Shown: positions 1 to 64,000 of the stretch, piece after piece
How positions within the stretch are numbered: the stretch's first letter is position 1
Layout of the letters: each line of letters opens with the position of its first letter
Assembly (NCBI RefSeq): GCF_001697225.1
Contig: NZ_CP014671.1
Coordinates: 682,001-746,000 of the forward strand
Reading direction: 5' to 3'
DNA length: 64,000 nucleotides
From: Immundisolibacter cernigliae
GTDB taxonomy: Bacteria > Pseudomonadota > Gammaproteobacteria > Immundisolibacterales > Immundisolibacteraceae
Position numbers and translations under genes: made by a program
The notes under the pieces: model-generated
Seen by the model: the letters and a program-made list of their open reading frames with translations, nothing else
What the model was told of the DNA's origin: nothing
Database searches by the model: none

Positions 1-306
1 CGCGCCCGCAGCGGCACGCTGCGCCCACAGGATGTCGACGGCGGCACCTTCACCGTTTCGAACCTCGGTGGCCACGGCATCGACGCCTTCACGCCCATCA
101 TCAACCCGCCGCAGATTGCCATCCTGGGCCTTGGCCGGGTACGTGAGATAGCGCAGCGCAGCGACGGCGGTATAGCCTGGCGGCAATGCATGACCGTGAG
201 CCTGACCTTCGATCATCGCATCGCCGATGGCGTGCCGGCGGCTGTGTTTCTGCAGGATCTGGCGCAGTTCCTGAGTCGTCCGGAGGGCTTCCAGTCCGGC
301 GCCTGA
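1..306 (+). CDS. Dihydrolipoamide acyltransferase (2-oxoacid dehydrogenase E2), C-terminal part
   Basis: This is the last 101 residues of a gene that begins before the window, read in frame 1 and ending with TGA at 304-306. It matches the catalytic domain of E2 acyltransferases, which move the acyl group from lipoate to CoA in pyruvate, 2-oxoglutarate or branched-chain 2-oxoacid dehydrogenase complexes. Visible marks are GGTFTVSNLG, FTPIINPPQIAILGLG and the active-site segment FDHRIADG, with the catalytic His and Asp of the DHRxxDG motif. The lipoyl and E1/E3-binding domains lie outside the window, so the exact complex cannot be told. The adjacent downstream gene runs on the opposite strand. 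Confidence 0.9.
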   Translation, partial: RARSGTLRPQDVDGGTFTVSNLGGHGIDAFTPIINPPQIAILGLGRVREIAQRSDGGIAWRQCMTVSLTFDHRIADGVPAAVFLQDLAQFLSRPEGFQSGA

Positions 307-326
307 GCCTCACGGTCGGCGCCGCG

Positions 327-1300
327 TCAGTCCCTGATGATGCTCGTGCGGCGATGCTCGTCATCCGGGAACACGCGGCCGGTCATGATGGTTTGCCAGA
401 TATGGTCGAAGACCTTGCCCGGCTCGCCGGCCTTCTTGCCGGACCGAAAATAACTGTGGCCCTTGGGCGTGTCGTAAGCGGTGTTCACGTCGTCACAATC
501 CACGGCGTAAACGTTCGTCGGCGTGAGGGCCATGTTCTCGGGCCGGTATGGCCCAGGCGACGCGAGGCGATCTTGTTCTTCAGGTTCGCCACCTTGCTTG
601 AACGCAGCGCCAGGTCGTCCGAGGCGTAATACACCACCACATTGCGCGATGCGTGGCTGATGAGTTCACCGGCGTGCCCCTTGTGCACCGATTCGTTCTC
701 GATATCCGCCGCCACCAGATAGGTGTTTCGAAACAGCAGCGGCACGCCGCTTGGCAGGTCGTACTTGTCCCAGGCACACAGCGTCTCGCGCAGCACGCGA
801 TTGCCCATGGAGTGCGCCAGCATGTTGATGCGCTTCAGGCACGGATCGTCGGTCGGGTTGCGCTGGGCGTCATCGCGCCATTTCATGAAGTGCCCCAGCA
901 CCCGGGCCAGGGAAAAGGCACTCGCGTCGGCCGCCTTCTGGTCGTCCCAGTAGTCCTTGACGATTCCCTGGTCATCGTCACAGGGCCATACCACCGGCAG
1001 CACCAGCAGCTCCTTTTGCTTCCTTTTGTCGCACAGCGCCTGCAACTCCGCCGCCCCGTCGAATACCGCCTCCGGCAGATTCGAGAAGCCGTGGAGGTAC
1101 ACCAGCAACTGCCGATACGGCGAGGACTTCAGCTCGGACATCAGATTGAAGCCGCCGATTTCCTCGTATTTATCCTTGCCCAGCCGCCGGCAATAGAACA
1201 CCGAGTTGGAGGCTGCGTTGTTCTTGAGATCAAAGTCGAAGGCACGGCCGACGCGGCTCTTGATGCTCTGCGTCGGGAAGCGGTTGGTTATGAACAACAT
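327..1300 (-). pseudogene. Alpha/beta hydrolase, DUF900 family, frameshifted as written
   Basis: I chose the ATG at 1300 because AGAGGT lies about 8 bases upstream and the protein then begins MLFITNRF. Residues match DUF900 alpha/beta hydrolases: LLVYLHGFSN in the N-terminal half and the nucleophile elbow MLAHSMGNRV (A-H-S-M-G, a variant of GxSxG). The frame breaks at the CCCG at 539-542. The expected continuation, ENMALTPTNVYAVDCDD, is found in the next frame and runs to a stop at 327. One added base gives a single protein of 324 residues. As assembled, the first frame instead ends at 485. The substrate is unknown and no signal peptide is visible. It is either a recent pseudogene or, more likely, a one-base sequencing error, since no other damage is seen. 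Confidence 0.75.
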
Positions 1301-1511
1301 GGCACGACCTCTCATGCGAGCTTGAGGGCGCACAGTGTCCGCCGCCCTGCGCCGTTCTGCCATGCACTGATACACATCCGGCCCGATGGGGCTGGCCGCC
1401 AGATACGATGCCGCCTGTGCGACAGTCCATCGCAGTGCCCACGGTTGCGAACTTGGCGGCTTCGGGCAAGGTCAAACAACCCGCACCTTGGCCCGAGTGA
1501 AGGAGTAAGCC

Positions 1512-1925
1512 ATGCATATTTCGCGTTCAGCCCTGAAATTTGCGGCAGCGTTCGCCGCGGTCGTGCTGTGCACCTCGTCGATCTCTGCGGAAACCGTTCT
1601 CACGACACAGGATGCCGTCGAAGTGTCCGTGTCCGACGTGCGGGTTAGCGGTTCCGGCCTGCAAGGCGAGATTCACAATCAAACCGATGCGACTTTGATT
1701 GGAGCCGAACTGCTGGTGCGTCACCGCTGGCTGTGGGCTGACGAGCTGCATCCCGGCACCGACGACCCGAGCTGGGTCGAAATACACCCCGTGAACGTGA
1801 CCATCCCGGCCGGTGACACTGCGCCATTCAGCGTGCAACTGTCCCGCGGCGCCCCGCAACGCAGTGACGGTACCTTCCAACTCGAAGTGTCCGTCTACCG
1901 CTTCGCGACCATACCCAGCCCGTAG
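1512..1925 (+). CDS. Small exported protein of unknown function
   Basis: A 137-residue protein. The ATG at 1512 follows AAGGAG at a good distance. The N-terminus looks like a Sec signal peptide: basic start (HISRSALK), hydrophobic core (FAAAFAAVVLC) and a likely cleavage near SISAET. The mature part, about 110 residues, is rich in beta-strand-type residues and contains GLQGEIHNQTDATLIGAEL, a pattern seen in small beta-sandwich domains that describe interactions or binding. I do not recognise a named family. It stands alone between a minus-strand hydrolase and the minus-strand tRNA, so the neighbours give no hint about function. Confidence 0.7.
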   Translation: MHISRSALKFAAAFAAVVLCTSSISAETVLTTQDAVEVSVSDVRVSGSGLQGEIHNQTDATLIGAELLVRHRWLWADELHPGTDDPSWVEIHPVNVTIPAGDTAPFSVQLSRGAPQRSDGTFQLEVSVYRFATIPSP

Positions 1926-2105
1926 GTTCTGCGCGGCGCAGCACGCCCGTCGTTGGGCTGATTCTCACGACCGGGCGTCGCTGCCAAAAGCGGTGGCTGC
2001 AGACTGCCGATTTTGCGTGCCATCCAAAAACCGCAGGGAAGGCGCCGGGTCCGCCCGGCGGCTATCGGCGGATCACACGATCGATGCAGACAAATCCCGA
2101 AAAGC

Positions 2106-2136
2106 AAAAAGGCCAGTCTTGTGGACTGGCCTTTTT
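2106..2136 (-). terminator. Bidirectional rho-independent terminator
   Basis: Perfect 8-bp stem: GGCCAGTC at 2111-2118 and GACTGGCC at 2124-2131, with a 5-base loop. It is flanked by AAAAA (2106-2110) and TTTTT (2132-2136), so it works in both directions. It lies 12 bases past the 3' end of the initiator tRNA on the minus strand and could end that transcript, and it also faces the plus-strand gene ending at 1925. Confidence 0.9.
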
Positions 2137-2148
2137 GCCTGTTTCGGA

Positions 2149-2225
<77 letters not shown>

Positions 2226-2286
2226 ACCGAGCCGCGCATGATACGGGCAACCGCCCGTCAGGGCAAGCCCGAACTGTCGGATCGAC

Positions 2287-3726
2287 CTAAAAAACCGCCT
2301 GGCACAGCGCCAGCAGCGGTGCCGGGAACACGCCAAGACCCAGCAGCAGAGCGCCGTTCACACCCATGAACACGCGCACGTCGAGGGCCGGGGAGATGGC
2401 TGGCTGCTCCACGGGCGCATCGAAGTACATGGCCTTGATGACGCGCAGGTAATAGAACGCGCCGATGACCGAAAAGATCACCGCGATGATGGCCAGCCAC
2501 AGCAGGTCGTGCTGCATCACCGCACGGATGACGCCAAGCTTGGCGTAAAAGCCGACCGTGGGCGGCACGCCTGCCAGCGAGAACAGGATCACCATCATCA
2601 CCAGCGCCAGCCACGGCGAGCGCCGATTGAGGCCGCGAAAATCCTCGATCCGGTCGGCCTCGAAACCGGCGCGGCTCAGCAGCATGATCATGCCAAAGGC
2701 GGCCAGGCCGGTCAGGGCATAGGTAATCATGTAGAACAGGCTTGCCGCCATGCCGGCCGGGCTGTTGGCCAGGATGCCGAGCAGGAAAAAGCCCATGTGG
2801 GAGATGGTCGAATAGGCCAGCATGCGCTTGAGGTTGACCTGCGCAATCGCGATCAGGTTGCCGACTGCCAGCGACAGCACGGTCACCACCACCAGCATCT
2901 GTTGCCACTGCTGGACCAGCGGCGCTGCGGCACCGGCCAGCAGTTTCACCACCAGCACGAAGGCCGCGAGTTTGCTGATCGTGGTCAGAAACGCCGTCAC
3001 GGCGGTCGGCGCGCCGTGGTACACGTCCGGCAACCACATGTGAAACGGTGCGATGCCCAGCTTGAAGCCGATCCCCACCACCAGCATGGCCAGCGCAAGG
3101 CCCATCAGGGCGCTGAAATCACCGGCACGGGCGTGTTCACCCACCACCTGCGCCACGGTGGCCAGGTCCAGCGACGCCGTCAATCCGTACAGGAGTGACA
3201 TGCCGTACAGCAGCAGGCCGGAGGCCAGCGCGCCCAGAAAGAAATACTTGATCGCCGCCTCGCTGGCGTCGCCATTGTCGCGGTGCAGCGCGACCAGCGC
3301 ATACGAGGACAGCGACAGCACCTCAAGGCCCAGATACAGCACCAGCAGGCTGCCGGCACTGGCCATCACCAACAAGCCGAGCGTGGCGAACAGCGACAGC
3401 AGCAGGAACTCGCCGGTCAGGAGCGCCCGCTGGCGCAGGTAGTCCCGCCCGTACAGAAACACGCCGAACATGATCAGCAGAGCCATCACCTTGATCACCA
3501 CGGCGACGGCGTCGACCGTGTAGTGACCGCTGAACGTGGTGGTCGGCCCGTTGTAGGTCTGTGCCACCGCCAGCAGCGTCGCCAGCAGCGACAGCTGGGA
3601 CACGACGTAGGTGTTGCTGCGCTCGCGACCCGGCCAGAACAGGTCGACCAGCAACACCACGCAGGCCATCGCCAGCAAAACCATTTCCGGCAGGGCCGGG
3701 GCCAGATCGGGAAGCATGAATTCCAT
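2287..3726 (-). CDS. nuoN: NADH-quinone oxidoreductase subunit N
   Basis: A 479-residue membrane subunit of complex I, one of the three antiporter-like proton channels (with NuoL and NuoM). The sequence is hydrophobic through most of its length, with the family segment FKLGIAPFHMWLPDVYHGAP near residues 220-240 holding the channel lysine and proline. Last gene of the nuo operon, 32 bases after nuoM. The ATG at 3726 is used here; an internal ATG at 3717 (MLPDLAPAL) is equally possible because neither has a clear ribosome-binding site. Confidence 0.95.
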   Translation of the reverse strand: MEFMLPDLAPALPEMVLLAMACVVLLVDLFWPGRERSNTYVVSQLSLLATLLAVAQTYNGPTTTFSGHYTVDAVAVVIKVMALLIMFGVFLYGRDYLRQRALLTGEFLLLSLFATLGLLVMASAGSLLVLYLGLEVLSLSSYALVALHRDNGDASEAAIKYFFLGALASGLLLYGMSLLYGLTASLDLATVAQVVGEHARAGDFSALMGLALAMLVVGIGFKLGIAPFHMWLPDVYHGAPTAVTAFLTTISKLAAFVLVVKLLAGAAAPLVQQWQQMLVVVTVLSLAVGNLIAIAQVNLKRMLAYSTISHMGFFLLGILANSPAGMAASLFYMITYALTGLAAFGMIMLLSRAGFEADRIEDFRGLNRRSPWLALVMMVILFSLAGVPPTVGFYAKLGVIRAVMQHDLLWLAIIAVIFSVIGAFYYLRVIKAMYFDAPVEQPAISPALDVRVFMGVNGALLLGLGVFPAPLLALCQAVF

Positions 3727-3758
3727 GGGTCAGATGCCGTGTGCCTGGGGTGCCGCGC

Positions 3759-5246
3759 CTAGAGTCCGAGCTTGCCGCGCTGCAAATGCGCCAGCAACGT
3801 GTCGACCGTGGCATGGGTGACATCCAGCATGGGATTGGGCCACACGCCCATGGCCAGCACCGCCAGGGCCAACAGGCCGAGCACGATGAATTCCTCGGCC
3901 TTCAGATCCTTCAGTGCCGCCACTTTTGCATTGGTCACTGCCCCGAAAATGACCCGCTTGTACATCCACAGGTTGTACGCCGCGCCCAGCACCAGGCTGG
4001 TACCGGCCAGCAGGGCGATCCAGAAACTGTTCTCGAACGCGGCCAGGATGACCATGAACTCGCCGACGAAACCCGACGTGCCCGGCAGGCCGGAGTTGGC
4101 CATCGCAAACAGCATCATGAAGGCGGCGAACATCGGCATGGTGTTGACCACGCCGCCGTAATCGGCAATCTGGCGACTGTGCATCCGGTCGTACATGACG
4201 CCCACGCACAGGAACATGGCGGCCGAGATGAAGCCGTGCGAAACCATCTGCACCAGCCCGCCCTCGATGCCCTGGGCGCTGAACAGGAAGGTGCCGAGCG
4301 TCACGAAGCCCATGTGCGAGATCGACGAATAGGCGATCAGCTTTTTCATGTCCTGCTGCACCAGCGCCACGGCGCCGATGTAGACCACGGCAATCAGCGA
4401 CAGCGTGATCATCAGGCCGGAGAAGGCCATGCTGGCATCCGGCGTGATCGGCAGCGACAGGCGCAGAAAGCCGTATCCGCCCATCTTGAGCATGATGGCC
4501 GCCAGCACCACGGAGCCGCCGGTCGGTGCCTCGACATGCGCATCCGGCAGCCAGGTGTGCACCGGCCACATCGGAATCTTGACTGCGAACGCGGCCAGGA
4601 AGGCCAGGAACAGCAGCTTCTGGGTCGGCAGATCGAGCGCAACGCGCTGGAAATCGAGCAGACTGAAGCTGCCGGTCTTCAGGTGCAGGTAGATCAGCGC
4701 CACCAGCAGCAGCACGGACCCCAGGAACGTGTACAGGAAGAACTTGAGCGTCGCGTACACGCGATTGGGGCCGCCCCAGACGCCGATGATGATGAACATC
4801 GGGATCAGCATGGCTTCCCAGAACACATAGAACAGCATGCCGTCGACGGCACAGAACAGGCCGATCATCAGCCCTTCCATGACCAGGAAGGCGCCCAGGT
4901 ACTGGCTGAGCTGCTTTTCAACCGATACCCGCGCCATGGCCACCACCAGCACGGTGATGAAGCTGGTGAGCAGGATGAACGGCAGCGCGATACCGTCGAT
5001 GCCCAGGTGGTAGTAGATAGCGAAGGACTCCACCCACGGCGCGCGCTCGACGAATTGCAGGCCGCCGTTGCCCGTGTCGAAACCGGTATACAGGGGCAGC
5101 GTGATGGCGAACTCGGCCAGCGCCACCAGCAAGGCCAGGCCCCGCGCCCGCCCGGGGCGGCCATCACCGGCCAGTAACCAGACCAGCACCGCGCCGGCGA
5201 TGGGCGTCCATATGGCCAGACTCAACAGAGGCAAGGTTTCGCTCAT
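3759..5246 (-). CDS. nuoM: NADH-quinone oxidoreductase subunit M
   Basis: A 495-residue antiporter-like membrane subunit of complex I that carries one proton channel. Family marks are the channel segment VKIPMWPVHTWLPDAHVEAPT near the middle and YSSISHMGFVTLG further on. The usual length is about 500 residues. It starts 7 bases after the nuoL stop, so the two are probably translated together. Product sits in the inner membrane arm between NuoL and NuoN. Confidence 0.97.
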   Translation of the reverse strand: MSETLPLLSLAIWTPIAGAVLVWLLAGDGRPGRARGLALLVALAEFAITLPLYTGFDTGNGGLQFVERAPWVESFAIYYHLGIDGIALPFILLTSFITVLVVAMARVSVEKQLSQYLGAFLVMEGLMIGLFCAVDGMLFYVFWEAMLIPMFIIIGVWGGPNRVYATLKFFLYTFLGSVLLLVALIYLHLKTGSFSLLDFQRVALDLPTQKLLFLAFLAAFAVKIPMWPVHTWLPDAHVEAPTGGSVVLAAIMLKMGGYGFLRLSLPITPDASMAFSGLMITLSLIAVVYIGAVALVQQDMKKLIAYSSISHMGFVTLGTFLFSAQGIEGGLVQMVSHGFISAAMFLCVGVMYDRMHSRQIADYGGVVNTMPMFAAFMMLFAMANSGLPGTSGFVGEFMVILAAFENSFWIALLAGTSLVLGAAYNLWMYKRVIFGAVTNAKVAALKDLKAEEFIVLGLLALAVLAMGVWPNPMLDVTHATVDTLLAHLQRGKLGL

Positions 5247-5253
5247 GGCGCGC

Positions 5254-7233
5254 TCAGAAGCTCACGTACCAGATCATGCCCAGCAGCGCGGCCAGGCCGA
5301 TGATCATGGCAAACGCGTAGTGGTACAGGTAACCGGTCTGGATGTGCCGCAGCGCACCGGCCAGCCGGCCGATGCTGCGGGCGGTGCCGTTGACGGCCAG
5401 GCCGTCGATCAGGGCGACGTCTCCCACCCGCCACAGCAGGCCGCCGAGGCCCCGCAGGCCGCCGGCAAACACCGCCTGATTGACGTCGTCAAAGAAGTAT
5501 TTGCGCTCAAGAATGTACTGGACCAGCGAGAAGCGGCTGCGCACCACCGCCGGCCAGTCGGGCTTGATTAGATAGAACACCGCCGCTGTGCCCGCCCCGG
5601 CCAGCATCAGCCAGAACGGCAAGGCTGTGAAGCCGTGCAGGGCGAAGGCCAGCGCGCCGTGGAAATGCTCGCCAAACTCCGCCAGCGTGGCGTGCTGCGG
5701 CAATATCTGAATCGCCTTGCCGAAGTAATCGCCAAACAGCATCGGCCCGATCAGCGGCGCGCCGATCAGCACCGACGGTATTGCCAGCAGCACCAGCGGG
5801 CCGGTCACCACCAGCGGCGACTCGTGCAGGTGCTCAGCGGCATGGTGGTCCACCCGCGATTTTCCGTGGAACACCAGAAACAGCAGCCGGAAGCTGTACA
5901 GCGAGGTCACAAACACGCCGCCCAGCACCGCAAAGTGCGCAAAGCCGGCCGCCGGCAAGGAGGATGCAGCCACCGCCTCGATGATGGCGTCCTTGGAATA
6001 AAAGCCCGCAAAGCCGGGGAAACCGACCAGCGCCAGCGTGCCGATCCAGGCCGTCAGGGCGGTGATGGGCATGTGCCGCCACAGGCCACCCATCTTGCGC
6101 ATGTCCTGCTCGTGATGCAGGCCGATGATCACCGAGCCGGCCGCCAGGAACAGCAGCGCCTTGAAAAAGGCATGCGTGCCCAGATGAAAAATGGCCGCCG
6201 AGTACGCCGACACACCCAGCGCGACCGTCATGTAGCCCAGCTGCGAGAGCGTGGAGTACGCCACCACGCGCTTGATGTCGGTCTGCACCAGGCCCAGCAG
6301 CCCCATGAAAAAGGCCGTCATGGCACCGATGAACAGCACGAAGTTGAGCGCCGCCTCGGACAGCTCGAACAGCGGCGACATGCGTGCCACCAGGAAGATG
6401 CCAGCCGTGACCATGGTCGCGGCATGGATCAGCGCCGAGATCGGCGTCGGGCCTTCCATGGAATCGGGCAGCCACACGTGCAATGGCACCTGTGCCGACT
6501 TGGCCATGGCGCCGATGAACAGCAGCACGCAGATCACCGTCAGCGCCGACCATTCACGGCCCGGCCAGATCTGCAGGGTCTCGACGGCCAGTTCGGGGGC
6601 CTTGGCGAAAATCGTCGCGAAATCGAGACTGCCGAACAGCGACAGCACGGCCGCTATGCCCAGGATCATGCCCAGATCGCCAACCCGATTGACCAGAAAG
6701 GCCTTCAGGTTGGCAAAGATGGCCGATTCCTTCTGATACCAGAAGCCGATCAAAAGATACGAGACCAGTCCCACGCCTTCCCAGCCGAAAAAAAGCTGCA
6801 GGAAGTTGTTTGCCGTCACCAGCATCAGCATGGCAAAGGTGAACAGGCTGATGTAGCTGAAAAAGCGCTGGTAACCCGGATCGTCGTGCATGTAGCCGAT
6901 GGTGTAGATGTGCACCATCAGCGACACGAAGGTCACCACCAGCATCATGGTGGCGGTCAGCTCGTCGATCAGAAAACCGATCGAAACTTTCAGCGGGCCG
7001 CTTTGCAGCCAGGTGTAAAGATCGGCATTGAGCACATAGTCGCCGCCGGTCGCCTTGCCGGCCAGCAGCAACGAGAAGACATAGCAGGACAGCCCGAACG
7101 AAATCCCCACCCCGAGGATGGTAACGATGTGCGCGCCGCTGCGACCGATCAGGCGTCCACCCAGACCGGCGAGAAGGGCTCCGGCCAGTGGCGCCAGCAC
7201 CGCGGCCAGACAGATGAGGGTCAGCTTTTCCAT
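5254..7233 (-). CDS. nuoL: NADH-quinone oxidoreductase subunit L
   Basis: A 659-residue protein, the distal antiporter-like subunit of complex I. It contains the family segment KSAQVPLHVWLPDSMEGPTP with the channel residues and the sequence YSTLSQLGYM. The C-terminal part beyond residue about 500 matches the extra helices, including the long lateral helix that runs along the membrane arm. The gene starts 3 bases after the nuoK stop. Confidence 0.97.
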   Translation of the reverse strand: MEKLTLICLAAVLAPLAGALLAGLGGRLIGRSGAHIVTILGVGISFGLSCYVFSLLLAGKATGGDYVLNADLYTWLQSGPLKVSIGFLIDELTATMMLVVTFVSLMVHIYTIGYMHDDPGYQRFFSYISLFTFAMLMLVTANNFLQLFFGWEGVGLVSYLLIGFWYQKESAIFANLKAFLVNRVGDLGMILGIAAVLSLFGSLDFATIFAKAPELAVETLQIWPGREWSALTVICVLLFIGAMAKSAQVPLHVWLPDSMEGPTPISALIHAATMVTAGIFLVARMSPLFELSEAALNFVLFIGAMTAFFMGLLGLVQTDIKRVVAYSTLSQLGYMTVALGVSAYSAAIFHLGTHAFFKALLFLAAGSVIIGLHHEQDMRKMGGLWRHMPITALTAWIGTLALVGFPGFAGFYSKDAIIEAVAASSLPAAGFAHFAVLGGVFVTSLYSFRLLFLVFHGKSRVDHHAAEHLHESPLVVTGPLVLLAIPSVLIGAPLIGPMLFGDYFGKAIQILPQHATLAEFGEHFHGALAFALHGFTALPFWLMLAGAGTAAVFYLIKPDWPAVVRSRFSLVQYILERKYFFDDVNQAVFAGGLRGLGGLLWRVGDVALIDGLAVNGTARSIGRLAGALRHIQTGYLYHYAFAMIIGLAALLGMIWYVSF

Positions 7234-7236
7234 CGC

Positions 7237-7542
7237 TCAGCCCTTCAGGTGGTCGAGGTCCTGGACGTTGATCGACGCCCGGTTTCGGAACAGCACCACG
7301 ATGATGGCAAGGCCGATGGCCGATTCCGCCGCCGCCACCGTGAGCACGAAAAACACGAATACCTGACCTGCAATGTCGTGCAGGAAATGCGAGAAGGCGA
7401 CGAAGTTCATGTTCACCGCCAGCAGCAGCAGTTCCACCGACATCAGCAGGATGATCATGTTCTTGCGGTTGATGAAAATGCCGAACATGCCGAGCGCGAA
7501 CAAAATGGCGCCCAGCACCAGGTAGTCGGTGAGCGTGACCAT
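7237..7542 (-). CDS. nuoK: NADH-quinone oxidoreductase subunit K
   Basis: A 101-residue membrane subunit of complex I, the usual length for NuoK. It has three hydrophobic helices and two conserved membrane glutamates: one in [13 protein letters not shown] and one in [14 protein letters not shown]. These form part of the proton path next to NuoA and NuoJ. It lies 6 bases after nuoJ. Confidence 0.97.
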
Positions 7543-7548
7543 GCAGTC

Positions 7549-8178
7549 TTACCTGTCCTTTGCCGAGTCGTCTTCGCCACCCTCACCACGGGGCAGGTCC
7601 AGCAGGTGCATGCGCCCGCGCGGGGTGACGTGAACCTGCGCCGACGGCGAAATGTATTTGCTGGCACGCACGCCGCGGAAGGTCAGACCGATGGCCGCCA
7701 CCATGCCAATCAGCAGAATCACGGCGGCGATCTCGAACGGATAGGCGTATTCGGTGTAGAGCACCGCGGCGATGGCCTCCACATTGCTGACACCGGTGGC
7801 ATCCGGCAGCGGCGGCCGCGCCAGGGCGGTATCGAGCTGGCCGGTGCCGTACACGAGCACCATCTCGAACACGATCAGCAGCGTCACCGCCAGACCCAGC
7901 GGCAGATGGCTGCCGAAGCCCTCGCGCAACTCAGCCCGGTCGACATCCAGCATCATCACCACGAACAGCCACAGCACCATCACCGCGCCGACATAAACCA
8001 GCACCAGGGCGATGGCCAGAAATTCCGCCTCCAGAATCAGCCACAGGCCGGCGCAGGTAAAAAACGCCAGCACCAGGAACAGCACCGCGCGCACGGCATT
8101 GCGCACGCTGACCACCATGCCGGCCGCGAACACCAGAATCGCCGACAGAAGATAAAAAACAAACTTCTCAGTACCCAT
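7549..8178 (-). CDS. nuoJ: NADH-quinone oxidoreductase subunit J
   Basis: A 209-residue membrane subunit of complex I. The first 165 residues contain hydrophobic helices with the conserved segment ALVLVYVGAVMVLWLFVVMM, which includes the flexible third helix thought to couple quinone reduction to proton transfer. The last 40 residues are polar. It lies 27 bases after nuoI and 6 before nuoK. Confidence 0.95.
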   Translation of the reverse strand: MGTEKFVFYLLSAILVFAAGMVVSVRNAVRAVLFLVLAFFTCAGLWLILEAEFLAIALVLVYVGAVMVLWLFVVMMLDVDRAELREGFGSHLPLGLAVTLLIVFEMVLVYGTGQLDTALARPPLPDATGVSNVEAIAAVLYTEYAYPFEIAAVILLIGMVAAIGLTFRGVRASKYISPSAQVHVTPRGRMHLLDLPRGEGGEDDSAKDR

Positions 8179-8205
8179 GACAGCCGCCGCGAATGGATGA
8201 AGTGC

Positions 8206-8694
8206 TCAGCGGTACGCGGCATCGGCCGCGCGGTCGGCGGCGATCTGCGCTTCCATGCGGTCGCCGATGGCCAGCAGGGTCGATTTGTCATAGACCCGCT
8301 CGGCGTTCTCTTCCATGTGGAAATGATTGAAGCGGGTCAGCACGATGGAATCGACCGGGCAGGCCTCCTCGCAAAAACCGCAATAAATGCACTTGAACAT
8401 GTCGATGTCGTAGCGCGTGGTGCGGCGGGTGCCGTCCGCGCGCGGTTCCGCTTCTATCGTGATGGCCAGCGCCGGGCAGACGGCCTCGCACAGCTTGCAG
8501 GCGATGCAGCGCTCCTCGCCATTCGGGTAGCGGCGCAGCGCGTGCAGGCCGCGAAAGCGCGGCGACAGCGGGGTTTTCTCCTCCGGAAACTGCACCGTGA
8601 TCTTCGGCTTGAAAAAGTGACGCAAGGTCACGCCAAGCCCGGACAGCAGTTCGAGCAACAGCAGACTTTTGAAGTACTGGGCAACGCGGGTCAT
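8206..8694 (-). CDS. nuoI: NADH-quinone oxidoreductase subunit I (8Fe ferredoxin subunit)
   Basis: A 162-residue protein with two [4Fe-4S] motifs: [12 protein letters not shown] near residue 62 and [12 protein letters not shown] near residue 101. These are clusters N6a and N6b, which pass electrons towards the terminal cluster in NuoB. The N-terminus has a short amphipathic segment that anchors it to the membrane arm. It lies 10 bases after nuoH. Confidence 0.97.
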
Positions 8695-8704
8695 GACATG
8701 CCCC

Positions 8705-9766
8705 TCAGTTGAACCACGGCGGCAGGCGGTACAGCACGGCCGTCGACACCACCACCAGCCAGACGATGGTGATCGGAATGAAGACTTTCCAGCCCAGACG
8801 CATGATCTGATCGTAGCGGTAGCGCGGGAAGGTGGCGCGGAACCACAGGAAACAGAACAGCAGGAAGGCTACCTTGGCGATCAGCCACAGCGGGCCCGGC
8901 ACCCAGGCAAAGGCGCCTTCCAGCAGCGGGATGCCCTGGAACGGAGACAGCCAGCCGCCCAGGAACATGATGGCCGCCAGGGTCGAGACCAGGATCATGT
9001 TGGCGTATTCGGCCAGGAAGAACACCGCGAAGCTCATGCCGGAATACTCGACATGAAAGCCGGCCACGATTTCCGACTCGCCCTCGGCGACATCGAACGG
9101 CGCGCGGTTGGTCTCCGCCACCGCCGATATGAAATAGATGACGGCGATCGGCAGCAGCGGCAGCCAGAACCATGTCAGCAGGTTGCCGTTCTGGGCCAGC
9201 ACGATCTTTTGCAGGTTCAGGCTGCCGGCGGCGATCAGCACCACCACGATGGCAAAGCCCATGGCGATTTCATACGCCACGATCTGCGCCGCCGAGCGCA
9301 TGGCGCCGAGGAAGGCATAGCGGGAATTGGACGCCCAGCCGGCCAGGATCACCCCGTACACGCCCATGGACGTGATGGCGAGCACGTACAGCAAACCGAC
9401 ATCGATATCGGCGATGACCAAGCCCTCGCCGAAGGGCACCACCGCCCAGGCGCCCAGCGCCGGGCCGATGACCAGCACCGGCGCCAGGTAGAACAGGAAC
9501 GGATTGGCCCGCATCGGCACAATCACTTCCTTGGTCAGGAGCTTGAGCGCGTCGGCGATCGGCTGCAGCCAGCCGCGTGGGCCGACCCGGTTGGGCCCGA
9601 TGCGCAGCTGCATGTAGCCGATCACCTTGCGTTCGGCAAAGGTCAGCCAGGCCACCGATACCAGCACCGGCACCAGCACCACGCCGATCTTGAGCAGGTT
9701 CCACAGCAGCAGTTGCAACGGCTCGGGCACCGCCTGCCACAGCAGCGTCAGCTGTTCCACCATCAC
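8705..9766 (-). CDS. nuoH: NADH-quinone oxidoreductase subunit H
   Basis: A 353-residue membrane subunit that forms the base of the quinone-binding cavity of complex I. Family segments are [19 protein letters not shown] near residues 55-75 and the acidic loop [16 protein letters not shown] around residue 220. The ATG overlaps the nuoG stop by 4 bases (ATGA), so translation is coupled. Confidence 0.97.
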
Positions 9767-12138
9767 ACCCGCTCCAGCGTGAGCGGCCCGTAGGCCGTAC
9801 CCAGACCCTGCGTACCTTCGAGCCCGGACGGGATGTATGCCGTACCGTCCGCCACCCGCGCATCCACGGCCAGGGGCAGTTCGAGTGCCGCTTCGCCCTG
9901 ACGCACGCGCAGCCGGTCACCGGCGGCAAAGCCCAGGCGCCGGCATTCGGGCTCGTTCAGATACACCGCCGCGGCCGGCAGGTCCGCGCGCTGCTGCAGG
10001 GCGCCGGCCCGGCGCACCAGCGCATCACTGCGGTAACAAGGCCAGTCGCCGATGCGGGTCAGGCCGCCATCAACGGCAGGCCACGCGACGGCTGCAGGAT
10101 CAGCCGTTGCTGTCGGGAAGTCGACCGCCTCAACCGCTGCCAGCACTTCGGCGCGCACGGCCGCCACATCGTCGTGTTCGAAGCCCGGCAGGTCCAGCAG
10201 ATTGGCCAGCACGCGCAGGATCTTCCAGCCGGGGCGCGCCTCACCCAGGGGCTTTAGCGCGCCCTCGAAGGACTGCCAGCGTCCCTCGCCGTTGACGAAG
10301 CTGCCACCGGTTTCGGTGAAGGCCGCCAGCGGCAGGATGACGTCGGCATAGCCGCGCATGGCATCGGTCGCGAACGGGCTGAGCACCACCACGCATTGGG
10401 CCGCGTCGAGTGCCGCCAGCGCGGCGCTGCCGTCGGCGCAATCCAGCTCGGGCTCGAAGCCGGCCAGCAGGTAAGCGCGCAGGTGCTGTTCCAGCATGGC
10501 ACGGGCATCCAGCCCGGCCTGTTGCAGGTGACCGCCACCGGCGCGCCGATGCGGAACCGCACCGGCCAGCCAGGCGCCGGCCCCGTTGCCACCGGGGCTG
10601 GTTTCCGCCAGCGTGCCGCGGGCAAGGTCCGCGATGAGGGCCGCCAGAGCGCGCAACGCGCCGTAGAAAGGGCTTGCAAGCGCCTGATCTCCAAGGAGGA
10701 TCAGGGCGCCCGGCTGTTGCTTGAGCGCGCCGGCAAGCTCGCGCTGCCAGGGCGTGGCGGCCACGCCGGCGAGGCGCCCGCTCCAGCTGGCCGGGATGAC
10801 CGCCCCGTCCAGCAGCGCCACCGCGATGCCGGCCAGTTCGGCCACCATCGCGGCCGGATCGCACACCGCCACGCCGCGCAGCGGGAAGTTGAAGTCGTAG
10901 TCGTAGCTGTTGATCGCAAAGCCCACCGCGCCGCGCTTGACCACCGCCTTGCGCAAGCGCGTGTTCAGCAGCGGCTGGTCCTTGCGCAGATTGCTGCCGA
11001 CCAGCAGGAACGCCGGCACCTGTTCCAGACTCGCTATCGGCGGCAACGCCGGGTGGCGAGGCAGCATGGCATCGGCGCTGAAATCCGACTGCCGCAGGCG
11101 ATGATCGACGTTGTTGGAACCGAGTGCCCGCATCAGCTTCTGGGCCAGATACAGCTCTTCCGTGGTCAGGGTCGGCGCCAGCAGGGCGCCCAGATGCGCC
11201 GGCCCATATTCCTTGAGCACCGCCTGCAGGCCTTCCGCAGCGGCGGCGAGCGCCTCCTGCCAGCTCACTTCCTGCCAGGCGTCGCCCTTGCGCAGCAGCG
11301 GCTGGCGCAATCTGTCGGCGCTGCCGAGGCCAAGGTAGGAATAACGATCGCGGTCCGACAGCCAGATTTCGTTGACCGCCTCGTTGGCCCGCGGCAGCAC
11401 GCGCTTCACGACGCCATTGGCGACGTTGATTTCAAGATTGCTGCCCACGCAATCGTGCGGGCTCACGCCCGGCCGGCGCTCCAGCTCCCAGGCGCGGGCC
11501 GTGAAGCGGTACGGCTTGTTGGTGAGCGCGCCGACCGGGCACAGGTCGACCACGTTGCCGGACAGTTCGGACTCCACCGCGCGCTGGATGTAGGTGCCGA
11601 TGCGCATGAACTCGCCGCGCCCGGTGGCGCCCAGCTCCTTCACGCCGGCGATCTCCTCGCCAAAGCGCACGCAGCGCGTGCAGTGGATGCAGCGCGTCAT
11701 CTCGGTCTGGATCAGCGGCCCGACGTCCTTGTCGTCGACTACGCGCTTGGCTTCCGTGTAGCGCGATTCCACCTTGCCGAAGCCCAGCGCCGTGTCCTGC
11801 AGCTGGCACTCGCCGCCCTCGTCGCAGATCGGGCAGTCCAGCGGATGGTTGATCAGCAGGAATTCCATCACCGCCCGCTGCGACTGCAGCGCCTTGGGCG
11901 ACTTGGTGAACACCTTCATGCCTTCGGCCAGCGGCGTGGCGCAGGCCGGCACCGGCTTTGGCATTTTCTCGACTTCGACCAGGCACATGCGGCAGTTGGC
12001 CGCCACGCTGAGCTTGTCGTGGTAGCAGAAGCGCGGCACGGTGATGCCGGCGGCATCCGCCGCCTGAATGATCATCTGGCCCTTGCGCGCCTGCAGCGCA
12101 ACGCCGTTGATCTCGATGTTCAGCAGATCGTCGCTCAT
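9763..12138 (-). CDS. nuoG: NADH-quinone oxidoreductase subunit G
   Basis: A 791-residue peripheral subunit of complex I. The N-terminal 215 residues carry a [2Fe-2S] domain ([20 protein letters not shown]), the His/Cys motif ([18 protein letters not shown]) and a two-cluster ferredoxin motif ([14 protein letters not shown], then VDLCPVGAL). The rest is a molybdopterin-oxidoreductase-like fold that has no cofactor in complex I. It starts 23 bases after nuoF and overlaps nuoH by 4 bases. Confidence 0.96.
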
Positions 12139-12161
12139 GGGGCTTTCTTCTGTGCGCCGAC

Positions 12162-13460
<1,299 letters not shown>

Positions 13461-13464
13461 GGTG

Positions 13465-13962
13465 TCAGTCCAGCGCGTCCAGGATTTGATCGACCCGCTC
13501 GGGCGTCAGATGCTCGTGGTAGACGTGGTCCACCTGCATCATTGGTGCGCCGCAGCAGCAGGCCAGGCACTCTTCCTCGGGCTTCAGATAGAACTTGCCG
13601 TCCGGCGTGCTGTGGCCGAGTTTCACGCCGAGCCTGCGCTCGACATGCGCCACGATGTCGTCAGCGCCGCGCAGCATGCACGAGATGTTGGTGCAGACCG
13701 AAATCGAATGGCGGCCGACCGGCTTGGTCTCGAACATCGAGTAGAAGCTCGCCACCTCGTACACGTCCATGGCTTCCAGTTGCAGGTACCCGGCCACCGC
13801 ATCCATCAGCTCGACGGTGAGGTAACCGCCGTTCTCGTGCTGCACCTCGCGCAGCGCCGCCAGCACCGCCGAACGTTTCTGGTCGGCCGGAAACTTGGCC
13901 ACCCAGTGATCGATTTCGTGGCGGGCGTGTTCGGAAAGAATGCCCTGATACGACTGTGTCAT
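13465..13962 (-). CDS. nuoE: NADH-quinone oxidoreductase subunit E
   Basis: A 165-residue thioredoxin-fold subunit that holds the N1a [2Fe-2S] cluster, with ligands in [10 protein letters not shown] and [12 protein letters not shown] chose the ATG at 13962 because it overlaps the nuoD stop as ATGA and gives the usual length; the open frame continues upstream but is only the shadow of nuoD. It pairs with NuoF at the NADH end of complex I. Confidence 0.96.
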
Positions 13963-15212
13963 CGGTCGATCTCGCCAAACACGATGTCCAGGGTGGCGAT
14001 GATGGCCACCAGGTCCGCCAGCATGTGGCCACGCACCATCTCGTCGATGGCCGCCAGGTGCGGGAAACCCGGCGCCCGCAGCTTGACCCGATACGGTTTG
14101 TTCGAGCCGTCGGCAATCATGTACACGCCAAACTCGCCCTTGGGCGCTTCCACCGCGGCATATACCTCGCCCTGCGGCACGGCGTAGCCCTCGGTGAACA
14201 GCTTGAAGTGGTGGATCAGGGCCTCCATGTCGGCCTTCATTTCGGTCCGCGACGGCGGTGTGATCTTGTGATCGGCCAGCATCACCGGCCCGGGATTGGA
14301 GCGCAGCCAATCCACGCACTGGCGGATGATGCGGTTGGACTGCCGCATCTCGGCCACGCGCACCAGATACCGGTCGTAGCAGTCGCCGTTCACGCCAACC
14401 GGGATTTGAAAGTCCAGTTCGTTGTAGACCTCGTACGGCTGCTTTCGCCGCAGATCCCAGGCCACGCCGGAGCCGCGCAGCATGGGGCCGGTGAAGCCCA
14501 GTTGCCGCGCCCGCTCGGGACTGACCACGCCAATGCCGACCGTGCGCTGCTTCCAGATGCGGTTGTTGGTGAGCAGGGACTCGTAGTCATCGACGCAGCC
14601 GGGGAAGCGCTCGGTGAACGCCTCGATGAAATCCAGCAGGCTGCCCTCGCGATCACGGTTGAAGGCCTTGGTCGCCTTCTCGTCGCGCCACTTGGAGGTC
14701 TCGTACTTCGCCACGCTGTCGGGCAGGTCGCGGTACACGCCGCCAGGGCGGTAGTAGGTCGCGTGCATACGGGCGCCGGAGACCGCCTCGTAGCAGTCCA
14801 TCAGGTCCTCGCGCTCGCGAAAGCAGTACAGGAAAACCGTCATGGCGCCCATGTCGAGCGCATGCGCACCCAGCCACATCAGGTGATTCAGGACGCGCGT
14901 GATCTCGTCGAACAGCACGCGGATGTACTGCGCGCGTATCGGCGGCTCGATGCCGAGCAGGCGCTCGACCCCCAATACGTAGGCGTGCTCATTGCACATC
15001 ATGGACACGTAATCGAGCCGGTCCATGTAGCCGATGGAATGGTTGTACGGCTTGCTCTCGACCAGCTTTTCGGTGCCCCGATGCAGCAGGCCGATGTGTG
15101 GGTCGGCGCGCTGCACCACCTCGCCGTCCATCTCGAGCACCAGGCGCAGCACGCCGTGGGCAGCCGGGTGCTGCGGCCCGAAGTTCATCGTGTAGTTGCG
15201 GATCTCGGCCAT
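13959..15212 (-). CDS. nuoD: NADH-quinone oxidoreductase subunit D (49 kDa type)
   Basis: A 417-residue subunit that forms most of the quinone headgroup site with NuoB. The N-terminus has [15 protein letters not shown] with the conserved histidines, and the C-terminus ends near VFGEIDR, as in the family. It is separate from nuoC, unlike the fused nuoCD of E. coli. The start lies 6 bases after the nuoC stop. Confidence 0.97.
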
Positions 15213-15218
15213 GTCGCC

Positions 15219-15827
15219 CTACCCGGCCGGGTGTTCGTAGCGGAAATCGTCGCGTCGCACGCGCGGCACGCTGATGCGGTTCTCGATGCTCACCGGCTCG
15301 TAGATCACGCGCCCCTGCACGGCGTCGTAGCGCATCTCGACCTCGCCGTTGAGCGGAAAATCCTTGCGCAGCGGATGGCCGACGAAGCCGTAGTCGGTGA
15401 GGATGCGCCGCAAGTCCGGATGGCCGTCGAAGACGATGCCCATCAGATCGAAGGCCTCGCGCTCGAACCAGTTGGCCGCCGGCCATACGTCGATGACCGA
15501 AGCGACCAGCGGAAACTCGTCGGCCAGGTAGGCCCGCACGCGCAGCCGGGCGTTGTGCGTGGTGGATAGCAGGTGGTAGACGACTGCGAACCTGGGCCGT
15601 GCGACATCCGGTTCCTGCGGAAAATCGCTGTAGTCCACGCCGCACACGTCGATCAGCTGATCGAAGGCCAGATCGGGCGCGTCGCGCAGCGTCCGGCAGA
15701 CGGCCTCCATCGCCTCGGCGGGGATCTCCAGCGTGATCTGGTCGGCGGCGCCGGCGCTGGCCTGACCGGAAGCCTCACCCAGGGTTTCGCGCAGGCGCGC
15801 CAGCAGATTGTCGGCCCGGATGCTCAT
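15219..15827 (-). CDS. nuoC: NADH-quinone oxidoreductase subunit C (30 kDa type)
   Basis: A 202-residue soluble structural subunit of the peripheral arm. The family signature is seen as the stretch ending in [21 protein letters not shown], followed by [16 protein letters not shown]. It lies between nuoB (3 bases) and nuoD (6 bases). Confidence 0.97.
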
Positions 15828-15830
15828 GGC

Positions 15831-16307
15831 TCAGCGGGCGATGGTGTGGGTGCGGCGAATCTTGTTCTGCAGCTGGATCAGCCCGAACAGCAACGCCTCC
15901 GCCGTCGGCGGACAGCCCGGCACATAGACATCGACCGGCACGATCCGGTCGCAGCCGCGCACCACGGCGTAGGAATAGTGGTAGTAGCCGCCGCCGTTGG
16001 CGCAGGACCCCATCGACAGCACCCAGCGCGGCTCGGCCATCTGGTCGTACACCTTGCGCAGCGCGGGGGCCATCTTGTTGACCAGCGTACCGGCCACAAT
16101 CATCAGGTCCGACTGGCGCGGACTGGGGCGAAAGATGATGCCGAAGCGGTCGAGGTCATAGCGCGACGCACCAGCCTGCATCATCTCCACCGCGCAGCAG
16201 GCCAGCCCGAAGGTCACCGGCCACAGGGAGCCGGTCTTGCTCCAGTTGACCACCTGATCGACGGTGGTGGTCAGAAAGCCCCGCTCGCTGAGTGCCTCTA
16301 CTCCCAT
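15831..16307 (-). CDS. nuoB: NADH-quinone oxidoreductase subunit B
   Basis: A 158-residue subunit that holds the terminal cluster N2, which hands electrons to quinone. The four cysteine ligands are C37 and C38 ([10 protein letters not shown]), C102 (MGSCANGGG) and C132 ([10 protein letters not shown]). The ATG at 16307 lies inside the end of nuoA and gives a normal family N-terminus; the longer open frame upstream runs antisense to nothing known and is rejected. Confidence 0.96.
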
Positions 16308-16660
16308 TCGAGCGCCCCTTTCTTCCACTCGTAGATGAAGCCGACCACCAACAGACCCAGGAACAGCATCATGGCCAGAAAGCCGAAGCCGCCAACCAGG
16401 CCCTGCTTGAGGCCCACCGCCCACGGAAACAGGAAGGCCACTTCCAGATCGAAGATGATGAACAGGATGGCCACCAGGTAGTAGCGCACGTCGAACTTCA
16501 TGCGGGCGTCTTCGAAAGCCTCGAAACCGCACTCGTAGGGCGCGTTCTTTTGCTTGTCGGGCCGGTTGGGGCCGATGAAACGCCCGGCCAGGATGGCGAT
16601 GGCGCCAATGGCCACACCGACGGCCAGCAGCAGTGCGATGGGCAGGTATTGCAGCAACAT
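16298..16660 (-). CDS. nuoA: NADH-quinone oxidoreductase subunit A
   Basis: A 120-residue membrane subunit with three helices, first gene of the nuo operon. The conserved loop [24 protein letters not shown] style segment lies at residues 39-60 and contributes to the quinone site. It overlaps nuoB by 10 bases. AGGA lies about 10 bases before the ATG. tRNA-Leu is 87 bases upstream on the same strand, so the operon promoter may lie in that gap or transcription may pass through from secG. Confidence 0.96.
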
Positions 16661-16747
16661 GCGTGAGGAATCCTGATCCTTGGCTCGCGACAGCGGTTGT
16701 TGTTCGGAATTCTGCTGGCGCCCCGCTGGCGGGACGCGTCAAACATC

Positions 16748-16832
16748 TGGTGCCGATGGTCGGACTCGAACCGACACGACTTGCGTCACCACCCCCTCAA
16801 GATGGCGTGTCTACCAATTCCACCACATCGGC
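16748..16832 (-). tRNA. tRNA-Leu (GAG), CCA encoded
   Basis: An 85-base class II tRNA with a long variable arm. The anticodon loop reads TTGAGGG with anticodon GAG, held by a stem CCATC/GGTGG that includes one wobble pair. The acceptor stem GCCGATG pairs with CATCGGC and is followed by A and the encoded CCA. The secG-tRNA-Leu-nuoA arrangement is common in gammaproteobacteria. The 5' end lies only 4 bases after the secG stop, so it is probably cut from a secG transcript. Confidence 0.96.
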
Positions 16833-16836
16833 TGAA

Positions 16837-17196
16837 TCACTTGGCGGGCGTCGAAGGCGCCTGTGCCGGGGCAGTCCCCCCGCTGGCTGGCGCCGGTGCT
16901 GCCGGCACGGCCGGCTGGCTCACCGGCGCGGGCGCCAGTTTATCAGTAACGCTCACCGGCCCGCTGGCGTGAGCGCCCAGATACGCCAGCACCAGACTGG
17001 TCAGAAACAGCGCCGTCGCGAGTCCGCCGGTCAGGCGGGTCAGGAACGAGCCGGCCCCGCGGCTGCCGAACACCGTCTGCGAGGAACCACTGCCGAAGGC
17101 CGCGCCCGCGTCGGCGCCCTGCCCCTGCTGGATCAGCACCAGTCCGACCAGCGCCAGGCAGATCACCACATGAACCACGAGCAGAACAATCATCAT
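16837..17196 (-). CDS. secG: Preprotein translocase subunit SecG
   Basis: A 119-residue inner-membrane protein that helps SecYEG move proteins out of the cytoplasm. The first helix is followed by GLVLIQQGQGADAGAAFGSG, a SecG signature, then TGGLATALFLTSLVLA as the second helix. The C-terminal 35 residues are a Pro/Ala-rich tail, common in this family and of unknown role. The ATG overlaps the tpiA stop by 4 bases. Confidence 0.95.
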   Translation of the reverse strand: MMIVLLVVHVVICLALVGLVLIQQGQGADAGAAFGSGSSQTVFGSRGAGSFLTRLTGGLATALFLTSLVLAYLGAHASGPVSVTDKLAPAPVSQPAVPAAPAPASGGTAPAQAPSTPAK

Positions 17197-17939
17197 CGGG
17201 GAAGTGCCGCCTTGCAGATGGAAAGAAACTGGTCGGCCACCAGACTGGCACCGCCAATGAGACCGCCGTCCACGTCCGGCTGCGCGAAAAGCCCAGCCGC
17301 ATTATCCGGCTTCACGCTGCCGCCATAAAGCAGCGTGGGTGTGCGCCCGCCGCGACTGACCCGATCGCGGATGAAGCGGTGCGACGCCTGCGCCTGCTCG
17401 GGCGTGGCCACCCGCCCGGTGCCAATGGCCCACACGGGCTCGTAGGCAATCACCGCGCCGGCAAGCGCCTCATCACCGCACAGCTCGAGCACCGCATCGA
17501 TCTGGGCGGCCAGCACGGCCTCGGTCGCATCCGCCTCGCGCTCGGCCAGCTGCTCACCCACGCACAGGATCGGCACCAGTCCGTGACTGACCGCGGCGCG
17601 GAATTTTTGCGCCACCAGGGCGTTGTCCTCGCCATATAGCCTGCGCCGCTCGGAATGTCCGACGATGACATACCGACAACCGACATCGCCCAGCATGGGC
17701 CCGGACACTTCACCGGTGTAGGCGCCGGACGCCTCGACCGCCAGATTCTGCGCGCCCAGGGCAATCCCGCTTCCGGCCAGCAAGTGTGCGGCCTGCATGA
17801 GGTAGGGATACGGTGGGCAAACCGCCACCTCGATCCGGTCCAACGCCGGCATGCCCGCTTTCAGCGCGCCCAGCAGCTCGTTCACCTGCGCCTGACTGGC
17901 ATGCATTTTCCAGTTACCGACCACCAGTGAACGGGACAT
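17193..17939 (-). CDS. tpiA: Triose-phosphate isomerase
   Basis: A 248-residue glycolytic enzyme that interconverts dihydroxyacetone phosphate and glyceraldehyde 3-phosphate. Key sites are VGNWKMHA (active-site Asn and Lys) at the N-terminus, the catalytic histidine in VIVGHSERR near residue 95, and the catalytic glutamate in AYEPVWAIGTGR near residue 165. Length is normal. It lies 86 bases after glmM and is coupled to secG. Confidence 0.97.
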   Translation of the reverse strand: MSRSLVVGNWKMHASQAQVNELLGALKAGMPALDRIEVAVCPPYPYLMQAAHLLAGSGIALGAQNLAVEASGAYTGEVSGPMLGDVGCRYVIVGHSERRRLYGEDNALVAQKFRAAVSHGLVPILCVGEQLAEREADATEAVLAAQIDAVLELCGDEALAGAVIAYEPVWAIGTGRVATPEQAQASHRFIRDRVSRGGRTPTLLYGGSVKPDNAAGLFAQPDVDGGLIGGASLVADQFLSICKAALPR

Positions 17940-18025
17940 CGACGCTCGGCAATCCGGCTGCGGAAAAGGCGCGCATGGTACTGGCGCGCCAGTCCCGAAT
18001 CAAACCGGCAGGCGACTTTGACGGC

Positions 18026-19375
18026 TCAGTTGGCCTGTGCCATGGCCGCCCGCAACTGCGCCGCGATATGCTCGCTCAGCGCCTCCACCTGCACTGCGTC
18101 CTGGCTCTCTACCATCACCCGCACCAACGGCTCGGTGCCAGACTTGCGAAGCAACACCCGACCTCGCCCATCGAGGCTCGCCCGGGCTTCCTCGATGGCC
18201 TGCTGCACCCACCGCGAGCGGTCCGGATCGAAGCCGGCCACCAGCGGCACGTTCACCAGCCGCTGCGGGTACTTGGTCATGAAGCGCTTCAGCTCCGCCA
18301 ATGGCCGGCCGGCGGCGCGCAGCACCGACAGTACCTGCAAGGCGGTAACCAGGCCATCGCCGGTGCTGGTGCGGTCCAGACAAATCAGGTGACCGGAAGT
18401 TTCGCCACCGAGCAGCCAGCCCCGCGCCCGCAGCTGCTCCATGACATAGCGGTCACCGACCTGCGCCCGATCGAAGGCAATGCCGGCGTCCAGCAGCGCA
18501 CGCTCCAGGCCGAAATTGCTCATCTGCGTGCCGACCACACCCCCACCGAGCGTGCCTGCCGCCTGACGGGCCAGCGCCAGCAGGCCCAGAATCTCGTCGC
18601 CGTCCACCAGCTCACCGGCGGCATCCACCATGAGCAGGCGATCGGCATCGCCGTCGAGCGCCACGCCCAGGTCAGCGCCCTGCGCCAGCACTTCGCGCTG
18701 CAGCGCGGCCGGCGCCGTGGTACCGCAATCGCGATTGATGTTGAAGCCGTCCGGACTGACGCCGATGGCCGTCACGCTGGCGCCCAGCTCCCGGAAAACA
18801 GCCGGCGCGACCTGGTACGCGGCGCCGTGGGCGGCGTCCACGACGATTTTCAACCCCCGCAGATCGGTGTGATCCGGCAGGGCCCGCTTGCAGAACTCGA
18901 TATAGCGCCCCCCCGCATCCACCGCTCGACGCGCCTTGCCGATCTGGGTCGGCGGCACCATTTCCAGGGGCTGCTCCAGGCAGGCCTCGATCTGGGCCTC
19001 CAGCGCATCCGGAAGCTTCTCGCCGCTGGCCGAGAACAGCTTGATGCCGTTGTCGGCATAGGGGTTGTGCGAGGCGCTGATGACGACGCCGGCCCGCGCA
19101 TGGAAGGTGCGTGTCAGGTAGGCAACGGCCGGCGTCGGCATCGGCCCCAGCAACAGACAGTCCATGCCTGCCGCCGACAAGCCGGCTTCCAGAGCCGATT
19201 CGAGCATGTACCCGGAAACGCGCGTGTCCTTGCCCACCACCACCGTGCCACGGCCTTCCCGGCGCAGCACCGTGCCGACGGCCCAGCCCAGACGAAGCAC
19301 GAAATCCGGCGTGAAGAACCCGTTCCCGACCGTGCCGCGCACCCCGTCGGTGCCGAAATAGCGTCGTTCAGCCAT
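18026..19375 (-). CDS. glmM: Phosphoglucosamine mutase
   Basis: A 449-residue enzyme that converts glucosamine 6-phosphate to glucosamine 1-phosphate for cell-wall and lipopolysaccharide synthesis. The start is the ATG at 19375 ([14 protein letters not shown]), which gives the family N-terminus. The phosphoserine loop [14 protein letters not shown] lies near residue 100 and the metal-binding DGDADR near residue 240. The start overlaps the folP stop by 8 bases. The folP-glmM pair is a standard gammaproteobacterial arrangement. Confidence 0.97.
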
Positions 19376-20204
19376 GGTCCCCTCCTTGTACGGCCTCCAG
19401 CATGGCCAGCGCCTGCACTGTATGTTCGACATCGTGCACGCGCAGCAACCGCGCACCCCGCTGGGCTGCCAGCAGCGCCAGCGCGATGCTGCCGCCCAGC
19501 CGGTTCGTCACCGCTGCGCCGGTAAGCGCCCCGATCAGCGACTTGCGCGACAGGCCGGCCACCACCGGCAAACCCGCCTGCGCCAGCCGCGGCAGGCCGC
19601 GCAACAGAGCGAGGTTGTGCTCGGTGGTCTTGCCGAAACCGAACCCGGGATCGAGCAGCAACTGCCGCCGTGCGATACCGGCCCGCTCGCAGGCGGCCAC
19701 CCGCGCCTCCAGAAATTCGGCCACCTCGGCCACCACATCCACATACCGCGGCGCCTGCTGCATCGTGCCGGGCTCACCCTGCATGTGCATGAGCACTACC
19801 GGCACGCCAAGATCGGCCGCGGCTTGCAAGGCGCCTGGCTCGCGCAGCGCCGCCACGTCGTTGATCAGGCCGGCGCCGGCGGCGACGGCCGCGCGCATGA
19901 CCTGCGCATGGCGGGTGTCGATCGAAATGGGCACCCGAAGCTGCGGCGCCAGGCACTCGATGACCGGCAGCACCCGCTGCAGTTCCTCATCGACCGACAC
20001 CCGGGCCGCACCGGGGCGTGTCGACTCCCCGCCGATGTCGATCACCGCCGCGCCGGCCGCCTGCAGGGCAATCGCCCGCGCACAGGCGGCCTGGACATTG
20101 CTCCCCAGACCATCGCCCGAAAAGGAGTCCCGCGTCAGGTTCAGCACACCCATCACCGCCGAACGTGACAGGTCCAGCGGCTTGCCGGCGCAATCCAGAA
20201 GCAT
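19368..20204 (-). CDS. folP: Dihydropteroate synthase
   Basis: A 278-residue enzyme that joins 4-aminobenzoate to the pterin diphosphate in folate synthesis, the target of sulfonamides. The pterin-binding signatures are visible: [15 protein letters not shown] near residue 18 (Arg where many homologues have Pro), [12 protein letters not shown] near 56, and [11 protein letters not shown] near 115. It lies 48 bases after ftsH, a common neighbour. Confidence 0.96.
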
Positions 20205-20252
20205 TCGATTCAGGCAGGCACGGGCGCCGACCGCGGCCGGCGCCGGCGGGTG

Positions 20253-22151
<1,899 letters not shown>

Positions 22152-22178
22152 GTAGCGAATCTCCGGTCGCGGCGGTTA

Positions 22179-22805
22179 TTACGGGGTTATCGGCAGCATA
22201 CCGCGGCCGATCAGGTAGTGCTCGCGGCTGCGGTCGCGCGAGGCATCGGGCTTGCGCACCAGTACCTGCTCGAAATGTCGGGCAAATTCCACCCGCAGTG
22301 CCTGGCTGCCGGCGCCTTCGAAGCATTTGACCAGCAGCGCGCCACGCGGTTTCAGCACCCGACCGGCAAAGTCGAGCGCCAGCTCGGCCAGGTGCAGCGC
22401 CGCCGGCTGATCGACATCGCGCACACCGCTCAGATTGGGCGCCATGTCCGACATTACAAGGTCGGCGCCGTCCGGCAGCAGGCCGAGCATCTGCTCCAGC
22501 ACCGCAGCGTCCCCGAAATCACCCAGGATGAACTCGACACCCGGCAGCAGCGCCATCTCCAGCAGGTCGACCGCCAGCACCCGGCCGCGCGGCCCGACGA
22601 TGGTGCTCGCCACCTGCGACCAGCCACCCGGCGCAGCGCCCAGATCGACCACCGTCGCGCCCGGCTGCAGCAGGCGATCGCGCTGGTTGATCTCCAGCAG
22701 CTTGAAGCTGGCCCGCGAACGGTAGCCCTGCGCCTGTGCCTGCCGCACGTAGGGATCTGCGATGTGCTCGTGCAGCCAGCGGCGACTGGAGCCGGCCTTG
22801 CTCAT
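22179..22805 (-). CDS. rlmE: 23S rRNA 2'-O-methyltransferase RlmE
   Basis: A 208-residue enzyme (formerly FtsJ/RrmJ) that methylates the ribose of U2552 in 23S rRNA during late 50S assembly. The S-adenosylmethionine site is VVDLGAAPGGWSQVAS, and the K-D-K-E catalytic set is in place: RASFKLLEI, MSDMAPNLSG, LLVKCFEG and the RSREHYLIGRG region. Lies between greA and ftsH, the usual order. Confidence 0.96.
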   Translation of the reverse strand: MSKAGSSRRWLHEHIADPYVRQAQAQGYRSRASFKLLEINQRDRLLQPGATVVDLGAAPGGWSQVASTIVGPRGRVLAVDLLEMALLPGVEFILGDFGDAAVLEQMLGLLPDGADLVMSDMAPNLSGVRDVDQPAALHLAELALDFAGRVLKPRGALLVKCFEGAGSQALRVEFARHFEQVLVRKPDASRDRSREHYLIGRGMLPITP

Positions 22806-22829
22806 GGCGCGCGCACGGCTGGCCGGCAG

Positions 22830-23302
22830 TCAGATGTAGTCGACGGCCAGAATTTCATAGGCCTGCTCGCCGCCCGGCGCTGGCACCAGCACCTGATCGC
22901 CGGCCTCGCGGCCGATCATGGCGCGCGCCAGCGGCGCCCGGAATGACACCCGGCCCTGCTTGATGTCGGCCTCATCCATGCCGACCACCTGATAGGTGAC
23001 TTCCTCGTCGGTATCGACATTGACCAGTTTCACGGTGGCGCCGAACACCACCTTGCCGCCAGCCGCCAGCCGGGCCGGGTCGATCACCTCGGCGCGGCCG
23101 AGGCGATCCTCGATTTCGCTGATACGGCCCTCGATGAAACCCTGCTGGTCCTTCGCCGCGTGGTACTCGGCGTTTTCCTTCAGGTCGCCGTGGGCGCGCG
23201 CCTCGGCGATGGCGGCGATCACGCGCGGTCGCTGCACGGATTTGAGGTCTTCCAGTTCGCGCCGCAGTTGTTCTGCGCCGCGGGCGGTCAGGGGTTCACG
23301 GA

Positions 23303-23306
<4 letters not shown>
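22830..23306 (-). CDS. greA: Transcription elongation factor GreA
   Basis: A 158-residue factor that rescues backtracked RNA polymerase by stimulating transcript cleavage. The N-terminal coiled coil carries the acidic tip in [13 protein letters not shown]; the C-terminal FKBP-like domain follows. I chose the ATG at 23306, whose codon overlaps the carB stop (ATGA) and gives the family length. The further upstream frame is antisense-like shadow and was dropped. Confidence 0.97.
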
Positions 23307-26530
<3,224 letters not shown>

Positions 26531-26538
26531 GGGATTCC

Positions 26539-27668
26539 TCAGGCGCCGCGGTGGGCCGCCATCAGGTCGGCAAAGCGGTTGAACAGATGGGCGGCGTCGT
26601 GCGGTCCGGGGCTGGCTTCGGGGTGGCCCTGGAAACCGATGGCCGGCTTGCCGGTGTGGGCGATGCCCTGCAGCGAGCCGTCGAACAGCGACCGGTGGGT
26701 GGCCGCAAGACAGGCCGGCAGGCTTGCCTCGTCGACCGCGAAGCCGTGGTTCTGGCTGGTGATCAGCACCCGGCCGGTGGCGGTTTCCAGCACCGGGTGG
26801 TTGGCACCATGGTGGCCGAATTTCATCTTGACCGTGCGCGCACCGGCCGCCAGGGCCAGCAGCTGGTGGCCCAGGCAAATGCCCAGCAGCGGCAGGCCGC
26901 GCTCCAGGAATTCGCGGATGGCAGCGATGGCGTAGTCGCAGGGCTCCGGATCGCCCGGCCCGTTCGACAGGAATACGCCGTCCGGATTCATGGCCAGCAC
27001 CTGCGCTGCCGGTGTGGTTGCCGGCACCACCGTCACCACGCAGCCGGCCTGCACCAGGCAGCGCAGGATGTTGCGCTTGATGCCGAAGTCGTAGGCCACC
27101 ACCCGAAAGCGCGGCGTTGGAGGCTCGGCAAAGCCATCCAGCGTCCAGGCGCCGCCGGTCCATTCATAAGAACTGTCCGCGCTGACGACTTTGGCCAGAT
27201 CCAGGCCCGTGAGACCGCCGAACGCACGCGCCTGCGCCACTGCGAAATCGGCGTCGATGTCCGCCCCGGCAACGATACAACCGGCCTGCGCCCCGCCGCG
27301 GCGCAGGCGGCCGGTCAGCGCGCGCGTGTCCAGGCCGGCGATGGCCACCACATTACGGGCGCGCAGATAGACGTCCAGCGGCTCGCGCCCGCGCCAGCTG
27401 CTGTAGAGGCGCGGCAGATCGCGGATCACCAGTCCGGCGGCATAAACCTGCGGCGATTCCTCATCGTCGGGTTGCAGCCGACGTTGCCGATGTGCGGATA
27501 GGTGAGCGTCACGATCTGCCGGCAGTACGACGGATCGGTGAGGATTTCCTGATAGCCGGTCAGGGCGGTGTTGAACACCACCTCGCCGACGCTGTGACCG
27601 CTGGCGCCAATGGCGGCGCCGTGCAGCAGCGTGCCGTCGGCGAGGGCGAGAAGGGCTGGCTCGGGCAA
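26539..27668 (-). CDS. carA: Carbamoyl-phosphate synthase small subunit, frameshifted as written
   Basis: The glutamine-hydrolysing partner of CarB. The N-terminal part ([21 protein letters not shown] and [14 protein letters not shown]) and the rest ([18 protein letters not shown] through the amidotransferase triad Cys [12 protein letters not shown], His and Glu in [13 protein letters not shown]) lie in different frames. The break is at the CCCG at 27468-27471. One added base yields NPDDEES, which aligns without a gap to E. coli NDADEES, and one protein of 376 residues (E. coli 382). The likely start is TTG at 27668 after GGAG; an in-frame ATG at 27758 is the alternative. Because no other CarA is visible and carB is intact, a sequencing error is more likely than true loss. 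Confidence 0.88.
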
Positions 27669-27911
27669 GGCGGGCTCCGCGGCTTGGGATCGGGCGCAGC
27701 AAAAGCGACGGAGGGCGTTGCCGCCGCCCGTCGACACAGGTGCTGGTAAGGCCGGCATTCTACCGGCACTGCCCGGCTGCGGCCAAGCATTGCAATCGGT
27801 GCGGGCACCGGATCAAGACCCGGCTCAAGACCCTGCCGATCGATTGTTTACCAAAGCGGTTCGCCACGTTACAGTCCCCTGGTGACCCCGCCCGACAAGG
27901 AGGAGAACGGC
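27669..27911. promoter_or_regulatory. Divergent intergenic region between carA and the Mo-enzyme operon
   Basis: These 243 bases separate two divergent transcripts, so promoters in both directions are expected. No strong sigma-70 match is seen. The best weak candidate for the plus strand is TTGTTT near 27845 followed by TTACAG about 19 bases later. There is no regulator gene and no clear operator palindrome. AAGGAGGAG at 27897-27905 is the ribosome-binding site of the alpha subunit. Confidence 0.45.
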
Positions 27912-30851
27912 ATGGGCAAGATCGACCAGGGACTGTCGATGGGGACGACCGAAGCCGGTTTTTCCGTCACCCGACGCGGCTTTCTGAAGGGCAGCGGCGG
28001 CGCGGCGCTGGCGCTGTCGATGAGCCAACTGGGGGGCGTGGTCTCGCCGGCCTTCGTGCGGGACGTGTTCGCGGCCGACCAGGCGCTCGACTACCGCGGC
28101 ATGCCGGACCTGTACCGGCAAATCTGGAACTGGGACAAGGTCACCTGGGGCTCGCACACCAACGTCTGCCTGCCCGGCTCGTGCTCTTTCCATGTCTACG
28201 TCAAGGACGGCATGGTGTGGCGCGAGGAACAGGCCGCCAAGAACCACGCCAGCAACCCCAACTACCCCGACTACAACCCGCTCGGCTGTCAGAAGGGCTG
28301 CTCCTTCCACACCAACCTGTACGGCGACGAGCGCATCAAGTATCCGCTGCGGCGCATCGGCGAGCGCGGCTCCGGCAAGTGGGAACGCATCTCCTGGGAC
28401 GAGGCGGTCGGCGACATCGCCGATGCCATCGTCGACGGTCTGGAGGAATTCGGTCCCGACAGCTTCGTGCTGGACCCACCACATGCGCACCTGGGCAGCG
28501 TCGGCTGGGCCGGCAGTCACCGCATGAATGCTGCCATCGGCGGCGTGAATCCGGATCTGAACGTCCTGATCGGCGATTTCTACAAGGGCATCTCCGACAC
28601 CATCGGCAAGATGCACATCGGCTACAGCGCCGACAACCTGTTCGACGCCGAGCTGATTTTCACGACCTGCACCAACTGGTCGTACACCATGCCGGCGGTC
28701 TACCACTTCCTGTCCGAGGCCCGCTACAACGGCACCGAACTGGTATCGATCGCGCCTGACTACAGCCCCAGCACCATTCACGCCGACTACCACGTGCCGG
28801 TGCAGACCGGCACCGACGCCGGCTTCTGGATGGCGCTGTGCCAAGTGCTGGTGGACGAGGATCTGATCGACCGCCCCTTCATCAAGGAGCAGACCGACCT
28901 GCCGCTGCTGGTGCGTGCCGACACCGGCAAGTTCCTGCGCGAGCCCGAGGTCACCGGCGCCGGGCGCCAGGACCAGCTCTACGTCTACGACAACAAGGCC
29001 GGCGCCATTGCCAGGGCGCCGCGCGGCACGCTGGCCTTCAGCGGCGACCCGGCGCTGGAGGGCAGCTTCGAGGTCACCCTGCACGACAGCAGCAAGGTCA
29101 CCGTGACGCCGGTGTTCGAGCGCCTGAAAAAAGTGCTCGCCGAACACACGCCCGAGAAGGCGCAGGCCATGACCGGCGTGCACCCGTCGCTGGTGCGCAC
29201 ACTGGCCAAGAAGGTTGCCACCAAGCGCACCGCTGCCTACATCGGCTTCTCGTCGGCCAAGATCTATCACGGCGATCTGGCCGAGCGCTCCCTGATGCTG
29301 GCCATGGCGCTGACCGGCAACTGGGGCAAGCCCGGTACCGGCTGGAATTCCTGGGCCATGCCGGCCGATCACGTCGAGATGATGATGCTGCTGGAAAAGC
29401 CGGTGCATCAGGGCGGCCTCGAACAGATCAGGCAGATGGAAGACGCGCTGGCCGTCAAGCTGCGCGAACAGGACCCGGAAATCAGCCAGGAGCTGATCGG
29501 CGTCGAGCTGGTCAAGCAGATGACGGCCATCGTCGGCACGGTGCCGCCGGTGTTCTTCCTGTACCACCACGCCGGCTACAAGGAGCTGTACGACAACCCG
29601 GCCTGGCACGACAAGACGCTCAAGAAAAGCTTCACCGAGTACATGGACGAGTCGATCGAGAAGGGCTGGTGGAACAAGACCCACCTGCGCCCGGCGCCCG
29701 ACAAGCAGCCGCGGGTGCTGATGATCACCGCCAGCAACCCCATCCGGCGCGTGCGCAGCGCCGCCGTGCAGTACCCCAGACATCTGTTCCCGAAGCTGAA
29801 GATGATGTTCGCGGTGGAGCCGCGCATGTCCTCGTCGGCCATGTTCTGCGACATCGTGCTGCCGGCCGCCTGGTACTACGAAAAGCCGGACATGACCATC
29901 TCCATCACCACCAACCCGCGCATGTGCATGATCGAACAGGCGGTGCAGCCGCCCGGCGAATGCAGGCCCGAGTGGGACATCTACTCGGCCATCCTGCAAA
30001 AGGTGGTGGCCATCGCCGCCGAGCGGGGCCTGACCGGCTACACCGACGTGTTCGGCCAGCAGCGCCGCTACGCGGACCTGTGGAACCGTTATAGCATGAA
30101 CGGCTACCTCAAGACCCAGGAAGACGCGCTCAAGGAGATGGTGGCCATCGCTGAGGCCACCGGCACCTTCCCCAAGGGCACCACCTACGAGTCCTTCCGC
30201 AAGGCCGGCATGATCGAGCAGGCCAGCTTCGGCATGGGCTTCATGAAGGACGTGGTGGCCAACGAGTACGACCCGCGCAAGCCCTTCTACAGCCTGCGCT
30301 GGCACGTGGACGACAAGAAGACCTACCCCACCTACACCCGCCGCGCGCAGTTCTATCTGGACCACGACTGGTACCTGGAGGCCGGCGAGGCGCTGCCGCG
30401 CTGGAAGCCGCAGCCGAAGATCGGCGGCGACCACCCGTTCGCCGTCACCGGCGGTCACCCGCGCCACAGCGTGCATTCGGTGCACCTGGCCCAGCCCTCG
30501 CTGATGCGCCTGCACCGCGCCCAGCCGGTCATGCACATCAATGACCAGGTGGCCGCGAAGCGCGGCATTGCCGACGGCGAACTGGTCGAGGTGTTCAACG
30601 ATTTTTCCGACTTCCGGATCACGGTGCGCACCTCGCCCACGGTGGCACCCGAACAGGTCGTCATCTACTTCTGGGAGGCCTACCAGTTCCCCGAATGGAA
30701 GGTCTACGACCGGTTGCTGATCGGCCAACCGAAGCCGCTGCACCTGGCCGGCGGCTACGAACAACTGCGCTACTACCTCTACAACGGCAGCCCGGGCCCG
30801 AGCACCGACCGCGGCGTGCGGGTGGACATCCGCAAGATCAAGGCCGCCTGA
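27912..30851 (+). CDS. Molybdopterin oxidoreductase alpha subunit, ethylbenzene dehydrogenase-like (type II DMSO reductase family)
   Basis: A 979-residue catalytic subunit. The ATG at 27912 follows AAGGAGG. A Tat signal is present: TRRGFLKG (residues 20-27), hydrophobic stretch to about 42, likely cleavage near FAA. The FS0 cluster ligands are His82, Cys86, Cys91 and Cys126 (H-x3-C-x4-C-x34-C). Asp222 in LIGDFYKG sits where the Mo-ligating Asp of EbdA (Asp223) and NarG lie, so Mo ligation by Asp is inferred. Family members are periplasmic and include ethylbenzene and p-cymene dehydrogenase, steroid C25 dehydrogenase, and selenate, chlorate and DMS enzymes. The A-B-C-D gene order matches ebdABCD rather than the reductase order A-B-D-C, which favours a hydroxylase. 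The substrate cannot be read from sequence. Confidence 0.9.
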   Translation: MGKIDQGLSMGTTEAGFSVTRRGFLKGSGGAALALSMSQLGGVVSPAFVRDVFAADQALDYRGMPDLYRQIWNWDKVTWGSHTNVCLPGSCSFHVYVKDGMVWREEQAAKNHASNPNYPDYNPLGCQKGCSFHTNLYGDERIKYPLRRIGERGSGKWERISWDEAVGDIADAIVDGLEEFGPDSFVLDPPHAHLGSVGWAGSHRMNAAIGGVNPDLNVLIGDFYKGISDTIGKMHIGYSADNLFDAELIFTTCTNWSYTMPAVYHFLSEARYNGTELVSIAPDYSPSTIHADYHVPVQTGTDAGFWMALCQVLVDEDLIDRPFIKEQTDLPLLVRADTGKFLREPEVTGAGRQDQLYVYDNKAGAIARAPRGTLAFSGDPALEGSFEVTLHDSSKVTVTPVFERLKKVLAEHTPEKAQAMTGVHPSLVRTLAKKVATKRTAAYIGFSSAKIYHGDLAERSLMLAMALTGNWGKPGTGWNSWAMPADHVEMMMLLEKPVHQGGLEQIRQMEDALAVKLREQDPEISQELIGVELVKQMTAIVGTVPPVFFLYHHAGYKELYDNPAWHDKTLKKSFTEYMDESIEKGWWNKTHLRPAPDKQPRVLMITASNPIRRVRSAAVQYPRHLFPKLKMMFAVEPRMSSSAMFCDIVLPAAWYYEKPDMTISITTNPRMCMIEQAVQPPGECRPEWDIYSAILQKVVAIAAERGLTGYTDVFGQQRRYADLWNRYSMNGYLKTQEDALKEMVAIAEATGTFPKGTTYESFRKAGMIEQASFGMGFMKDVVANEYDPRKPFYSLRWHVDDKKTYPTYTRRAQFYLDHDWYLEAGEALPRWKPQPKIGGDHPFAVTGGHPRHSVHSVHLAQPSLMRLHRAQPVMHINDQVAAKRGIADGELVEVFNDFSDFRITVRTSPTVAPEQVVIYFWEAYQFPEWKVYDRLLIGQPKPLHLAGGYEQLRYYLYNGSPGPSTDRGVRVDIRKIKAA

Positions 30852-30888
30852 GCGCGGCCGCAGCCGGCTTTTTCAAGGAGGAACAATC

Positions 30889-31959
30889 ATGGCATTCGCT
30901 CCCCGCGGCGCGCCCAAGGAAGAACTGCTGCGCCACACGCGCCAGGTCGGCAACATCATCGACCTGAACAAGTGCATGGGCTGCCAGACCTGCACGGCGG
31001 CCTGCAAGAGCCTGTGGACCAGCCGCGAAGGCACCGAGCACATGCGCTGGATGAACGTCTCCACCTATCCCGGCGCCGGCTATCCACGCGACTACGAAAA
31101 AATGGGCGGCGGCTACGCGCCCGACAAGACGCCAACTCCGGGCAAGCTCACCACCCTCACGGACGTGGGAGACAACTTCAAGTTCAACCACGCGGACGTC
31201 TACTACGGCGGCCACGGTCAGAAGGTGCACCTGAAGCCCACCTCGGCCGTCACCGGCGAGGATCCGGTGTGGGGCTACAACTGGGACGAAGACGAGGGCG
31301 GCGGCGACTGGCCGAACGGCTATTACTTCTACCTGCCGCGCAAGTGCTACCACTGCGCTGACGCGCCCTGCCTGAAGGCCTGCACGCACAACGCCCTCTA
31401 CAAGCGCGAGCAGGACGGCATCGTGGTGCTGGACCAGGAGCGCTGCAACGGCGACCGACTGTGCGTCGAGGCCTGCCCCTACAAGGCCATCTACTACAAC
31501 CCGGTATCGCAGAAGTCCGAGAAGTGCGTGATGTGCTGCCCGCGCGTCGAGCAGGGCATCGCCCCTGCCTGTGACCGCCAGTGCCCGGGCCGCACGCGCC
31601 TGTTCGGCTACCTCGACGACCCGGACAGCGACCTGTACAAGCTGATCCACGTGCACAAGGTGGCCCTGCCGCTGCATCCGGAGTACGGCACCGAACCGAA
31701 CGTGTTCTACATCCCGCCGTTCGACACCACACACGCCTTCGCCGAGGACGGCTCCATCACCGACGAGGGCCGCATCGAAGCCGAGGTGTTGATCAACCTG
31801 TTCGGGCCGGACGTGGTGCCGGTGATCGCCAGGCTCAAGGCGGAGCGCAGCAAGCGCCAGAACGGCAAGCCATCGGAAGTCATGGACCTGCTGATCGGTC
31901 GCAACTTCTGGGATCGCTTCAAGGACTTCAGCAACGACCCGCTGCAGGAGGCCGTGTGA
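30889..31959 (+). CDS. Iron-sulfur beta subunit of the Mo enzyme
   Basis: A 356-residue NarH/EbdB-like electron-transfer subunit. AAGGAGG lies before the ATG. Cluster ligands: C29-x2-C32-x2-C35-x3-C39; C153, C156, C161, C165; C186, C192, C196; and C213, C216, C228, C232. At the [3Fe-4S] position, where NarH has Trp in C-x2-W-x2-C, there is Asp189. No signal peptide is seen, so it is probably carried across the membrane with the Tat-exported alpha subunit. Downstream gene overlaps the stop by one base. Confidence 0.93.
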   Translation: MAFAPRGAPKEELLRHTRQVGNIIDLNKCMGCQTCTAACKSLWTSREGTEHMRWMNVSTYPGAGYPRDYEKMGGGYAPDKTPTPGKLTTLTDVGDNFKFNHADVYYGGHGQKVHLKPTSAVTGEDPVWGYNWDEDEGGGDWPNGYYFYLPRKCYHCADAPCLKACTHNALYKREQDGIVVLDQERCNGDRLCVEACPYKAIYYNPVSQKSEKCVMCCPRVEQGIAPACDRQCPGRTRLFGYLDDPDSDLYKLIHVHKVALPLHPEYGTEPNVFYIPPFDTTHAFAEDGSITDEGRIEAEVLINLFGPDVVPVIARLKAERSKRQNGKPSEVMDLLIGRNFWDRFKDFSNDPLQEAV

Positions 31960-32612
31960 TGAAGATCGTCCGGATCAAAGCCGACACCGCCACCCTGCTC
32001 GATCCAGCCGCCCCGGCCTGGGGCCAGGTGCAAGCGCAGGATTTTCCGATGGTGCCAACGCCGCTGAAGAACAACCCGGCCATTGAGGCCATCTCGCCGT
32101 TCATCGCGCAGAGCACCGATCACGGCGTGGTGCACGGCCTGCGCGTGGCAGCCGCACACAACGGCGAGGTACTGACGCTGCGCCTGTCCTGGACCAGCCA
32201 GAAACACGACACGATCGCCGACCTCGATCAGTTCGTGGACGGCGTGGCGGTGATGTTTCCACTCAGCGCCAAGGCCAGTGCCGCGACCATGGGCTCCCCC
32301 GGCGAGCCGGTCAACGCCTGGTACTGGCGGGCCGACAAGGCCGACCAGCCCTTCGACGTGGTGGCCGAGGGTTACGGCACCTCGGTACGCCGCTCCGGCA
32401 AGGACGCCAAGCTCCAGTCCGGCGCCCTTCACCAGAACGGCCAGTGGCACGTGGTGCTGGCCCGGGCGCTGAGCGTCGGCAACACCCACGCCCGCTTCAC
32501 GCCGGGTGAGCCGACCAAGCTCGCCTTTGGCGTCTGGGACGGCGGCAACCGCGAACGGGCCGGGCGCAAGTCATTCTCGGGCGACTTCATGCTGGCGACG
32601 GTCGACGCATGA
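31959..32612 (+). CDS. Haem b gamma subunit of the Mo enzyme, EbdC-like
   Basis: A 217-residue protein of the ethylbenzene dehydrogenase gamma family, which binds one haem b and passes electrons to a periplasmic cytochrome c. The expected axial pair Met/Lys is present: Met111 in ATMGSPGEPVNAWYW and Lys204 in ERAGRKSFSG, close to Met101 and Lys208 of EbdC. The N-terminus (MKIVRIKADTATLLDP) shows no signal peptide. The ATG shares one base with the beta stop (TGATG). Confidence 0.88.
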   Translation: MKIVRIKADTATLLDPAAPAWGQVQAQDFPMVPTPLKNNPAIEAISPFIAQSTDHGVVHGLRVAAAHNGEVLTLRLSWTSQKHDTIADLDQFVDGVAVMFPLSAKASAATMGSPGEPVNAWYWRADKADQPFDVVAEGYGTSVRRSGKDAKLQSGALHQNGQWHVVLARALSVGNTHARFTPGEPTKLAFGVWDGGNRERAGRKSFSGDFMLATVDA

Positions 32613-33277
32613 GTGCCGACGCCGCCCAGGAGGTGCCGCTCGAAGTCGCAGCCGATTCGACTGCCGCCGCGCGCAGCCAGGTTTACGCCCTGTTCGCGCA
32701 GGCGCTCGGCTTTCCGCAGGCCGAGACCGGCGCCGCCCTGGAAAACGGCGAGCTGTACCAGGCCATCGCCCAGGCCGCCGGTACCCTGCCCTACCGCTAC
32801 ACCTTCATCGGCCCGCCGCTCATCGATGCGCGCGACATGGGCCGCGTCTACACCGCGCTGTTCGAGGCCGTGACCGGAAAGCCGCAGGTATCGCTGCTCG
32901 AACAGCGCCACGAGGGCGCACCACCCGAGCAGCAACTGTGGGAAGAACTGCTGCGCTTCTACCGCTATTTCGGCCTCGATTTTTCCACTGGCGGTGCGCG
33001 CGAGCGACCGGATCATCTGCTGGTCGAGCTGGAGTTCATGCACTACCTGAGCTTCCTCGAAGCCGGAGCCGGTGACGGTCACCCCGGCCTGCGCCGCGGC
33101 CAGCAGGACTTTCTGGAACGCCACCTGACACGCTGGCTGCCGGCGCTTCGCGTGGCTCTGGTCGAAGCCGGCGACGCGGCGCCCTACGACGTGCTGGTCG
33201 ATGCCCTGGTGCGCTTCGTCGGCGCCGATGCCACCTACCTCGGCAGCCTGCAGGCGGGCCCGGAACCGCCGCTGTAG
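32609..33277 (+). CDS. TorD-like assembly chaperone (delta) of the Mo enzyme
   Basis: A 222-residue, Ala/Leu-rich, helical protein like TorD, NarJ and EbdD chaperones, which hold the alpha subunit until cofactor insertion and Tat export. The family region QLWEELLRFYRYFGLDFS followed by PDHLLVELEFMHYLSFLE is visible. The ATG overlaps the gamma stop by 4 bases. It is not part of the mature enzyme. It is the last gene of the operon; no terminator is visible after it. Confidence 0.87.
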   Translation: MSADAAQEVPLEVAADSTAAARSQVYALFAQALGFPQAETGAALENGELYQAIAQAAGTLPYRYTFIGPPLIDARDMGRVYTALFEAVTGKPQVSLLEQRHEGAPPEQQLWEELLRFYRYFGLDFSTGGARERPDHLLVELEFMHYLSFLEAGAGDGHPGLRRGQQDFLERHLTRWLPALRVALVEAGDAAPYDVLVDALVRFVGADATYLGSLQAGPEPPL

Positions 33278-33654
33278 CGCAGTACCCGACCCCCCGGACG
33301 CGCCGTGTGGGCCTTACACCACGCGGCCCGCCAATTCGACTTCGGACAAGGCCAAGCCTGGCTGCGCCGCGCCCGCCCAGTCCCGACCGACGCTACGTGC
33401 CGCCGCGATCGCCGCGCGAGGCATGGAGCGTGAAATCCCGGAAAAAGCCGCGTTAACGCTTCGGCTGCCACTCCCGTGCGGACCGCTGTGCCTCCCTCGT
33501 AAAGGGTGCAGACCGAGGTTTGCACCTGGAAACCGCGAGGCTCGGCCCGCCCCAAAAGGCGAACGGAGCAAGTCGTGCCTCAATGGGGCAAAGAGCGCCT
33601 TGATTGCCCCATTCTTGCCAACCCCACCCCGGGGCACCCAAATAACATTGTAGA
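33278..33654. other. Gene-free spacer between the Mo-enzyme operon and the restriction island
   Basis: I see no credible gene here on either strand; the open frames lack ribosome-binding sites and recognisable domains. The only structure is the inverted repeat at 33582-33613, listed separately. The gap marks the left edge of the restriction island. No integrase, tRNA or clear attachment repeat is present. Confidence 0.6.
33582..33613. repeat. Perfect 10-bp inverted repeat
   Basis: AATGGGGCAA at 33582-33591 is matched by TTGCCCCATT at 33604-33613, with a 12-base loop. There is no T-run after it, so it is a poor terminator. It lies about 60 bases before the hsd promoter and might be an operator or a processing hairpin. 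Confidence 0.7.
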
Positions 33655-33730
33655 AACGCCGTTACTTGTAATTGACAGGCGCAATCTGGCCGCCTAAGAT
33701 GGCGCCAATGACGATTGTCGTAACGCCGTT
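33655..33730 (+). promoter_or_regulatory. Sigma-70-type promoter of the hsd operon bracketed by a direct repeat
   Basis: TTGACA at 33672-33677, a 17-base spacer, and TAAGAT at 33695-33700 make a strong vegetative promoter. The 9-base direct repeat AACGCCGTT occurs at 33655-33663 and 33722-33730, one copy upstream of -35 and one just before the start codon at 33740. That placement suits a repressor or control protein, perhaps one encoded in the island. Confidence 0.75.
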
Positions 33731-33739
33731 TTTGCAAAC

Positions 33740-34321
33740 ATGAACCTTGGCGAGCTGGCAGAAGTACAAATGGGCTACCCCTTCCGGTCGCGCCTCGAGC
33801 ACGACCCGCGGGGCGATGTCGCCGTGATCCAGATGAAGGACATCGACGACGCCAACCTGCTGCACGCCGAAGAGGCGATCCGGGTGGCGCTGCCCAAGGG
33901 CAAGACCCACCACCTGCTGCGCGCGGGTGACCTGCTGTTCCGCTCGCGCGGCCGCAGCAATGGCACGGCGCAGGTGCTGGAAGGCATCGGCCCGGCCGTG
34001 CTCGCGGCGCCGATGCTGCTGATCCGACCGCACAAGGTACTGCCCGAATATCTCTGCTGGTATATCAACGCGCCGGCCACCCAGGCCCAACTGGCGGGGC
34101 TGGCCGAGGGCACCTCGGTGCGGATGATCAGCGCCGAAGCCCTGAAGGCGCTGGACGTTCCCCTACCTTCGCGGGCCACGCAGCAACGCATCGCCCAAGC
34201 CGCCGCCCTGGCCGAACAGGAACAAACGCTGCTGGCCCGCATCGCCACCCTGCGCCAGCGCCTGACCACTCATCTTTTGATGAAGCTTGCCCACCCATCG
34301 CCAGCAAGGGCCAACCCATGA
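33740..34321 (+). CDS. Half-size type I restriction specificity protein (single TRD)
   Basis: A 193-residue protein with one target-recognition domain (residues 1-155) followed by one conserved helical arm (about 155-190, QRIAQAAALAEQEQTLLARIATLRQRL). Normal HsdS has two of each and about 400 residues. There is no clear ribosome-binding site before the ATG. It overlaps hsdM by 4 bases. Half-size specificity proteins can dimerise to recognise a symmetric site, or could compete with the full HsdS encoded downstream. It is not an obvious fragment of a longer gene, since both ends are clean. Confidence 0.78.
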   Translation: MNLGELAEVQMGYPFRSRLEHDPRGDVAVIQMKDIDDANLLHAEEAIRVALPKGKTHHLLRAGDLLFRSRGRSNGTAQVLEGIGPAVLAAPMLLIRPHKVLPEYLCWYINAPATQAQLAGLAEGTSVRMISAEALKALDVPLPSRATQQRIAQAAALAEQEQTLLARIATLRQRLTTHLLMKLAHPSPARANP

Positions 34322-35877
34322 CCGACCAGCTCAGCCAACAAGACGTCAACAACACCGCCTGGGCCGCCTGCGACACCTTTCGCGGCGTCATCGACCCGGC
34401 GCAGTACAAGGACTACATCCTGGTGATGCTGTTCCTCAAGTACATCAGCGATCAGTGGGCCGACCACTACGCCGAATACAAAAAAGAGTACGGCGACAAC
34501 GAGGAGCGCATCCGCCGCAAGCTGGAGCGCGAGCGCTTCATCCTGCCCTACGTCGAGTTCAGGGACGAAAAGACCGGCGAGGTCACCGACCGCTTCCTAG
34601 CCGACTTCCATGCCCTGTACGAGCGGCGCAAGGCGGCCAACCTCGGCGAGCTGATCAACATCGTGCTCGACCACATCGAGGAGGCCAACAAGGCCAAGCT
34701 CGAAGGTGTGTTCCGCAACATCGATTTCAACTCCGAGGCCAATCTCGGCAAGACCAGGGACCGCAACCGCCGCCTGGAAAACCTGCTGGGCGACTTCGCC
34801 AAGCTCGACCTGCGCCCCTCGCGCGTGTCCGAGGACGTGATTGGCGATACCTACATTTACCTCATCGAGCGCTTCGCCTCCGACGCCGGCAAGAAGGCCG
34901 GCGAGTTCTACACGCCCAAGCAGGTATCGAAGCTGCTGGCGCAACTGGCCAACCCCCAACCTGGCGACCGCATCTGCGACCCCGCCTGCGGCTCCGGCGG
35001 GTTGCTGATCGAGGCCGCCGAGCGGGTGGAACGGCGCGGGAGCCGGGACTTTGCCCTGTTCGGGCAGGAGGTCAACGGCAGCACCTGGGCGCTGGCGCGC
35101 ATGAACATGTTCCTGCACGGCAAGGACGGCGCCCGCATCGAGTGGTGCGACACGCTCAACAGCCCGGCGCTGGTCGAGGCCGACCGCCTGATGCGCTTCA
35201 ACGTGGTGGTCGCCAACCCACCCTTCAGCCTCGACAAATGGGGCGGCAACGAAATCGAGGCCGACCGCTACAACCGCTTCTGGCGCGGCCTGCCGCCCAA
35301 ATCCAAGGGCGACTACGCCTTCATCACGCACATGATCGAAACCGCGCTGCCGCAGGAGGGCCGCGTGGCCGTGGTGGTGCCCCACGGCGTGTTGTTCCGG
35401 GGTGGCGCAGAAGGCCGCATCCGCCGGGCGCTCATCGAGGAGAACCTGCTCGATGCCGTCATCGGCCTGCCGGGCAACCTGTTCCCCACCACCTCGATTC
35501 CGGTGGCCATCCTGGTGTTCGACCGCGCCCGCGAAAAGGGCGGCGCCCGCGAGGACTGCAAGGACGTGCTGTTCATCGACGCCAGCCGTGACTACCAGAG
35601 CGGCAAGAACCAGAACGTGCTGCTCGATGCCCACCTCACGCGCATCCTCGACACCTTCCGCGCGCGCCTGTCGGAAGACAAGTACGCCCACATCGCGAGC
35701 CTTGAGGAAATCGCCGACAACGACTTCAATCTCAACATCCCGCGCTACGTGGACACCTTCGAGGAAGAGGAAGAGATCGACGTCGCCGCCGTCGAGCGGG
35801 AGATCGAGCGCCTGGAGGGCGAGCTGGCTGAGGTGCGCCTGCGGATGAAGCAGTACCTCAAGGAGCTGGGCGTATGA
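34318..35877 (+). CDS. hsdM: Type I restriction-modification DNA methyltransferase subunit
   Basis: A 519-residue N6-adenine methyltransferase subunit. The N-terminal helical domain (residues 1-150) contains YILVMLFLKYISDQW. SAM motif I is DPACGSGGLLIEAAE near residue 221 and the catalytic motif IV is NPPF near residue 300. The C-terminus is a coiled coil (EEEEEIDVAAVEREIERLE) that contacts HsdS. ATGA overlaps occur at both ends. Confidence 0.96.
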   Translation: MTDQLSQQDVNNTAWAACDTFRGVIDPAQYKDYILVMLFLKYISDQWADHYAEYKKEYGDNEERIRRKLERERFILPYVEFRDEKTGEVTDRFLADFHALYERRKAANLGELINIVLDHIEEANKAKLEGVFRNIDFNSEANLGKTRDRNRRLENLLGDFAKLDLRPSRVSEDVIGDTYIYLIERFASDAGKKAGEFYTPKQVSKLLAQLANPQPGDRICDPACGSGGLLIEAAERVERRGSRDFALFGQEVNGSTWALARMNMFLHGKDGARIEWCDTLNSPALVEADRLMRFNVVVANPPFSLDKWGGNEIEADRYNRFWRGLPPKSKGDYAFITHMIETALPQEGRVAVVVPHGVLFRGGAEGRIRRALIEENLLDAVIGLPGNLFPTTSIPVAILVFDRAREKGGAREDCKDVLFIDASRDYQSGKNQNVLLDAHLTRILDTFRARLSEDKYAHIASLEEIADNDFNLNIPRYVDTFEEEEEIDVAAVEREIERLEGELAEVRLRMKQYLKELGV

Positions 35878-36788
35878 GCAAGAAATCGACGACCAATCTT
35901 CCTGTCATCGAGACCGATCGAATCGTCGTTTTTCAGGAGCAAACCATCCGCCGCACCTGGCATGCAGACCAATGGTGGTTCTCCGTCATCGACGTGGTGG
36001 GCGTGCTTTCCGAGAGCAGCAATGCCAACCGTTATTGGTCGGATCTCAAACGCAAGCTGGCCCAGGAAGCGGGTTCCGGCCAACCGTACGAAAAAATCGT
36101 ACGGTTGAAACTGACCGCGCCGGACGGCAAGCAGCGCGAAACCGACTGCGCCAATACCGAGACCCTGTTCCGCATCATCCAGTCCATTCCCTCGCCCAAG
36201 GCCGAGCCCTTCAAGCGCTGGCTGGCCCAGGTCGGCTATGAACGGGTCAAGGAGATCGAAGACCCGGAGCTCGCCAGCGCCCGGGCGCGCGAGCTCTATG
36301 AAGCCAAGGGCTACCCCAAGGACTGGATCGAGAAGCGCCTGCGCTCCATCACCGTGCGCGGCGCCCTCACCGACGAATGGAAGCAGCGCGGCGTCACCGA
36401 GGGCCGCGAATACTCCATCCTCACCGCCGAGATCGCCCGCGCCACCTTCGGCATCACCCCCGGCGACCACAAGAAGCTCAAGGGCCTGGAACAGGCCAAG
36501 GCCGCCAACCTGCGCGACCACATGACCGACCTGGAACTGATCTTCACCATGCTGGGCGAGGCCAGCACCACCGAGATCGCCAAGCGCAAGGACGCCCAGG
36601 GTTTCCAGCAGAACAAGACCGCCGCCAAGGTGGGTGGCGCTGTGGCCGGCAACGCACGCAAGGAACTGGAGGCGAAGTCCGGCAAACCCGTCGTCAGCCG
36701 CGAAAACTATCTGGCGCAGCCGGACTCGGATGCCGCCGAAACGCCCGGTCTTACGCCGCCCAGGAAGAAACCGAGGAACAAGCAATGA
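35874..36788 (+). CDS. Bro-N domain protein (phage antirepressor-like)
   Basis: A 304-residue protein. Residues about 15-110 match the Bro-N domain (VVFQEQTIRRTWHADQWWFSVIDV), found in phage antirepressors and baculovirus BRO proteins and often DNA binding. The middle (about 115-240) is helical with conserved GYPKDWIEKRLRSI and RGALTDEWKQRG; the tail is basic. It is embedded by 4-base overlaps between hsdM and the rhuM-like gene, so it is co-expressed with the restriction system. Its role there is unknown; regulation of the operon is a reasonable guess. Confidence 0.82.
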   Translation: MSKKSTTNLPVIETDRIVVFQEQTIRRTWHADQWWFSVIDVVGVLSESSNANRYWSDLKRKLAQEAGSGQPYEKIVRLKLTAPDGKQRETDCANTETLFRIIQSIPSPKAEPFKRWLAQVGYERVKEIEDPELASARARELYEAKGYPKDWIEKRLRSITVRGALTDEWKQRGVTEGREYSILTAEIARATFGITPGDHKKLKGLEQAKAANLRDHMTDLELIFTMLGEASTTEIAKRKDAQGFQQNKTAAKVGGAVAGNARKELEAKSGKPVVSRENYLAQPDSDAAETPGLTPPRKKPRNKQ

Positions 36789-37806
36789 GCGGCGGCGAAC
36801 TGATCCTCTACACGGCCGAGGACGGTAGCGCCGCGATCCAGTTGCGTGCCGAGGGCGGCACGGTCTGGCTGACACAAGCCGAGATCGCCACCCTGTTCGA
36901 CACCACGCCGCAGAACATCACCCAGCACACCAAGGCCATCTATGCCGAGGGCGAGCTGAGCGAGGGGGCAACCTGTAAGGAACTCTTACAAGTTCGCCAG
37001 GAGGGTGGCCGGGCGGTCAATCGCAGCCTCAAGCACTACAACCTGGACATGATCCTGGCCGTCGGCTACCGGGTGCGCTCCCCGCGCGGCACCCAGTTCC
37101 GCCAGTGGGCCACCGCCCACCTGCGCGAGTACCTGGTCAAGGGCTTCGTGCTGGACGACACGAGGCTCAAGGAGCCCGGCGGCTGGGACTACTTCGACGA
37201 ACTGCTGGCGCGCATCCGCGACATCCGCGCCTCGGAAAAGCGCTTCTACCAGAAGATCCGCGACATCTACGCCACCGCCGTGGACTACGACAACAAGTCC
37301 GAGGCCGCCCAGTTGTTCTTCAAGAAGGTGCAGAACAAGATGCTGTGGGCCGTCACCGGCCACACCGCGCCCGAACTCATCGCCGGCCGCGCCGACCCGC
37401 CCTGCCCAACATGGGCCTGACCACCTGGGCCGGCGGCCGTGTGCGCAAGCAGGACGTCACCATCGCCAAGAACTATCTGAGCCGCGAGGAGATCGAGGCG
37501 CTGGACCGCATCGTGGTCATGTACCTCGACTACGCCGAGGACCAGGCCCAGCGCCGCCGTACCCTGAGCATGCGCGACTGGGAAGACAAGCTCGACGCCT
37601 TCCTGCAGTTCAATGAACGCGAAGTCCTGACCCACGCCGGCAAGCTGCGCAGTGAGGTGGCGGAGAAGCTGGCCCTGGAGCGCTACGAGAGCTTTGACGC
37701 CGGCCAGCGCGAGGCGGCGAGGTTGGCAGCGGATGCCGAGGACATGGCGGCGTTGGAGAACGCCGAGCGGCAACTGGAACGCAAAGGGCGGGGGAAGAAG
37801 AAATGA
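36785..37806 (+). pseudogene. RhuM family protein, frameshifted as written
   Basis: It starts with ATGA overlap and reads MSGGELILYTAEDG, then VWLTQAEIATLFDTTPQNI, a helix-turn-helix-like RhuM start. At the CCCG at 37396-37399 the frame breaks. After it, PNMGLTTWAGGRVRKQDVTIAK and FLQFNEREVLTHAGKL continue the family in the next frame to the stop at 37806. One added base gives 340 residues, ELIAGRADP-x-LPNMGLT, as in homologues. RhuM proteins are frequent in type I restriction operons; their function is not established. Probably a sequencing error. Confidence 0.8.
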
Positions 37807-38966
37807 CGGACCTATCGCGCCTGCAAGAGTTTCGATTGGGGGATGCCTGCGAAATCGCAGTTGGTCGTGATCTCGTCGAGGATCGCTTTTCAGTTACAAA
37901 AACTGGCACGCATGTTTACCCTGTATTTTCCAATTCGGTAGAGAACTATGGGCTCTATGGCTTCTACGATTTTCCTGAATATGAACGCAAAGCAGTTACG
38001 ATAGTTGGACGAGGCGCTGGGCTTGGAACAGCATTCATCCGCGATGCTGGATTTGGGGCGATTGGACGCCTTCTGGTGCTATTCCCCAATGAGAACGTCG
38101 ATCCTGACTATCTCGCGGAGTACATAAACGACAAGATCGAATTTCATGTTGAGAGTAGTGGAATCCCTCAGCTCACAGGGCAGCAATGCGCAGGGTACAA
38201 GATACTTCTCCCCAGTATTCCTGAGCAGAGATTAATCGCCTCAGCGCTGACAAGCTGGAACACCGCCATCCAGAAAACCGAGCAACTGATCGCGGCGAAG
38301 GAGCGGCACTACAGCCACGAACTGTCGCGCCTAATCAGCCGGGGCCAGCACCCGCACGCCCACGTCGGCACCTTTGCCGAGGAGGTCTCCGCCCGTAATC
38401 GCGGTGGCAAGTGGCGAACCGTTTCGCTCTCCGACGTCACCACCGTGTGGAAGGGTCAGCAACTCAACAAGGACGCGATGGTCGAGGATGGCGCCTACTA
38501 CGCACTCAATGGCGGCATCAAGCCATCTGGCCGCACCACAGCATGGAACTGCGAGACTGACACCATCACGGTCAGCGAGGGCGGCAACTCGTGCGGCTTC
38601 GTGTCCTATAACCGCGAGCGATTCTGGTGCGGCGGACACTGCTACGCCCTTACGAAGCTTGCGAAAGACGTTGATGCGCATTACCTGTTTCACTACCTGA
38701 AGGGCAAGCAAGCTCGGGTAATGGCGCTGCGCGTTGGGTCTGGACTGCCGAACATCCAGAAATCGGACCTCGAAGCCTTCCCGGTCGTGCTACCCGACCT
38801 GGTCACCCAAACCGCCATCGCCCGCTACCTCAACGCCCTGCGCGAGGAGATCGACCTGCTCGGCCAGTCTGTGGTGGCACTCAAGACCCAGAAGCGCGGC
38901 CTGATGCAGAAGCTGCTCACTGGCCAGTGGCGGCTTCCCGCTCAGGAAAAGGCTGTTTCGGCATGA
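37803..38966 (+). CDS. hsdS: Type I restriction-modification specificity subunit, two TRDs
   Basis: A 387-residue specificity subunit that chooses the two halves of the recognition site. TRD1 spans about residues 8-145, a helical arm follows (IPEQRLIASALTSWNTAIQKTEQL), then TRD2 (about 200-345) and a second arm (TQTAIARYLNALREEIDLL, then TQKRGLMQKLLTGQW). The TRD1 coding part is poorer in G+C than the neighbours: 37861-37980 counts 52 G+C of 120. That suggests a domain exchanged from another genome. ATGA overlaps on both sides. Confidence 0.93.
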   Translation: MTDLSRLQEFRLGDACEIAVGRDLVEDRFSVTKTGTHVYPVFSNSVENYGLYGFYDFPEYERKAVTIVGRGAGLGTAFIRDAGFGAIGRLLVLFPNENVDPDYLAEYINDKIEFHVESSGIPQLTGQQCAGYKILLPSIPEQRLIASALTSWNTAIQKTEQLIAAKERHYSHELSRLISRGQHPHAHVGTFAEEVSARNRGGKWRTVSLSDVTTVWKGQQLNKDAMVEDGAYYALNGGIKPSGRTTAWNCETDTITVSEGGNSCGFVSYNRERFWCGGHCYALTKLAKDVDAHYLFHYLKGKQARVMALRVGSGLPNIQKSDLEAFPVVLPDLVTQTAIARYLNALREEIDLLGQSVVALKTQKRGLMQKLLTGQWRLPAQEKAVSA

Positions 38967-39625
38967 CGCAATGTGCCTACGTTTTTCTCGACGAGGGCGG
39001 GAACTTCGATTTCAGCCCCACCGGCACGCGCTACTTCGTGATGAGCAGCGTGGCCATGCGTCGCCCGTTTCCGGCCCATGGTCCACTCGATGACTACAAG
39101 CATGACTGTCTGGAGTACGGGTTGGATACCGAGTATTTCCACTGCGCCGACGACAACACCCATGTGCGGCGCAAGGTGTTCGAGCTGATCGCCGGGCATC
39201 TGGGCTCACTGCGCATCGACAGCCTGATCGTGGAAAAGGCGAAGACTGGCCCGGCGCTGCGGGCCGATGAAGCCTTCTATCCGAAGATGCTCGGCTACCT
39301 GCTGCGCTATGTGGTCGAGCGTGAGGTGGTCAATGGGGTCGAGGAGCTGATCGTCATCACCGACACCATCCCGGTGCAGAAGAAGCGCAAAGCGGTGGAG
39401 AAAGCCATCAAGTCGGTTCTGGCAGCCATGCTGCCGGCGGGAATGCGCTACCGCATTTTGCATCACGCCTCGCGCTCCCATTACGGGTTGCAGGTAGCGG
39501 ATTACTGCAACTGGGCGGTGTTCCGGAAATGGCAACGCGGGGAGACGGAGTTCTACGACCAGATCAAACCGGCCTTGCGCAGCGAGTTCGACATCTTCAG
39601 GACGGGGGTGACTTATTACTACTAA
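38963..39625 (+). CDS. DUF3800 domain protein
   Basis: A 220-residue protein. The N-terminus YVFLDEGGNFDF matches the Asp/Glu-Gly start of DUF3800, a family with an RNase H-like fold and conserved acidic residues (also LIVITDTIPVQKKRK in the middle and YGLQVADYCNWAVFRKW near the C-terminus). Family members are common next to restriction and other defence genes, but no activity is proven. Co-translated with hsdS by a 4-base overlap. Last gene before the structured spacer. Confidence 0.8.
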   Translation: MTQCAYVFLDEGGNFDFSPTGTRYFVMSSVAMRRPFPAHGPLDDYKHDCLEYGLDTEYFHCADDNTHVRRKVFELIAGHLGSLRIDSLIVEKAKTGPALRADEAFYPKMLGYLLRYVVEREVVNGVEELIVITDTIPVQKKRKAVEKAIKSVLAAMLPAGMRYRILHHASRSHYGLQVADYCNWAVFRKWQRGETEFYDQIKPALRSEFDIFRTGVTYYY

Positions 39626-39643
39626 GCCCCTGAAAAAAATGAC

Positions 39644-39696
39644 CCCCCCGACTACTCCTTGCGGAGAGAGCCCCTTGGGCTCTTGTCATCGGGGGG
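39644..39696 (+). repeat. Nested hairpin in the spacer before hsdR
   Basis: Outer arms CCCCCCGA (39644-39651) and TCGGGGGG (39689-39696) enclose an inner hairpin AGAGCCC (39667-39673) and GGGCTCT (39677-39683). It fills most of the 95-base gap between the DUF3800 gene and hsdR. There is only TT after the inner stem, so it is a weak terminator; it could attenuate or be a processing site that lowers HsdR relative to the methyltransferase. Confidence 0.65.
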
Positions 39697-39720
39697 AACC
39701 TTTGACAGCGAGTGTAGCCG

Positions 39721-42700
39721 ATGAGTACCCCTGACGCCAGCCAAAGTTCGGAGCGCAGTTTCCGCTTCGACGAAAAATACCTGTCCCAGATCCCGGCCCT
39801 GCAGGTGCTGGTCAACCTGGGCTATCAATATCTGACGCCCGCCGAGGCGCTGGCCGCGCGCGGCGGCAAGGCCGGCAACGTGCTGCTGGAAGAGATCCTG
39901 CGCGAGCAACTGAAGAAGCTGAACCGCATCCAGCACAAGGGCGGCAGCTACCTGTTCAGCGAGGAGAACATCCAGAGTGCCATCCAGCGCCTGAAGAACG
40001 TCAAGTACGACGGCCTGCTCAGGACCAACGAGGCGGTGTACGACCTGCTGACGTTGGGCCTGGCGCTGGAGCAGTCCGTCGAGGGCGACCTGAAGAGCTT
40101 CACGCTGAACTACGTGGACTGGCGCAACCCGGCCAACAACGTCTATCACGTGGCCGCCGAGTTTGCGGTGGAGCGCACCCGCAGCGTCGAGACTTGCCGG
40201 CCGGACGTGGTGCTATTCGTCAACGGCATCCCCTTCGCGGTGATCGAATGCAAGTCGCCCAGGGTCGAGGTGGATCAGGCCATCTCGCAGACCATCCGCA
40301 ACCAGCGCGACGAATACATCCCGCGCCTGTTCACGTACACGCAGATGGTGCTGGCGCTCAACAAGAACGAGGCCCGCTACGCCACCACCGGCACCCCAGC
40401 CAAGTTCTGGTCGAAGTGGAAGGAGGACGTGGCGGACGCCGATCTCGCGCCACTGCTGGAGCGCCCGTTGCCGGAGTCGGTCAAGGCCTCGCTGTTTGAT
40501 CTGGCCTTTGCCGAGCTGGGCGTGCGCGAGGAGATTGCGCCCTACCTGGTCGGCCGGCAGGTGACCGAGCAGGACCGCACGCTTTACGCCCTGTGCCGCC
40601 CTGAGCGCCTGCTGGAGATGGCCTGGGCCTTTACCGTGTTCGACGGCGGCGTGCGCAAGATCGCGCGCTATCAGCAGGTGTTTGCCATTCAGGAGGTGCT
40701 GCAGCGGGTCAGGCAAATTGAACCGGCCCTCTCCCCCGGCCCCTCTCCCGCAAGCGGGCGAGGGGAGTTTCGCCGCCGCGGCGGCATCGTCTGGCACACC
40801 CAGGGCTCGGGCAAGTCGCTGACCATGGTGATGCTGGCGCGCGCACTGGCGCTGGAGCCGGCCATCCGCAATCCGCGCATCGTGCTGGTGACCGACCGGG
40901 TGGATCTGGACAAGCAGCTCGGCAACACCTTCGCCGCCTGCGGCCTTGCACCCGACCGGGCCGAGAGCGGCCGCCATCTGGTCGAACTGGTGTCCGACGG
41001 CAAGGCGCACATCGTCACCACCCTGGTGCACAAGTTCGACAAGGCGCTGGCCTACAAAAAGTTCAGCGATGCCTCGCCCGACATCTTCGTGCTGGTGGAC
41101 GAGACCCAGCGCACCCAGCTGGGCGGCTATTCGGCGCGCATGCGGCAGATGTTCCCCAATGCCTGCTACATCGGCTTCACCGGCACACCGCTGCTGACCC
41201 GCGAGAAGAGCGACGTGGCCAAGTTCGGCGGCGTGATCCACACCTATGCCATCGACCAGGCGGTGGCCGACGGCGCCATCGTGCCGCTGCTCTACGAAGG
41301 GCGCATGGTGGAGCTGGAGCAGAACCAGGCGGCGATCGACATCTGGTTCGAACGCCACACCCAGGGGCTGACCGACCAGCAGAAAACTGATCTCAAAAAG
41401 AAATACGCCCGCGCCGAAATGCTGAACAAGGCCGAGCAGGTGATCTACATGCGCGCCTTCGACATCAGCGAGCACTACCGCCAGAACTGGCAGGGCACCG
41501 GCTTCAAGGCGCAGCTGGTGGCGCCCAACAAGGCGGCGGCGCTGCGCTACAAAGCGTTTCTGGACGAGCTGGGCGCGGTCAGCAGCGAGGTGATCATCTC
41601 GCCACCCGACGAGCGCGAAGGCTTCGACGAGATCGACGCCGAGGAGTCCACCGACGCGGTGGTGGCCTTCTGGCAGCGCATGATGAAGCGCTACGGCTCG
41701 GAGGAGGACTACAACAAGCAGATCGTCAACGCCTTCAAGTTCGGCGACGAGCCGGAAATCCTGATCGTGGTGGACAAGCTGCTGACCGGCTTCGATGCAC
41801 CGCGCAACACGGTGCTCTACCTGACCCGGCGGCTCAAGGATCATTCCCTGTTGCAGGCCATTGCCCGGGTGAACCGCCTGTACGAGGACGAGTCCGGCAG
41901 CAAGACGAAGGACTTCGGCTATGTCATCGACTACGTGGGTGTGTTGGGCGAGCTGGACCAGGCGCTGACCACCTACAGCGCGCTGGAAGGCTTCGATGCG
42001 GACGACCTCAAGGGCGCGCTGGCCTCGATCCAGGATGAGGTAAAGCAACTCCCGCAGCGCCACGCGGAGCTGTGGGACCTGTTCAAGACGGTGAAGAACC
42101 GTCAGGACGAAGAGTCCTTCGAACAACTGCTGGCCGATGAGAAGCTGCGCGCCGATTTTTACGAGCGGCTGTCGGCCTACGCCAAGACCTTAGGGATTGC
42201 GCTGTCCAGCGAACGTTTCATCACCGACACACCCGAGCAGAAGCTGCGCGCCTACAAGAACGACCTCAAGCGCTTCGTCAATCTGAAGGCAGCCGTGAAG
42301 CTGCGCTATGCCGAGTCAGTGGACTACCGCGACTTCGAGCCGCGCATCCAGAAGCTGCTGGACACGCACATCTCGGCCTCCGAGGTGGTGCAGCTGAACG
42401 CGCCGGTGAACATCTTCGACGAGGCCGCATTCCAGAAGGTGGTCGAGGAGCAGGGTGCGGGCAGCGACAAGAACCTTGGAGCCAAGGCCGACATGATCGC
42501 CCACGCCACCAGGCGCACCATCCACGAACGGCTGGAGCAGGACCCGGCCTTCTACGAGAAGTTCTCCAAACTGATCCAGCAGGCCATCGACGACTACCGC
42601 GCCCGGCGCCTGTCCGATCTGGAGTACCTGCAGCGGGTCACCGAGATCAAGGACGCCGTGGTCTCGCGCAAGGGCGATGACCTGCCGCCGGCACTGAACG

Positions 42701-43005
42701 GCGATGCCGACGCGGCCGCCGTCTATGGCCTGCTGCGCCCCTTCGTGGCGAACCACCTCAGCGACGCCGAGCAGGCTCAGAACACCGCCGCCGAAGCAGC
42801 GATGGCGGTGTGGGACATCTTCCGCCGCAACCGCAAGGTGGGTTATTGGGATGACCTCGATGCCCAGCGCCGGACCATGAACGCGATCGACGACTACCTC
42901 TACGACGAGGTCAAGGGCGCACGCGGCATCGCGCTCTCGACCGAAGAGATGGACGAGATCATCGAGAAAACCATGCAGCTCGCCCGCCACCGGATGGCGA
43001 GGTGA
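39721..43005 (+). CDS. hsdR: Type I restriction enzyme motor and nuclease subunit
   Basis: A 1094-residue restriction subunit. The PD-(D/E)xK nuclease core is RPDVVLFVNGIPFAVIECK near residues 160-178. Helicase motifs follow: Walker A WHTQGSGKSLT near 361, DETQRTQLGGYSARM (motif II), YIGFTGTPLL (motif III), and LLQAIARVNRLY (motif VI). The C-terminal third is helical and binds the methyltransferase. Just before Walker A, at about residues 336-352, the peptide LSPGPSPASGRGEF is encoded by an inserted palindromic repeat, in frame. The gene appears intact. Confidence 0.95.
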   Translation: MSTPDASQSSERSFRFDEKYLSQIPALQVLVNLGYQYLTPAEALAARGGKAGNVLLEEILREQLKKLNRIQHKGGSYLFSEENIQSAIQRLKNVKYDGLLRTNEAVYDLLTLGLALEQSVEGDLKSFTLNYVDWRNPANNVYHVAAEFAVERTRSVETCRPDVVLFVNGIPFAVIECKSPRVEVDQAISQTIRNQRDEYIPRLFTYTQMVLALNKNEARYATTGTPAKFWSKWKEDVADADLAPLLERPLPESVKASLFDLAFAELGVREEIAPYLVGRQVTEQDRTLYALCRPERLLEMAWAFTVFDGGVRKIARYQQVFAIQEVLQRVRQIEPALSPGPSPASGRGEFRRRGGIVWHTQGSGKSLTMVMLARALALEPAIRNPRIVLVTDRVDLDKQLGNTFAACGLAPDRAESGRHLVELVSDGKAHIVTTLVHKFDKALAYKKFSDASPDIFVLVDETQRTQLGGYSARMRQMFPNACYIGFTGTPLLTREKSDVAKFGGVIHTYAIDQAVADGAIVPLLYEGRMVELEQNQAAIDIWFERHTQGLTDQQKTDLKKKYARAEMLNKAEQVIYMRAFDISEHYRQNWQGTGFKAQLVAPNKAAALRYKAFLDELGAVSSEVIISPPDEREGFDEIDAEESTDAVVAFWQRMMKRYGSEEDYNKQIVNAFKFGDEPEILIVVDKLLTGFDAPRNTVLYLTRRLKDHSLLQAIARVNRLYEDESGSKTKDFGYVIDYVGVLGELDQALTTYSALEGFDADDLKGALASIQDEVKQLPQRHAELWDLFKTVKNRQDEESFEQLLADEKLRADFYERLSAYAKTLGIALSSERFITDTPEQKLRAYKNDLKRFVNLKAAVKLRYAESVDYRDFEPRIQKLLDTHISASEVVQLNAPVNIFDEAAFQKVVEEQGAGSDKNLGAKADMIAHATRRTIHERLEQDPAFYEKFSKLIQQAIDDYRARRLSDLEYLQRVTEIKDAVVSRKGDDLPPALNGDADAAAVYGLLRPFVANHLSDAEQAQNTAAEAAMAVWDIFRRNRKVGYWDDLDAQRRTMNAIDDYLYDEVKGARGIALSTEEMDEIIEKTMQLARHRMAR
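40727..40767 (+). repeat. REP-like palindromic element inserted in frame in hsdR
   Basis: The stretch is C/T-rich, then forms a hairpin: CCCCTCTCCCGC (40740-40751) against GCGGGCGAGGGG (40754-40765), one mismatch, two-base loop. Repeats of this type, which encode LSPxPSPAxGRGE when read in this frame, are scattered between genes in many proteobacteria (from memory). This is the only copy I see in the window. Confidence 0.8.
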
Positions 43006-43796
43006 AGACGATGACCGGAACGCTGACCTACGGCGCCGACACCATCCGCTACGAAGTGCGCTTTCTGGCATCGAGGCGAACCCTGGCTATCGAGGTCCAC
43101 CCTAACAGCCGCGTGTTGGTACGCGCGCCGGTCGATTGCCCCGAGGCACTGATTACTGAGCGGGTGCAGAAACGGGCCGCATGGATCAGCCGGCAACTGG
43201 CCGAGTTCGGGCGCTACCGGCCCCGCACGCCGGCAAGGCAGTACGTCAACGGGGAATCGCATCTCTATCTCGGCCGGCAGTACCGACTAAAGCTGATCTC
43301 GGGGGAGGCAGCCAGCGTGACAAAATCGCAGGGAGCGATTCTGGACGCACGAAGTGCGCCGGCAGGGGGCGCGCCAGGGATGGCGCGCATCAAACTCACG
43401 CGCGGCCAGCTTCTGGTCATGCTGCGCGGCGAGTCGGGGGCTGAGCGCGGCCCGGATCAAGTCAGGGCACTCCTGCATCGCTGGTATCTCGACCGCGCAC
43501 GCGCCGTATTCACCGAAGTGCTGGACGCCAGCCTGCTCCACTTCAAGAACGTCGAGCAGCCGCGCCTGATCGTGCGCGCCATGCAATCCCGCTGGGGCAG
43601 TCTGTCGCGTGCTGGTTCCATGACGTTGAACGTCAACCTGGTGCGCGCGCCCCGGCCGTGCATCGAGTATGTGGTGATCCACGAGCTTTGCCACACCAAA
43701 CACCGCGACCACGATGCACGCTTTTTCAAGCTGCTCGGGCAAGTGATGCCCGATTGGGAACAGCGCAAGCAGCGGCTGGAAGCGGCGCTGCTGTGA
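43002..43796 (+). CDS. YgjP-like (DUF45) zinc metallopeptidase
   Basis: A 264-residue protein. The zinc motif HELCHTKHRDHDARFF (HExxH with a later His/Asp) near residue 227 matches the YgjP/DUF45 family of M48-like peptidases. The conserved SRWGSLSRAGSMTLN stretch lies before it. The GTG at 43002 overlaps the hsdR stop (GTGA), with an ATG at 43011 as the alternative. Such genes often follow hsdR. The substrate is unknown. Confidence 0.88.
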   Translation: MKTMTGTLTYGADTIRYEVRFLASRRTLAIEVHPNSRVLVRAPVDCPEALITERVQKRAAWISRQLAEFGRYRPRTPARQYVNGESHLYLGRQYRLKLISGEAASVTKSQGAILDARSAPAGGAPGMARIKLTRGQLLVMLRGESGAERGPDQVRALLHRWYLDRARAVFTEVLDASLLHFKNVEQPRLIVRAMQSRWGSLSRAGSMTLNVNLVRAPRPCIEYVVIHELCHTKHRDHDARFFKLLGQVMPDWEQRKQRLEAALL

Positions 43797-43888
43797 GGGG
43801 CATCAGGAGGCGGACGGTCAGGCTTCGCCGGCCGGGACCCGGCGTGTCGCAGCGGACTGCGCCCAAGGCAAACGCACCTCGGCCACCA

Positions 43889-44803
43889 TCACGAACCGTC
43901 CGCCGGGCGCATCAGCAGGCGCAGCGTGAGTGGCGGCAGCACCACCGGCTCGACCGGTTTCTGCAACCGGTAACCCTGTTTGGCGAACTCGGCCTCGATG
44001 TCGCCCTCGGCAAGCAGGTCGGGAATCGCCTCGTTGAACAGGTCCACCAGCCCGCGCTGCGTTTCCAGCGCCACGAATCCCACGTTCACCTGCAGCGGGT
44101 GCCGGTAGCCGCTGTCCTGCAGCGCGCTGTCGGGGTGTGCCAGTCGGTAGGCATCGAACTGCGGCCCTTCCACCAGCGCCGCATCGCCAGCGCCTTTCTC
44201 GAGCGCCGCCAGCACGCCGGCCTGCAGCATCGGCACATGCACCACGCCTGGGCGCAGCACGCCGCCGCCGTGGGCGAGCAGCAGGTTATCCGCCAGGCTG
44301 TTCTGCTCGGCCAATAGCCGCAGGCCGCGCAGCTCATCCAGGCTGCTCACGGCGCGCTTGCCCGCACCCAGCACGATTCGAAAATCGACCGAACGGTACG
44401 GCGCCGTGTGGATGGGCGTGCCAAGCGTCACGAAGCGGCGAGTGCCGTCCGGCAGCACCAGTGGGTACTTGTCCGTCAGTGGCACGCGCAGGCCGTCGCT
44501 GACCAGCGGATAGCCGCCCGCCAGCTGACACACGCCGGCAGACAGCAGACCGTTGACCTGCGCTGCCGGGGATGCGTCGGCGTCGTCCTCGACCTCGTAC
44601 CAGACGATTTCCAGCGGGCGGCCGAGCCAGTCCGCCACCTGCCGGGCGACGGCAAGATCGATCCCGCCGCGCGCTTCGGATGACAGCGGCGGCGATCCGC
44701 TTTCGAGGCACACCTTCAGGCCCTGGCCCATGCCAAAGGCCGGCCCGGCAAACAAGGCCGCCGCGCAGGCGGGGCCGCGCAGCCAATTCCGTTTGTCGAT
44801 CAT
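43889..44803 (-). CDS. XoxJ-like periplasmic binding protein
   Basis: A 304-residue protein with a probable signal peptide (WLRGPACAAALFAGPAFGMG) and the fold of family 3 extracellular solute-binding proteins, for example LKVCLESGSPPLSS at the mature start. In methanol-dehydrogenase operons such a gene is called xoxJ or mxaJ, and its product is thought to help activate or serve the PQQ enzyme. Here it is third in the operon, its ATG overlapping the cytochrome stop by 4 bases. An amino-acid binding role is less likely because no permease genes accompany it. Confidence 0.78.
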   Translation of the reverse strand: MIDKRNWLRGPACAAALFAGPAFGMGQGLKVCLESGSPPLSSEARGGIDLAVARQVADWLGRPLEIVWYEVEDDADASPAAQVNGLLSAGVCQLAGGYPLVSDGLRVPLTDKYPLVLPDGTRRFVTLGTPIHTAPYRSVDFRIVLGAGKRAVSSLDELRGLRLLAEQNSLADNLLLAHGGGVLRPGVVHVPMLQAGVLAALEKGAGDAALVEGPQFDAYRLAHPDSALQDSGYRHPLQVNVGFVALETQRGLVDLFNEAIPDLLAEGDIEAEFAKQGYRLQKPVEPVVLPPLTLRLLMRPADGS

Positions 44804-45132
44804 GGCTTGCGGGCCTGCCGGGCCTGCTGCGTCGCCACCACGTAGGCGAACAGGGCATCGACATCCTCGTTCGTCAGGATGTCGTCGTGGGCCGGCATGC
44901 CGTCGTTCTTGCCGTGCATGACCGACTCGCGAAAGCGCTGCGGATCATCCGGCGGAAACTGGCGCAGGTCGAAGGACCCTGCCCCGCTGCTTTGCAGCTC
45001 GGGGCCGTGGCACTGCCGGCACATCTGGAAATACAGTTGCCCGCCAAGCTCGATCTGGGCCGGGTCCGGCACCGCGTATGCGATCGAGGCCGCTAAACCC
45101 AACACTGCGGCGCCGTGGACCGACCGCCTCAC
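44800..45132 (-). CDS. Small class I cytochrome c, XoxG-like
   Basis: A 110-residue protein: signal peptide (SVHGAAVLGLAASIAYA), one haem motif CRQCH near residue 38, and a likely sixth ligand Met in NDGMPAHDD near residue 78. It is the probable electron acceptor of the PQQ dehydrogenase encoded just upstream on the same strand. Both neighbours overlap by 4 bases (ATGA), so it should be made in step with them. Confidence 0.87.
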   Translation of the reverse strand: MRRSVHGAAVLGLAASIAYAVPDPAQIELGGQLYFQMCRQCHGPELQSSGAGSFDLRQFPPDDPQRFRESVMHGKNDGMPAHDDILTNEDVDALFAYVVATQQARQARKP

Positions 45133-46817
45133 TGTGCGCCCCCGGCCGGCAGCCGAAACACCGTCAGACTGCCGCCCTTGGGCACCTTGGCCAACTCCGG
45201 ATGCGGCAGGTACAGCGCCAGCAGGCCGCCGATGCCGCTCATCACCGCCACGTACTGCTGGCCGTCGAGCTCATAGGTGATCGGCGGGCCGATGATGCCG
45301 GACGCCGTCTTGTGGCTCCACAGCAGCTTGCCGGTGCGGGCGTGGTGGGCCACCAGTTCGCCGGTCATCAGGCCCGTGAACACCAACTCGCCGGCCGTGG
45401 ACAGCGTGCCGCCATTGGCCGGGGGGTCGTACGGCACCTGCCACACGCGCTTGCCGGTCAGCGGGTCCACTGCCCGCAGGTAACCGAGCGGTGGGCCTCC
45501 TTCCGGCAGGCGAAAGGAAAAATCGGCCGCCACGAACATCATGCCGCGCCGCCAGGAAGCATTCAGCAGCTTGTACTTCATCGACAGCTCGAAACCGTTC
45601 AGGTACACCAGACCGGTGTTCGGGTTGAACGAGGCCGGACCCCAGTTCTTGCCGCCGATGTTCGACGGCCAGATCACCTGTTCCTCACCGGCCAGCACGG
45701 CCTTGGCCGTGTCAGACAGGATCGGCCGGCCGGTCTTCGGTTCCAGGCCCTTGGCCCAGTTCTGGTTGTCGATGAACTGATTGGCCCGCAGCAGCTCGCC
45801 GGTGGCGCGGTCGATCACGTAGAAGAAGCCATTGCGGTTGGCGTTCAGGATCACCTGACGGGTCTTGCCGTCGATCTGGAGGTCGGCCTGGATCAGCTCG
45901 TTGACGCCGTCATAGTCGAAGGTGTCGTTCGGGATGTACTGGTAGTGCCAGACGAGCTCGCCGGTCTTCGGGCGCAGCGCCACCACGCTGTCGGTGTACA
46001 GGTTGTCGCCCGGGCGTACGGTGGCGTTCCACGGACCGGGGTTGCCGATGCCCCAATAGACCAGGTCGAGCTTCGGATCGTAGGAGCCGGGCAACCAGGT
46101 GGCGCCGCCGCCGTGCAGATAGGCGTCCCCTTCCCAGGTCTTGCCGGCCGGATCGTCCGGCCCGGCGGTGGTCCAGAAGCGCCACAGTTTCTTGCCGGTG
46201 CTGGCGTCGTAGCCGTCCAGAAAGCCGCGCACGCCCATGTCGCCGCCGGCCACGCCGGCAATCACCACGCCATCGGCCACCAGCGGCGCGCCGGTCATGG
46301 TGTAACCGTCCTGCCAGTCGGCGGCCTGCACGCTCCACACTTCCTGGCCGGTTTTCATGTCCAGCGCGAGCACGCGGTTGTCGAGCGCCTGGCGGATCAG
46401 CTTGCCCTCGTAGAGCACGGCGCCGCGGGCGATCATGCCGCAGCACACCACGCGGGCCATGCGCTTCTCGAAACTCAGATCGTGCCGCCACAGCTGCTTG
46501 CCGGTGCGGGCGTCGAAGGCAAACGTGCTCTTGTGGGTGATGGCGTAGATCACGCCATCGTGGACCAGCGGCTGAGCCTCCTGGCCGCGGTCGTCGTCCA
46601 GGTTGGCAGTCCATGCCGGGGCGAGCTTGTCGACGGTTTTGGCGTTGATCTGATCCAGCGGGCTGAAGCGGTTTACGTTCAGGCCCATGCCGTAGGTGAC
46701 CACGTCCTGCGTGTTGACGGCGTCGGCCAGCAGATCGTCCCGGGTCGGCGCAGCGGCCGAAGCTGCGCCGCCGACCAAGACCGCCAGGGCGCCGATCAAG
46801 AATTGCCGCACGCGCAT
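45129..46817 (-). CDS. PQQ-dependent alcohol dehydrogenase with the lanthanide-type DYD motif
   Basis: A 562-residue periplasmic quinoprotein. The ATG at 46817 has GGAGGAG upstream and is followed by a signal peptide (RQFLIGALAVLVGGAASAA). The eight-bladed propeller repeats (WxxD/xTGKxxW) are clear. The vicinal Cys pair is in RVVCCGMIARG. The catalytic segment reads NDTFDYDGVNE: DYD, where Ca enzymes such as MxaF have DYA or DYS; the second Asp marks lanthanide-dependent XoxF, ExaF and PedH enzymes. The metal-ligand Glu of the GGExGVRG motif is Asp here (GGDMGVRG). No haem domain is fused. Substrate unknown; a primary alcohol is likely. Confidence 0.88.
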   Translation of the reverse strand: MRVRQFLIGALAVLVGGAASAAAPTRDDLLADAVNTQDVVTYGMGLNVNRFSPLDQINAKTVDKLAPAWTANLDDDRGQEAQPLVHDGVIYAITHKSTFAFDARTGKQLWRHDLSFEKRMARVVCCGMIARGAVLYEGKLIRQALDNRVLALDMKTGQEVWSVQAADWQDGYTMTGAPLVADGVVIAGVAGGDMGVRGFLDGYDASTGKKLWRFWTTAGPDDPAGKTWEGDAYLHGGGATWLPGSYDPKLDLVYWGIGNPGPWNATVRPGDNLYTDSVVALRPKTGELVWHYQYIPNDTFDYDGVNELIQADLQIDGKTRQVILNANRNGFFYVIDRATGELLRANQFIDNQNWAKGLEPKTGRPILSDTAKAVLAGEEQVIWPSNIGGKNWGPASFNPNTGLVYLNGFELSMKYKLLNASWRRGMMFVAADFSFRLPEGGPPLGYLRAVDPLTGKRVWQVPYDPPANGGTLSTAGELVFTGLMTGELVAHHARTGKLLWSHKTASGIIGPPITYELDGQQYVAVMSGIGGLLALYLPHPELAKVPKGGSLTVFRLPAGGAQ

Positions 46818-47171
46818 GTGGGTCTCCTCCCCGAGTTTCGTTTTCAGAATGCGGACTGGCGCATTTTCGCACCTCCCGCCGCGCGCCCGGCGCCGAACCG
46901 CCAAACCGTGGCAGCCTGCAGGCAGCCCCCCGAGCCACCGCCGTAGCGCAGCACACGCCGCCACGGCGCATCAAGGCGGCGCAGGTCAATGGTAGCCGCT
47001 GGCTTGCAGGGCGGTGTCGCCACCGCACGGTAGCGTTGATCTGGGGGTAGGCCGCCGCAAGTCGCGAAGTGCTCGCTTATGCCGTGTCAGTGGCGCATGA
47101 GGACCGCGCACCACGCTCGCTCGCTGCGTGAGAGAGCGCAAAGGCATTGCTTCTTCGCATGAATTGATTTG
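46818..47171. other. Gene-free region upstream of the PQQ operon and hemP
   Basis: About 350 bases divergent between the minus-strand PQQ operon and the plus-strand iron-uptake genes. I see no credible gene. It should hold the PQQ operon promoter, but no clear -35/-10 pair stands out. Composition becomes AT-rich only near 47160 where the Fur-like site begins. Confidence 0.5.
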
Positions 47172-47194
47172 TAATTGCGAATCACTCGTATTTA
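47172..47194 (+). promoter_or_regulatory. Probable Fur box upstream of hemP-tonB
   Basis: TGCGAAT-C-ACTCGTA at 47176-47190 approximates the 7-1-7 Fur consensus TGATAAT-N-ATTATCA and sits in the only AT-rich patch of the area, 29 bases before the hemP start. Iron repression of the whole hemP-tonB-exbBD unit is the expected result. Confidence 0.6.
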
Positions 47195-47218
47195 TATTAA
47201 AAACCATCCACCACGACC

Positions 47219-47395
47219 ATGACTGACAGCCATCGCCCGCCGCTCGAACGACCGACCGACGATGCGAATTGCGCACCGCCCCGCTACACCAGCGAGCAAT
47301 TGTTTGGCGGGATGCGCCACGTGGTGATCGTGCATGGCACGCGGGAATACAGCCTGCGCCTGACCGCCACCAACAAGCTCATTCTCACGGCCTGA
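47219..47395 (+). CDS. hemP: HemP (hemin uptake protein family)
   Basis: A 58-residue protein. The C-terminal half, SEQLFGGMRHVVIVHGTREY then LRLTATNKLILTA, matches the HemP family pattern (LFxG...VxIxHxGxxYxLRxTxxxKLILT). HemP proteins are small and lie in front of haem or siderophore uptake genes; in some bacteria they act as activators of haem receptor genes. Directly behind the Fur-like site and 3 bases before tonB. There is no clear ribosome-binding site. Confidence 0.87.
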   Translation: MTDSHRPPLERPTDDANCAPPRYTSEQLFGGMRHVVIVHGTREYSLRLTATNKLILTA

Positions 47396-47398
47396 GCA

Positions 47399-48118
47399 AT
47401 GCGCATGACCGCTCGTCTTGGCAGCGCGCAAGCAGTGCATGAGGGCATCGTTGGCGCCGGCTGCGCCATCGTCTTGCATGCGCTCGCGGCCTGTCTGCTG
47501 CTGCGCCAGGTCCCGCAGGTGCCATCGACGGCACCGCAGATCATCCAGATGAGTCTGATCGCTGAACCTCAACCGGAACCACGCCCGGCGCCGCAATCCC
47601 CAGCCCCGCAGCCGGCTGCGGCACAAGCGGCGAAGGCGCCACCGATCCCCAGCCCACAGCCGCAACCACAGCGCCGCCCGGCACCCAGACCGTTGGTGGC
47701 GAAACCGATGCCATTAGCCCCGGCGCCGACCCAATCCGTCCCCTCCGCACCCGCCCCGACAGCTGTATCCGCCAGCGTTTCGGATGCCCCGGCGGTCACG
47801 GCACCCGCCGCCACGACGGCGCCCGTGGAAGTGACCCAACCGCGCTTCGATGCCGCCTATCTGAACAACCCGGCGCCGCCCTATCCTCCGCTTTCGCGTC
47901 GCCTGGGTGAACAGGGACGCGTCCTGATGCGGGTCTATGTCGATCCCAACGGAACACCGACCCAGGTCGAGTTGCGCCAATCGAGCGGCTCGCAGCGGCT
48001 CGACACTGCCGCCGAGACGGCCGTGCGGCGCTGGCGCTTCGTCCCTGCCCGGCGCGGGAGCGACGCGGTGGGTGCCTGGGTTCTGGTGCCCATTTCATTC
48101 AATCTGAGGAATTCCTGA
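47399..48118 (+). CDS. tonB: TonB energy-transducing protein
   Basis: A 239-residue protein: an N-terminal membrane anchor (about residues 18-36), a long Pro/Ala/Gln-rich periplasmic spacer (residues 50-145), and a TonB C-terminal domain (PPYPPLSRRLGEQGRVLMRVYVD and the YxxVxxAVxxWRF-like RRWRFVPARRG). It couples the proton motive force, via ExbB/ExbD, to outer-membrane receptors such as the one encoded at 49389. It overlaps exbB by one base. Confidence 0.93.
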   Translation: MRMTARLGSAQAVHEGIVGAGCAIVLHALAACLLLRQVPQVPSTAPQIIQMSLIAEPQPEPRPAPQSPAPQPAAAQAAKAPPIPSPQPQPQRRPAPRPLVAKPMPLAPAPTQSVPSAPAPTAVSASVSDAPAVTAPAATTAPVEVTQPRFDAAYLNNPAPPYPPLSRRLGEQGRVLMRVYVDPNGTPTQVELRQSSGSQRLDTAAETAVRRWRFVPARRGSDAVGAWVLVPISFNLRNS

Positions 48119-48870
48119 TGGAGCAAACGCTCGGCATTGCCCACTTTCTGTCGCACGTCGACGGCGTCGGCCGGTTCTTGCTGATCATCCTGCTGGCGAT
48201 GTCGCTAGCCACCTGGTACCTGATCGCGACCAGGACCCTGTCCAGCTGGCGCATGGCGCGTCAGCGCCGGCAGTTCATGGTCGTATTCCAGCAGGCCCAT
48301 GGGCTCGATGAACTGGGTGACTTTGTGCGGGCGCGGGGTGCCGAAGAGCCGTTCTCGCACCTAGCCGCCCAGGGCCTGGCGGCGGCGCAGCAGTACGCCG
48401 CACGCACCGGCCAGCGGTTGATCGAATCCGTGCCGCCCGACGAGTTCCTGACGCGTGCCCTGCGCCGCGCCATCGAGCAGGACACCGCCCGTCTGGAGTA
48501 CGGCCAGACGGTGCTGGCTTCGGTGGCCTCGGCAGCACCCTTCGTCGGCCTGTTCGGCACCGTATGGGGCATTTACCACGCCCTGCTGGCGATCGGCATG
48601 AGCGGCCAGGCCAGCCTCGACAAGGTGGCCGGCCCGGTCGGCGAGGCGCTGATCATGACCGCACTCGGTCTTGCCGTCGCCATTCCGGCGGTGCTGGCCT
48701 ACAACGCCATTGCCCGCAGCAACCGCCTGTTGCTGGCCGAACTCGACGGCTTCGCGCACGACCTGTTCGCCTTCATGTCGACCGGCATCCGCTCCACTCC
48801 GACACGCCGGGAGCCGACCCCGGCACAGCCTGCGGCGCCGGTGAGCCGATTGATCGAGGAGTCCGCCTGA
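48118..48870 (+). CDS. exbB: ExbB, TonB-system proton channel subunit
   Basis: A 250-residue inner-membrane protein with three membrane helices (about residues 20-38, 135-155 and 175-200). The conserved segment ASAAPFVGLFGTVWGIYHA lies at the second helix and includes the family Gly/Thr. It forms the pentameric channel with ExbD. The ATG shares one base with the tonB stop and its own stop shares one base with exbD. Confidence 0.94.
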   Translation: MEQTLGIAHFLSHVDGVGRFLLIILLAMSLATWYLIATRTLSSWRMARQRRQFMVVFQQAHGLDELGDFVRARGAEEPFSHLAAQGLAAAQQYAARTGQRLIESVPPDEFLTRALRRAIEQDTARLEYGQTVLASVASAAPFVGLFGTVWGIYHALLAIGMSGQASLDKVAGPVGEALIMTALGLAVAIPAVLAYNAIARSNRLLLAELDGFAHDLFAFMSTGIRSTPTRREPTPAQPAAPVSRLIEESA

Positions 48871-49295
48871 TGGCCTTCGGTGGCTTCGGCGACCAGGGCC
48901 GGCAACGGCCGACGGCGGAAATCAACATGATTCCGCTGATCGACGTGATGCTCGTGCTGCTGGTGATCTTCATCGTCACCGCACCGCTGCTCACCCACGC
49001 CGTGCGCGTGGACCTGCCGCAGGCCAGCAGTGCGCCGGCGCCGGCCGATCCGCAGGCGATCGACGTCAGCATCGACGCCCAGGGCCAGACCTTCTGGAAC
49101 GCCGAACCGGTGACTGAAGAGGAGCTCGCCGCCCGCCTGGCCGCCGCCGCGCAACACCAGCCGCAGCCGGAGTTGCGCCTACGCGCCGACGGCGCCGTGG
49201 CCTATCGCAAGGTAGCGCTGGTGATGGCCGCCGCCGCCAGCGCTGGACTCGAGCGCATCGGTTTTGTCACGACCCCCAAGAGGGAAACGCCATGA
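48870..49295 (+). CDS. exbD: ExbD, TonB-system proton channel subunit
   Basis: A 141-residue protein. The N-terminal helix contains AEINMIPLIDVMLVLLVIF with the channel Asp of the family, then a periplasmic domain (residues about 45-140). The start at 48870 overlaps the exbB stop (TGATG). It completes the TonB-ExbB-ExbD complex for the receptor encoded 93 bases downstream. Confidence 0.94.
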   Translation: MAFGGFGDQGRQRPTAEINMIPLIDVMLVLLVIFIVTAPLLTHAVRVDLPQASSAPAPADPQAIDVSIDAQGQTFWNAEPVTEEELAARLAAAAQHQPQPELRLRADGAVAYRKVALVMAAAASAGLERIGFVTTPKRETP

Positions 49296-49388
49296 CCTGA
49301 TCCTTTCCGCCTGTCGATCACCAAATCCAGCCAGCCAGCCCATGCATGCCAGCCAGCTCCACCATCCGAACCCACCCCGGAGCACTCC

Positions 49389-51578
49389 ATGCAATGCGCG
49401 AAACCCCACCGGACCACGCCGGCTGCAACCCCGATTCACGCCTCAAGAAATGCCCTGCCACTGGGCGCCCTGGTCACCGGCATGCTGCTGGCGCCGATCG
49501 GGGCTCTGGCCGCGAACGAGACCACCTTGCCGCAGATCACCGTCCAGGACGACCGCCTCGACGACACGCCCGAGGGCTACCAGGGCGGCACGACCCGCGT
49601 CGGTAAGACCGATCAGCTGGCCAAGGACGTGCCGCAGGCGGTGACCATCGTGTCGCAGCAACTGATCGAGGAAACCAACGCCAATACGTTGAAAGAAGCC
49701 CTGCGCCACGTCAGCGGCCTGACCTTCAACGCCGGCGAGGGCGGCCGCATTGGCGACAACATGATGCTGCGCGGCTTCTATTCCTTCGGTGACCTGTACC
49801 TGGACGGCATCCGCGACGTGGCCCAGTACAACCGCGAGACCTTCAACCTGGAACAGGTGGACGTGCTGCGCGGCTCGGCGGCCATGCTGTTCGGCCGCGG
49901 CCAGGCCGGCGGCGTCATCAACCAAGCCAGCAAACAGCCGCTGGCGGAAAACCGCAACGAGGTAGCGCTGACCGGTGGCACCGACACCTATCGGCGTGGC
50001 ACGGCGGACATCAACTACGTGCTCGGTCAGCATGTGGCCACGCGGATCAACATCATGAAGACCGACGCCGGCAGCACCCGCGATCACGTCGAATCGGAAC
50101 GCGAGGGCGTGGCGCCGAGCATCGCCTTCGGCCTGGGCACCGACCACCGCCTGACGCTCGCGCACTACTACCTCAAGACCGACAACACGCCGGACTACGG
50201 CGTGCCGTATTTTGAGTTGCGTCCGCTGGACGTACCCAAGGACCGCTTCTACGGCACCACCGACGACTACGAGCGCAACCGCACCAACATCAGCACGGCG
50301 ACTTACGAATTCAGCATCACGCCCGACGGCAGACTGCGCTCGGTGCTGCGACATGCCGACTACACGCGCGACCTGTGGGGCGTGGCACCGCGTTTGGCCG
50401 CCGGTGCCACGTCTGCAAGCATTGCCAACGGCACCGCCATCGTGAACCGCAACCGGCAGGCGCGTGGCGGCGAGGAGAAAACCTGGACCAGCCAGACCGA
50501 CTTCACGACCAAGTTCTCCACCGGCCGTTTCGAGCATGAGGCCCTGATTGGCCTTGAGTTGCTGGACGAGGAAGCGGGGCGCTGGTCGTACAACGCGATA
50601 GCCGGCTCGGTAGCGCCCCCAACCACGGTCGGCAACCCGGACGCCTCGCCGCTGTTGCCGGCCAGCTACGGCAACCGGGTCAAGAACGGTGTCGTCACCT
50701 ACGAGGGCTTCACCTGGGCGCCCTACGTGCAGGATATGGTGCAGATAATGCCCGGCTGGAAGCTGTTTGCCGGCGCCCGCTGGGATGACCTGGACGCCGA
50801 CTACAGCACCGGCGCCCAAGTCGAATACGGCGAATGGAGCTACCGGGCCGGCGTTTCGCACCAACCGACCGACTTCCAGCATTACTACTTCGCCTGGAGC
50901 GATTCGTTCAATCCGACCTCGGACCTGTATCAGTTCACGCCCACCACCGCGGTGTTCCCGGCCGAGCGCAGCCGCACCCTGGAGCTGGGCGCCAAGTGGG
51001 AGTTGCTCGAGGGCGATTTGTCGTTGCGGGCCGCGGTCTACCGTACCGAGAAGGCGTGGGAGCGCAACACTGATATCGAAACCGCCGCCAACAACCCGTT
51101 GCTGACCCGGGAGCGTCACACCAGCGGCTTCGAGCTGGAGGGCGCCGGCAGGCTGAGCGAGCGCTGGGAGCTGTTCGCCGGGCTGGCGCTGATGAGTCCG
51201 CGCATCGACGAGGCCCGTCCGGGCGGCAACCCCAACGTCGAGGGCGTGCGGCCACGTAACGCGCCCAACTACACCTACAACCTGTGGACGACCTACAAGC
51301 TCGACCACGGCTGGAAGATCGGCGGCGGCGTCGAGGCCAAGGGCGAACGTCTCGCCTACGGCATCGGCGGTGGCAGCGCGTCGATCACGCCCAACAAGGT
51401 GCCGTCGTACCAGCGCTGGGATGCCATGGTCGCCTACGAGCAGCGGCGCTACGAAATCCGGCTGAACGTACTGAACGCCTTCGACAAGCGGTACTACGAG
51501 TCAGTCTACGAGAACGGCGGGCATGTGGTGCCCGGCACCGGTCGGGCCGTACAGCTGGTAACGGAACTGAAGTTCTGA
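49389..51578 (+). CDS. TonB-dependent siderophore receptor, Fiu-like
   Basis: A 729-residue outer-membrane receptor. GGAG lies 6 bases before the ATG. The signal peptide ends near residue 42 (IGALAA), followed by a possible TonB box (LPQITVQD). The plug domain (about 60-175) has VPQAVTIVSQQLIEE and VLRGSAAMLFGRGQAGG, typical of siderophore receptors. The 22-strand barrel ends in VQLVTELKF with the terminal Phe needed for outer-membrane assembly. The next gene is piuC-like, which usually accompanies Fiu or PiuA catecholate receptors. Confidence 0.92.
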   Translation: MQCAKPHRTTPAATPIHASRNALPLGALVTGMLLAPIGALAANETTLPQITVQDDRLDDTPEGYQGGTTRVGKTDQLAKDVPQAVTIVSQQLIEETNANTLKEALRHVSGLTFNAGEGGRIGDNMMLRGFYSFGDLYLDGIRDVAQYNRETFNLEQVDVLRGSAAMLFGRGQAGGVINQASKQPLAENRNEVALTGGTDTYRRGTADINYVLGQHVATRINIMKTDAGSTRDHVESEREGVAPSIAFGLGTDHRLTLAHYYLKTDNTPDYGVPYFELRPLDVPKDRFYGTTDDYERNRTNISTATYEFSITPDGRLRSVLRHADYTRDLWGVAPRLAAGATSASIANGTAIVNRNRQARGGEEKTWTSQTDFTTKFSTGRFEHEALIGLELLDEEAGRWSYNAIAGSVAPPTTVGNPDASPLLPASYGNRVKNGVVTYEGFTWAPYVQDMVQIMPGWKLFAGARWDDLDADYSTGAQVEYGEWSYRAGVSHQPTDFQHYYFAWSDSFNPTSDLYQFTPTTAVFPAERSRTLELGAKWELLEGDLSLRAAVYRTEKAWERNTDIETAANNPLLTRERHTSGFELEGAGRLSERWELFAGLALMSPRIDEARPGGNPNVEGVRPRNAPNYTYNLWTTYKLDHGWKIGGGVEAKGERLAYGIGGGSASITPNKVPSYQRWDAMVAYEQRRYEIRLNVLNAFDKRYYESVYENGGHVVPGTGRAVQLVTELKF

Positions 51579-51678
51579 AACGGGGCCGCAGGGCCGGCCA
51601 AAGGTCGGCCCTGCGGATGTGTCGAGGACGTGAACGCCATTGAATCTGGCTTGCGTCGCAACCACGAACGGAGATGCC

Positions 51679-52362
51679 GTGCTGCTGACAGTCCCACAGG
51701 TGCTGGATCGTGAAACAGTCCTGGAATGCCGGCGGCTGGTGACCGAAGCCGACTGGGTGGACGGGCGCGACACTGCCGGCACCCAGTCGAGCCAGGTCAA
51801 GAACAATCGGCAACTGCCGGAAGATGCGCCTGCCGCGACAAGCGCCCGCGCCCTGGTGCTGCAGGCATTGAGCACGAACGCGCTGTTTTTCACCGCCGCG
51901 CTGCCCAAGCGCATCTACCCGCCGCTGTTCAACCGCTACGAGGGCGCCAACAACGCCTTCGGCAGTCACATCGACAATGCCATCCGCACCCATCCGGCCA
52001 GCGCCCGCCACGTGCGCTGCGACCTGTCTGCCACGCTGTTTCTGTCGGACCCGGACAGCTACGACGGCGGCGAGCTGGTAATCGAGGACAGCTTCGGCAG
52101 CCAGCGGGTCAAGCTGTCAGCAGGTGACCTGGTGCTGTATCCGGCCTCGAGCGTGCATCGCGTCGAGCCGGTCACCCGCGGCGCCCGCCTGGCGTGCTTC
52201 ATGTGGATCGAGAGCATGGTGCGCGAGACCGAGCGTCGCCGCCTGCTGTACGAGCTCGACATGGCCATCCTGGCCCTGCGCACCGACACCGACGACAGTC
52301 CGGCCGTGGTGCGCCTGACCGGGTGTTACCACAACCTGCTGCGCATGTGGGCCGAGGTCTGA
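51679..52362 (+). CDS. piuC: PKHD-type Fe(II)/2-oxoglutarate oxygenase, PiuC/YbiX-like
   Basis: A 227-residue protein. The GTG at 51679 follows GGAG and gives MLLTVPQVLD, the family start (E. coli YbiX has 225 residues). A TTG at 51640 is the alternative. The Fe ligands are FGSHIDNAI (His and Asp) and SVHRVEPV (His), with Arg in TRGARLA for 2-oxoglutarate. Homologues lie beside Fiu/PiuA receptors, and are thought to process the iron ligand. Its own substrate is unknown. Confidence 0.9.
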   Translation: MLLTVPQVLDRETVLECRRLVTEADWVDGRDTAGTQSSQVKNNRQLPEDAPAATSARALVLQALSTNALFFTAALPKRIYPPLFNRYEGANNAFGSHIDNAIRTHPASARHVRCDLSATLFLSDPDSYDGGELVIEDSFGSQRVKLSAGDLVLYPASSVHRVEPVTRGARLACFMWIESMVRETERRRLLYELDMAILALRTDTDDSPAVVRLTGCYHNLLRMWAEV

Positions 52363-52561
52363 TCACGAAAGCCGGATCATCACGCCGCATGTCGGGCCTG
52401 CAACGGCGGGCGCTTGCACTGCGCTGGCGGGTCGACGGTCCGGATGGACGCGACCTGCCGGCCATCGCCAAAGCCTGACGCAGACCCGACCCCGAACCGC
52501 GGCGACGGCCAAAGATTCAAGCGATCGATGCGTTGGGACGTCCATGCCCCAATGGGCGCCC

Positions 52562-53899
52562 TTAAAGAATGTAGCGGCTCAGGTCCTGATTGCCGGCCAG
52601 ATCCTTCAGGCGCTGGTCGACGTAGGCGGCATCCACCGTCACCTGCTGGCCGCCGCGGTCGGGCGCCGCAAAGGACAGGTCCTCCAGCAACCGCTCCATG
52701 ACCGTGTGCAGGCGGCGGGCGCCGATGTTCTCGGTACGCTCGTTGACCTCGAACGCGATCTGCGCCAGCCGCTGCACACCGTCCGGTTCGAATTGCAGCC
52801 TGACGCCTTCGGTGGCCAGCAGCGCCGTGGCCTGCTCGGTGAGCGCCGCGTCGGTGTCGGTCAGGATGCGCACGAAATCCTCGACCCGCAGCGATTCGAG
52901 CTCGACGCGGATCGGCAGCCGGCCCTGCAGCTCCGGAATCAGGTCCGAGGGCTTGCTCAGGTGAAACGCGCCGGACGCGATGAACAGGATGTGGTCCGTG
53001 CGCACCTGGCCGTGCTTGGTGGTGACGGTGCTGCCCTCGATCAGCGGCAGCAAATCGCGCTGCACGCCCTCGCGCGACACCTCCCCCCCGCTGCCGCCAC
53101 CTTGGCCGCCGCCGCGCTGGGTGATCTTGTCGATCTCGTCGATGAACACGATGCCGTTCTGCTCGGCATTGGCGACGGCGCTGCGCTTGATGTCGTCGTC
53201 ATTGACGAACTTGGCGGCTTCCTCGTCGGTCAGCAGGCGCAGCGCCTCGTCCACCCGCACCTGACGCCGGCGCGTGCGCCGCCCGCCCATGTTCTGGAAC
53301 ATGCCCTGCAACTGCTGGGTCAGTTCCTCCATGCCCGGCGGGGCCATGATCTCGACGCCGACCTGCGGCAGGCTGACTTCGATCTCGACCTGCTTGTCGT
53401 TCAGTTGCCCTTCGCGCAGGCGCTTGCGCAGTTTCTGGCGCGTGTCGGCGCTGCTGTCCTGCGCAGCCCAGGCGTCCTCGCTGCGCGAACCGGGCAGCAG
53501 CAGGTCCAGCACGCGCTCCTCGGCGGCGTCTTCGGCGCGGTGGCGCACCCTGGCCAGTTCCTGTTCGCGGGTCTGCTTGACGGCCACGTCCATCAGGTCG
53601 CGGATGATGGACTCCACGTCACGCCCGACGTAGCCGACCTCGGTGAACTTGGTTGCCTCGATTTTCAGGAACGGCGCCCCGGCGAGGCGCGCCAGGCGGC
53701 GCGCGATCTCGGTCTTGCCGACGCCGGTCGGGCCGATCATCAGGATGTTCTTGGGCGTGATCTCGTGCCGCAGCGGCTCGGCCACCTGCTGACGGCGCCA
53801 GCGGTTGCGCAGGGCAATCGCCACGGCACGCTTGGCGGCGTCCTGGCCGATGATGTGCTTGTCGAGTTCCTGGACGATTTCGCGTGGGGTCATGGACAT
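52562..53899 (-). CDS. hslU: HslU, ATPase of the HslUV protease
   Basis: A 445-residue AAA+ unfoldase that feeds proteins to HslV. Walker [16 protein letters not shown] near residue 58, Walker [15 protein letters not shown] near 248, sensor region [17 protein letters not shown]. The intermediate domain spans about 110-235 and the C-terminus DLSRYIL inserts into HslV to activate it. It follows hslV by 12 bases. Confidence 0.97.
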
Positions 53900-53911
53900 G
53901 GCGGGTGGGCC

Positions 53912-54451
53912 TCAGGCGCCCAGTTCCTCAAAGGTGAATTCGCGGTTGGTGTAGATGCAGATGTCGGCAGCGATGCCCAGCGCCGCCTCGACGATCTGCC
54001 GCGCATCGAGCTGCGAGTGATCCAGCAGCGCGCGCGCCGCGGACTGGGCAAAGGCGCCACCGGAGCCAATGGCCATCAGGCCATCCTCGGGCTCCAGCAC
54101 GTCGCCGTTGCCGGAGATGATGAGCGAGCTTTCCGCGTCGGCCACCGCCAGCATGGCTTCCAGTCGCCGCAGCAGGCGGTCGGTGCGCCAGTCCTTGGCC
54201 AGCTCCACGGCCGCGCGGGCGAGCTGGCCGGAGTGTTTTTCCAGCTTGGCGTCGAACAGCTCGAACAATGTGAAGGCATCCGCCGTGGCGCCGGCAAAGC
54301 CGGCCAGCACCCTGCCGTGGTGCAGGCGGCGCACCTTGCGCGCGCCGCGCTTCATGACCATGTTGCCCAGCGTGACCTGGCCGTCGCCGCCCAGCACCAC
54401 CCGGCCATTGCGCCGGACGGACAGGATGGTCGTGCCGTGAAAGGCTTCCAT
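53912..54451 (-). CDS. hslV: HslV, peptidase of the HslUV protease
   Basis: A 179-residue threonine protease. The N-terminus is [16 protein letters not shown]: the nucleophile should be a Thr of TTILSVRR after removal of a short propeptide (E. coli has only the initiator Met before it). [13 protein letters not shown] and the [14 protein letters not shown] segment match the family. The first gene of hslVU; 57 bases from the aminotransferase upstream. Confidence 0.96.
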
Positions 54452-54508
54452 GCGGTTTCCATCGTTGTGTCGTAAGAAGCGGCGATTTTACCCGCCGCCC
54501 GCGCCGCC

Positions 54509-55627
54509 TCAGTCTGGTACGACCGCCAGCGCCGCGTCGAGTTGCTGCAGCGGCGTGTGGAAGTGCGGCGAGAAGCGCACCCCACCGCCACGCGGCGCGC
54601 ATACCACGCCCGCTTCACTCAAGCGGCGGTGCAGCGCCGCGTTGTCGATGCCGCGATGGCGAAAGGTGACGATGCCGCTGCGACGCTCGACGCGCGGGTC
54701 ACCGAGCAGCTCCAGGCCGGGCGCGGCGCTGATGCGTTCGATCAGATGAGCACTGCGTTCCAGCAGGTCTGCCTGCACGCCTGGCATGCCGTATTCCTCA
54801 AGCAAAGACAGGCTGGCCTCCAGGCCGTGGGCGCCCAGCAGGTTCGGGCTGCCGCACTCGAAGCGCCGCGCGTCGTCGGCTGGCTGCCATTCGGTCGCGT
54901 CGAAATCGCCGGCCTGGCGCGTCATGTGCCAGCCGTACTGGTACAGCGTCAGGCGCTCGCGCCACTGCGGGCGGACCCACAGCAGCGCCAGGCCCTCCGG
55001 CCCCAGCATCCACTTGTGACCGTCCGCCATCACGAAGTCGGCCTGGACTGCTTCGACGTCGAAGGCCAGCGCACCCAGGCTCTGGATGGCGTCCACGCAC
55101 AGCGCCACGCCGCGCCTGCGGCAGGCCGCGCCCAGGCGCTCCAGGTCCATGCGCAGGCCGTTGCCGTACTGCACGGACGACACCGTGAGCAGGCGCGTGC
55201 GGTTGTCGATCAGGTCCAGCAAGGTCTGCTCGGGATCCCTGGCGCCGGTCAACTGCGCCACCCGGCACTGCACGCCAAGCCGCGCCAGCGCCTGCCAGGC
55301 AATCCGATTCGACGGGAACTCCTCGGCCGCCAGCACCAGGTTGTCGCCGGCCTGCCAGGGAAAGCCGAAGGCCACCACCGAGATCGCCTCGGAGGTGTTC
55401 TTCAGCAGCGCAACGTCCGGCGCCTGCGCACCGATCAGCCGCGCCAGGCGCTCGCGCAGCCGCCGCTCGACCTGCAACCAGCGTGGATAGTGGCGCGCCC
55501 CATCGCGGGCATTCTCGGCCGCAAAGCACGCCACCGCATCGGCCGTGCGCCGCGGCCACGGCGCGACCGCGGCGTGGTTCAGGTAGATCAGGTCGGGAGC
55601 GAGGTTGAATTCGGCAGCAAGGTTCAT
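54509..55627 (-). CDS. Class V aminotransferase (PLP enzyme, cysteine desulfurase-like fold)
   Basis: A 372-residue PLP enzyme of the aminotransferase V family. The cofactor lysine lies in VMADGHKWMLGPEG, the phosphate/ring contacts in LKNTSEAIS and VDAIQSLG, and ECGSPNLLGA further on. The N-terminus YLNHAAVAPWP is typical of small-molecule desulfurase/lyase-like members. I see no Cys active-site loop or isc/suf neighbours, so it is not an obvious Fe-S cluster desulfurase; the substrate is open. Confidence 0.86.
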   Translation of the reverse strand: MNLAAEFNLAPDLIYLNHAAVAPWPRRTADAVACFAAENARDGARHYPRWLQVERRLRERLARLIGAQAPDVALLKNTSEAISVVAFGFPWQAGDNLVLAAEEFPSNRIAWQALARLGVQCRVAQLTGARDPEQTLLDLIDNRTRLLTVSSVQYGNGLRMDLERLGAACRRRGVALCVDAIQSLGALAFDVEAVQADFVMADGHKWMLGPEGLALLWVRPQWRERLTLYQYGWHMTRQAGDFDATEWQPADDARRFECGSPNLLGAHGLEASLSLLEEYGMPGVQADLLERSAHLIERISAAPGLELLGDPRVERRSGIVTFRHRGIDNAALHRRLSEAGVVCAPRGGGVRFSPHFHTPLQQLDAALAVVPD

Positions 55628-55819
55628 GTCGGGCCATCCCGGCGGGAGTCGTGGGTCCAGTATCGCCCGCGACCGTTCGCAAGGGCGTACCCGGTGCGCT
55701 TCAGAGTGGCTTCACGGCGACCGGCCTGAACGAAACGCGGCACAATCCGCGGCGCCTTTTCTCGACTGTGTCGAGCATCGGCAGACGTGCTGATCGCGGC
55801 CGACAGACCAAGGACAACG

Positions 55820-57127
55820 ATGACCGAAACTTCCCGGTCGCTGCAGGCGCAGCTCGACGCACAGCCGTTCAGACGCCTGCAGTGGCAGGTCGTGGGCCTG
55901 TGCTGGCTGGTCAACATCCTGGACGGCTTCGACCTGCTGGCCATTTCCTTTGCCGCCCCGACGCTCGCCAAGGCGTGGCAGCTGGACCCGCGCACGCTGG
56001 GCATCGTGTTCAGCAGCGGCCTGCTGGGCATGACCGTCGGCTCGCTGCTGCTGGGACCGGCCGCGGATCGCATCGGCCGCCGGCGGATGATCATCCTGGC
56101 GACCGCCGTGCTGGGTCTGAGCACGCTGGCCACCGCCGCTGTCACCAGCGTGCTGCCCTTGATCCTGCTGCGCGGCGTCACCGGGGTGGCCATCGGCGCC
56201 CTGCTGCCGAGCCTCAACACGCTGGTGGCGGAATACACGCCGGATCGGCGCAGAAACCTGGCCATCAGCTTCATGCACCTGGGCTACCCGGTCGGCGGCA
56301 TCGCCGGTGGCTTTCTGGCCAGCCGGCTCATTCCTTCCGCCGGCTGGGAGGCGGTGTTCGTCGTCGGCGGCCTGTTCACCCTGGCGACGCTGCCCGTGCT
56401 GCTGCTGGGCCTGCCCGAGTCGCTGCACTACCTGCTCAGGCAGGATCGACCCCGGTCGCGGGCCGCCGCCGACAAACTGGCCGCCAGGCTGGGCATCGAC
56501 CTTGCCGCTGCCGGCGCCCAAGCGGATGCGCTCGGCACATCGAGCGTGCGCGAGGTGCTGCGCGGCCGCTGGCTGGCGCCCGGGCTGGCGCTGTGGGGCT
56601 GCTTTTTTCTGGGCAACCTGACGCTGTATTTCCTGCTCAACTGGACCCCGACCGTACTGGTCGAAGCCGGACTGCCGGGCGAGCAGGCCATTCGCGCGGG
56701 AATGATGCTGAATCTGGGCGGTGGCCTTGGCATGCTGTACTTGGGCCACATGTCCGCGCGCTGGTCGATCTACACCATGATGAGCGCCTTTTTTGCGCTC
56801 GGCGGACTGCTCATCATGGCCCTGGGTCAGGCCGGCAAGGCCACCGACCTGCTGTTCGCGCTCACCATCCTGGCCGGCTTTTTCTCACTGGGCGGCCTGA
56901 TCGGCCTGTATTCCCTGGCCGCGCGCCTGTATCCGGCGTCGAGCCGCGCCACCGGGATTGGACTCGCCATCGGCGCCGGGCGCTTTGGCGCCATCCTCGG
57001 CCCGTACCTGGGTGGCGTCCTGATCAGCCTGGGCTGGCCGATGGGCCGCTACTTCGCGCTGCTGGCGCTGCCGCTGATGGCAGTGGCGGCATTGCTATGG
57101 CGCGTGCGAGCGCCGCCCGGCGCCTGA
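55820..57127 (+). CDS. Aromatic acid:H+ symporter (MFS, AAHS family)
   Basis: A 435-residue 12-helix transporter. AGGA lies before the ATG at 55820 (MTETSRS). Signature residues of the AAHS family (PcaK, BenK) are DGFD in the first helix (VNILDGFDLLAISF) and the loop GPAADRIGRRR between helices 2 and 3. PESLHYLL lies at the end of the sixth helix. Such proteins take up benzoate, 4-hydroxybenzoate or related acids; the exact one is not known. No aromatic ring-cleavage genes are in the window. It is divergent from the aminotransferase. Confidence 0.87.
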   Translation: MTETSRSLQAQLDAQPFRRLQWQVVGLCWLVNILDGFDLLAISFAAPTLAKAWQLDPRTLGIVFSSGLLGMTVGSLLLGPAADRIGRRRMIILATAVLGLSTLATAAVTSVLPLILLRGVTGVAIGALLPSLNTLVAEYTPDRRRNLAISFMHLGYPVGGIAGGFLASRLIPSAGWEAVFVVGGLFTLATLPVLLLGLPESLHYLLRQDRPRSRAAADKLAARLGIDLAAAGAQADALGTSSVREVLRGRWLAPGLALWGCFFLGNLTLYFLLNWTPTVLVEAGLPGEQAIRAGMMLNLGGGLGMLYLGHMSARWSIYTMMSAFFALGGLLIMALGQAGKATDLLFALTILAGFFSLGGLIGLYSLAARLYPASSRATGIGLAIGAGRFGAILGPYLGGVLISLGWPMGRYFALLALPLMAVAALLWRVRAPPGA

Positions 57128-57187
57128 GCGGTCCCGACAGCCGGCACGGCGCCTGACCCGCAGCGCCACCGGACCGGGCAGCCCCGC

Positions 57188-58138
57188 TTAGGGCAGCGCC
57201 TTGACCAGCGCCGGTACGGCCTCGAACAGGTCAGCCACCAGGCCGATGTCGGCCACCTCGAAGATCGGCGCGTCGGCATCCTTGTTGACGGCGACGATGG
57301 TGCCGGCGTCCTTGATGCCGGCCAGGTGCTGTATGGCGCCCGAGATGCCGACCGCGATGTACAGCTCCGGCGCCACCACCTTGCCGGTCTGGCCGACCTG
57401 CATGTCGTTGGGCACGAAGCCGGCGTCGACTGCTGCGCGCGAGGCACCGGCCGCGGCGCCCAGCTTGTCGGCCAGCTCGAAGATGAGCCGGAAGTTCTCG
57501 CTGCTGCCAACGCCGCGGCCACCGGACACCACCTTGTTGGCGGATTGCAGGTCCGGTCGGTCCCTGGAGCCGGCACGCAGCTCGACGAAGCGGGTATGGC
57601 CGGGCAGCTCGGCGCTGCTGCTGACGGCCTCTACCGGCGCCGGCGCCTGCTCACCGACCGCCTTGTAGGAGGCCACGCGCACAGTGCCGACCACCGGCGC
57701 GCCGTCCGGCACGCTCACGGTCAGGATGGCGTTGCCGGCATAGATGGGCCGCTCGAAGCTGCGCGGGCCGAGCACCTTCATGATGTCGGACAGCGCCGGG
57801 GCGCCCAGCAGCGCCGCCACGCGTGGCAGCAGATCCTTGCCAAAGGTGGTGGATGGCCCCAGCACGTAGCCGTAACCGGCCGCCAGATCGGCGATTTGCG
57901 GCGCCAGGATCGCCGCCAGCGGCGCGGCGTTGCGGGCATCGGCGTTCCTGAGCACCCGGCTCACGCCGGCCAGCGCCGCCGCCTGCGCGCACACGCCGTC
58001 CAGCCCGGCGCCATCGGCGCCGGACACCAGCACGTCGACGCCTTCGGCGCCCAGATCCGCGCAGCAGGCCAGCACCTTGGCAGTGCCGGCGTTCAGTTTG
58101 GTGCCGTCGTGTTCGGCAATCAGCAATACCTTGGCCAT
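57188..58138 (-). CDS. etfA: Electron transfer flavoprotein alpha subunit
   Basis: A 316-residue FAD-binding subunit. The C-terminal FAD domain contains [36 protein letters not shown] and [13 protein letters not shown], the ETF alpha signatures. ETF accepts electrons from acyl-CoA and related dehydrogenases and delivers them to ETF-quinone oxidoreductase, encoded two genes upstream on the strand. The ATG shares a base with the etfB stop. Confidence 0.95.
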
Positions 58139-58884
58139 CAGATCAGCCCCCGCCCCTGCAATTCCGTTACCAGTTCTTCAACCGTCTTGACCTTGATGCC
58201 GGCACCGCGCGCCGGTGGTGGCCGCACGGTGCCCAGTTCCAGGCGTGGCACGTTGCTGCCCAGCAGTTCGGCGGCAGGCTTGACGTCCATCGGCTTCTTC
58301 TTGGCCTTCATCATTTCCGGCAGCTTGACGTAGCGCGGCTCGTTCAGGCGCAGGTCGCTGGTGAACACGGCCGGCAGGTCGACCTCGATGACTTCGAGGC
58401 CCGCGTCCACCTCGCGCGTCACCCGGGCGGTGCTGCCGTTGATCTCAATCACCGAAGCGTAGGTCGCCTGCGGCCGGCCCCACAGGGCGGCCGTCATCTG
58501 CCCGGTCTGACCCGAGTCGTCGTCGATGGCCTGCTTGCCCAGCAGCACGATGTCGGCCTGCTCCTGCTGCGCCAGGGCGCAGAACACTTGCGCGGCTTCC
58601 AGCGGCTGCAGGGCGGTGGCCGATTCCACGTGGATGGCGCGGTCCATGCCCATGGCCAGCGCCGTGCGCAGCTGTTCCTGCACCGCCAGCGGGCCGATGC
58701 TGACGGCGACCAGCTCGGTGGCATGGCCGCGCTCGCGCAGGCGGATGGCCTCCTCGACGGCGATTTCGTCGAAGGGATTCATGCTCATCTTGACGCCGTC
58801 GGTGAGCACACCGCTGCCGTCGGGTTTGACGCGGATGCGGACGTTGTAGTCGACCACGCGCTTGACGCCCACCAGGACTTTCAT
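58138..58884 (-). CDS. etfB: Electron transfer flavoprotein beta subunit
   Basis: A 248-residue subunit that binds AMP. The N-terminus [19 protein letters not shown] and the family signature [19 protein letters not shown] are clear, as is [17 protein letters not shown]. Partner of EtfA, which follows with a one-base overlap. 36 bases after the ETF-QO stop. Confidence 0.96.
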
Positions 58885-58920
58885 GCTTTCTCCTCGGGAA
58901 ATGACCGCCGGGCGGTCGTC

Positions 58921-60519
58921 TTACAGATTGACGTAATTGGGCCCGGCGCCGCCTTCCGGGGGCACCCAGGTGATGATCTCGTAGGGATCCTTGATGTCGC
59001 AGGTCTTGCAGTGCACGCAGTTGGCGGCGTTGATCTGCAGGCGCAGGGCGCCTTCCTCCTCGACCATCTCGTAGACATTGGCCGGACAGAAGCGCGTGCA
59101 CGGGTTGCCGTATTCCTGACGGCAGCGGGTGACGCAGATGTTGGTGTCGGCCACGTGCAGGTGCACCGGCTGGTCCTCGTCGTGCTCGGTGGCGGCGAAG
59201 TACACCGACGCCAGCCGGTCGCGCGGCTCGAGCGTGCGTTCCACGTAATCCGGCGGCGGCGCGCCGGCCGACAGCAGGCGCAGCGCGCTGTGGTCGGCGT
59301 GGTTGCGCAGCGTCCAGGGCGTGTGGCCCAGGGTCACGGTTTCGAGCGCCGCATTGGCCAGGCCCGCCCACAGGCCGTGGTGGAAGCCGGGGCGGATGTT
59401 GCGCACGCGCCTGAGTTCCGCCGCCGATGGCGAAGCCCGCCAGCCGGCATCGAAGCGATCGCCCGCTTCAGCCACCAGATGCTCGGCCGCCAGCATGCCG
59501 GCGCGCAGGGCCATATGCGTGCCCTTGATCTTGGGCACGTTGATCATGCCGGCGGCGTCGCCCACCAGCAGCGCGCCGGGCATGCTCAGGCGCGGCAGCG
59601 ACTGCAGGCCGCCTTCCACCAGCGCCCGGGCGCCGGACGAGATGATGCTGCCGCCTTCCAGCAGCGGCTTGACGGTCGGGTGATGCTTGAACTGCTGAAA
59701 GGCCTCGAAGGGCGAGAAGTTCGGGTCGCTGTAATCGAGCCCGACCACAAAACCCACCGCCACCCGATCCTCGGTCAGGTGGTAGATGAAGCTGCCGCCA
59801 TACGTCGCCGAATCAAGTGGCCAGCCGATGGTGTGCTGCGTCAGCCCCGGATCGCCGCGGCCGGCCGGCAACTGCCACAGCTCCTTCATGCCGATGCCGT
59901 AGGTCTGCGGGTCGATGCCGGCGTCGAGCCCGAAATGGCGGATCAGCTGCTTGGCAAGGCTGCCGCGGCAACCTTCGGCCAGCACGGTGGTCTTGGCGTG
60001 GATGTCGATGCCGGGCGTGTAGCTGTCCTTCGGTTGACCCTGCTTGTCCAGACCCATGTCGCCGATGCGCACGCCGATCACGCGCTGGCCATCCGCATCG
60101 AACAGCGGCTCGGCGGCGGCAAAGCCCGGAAACACCTCGACGCCCAGGGCTTCCGCCTGCGGCGCCAGCCAGGCACACAGCGCCCCCAAGGAAACGATGA
60201 AATTGCCGTGATTGCGCATCTGCGGCGGGATCACCGGCGAGCGCAGGCGGCGGGACTTGGTCAGGAACGCAAACTCGTCGTGACGCACCGGCACGCACAC
60301 CGGCGGCGGATTGTCGCGCCAGCCGGGCAGCAGCTCGTCCAGCGGCTGCGGCTCGATGACCGCGCCCGACAAGATCTGCGCGCCGATCTGCGAGGCCTTG
60401 TCGATCAGGCACACACTCCTGTCGGGGCTGAGCTGCTTGAGGCGGATGGCGGTGGCCAGGCCGGCCGGGCCGGCACCGACCACCAGCACGTCGAATTCGA
60501 TCACGTCGCGCTCGCTCAT
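58921..60519 (-). CDS. Electron transfer flavoprotein-ubiquinone oxidoreductase
   Basis: A 532-residue membrane-associated flavoprotein that moves electrons from ETF to ubiquinone. The FAD motif is VLVVGAGPAGLATAIRL at residues 10-26. The [4Fe-4S] ligands are in CVTRCRQEYGNPC and the C-terminal CVHCKTCDIKDPYEI. It ends GPNYVNL. First of the three-gene ETF set. The REPIN-like repeats lie between it and the fadN-like gene. Confidence 0.94.
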   Translation of the reverse strand: MSERDVIEFDVLVVGAGPAGLATAIRLKQLSPDRSVCLIDKASQIGAQILSGAVIEPQPLDELLPGWRDNPPPVCVPVRHDEFAFLTKSRRLRSPVIPPQMRNHGNFIVSLGALCAWLAPQAEALGVEVFPGFAAAEPLFDADGQRVIGVRIGDMGLDKQGQPKDSYTPGIDIHAKTTVLAEGCRGSLAKQLIRHFGLDAGIDPQTYGIGMKELWQLPAGRGDPGLTQHTIGWPLDSATYGGSFIYHLTEDRVAVGFVVGLDYSDPNFSPFEAFQQFKHHPTVKPLLEGGSIISSGARALVEGGLQSLPRLSMPGALLVGDAAGMINVPKIKGTHMALRAGMLAAEHLVAEAGDRFDAGWRASPSAAELRRVRNIRPGFHHGLWAGLANAALETVTLGHTPWTLRNHADHSALRLLSAGAPPPDYVERTLEPRDRLASVYFAATEHDEDQPVHLHVADTNICVTRCRQEYGNPCTRFCPANVYEMVEEEGALRLQINAANCVHCKTCDIKDPYEIITWVPPEGGAGPNYVNL

Positions 60520-60584
60520 TGCCGCCCGATCCCCTTGGTCAGCCAGTTATTCATTTTCATTGCCGGATTGTCCGCCAGCGGGCC

Positions 60585-60762
60585 GGGTCGCGGGCATGGC
60601 CCGCTCCTGCAACAACACCTCGGCCGTAGGAGCGGCCCATGGCCGCGACCGCAACCCTGCCGTCAACGGCGCCGTCCCGATTCATCGCTGCGTTTCAACA
60701 CCACCCGCCGTCCCGGTCGCGGGCATGGCCCGCTCCTACAAAAAACGCCATGGCCGCGACCG
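60585..60762. repeat. REPIN-like cluster of four REP copies
   Basis: Four copies of a REP-type sequence in alternating orientation: GGTCGCGGGCATGGCCCGCT at 60587 on, an inverted copy ending CCGCGACC at 60650, a third at 60715-60740 and a truncated inverted copy at 60748-60761. They form two head-to-head pairs that would make long hairpins. They fill the 258-base gap between ETF-QO and the fadN-like gene. REPs of this type occur in Pseudomonas-like genomes and are moved by RAYT transposases; none is in the window. Confidence 0.85.
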
Positions 60763-60777
60763 CACGCGCAAGCCATT

Positions 60778-63045
60778 TCAATTACGCAGCGGCTTGCCGG
60801 TGGCCAGCATGTGTTCCATGCGCGCCTGGGACAGCGGCAGGCGCAGCAGTTCCAGGAAATGCTCGCGCTCCAGGCGCAGCAGCTCCTGCTCCGTCACCTG
60901 CCCGCCGGCCCCGCCGCTCATCACGGCGGCCATGTGGCTGGCCACCACGGCGTCGTGGGCGGTCATTTTACCGGCCTCGACCTGCGCCGCGACGCGCGCT
61001 TCGAGCGCCGCCCGCCCGGAGGCCCCCGGCAGGTTCACAACTGCTGGCTTGGCGGACGAATAGCTGCCGATCATGAGCCGGGCCATGGCCTTGGCGTCGG
61101 CAAGGACGCGCCTGCTGTGCATGGTGATGGCGCAGCGGTCGGTCAGAACGCGCATGTCGCGCGCGTCGGCGGCCGACTGCGACACCACGGCACCGACGAT
61201 CAGGTCGAAGCCCCGCTCGACACCGGCATCCAGGTACCGCAGCGTCATTTCCTTGGTGCCGCCGCCGGCCGGCAGCAGGCCGACGCGCAGCTCCACCAGC
61301 CCGGCGTTCAGCTCGGCATGCGCCTGCAGCGCGTTGCAGTGCAGCAGCACCTCGCAGCCACCGCCCAGCGCCAGCCCGCGCGGCGCGCCGACGACCGGGA
61401 ACGGCGCGTACTTGAAGCCCATCAGGGCGCGCTGCAGGCCGTCGATGAAGCCCTCCAGGAACGTCCAGTCGCCGCCACGGGCGGCATCCAGCATCCGCTT
61501 CAGGTTCGCGCCGGCGCAAAAATGCGGCGCATCAGAGCCGATGACCAGCGCCTGAAAATCCTGCCCGACCCGGTCCAGCGTCAGCTGCATGGCCTCAACA
61601 GTGTGTTCGTCGAGCGCGTTCATCTTGGTGTGGAATTCGAGCAGCGCCACGCCCTCGCCCATGTCCCACAGGCTGGCCGAGGCATTGCCCAGCACCGGCT
61701 TGCCGGCGCGGCGCAGGTCGGCCACGGTCAGCGTGCCGGCCTGGTGCGGCAGCGGGCGATACGCGCCATCGAAGCCGAGGTACTGCGGGCCGTCGGCGTC
61801 CTCGCGATAGAACCGTCCATCGCCGCTGGCCAGCGCCGTTTTCAACAGCGCCGGCACCGGCTGGCCGTCGGCCTCGAGGCGCTGCGCAAACCTGGCCAGG
61901 CCGATCTGATCCAGCAGCTCGAACGGCCCCCAGCGCCATGAATAGCCCTCGCGCATGGCGGTGTCGATGGCGAGCACGTCGCCGGCGATTTCCGGCGCCA
62001 CGGTGGCCGTGTAGGTCAGGGCGTAGCCCAGCAAGCTGCGCGCGAAAGCCGCCCCCGCGTCGTCACCGGCGAGCAGCTCGACCGGCGTGCGCGCCCTGGC
62101 GCCGGCAAGGTCCACCTTCTGCTGCGGCCGATAATCGAGTGTGCCGAGGTCCAGCGCCTGGCGCTGCTTGTCCGCCGTAAGTCGATAAAAGCCGCCACCG
62201 GCCTTGCGGCCGATCCAGCCGCGCTCCAGCATGGTCTTGAGCAGGGGCGGCAGGTCCAGCAGTGGCTGCGCTGGATCGCTGGCCGGCAACTGGCCCTGCA
62301 TGTTGCGCGCGATGTCGGCCAGCACGTCCAGGCCCACCAGGTCGATCAGGCCGAACACGCCGGTGCCCGGCAGGCCGATCGGCTTGCCGGCGACGGCGTC
62401 AGCCTGCTCAACCGTCAGGCCCAGCTGCAGCGCCGCCCGTACCCCGGCCAGCATGGCCAGCACGCCGATGCGGTTGCCGATGAACGACGGCGTGTCGCGG
62501 GCATCGACCACTTCCTTGCCCAGTTGCACAGTGCAGAACTCGCGCAGCGCTTCGGTCGCCTGCGGCCGGGTAGCCGGGCCGGCCACCAGCTCCAGCAGGC
62601 CCATGTAGCGCGGCGGGTTGAAGAAATGGGTGATCAGGAAATCGGCCGCGAAGCTCGGCGGCAGGCCGGCGGTGATTTCGGAAAGGCGGATGCCGGAGGT
62701 GTTGGAACTGACGATCGAGCCCGGCCGGCGCACGCGCTGGACCCGCTCGAACAGCGCCTGCTTGACCGCCAGGCGCTCGACCACCACCTCGACGATCCAG
62801 TCGGCCTCGGACAGCCAGCCCAGATCCTCGTCGAAACCGCCGGTCCGGATCAGCTCGGCCGCCGCGCGGTTCATCAACGGCGCCGGCTTGCGCTTGAACA
62901 AATCCTGCTTGCCGCGTTCGGCCGCCTCGCGCGTCAGGTCCAGCAGCAGCACCGGCACACCGGCGTTTGCCACCTGCGCGGCAATGCCGGCACCCATGTT
63001 GCCGGCGCCCAGCACCGCCACCTGCCTGATCGTCGTATCCAGCAT
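60778..63045 (-). CDS. 3-hydroxyacyl-CoA dehydrogenase/enoyl-CoA hydratase, FadN-type order
   Basis: A 755-residue bifunctional beta-oxidation enzyme. The start is the ATG at 63045 (MLDTTIRQ); a TTG at 63090 would add 15 residues. The dehydrogenase comes first: AVLGAGNMGAGIAAQVANAG (NAD fold, about residues 8-27), SSNTSGIRLSEIT, and FFNPPRYMGLLELV. The hydratase is C-terminal (about 460-740): HFCAGANLKRM for the oxyanion hole and GGGCE plus VELRVGLLPAGGG with the catalytic glutamates. This domain order matches Bacillus FadN and related fusions, the reverse of E. coli FadB. Confidence 0.92.
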   Translation of the reverse strand: MLDTTIRQVAVLGAGNMGAGIAAQVANAGVPVLLLDLTREAAERGKQDLFKRKPAPLMNRAAAELIRTGGFDEDLGWLSEADWIVEVVVERLAVKQALFERVQRVRRPGSIVSSNTSGIRLSEITAGLPPSFAADFLITHFFNPPRYMGLLELVAGPATRPQATEALREFCTVQLGKEVVDARDTPSFIGNRIGVLAMLAGVRAALQLGLTVEQADAVAGKPIGLPGTGVFGLIDLVGLDVLADIARNMQGQLPASDPAQPLLDLPPLLKTMLERGWIGRKAGGGFYRLTADKQRQALDLGTLDYRPQQKVDLAGARARTPVELLAGDDAGAAFARSLLGYALTYTATVAPEIAGDVLAIDTAMREGYSWRWGPFELLDQIGLARFAQRLEADGQPVPALLKTALASGDGRFYREDADGPQYLGFDGAYRPLPHQAGTLTVADLRRAGKPVLGNASASLWDMGEGVALLEFHTKMNALDEHTVEAMQLTLDRVGQDFQALVIGSDAPHFCAGANLKRMLDAARGGDWTFLEGFIDGLQRALMGFKYAPFPVVGAPRGLALGGGCEVLLHCNALQAHAELNAGLVELRVGLLPAGGGTKEMTLRYLDAGVERGFDLIVGAVVSQSAADARDMRVLTDRCAITMHSRRVLADAKAMARLMIGSYSSAKPAVVNLPGASGRAALEARVAAQVEAGKMTAHDAVVASHMAAVMSGGAGGQVTEQELLRLEREHFLELLRLPLSQARMEHMLATGKPLRN

Positions 63046-63154
63046 CACCTGCGCGCCCCCAAGTCCTGTTGCTGCTTTTCCGCACTGCAACGAAGCCGCG
63101 AACCTTAATGAATGTTAGCCACCGCTGGCAAGCCGTCCGCCTTCACATTGGCCG

Positions 63155-64000
63155 TCACATCAGCAGCGCCATGCCGATCGGCAGGGTGACGAAGTACAAC
63201 AGCGTCGAGCCGACCATCACCGCCGCCAGCAGTTCGGTATCCAGGCCAAAGCGCTCGCTCAGGATCATGCTGGCCATCATGGTCGGCATGCCCATCAGCA
63301 GCGTGGTGGCGACCGTGGTTTCGCCCGCTCCGGCCACCAGCCGGGCCAGGCCGTAGACCGCCACCGGCACCAGCGCCAGCTTGATGAGCGCGACCCCGGC
63401 AATCTGCCGCCAGAAGCTGCGGAAATGCCCGAACGACAGCGACATGCCGACCGTCAGCAGCATGCACGGCATGGTCGCGTAGCCGAGCATGCTGGCGGCC
63501 TTGTCGATGCCCGGCGCTATCGGCACCGCCAGTAGATTCATCACAAACCCGACCACGAACGCCCAGATCGGCGGCAGCCTTGCCAGCACGCGCAGGAACT
63601 GCCCCGGCGTCTGCAGGTGCTCGCCGTGGTTGCCGCAGCGCACCGCCACCCATAGCGCCAGCGACCAGAACAGCGGATTGATGCCAAGAATGTCGGCATA
63701 GATCGCGTAGCGCGCGCCGTCCGGCCCGAACAATGCCTGCAGCACCGGAATGCCCAGCGAGATGATGTTCGGCAGGCCACAGGCGATGACCAACGCGCCC
63801 AGCTGCGCCGGTCCTTGCAGGGCGAACATGCGCTGCCGGAATAGCGCCCAGGCCAGACCCATGCCCAGCACGATGGCGAACATGGTCAAGGCTGGCGCCA
63901 GAACCAGGTCGGCATTCACCTGCGCCCGGATCACGGTGTGAAACGCCAGCGCCGGGTAGAACAGATACATCACCAGCGCGCCAATCGCCCGCCGCGCCGT
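63155..64000 (-). CDS. AEC family permease, partial
   Basis: The open frame runs off the right end of the window, so the 5' end is missing; 281 codons are visible. It is strongly hydrophobic with about eight helices. The central segment LVIACGLPNIISLGIPVLQALFG and the C-terminal LLMGMPTMMASMI match auxin efflux carrier/malonate transporter (AEC) proteins. Substrate is unknown. It stops 109 bases before the fadN-like start and runs the same way. Confidence 0.83.
   Translation of the reverse strand, partial: TARRAIGALVMYLFYPALAFHTVIRAQVNADLVLAPALTMFAIVLGMGLAWALFRQRMFALQGPAQLGALVIACGLPNIISLGIPVLQALFGPDGARYAIYADILGINPLFWSLALWVAVRCGNHGEHLQTPGQFLRVLARLPPIWAFVVGFVMNLLAVPIAPGIDKAASMLGYATMPCMLLTVGMSLSFGHFRSFWRQIAGVALIKLALVPVAVYGLARLVAGAGETTVATTLLMGMPTMMASMILSERFGLDTELLAAVMVGSTLLYFVTLPIGMALLM

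Follow-up and report, generated by a model that had tools for sequence, protein, structure and literature searches.

The 64-kb stretch of DNA analysed here (the window) carries a 41-bp palindromic element in frame within hsdR, the gene for the R subunit of a type I restriction enzyme. The element is probably a solo copy of a REP-like repeat family associated with DUF559 nucleases, present in the protein as a harmless linker; spread of the family by the nuclease is put forward as a proposal. Palindromes within coding sequence were first recognized in 2000, most of them in Rickettsia, and the link to DUF559 addresses the question of what moves them and why certain genes accumulate them. The repeat type shows a statistically strong and geometrically ordered link to this one small, Vsr-like nuclease family, and its translated copies lie, in both proteobacteria and cyanobacteria, mostly in restriction-modification and related methylase genes. 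Should the nuclease be what spreads it, the family would be a non-splicing, in-frame counterpart of inteins that is found chiefly in bacterial immune genes, and it would mark tolerated insertion sites in HsdR, HsdM and HsdS.

A palindromic element within the hsdR reading frame

The hsdR gene belongs to a complete type I operon of the order hsdM, Bro-N, RhuM-like, hsdS, DUF3800, hsdR and a gene for a YgjP-type metallopeptidase. The Bro-N and RhuM-like genes, the latter named from its sequence alone, lie between hsdM and hsdS (window 35874-37806), and the DUF3800 gene lies between hsdS and hsdR (window 38927-39625). The hsdR product has Pfam matches to HSDR_N, SWI2_SNF2 and T1R_D3 as well as a match to T1RH_C below the cutoff. 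It follows the plan of type I R subunits, a single chain that combines the HSDR_N nuclease, the SWI2/SNF2 motor and helicase domain 3. The features of the locus are:

34318-35877, + strand: hsdM of the type I system, intact
37803-38966, + strand: hsdS of the same system
39721-43005, + strand: full-length hsdR, R subunit of the type I restriction enzyme (1094 aa; Pfam, PADLOC)
40717-40770, + strand: whole stretch unlike the uninserted homologues (codons I333-F350), in place of the relatives' TDDS(GK), net +39 nt
40727-40767, + strand: palindromic REP-like element within the hsdR frame (residues 336-349, ALSPGPSPASGRGE)
40727-40736, + strand: unpaired tail of the element (CCCTCTCCCC; the copy in the relative L018 has the canonical CCCTCACCCC)
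40740-40765, + strand: palindrome core CCCCTCTCCCGC-AA-GCGGGCGAGGGG (11/12 pairs, 2-nt loop)
40795-40818, + strand: codons of HTQGSGKS, the P-loop (Walker A motif) of HsdR (residues 359-366)

The 41 bp of the element read CCCTCTCCCCCGGCCCCTCTCCCGCAAGCGGGCGAGGGGAG, in the order tail, spacer and palindrome, and are translated in HsdR as LSPGPSPASGRGE(F), 9 residues ahead of the P-loop motif. An earlier reading of the stretch, made from its letters without database searches (the sequence-only reading), had proposed a hairpin element of a usually intergenic type inside the hsdR frame at this place, about 10 residues before the P-loop, and the sequence bears out both points, the hairpin being of REP type. 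That the element keeps the frame open is likewise correct, with 1094 codons read through, but less striking than it may seem, since none of the six frames of the element contains a stop. Only a net length divisible by three is therefore needed for hsdR to stay open. The element pattern occurs once in the 64-kb window, compared to 0.00 occurrences expected from shuffles. An automated repeat search of the window skipped the palindrome, which has one mismatch in its pairing. The RNA fold of the element is modestly better than that of shuffled sequences (z -2.0), a modest value because the whole stretch is GC-rich.

Among solved structures, HsdR of EcoR124I is the closest relative of the window HsdR by sequence. 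Its homologous stretch is of other length, so this loop of HsdR varies. An AlphaFold2 model of the window HsdR, built with 39 homologues, reached a mean pLDDT of 56.5 and a pTM of 0.35, with residues 334-365 below 50; this confidence is too low to place the loop or to start a fold search from it.

The insertion is shared with one relative and tolerated by the protein

To characterize the insertion site, 80 HsdR homologues with 54-96% identity to the window HsdR were compared. All readable relatives lack the element and carry TDDSGKRR at this site, except for one 95% identical sequence from a betaproteobacterial genome bin (L018; such bins may be mis-assigned). Close relatives read RVRQTDDSGKRRGGIVWHTQGSGKS at the site, the window HsdR reads RVRQIEPALSPGPSPASGRGEFRRRGGIVWHTQGSGKS and L018, which carries the same insertion, reads RVRQVEPALTPDPSPASGRGEFAGKRRGGIVW. 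Alignment of homologues, proposed in the sequence-only reading as a check, thus identifies the stretch as an insertion with one sharer among 80. The same reading had held that homologues with these residues and unrelated repeats would speak against an insertion; L018 has the residues and the same repeat too, and so shares the insertion.

Because the window and L018 have the element, its rarer GCGGGCGAGG variant and a trailing TTT in common, the two inserts likely stem from a single insertion event, as judged from their sequences. The net gain is +39 nt in the window hsdR and +45 nt in L018 for an element of 41 bp, so the junctions were adjusted. Compared with L018, the window copy lacks residues at the 3′ junction. 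The hsdR copy is the only copy of the element in the L018 bin, and this hsdR is absent from the other sampled genomes of the host's family; gene and insert therefore travelled together. A phage origin of the window hsdR was rejected, as no relative was found among viral contigs.

The dN/dS ratio between the hsdR genes of the window and L018 is 0.068 at a dS of 0.39, and uninserted pairs range from 0.05 to 0.08. This indicates that HsdR tolerates the insert while purifying selection acts on the protein, and the inserted alleles appear to have stayed functional for a long time. Two outcomes had been considered beforehand, tolerance of the extra loop or a weakened motor. A ratio of 0.07 between both carriers favours tolerance, in a loop just before the P-loop, and argues against the decay of a weakened enzyme.

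The persistence of the insert in both carriers at this dS and dN/dS, directly beside the P-loop, could also reflect a selected function, with the palindrome tuning restriction through a hairpin that slows translation or through a Pro/Gly loop that modulates the motor and being kept in two distant hosts for this reason. We regard such a function as improbable. Nearly all HsdR homologues do without the insert, and other insertions of the family (in the hsdR of locus L008, in HsdM and in HsdS) occupy other frames and loops, so neither peptide nor position is conserved; moreover, the window copy lost the 3′-junction residues that L018 has. Misassembly of the palindrome, or hsdR being a pseudogene, is more improbable by far. 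It is true that sequencing is difficult across hairpins and GC-rich repeats, and further copies of the repeat are present in the genome. Yet the frame is open over 1094 codons in a host genome assembled as one contig, the same junction appears in the independent L018 assembly with diverged flanks, and hsdR is under purifying selection.

Abundance and architecture of the palindrome

Counting genomic copies, as also suggested in the sequence-only reading, gave 5 copies in the host at up to 3 mismatches, 2 of which are exact to the degenerate pattern. With 5 copies only, the idea of a high-copy repeat of the host genome was rejected. In a sample of 369 genomes of the class, one genome per species, a degenerate 24-mer was detected in 27 genomes with up to 47 copies per genome, and the reversed control gave 0. 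Of 92 distinct copies examined, roughly ten are in-frame parts of real genes, as called from open frames and Pfam matches, and the remainder are extragenic. A CCCTC[A/T]CC tail is present on one side in 59 of 90 copies and on both sides in none of the 90. Within 12 bp of the palindrome, a CGTC tag was found in 2/90 copies and GTAG/CTAC in 10/90, the latter without consensus, so that neither a CGTC tag nor a GTAG foot marks the repeat. We regard the family as a widespread REP-like element composed of the tail CCCTC[A/T]CCCC, a spacer and CCCCTCTCCCGC-nn-GCGGGAGAGGGG.

The palindromes are associated with DUF559 nucleases

A link of the repeat to DUF559 nucleases had been missed in the sequence-only reading. 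The repeat type, a CCCTCACCCC tail with a CTCTCCC/GGGAGAG palindrome, flanks DUF559 genes, and in one case (G143:C1:515617) a whole DUF559 nuclease domain lies between two palindromes in one gene. For a systematic comparison, 27 DUF559 loci were picked by domain score alone, and loci shorter than 2200 bp were excluded from the hairpin counts. A CTCTCCC-type hairpin was located within 150 bp of DUF559 in 23/54 flanks (15/27 loci) and in 0/351 control windows drawn from the same loci (p = 6e-23), with a filter for the CTCTCCC type that was defined after the DUF559 flanks had been seen; hairpins counted without this sequence filter occur in 23/54 flanks and 5/351 control windows. The tails face inward to DUF559 in 14 of 16 cases (7 v 1 on each side). 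In a replicate with DUF559 genes on plasmids of alphaproteobacteria, deinococci, cyanobacteria and others, for which a hairpin arm of 10 instead of 11 was used, hairpins were observed in 15/28 flanks compared to 10/182 windows. The association is also visible at the level of genomes, as a strong DUF559 match is present in 14/27 palindrome-positive and in 63/342 other genomes (p = 2e-4).

The window element has the same plan as the palindromes at DUF559 flanks, namely a tail CCCTCTCCCC (CCCTCACCCC in L018) followed by CCCCTCTCCCGC..GCGGG.GAGGGG. By this architecture it belongs to the DUF559-associated palindrome family as defined here.

It could be argued that the palindrome is an ordinary REP moved by a RAYT or Y1 tyrosine transposase. 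Such an element would land anywhere, the in-frame copies would result from chance and selection, and DUF559 would be a bystander that, like the palindrome, lives in dispensable, intergenic or defence-island DNA. Y1_Tnp domains are indeed common (241/369 genomes, 4 in the host), Di Nocera reported in 2013 that many genes contain REPs in frame (PMC3733652), and DnaE2-like, MtnA-like, BioF-like and SelD-like genes also carry copies. However, CTCTCCC-type hairpins lie within 150 bp at 0/25 of the best-scoring Y1_Tnp loci, which may be mostly IS200-like and include few true RAYTs, compared to 15/27 DUF559 loci (p = 5e-6), and across the 369 genomes the palindrome shows no association with Y1_Tnp (p = 0.2). 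Furthermore, the repeat does not carry the GTAG tag of RAYT-linked REPs, and the inverted geometry with inward tails around DUF559 is unexpected for bystanders. For want of a link by proximity among these Y1 loci, or at the genome level, mobilization by a RAYT is considered less likely, though true RAYTs may still have a part in it.

The Vsr-like DUF559 nuclease, or the repair of its breaks, would be the likeliest driver of the spread. We favour mobilization of the palindromes by DUF559 as a leading, though still tentative, proposal that has the association as its basis. The host itself has no stand-alone DUF559 gene; its sole match is weak and falls within a frame of 1524 aa. About half of the palindrome-positive genomes are devoid of a strong DUF559 match, and many DUF559 genes are devoid of palindromes; with this imperfect co-occurrence, some other factor may mobilize the element. 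A transposition event, a target-site duplication or a nuclease target was not seen in the sequences compared.

In-frame insertions concentrate in restriction-modification genes

The sequence-only reading had also overlooked a second in-frame copy in the host, in a type III DNA methyltransferase gene (locus L005, G000:C1:3010974-3010997, GALSPSSSPATGRGE). The same site is filled with GALTPGPSPASGRGE in genome G143 and with a different palindrome, GALTPTPLPEGEGE, in G088; G001, which belongs to the same genus as the host, has nothing inserted there. Occupancy of the site thus differs between genomes, as it does for homing elements. An independent palindromic insertion is present in the hsdR of L008 (L008:2520-2575, VPSPAPSGHPLPRAGEGKR), in the loop after helicase motif VI; a candidate in-frame ORF of ~105 aa at L008:158 on the minus strand was dismissed as spurious. 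Further in-frame copies were found in a gene that matches DrmD weakly (G260) and in an IF-2B family gene read as mtnA (G212), and a palindrome insertion was found in an intein-bearing gene read as the error-prone polymerase DnaE2 (G316, locus L152, G316:C1:764500-767600). In cyanobacteria, large DNA methyltransferase genes on Pseudanabaena galeata plasmids (L303, L304 and L305) contain in-frame palindrome peptides, many of them in L304; one of these genes adjoins a DISARM drmD gene and one has DUF559. The DUF1156 methylase of a Planktothrix plasmid bears such a peptide as well.

A preference for restriction-modification genes, which had likewise gone unnoticed, is also apparent for complete DUF559 units. 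Of 13 long DUF559-fused frames examined, 10 are restriction-modification or related methylase genes: one HsdR (G233), three HsdM, three HsdS, two type III methyltransferases and a DUF1156 methylase. In the HsdR (G233:C25, L232:1076-4729), the whole DUF559 domain is inserted in frame, separating the nuclease domain from the motor domain. Two of the 13 fusions are metabolic. One is an aminotransferase-fold, BioF-like gene with an in-frame DUF559 domain and palindromic peptides (L233:1559-3469, G212:C133), and the other is a SelD-like gene of the AIR synthase fold with a C-terminal DUF559 tail (L237:2453-4285, G143:C1). The fusion in G138 has no Pfam class and a helicase-like sequence. DUF559 domains embedded in host frames retain the DF..E.DG..H pattern. 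In G088 and G143, HsdM alignments show a solo palindrome in the very loop where G253 has a palindrome-DUF559-palindrome unit. This loop gives the strongest support for placing solo and full forms in a single family. The excess of restriction-modification genes could reflect survivorship, these genes being mobile, loop-rich and dispensable.

We propose that the element entered a horizontally moving hsdR allele, in the loop that joins the helix ARYQQVFAI.. to the P-loop strand. A surface-loop insertion with a compatible junction would form a flexible linker without stopping the enzyme, and such copies would survive whereas others would be purged. With no stop in any of the six frames and a peptide rich in Pro and Gly, a flexible, harmless linker seems plausible. 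The window element would represent the solo end form, and the complete form would be palindrome-tail-DUF559 nuclease-tail-palindrome. As a mobile family it would land repeatedly in restriction-modification genes, where translated-through copies persist; these genes may collect inserts since their mobility brings them into many hosts rich in repeats, or since the nuclease targets them. More speculatively, palindrome-DUF559-palindrome may constitute a previously unreported kind of mobile unit, one that enters protein-coding genes, chiefly those of restriction-modification, in frame and unspliced, with the nuclease and its Pro/Gly-rich ends kept as extra parts of the host enzyme and the solo palindromes as a short, non-autonomous form.

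Relation to known elements

In-frame palindromes as such are a known phenomenon. The Rickettsia palindromic elements (RPE-1, RPE-4, RPE-6 and others) are, in the account that PMC3733652 gives with reference to Ogata et al. 2000 and 2002, in-frame palindromes in likely functional proteins. For bacteria other than Rickettsia, REPs in frame were published in 2013, often within genes of DNA repair, and DnaE2 is among the REP-tagged genes listed (PMC3733652). In the searchable, mostly non-subscription literature, we found no earlier description of the repeat sequence, of DUF559 with palindromes or of hsdR with a REP, and neither the DUF559 association nor the concentration in restriction-modification genes.

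The resemblance to Rickettsia elements noted in the sequence-only reading stands as an analogy. Like an RPE, the window element is an in-frame insertion in a protein gene under purifying selection (dN/dS 0.07), with a product that is probably functional. The resemblance does not extend to membership: the sequence differs, RPE-4 and RPE-6 are CGTC-tagged repeats and the window element has neither a CGTC nor a GTAG tag, so a Rickettsia-type element was rejected. In addition, unlike RPEs, the copies are mostly extragenic, occur in hosts of several phyla and flank a nuclease gene. With REPs of the GTAG and CGTC superfamilies and with REPIN/RAYT systems the family shares palindromes of 20-40 bp, an unpaired flank, a mostly intergenic location, a patchy proteobacterial distribution and occasional translation. 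It differs from them by the missing GTAG/CGTC tag and, here, by its association with DUF559 instead of Y1 tyrosine transposases.

QMITE2 of Coxiella, a non-autonomous DNA with short inverted repeats, occurs in full and short REP-like forms with some in-frame copies (PMC5896051). The present family is similar to such bacterial MITEs in its short inverted repeats, its full and short forms and its in-frame copies. In contrast to QMITE2, no transposase with matching ends was found, and a nuclease of the PD-(D/E)XK type is the candidate partner. In Caulobacter, the Vsr-like DUF559 protein VsrA is fully responsible for an SOS response in a methylase mutant, which the authors attribute to accidental double-strand breaks (PMC12907096). 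As in homing endonuclease elements, including Vsr-like ones and inteins, a small nuclease domain sits in frame in a conserved, often DNA-acting gene, and the same loop is occupied in different genomes. Unlike in homing elements and inteins, no splicing domain was seen beside DUF559, and the insert seems to stay in the protein. As a separate observation, a deltaproteobacterial HsdR (L059, near 930) carries an in-frame SPFTLHPSPF after the Walker A region, which derives from a different repeat type.
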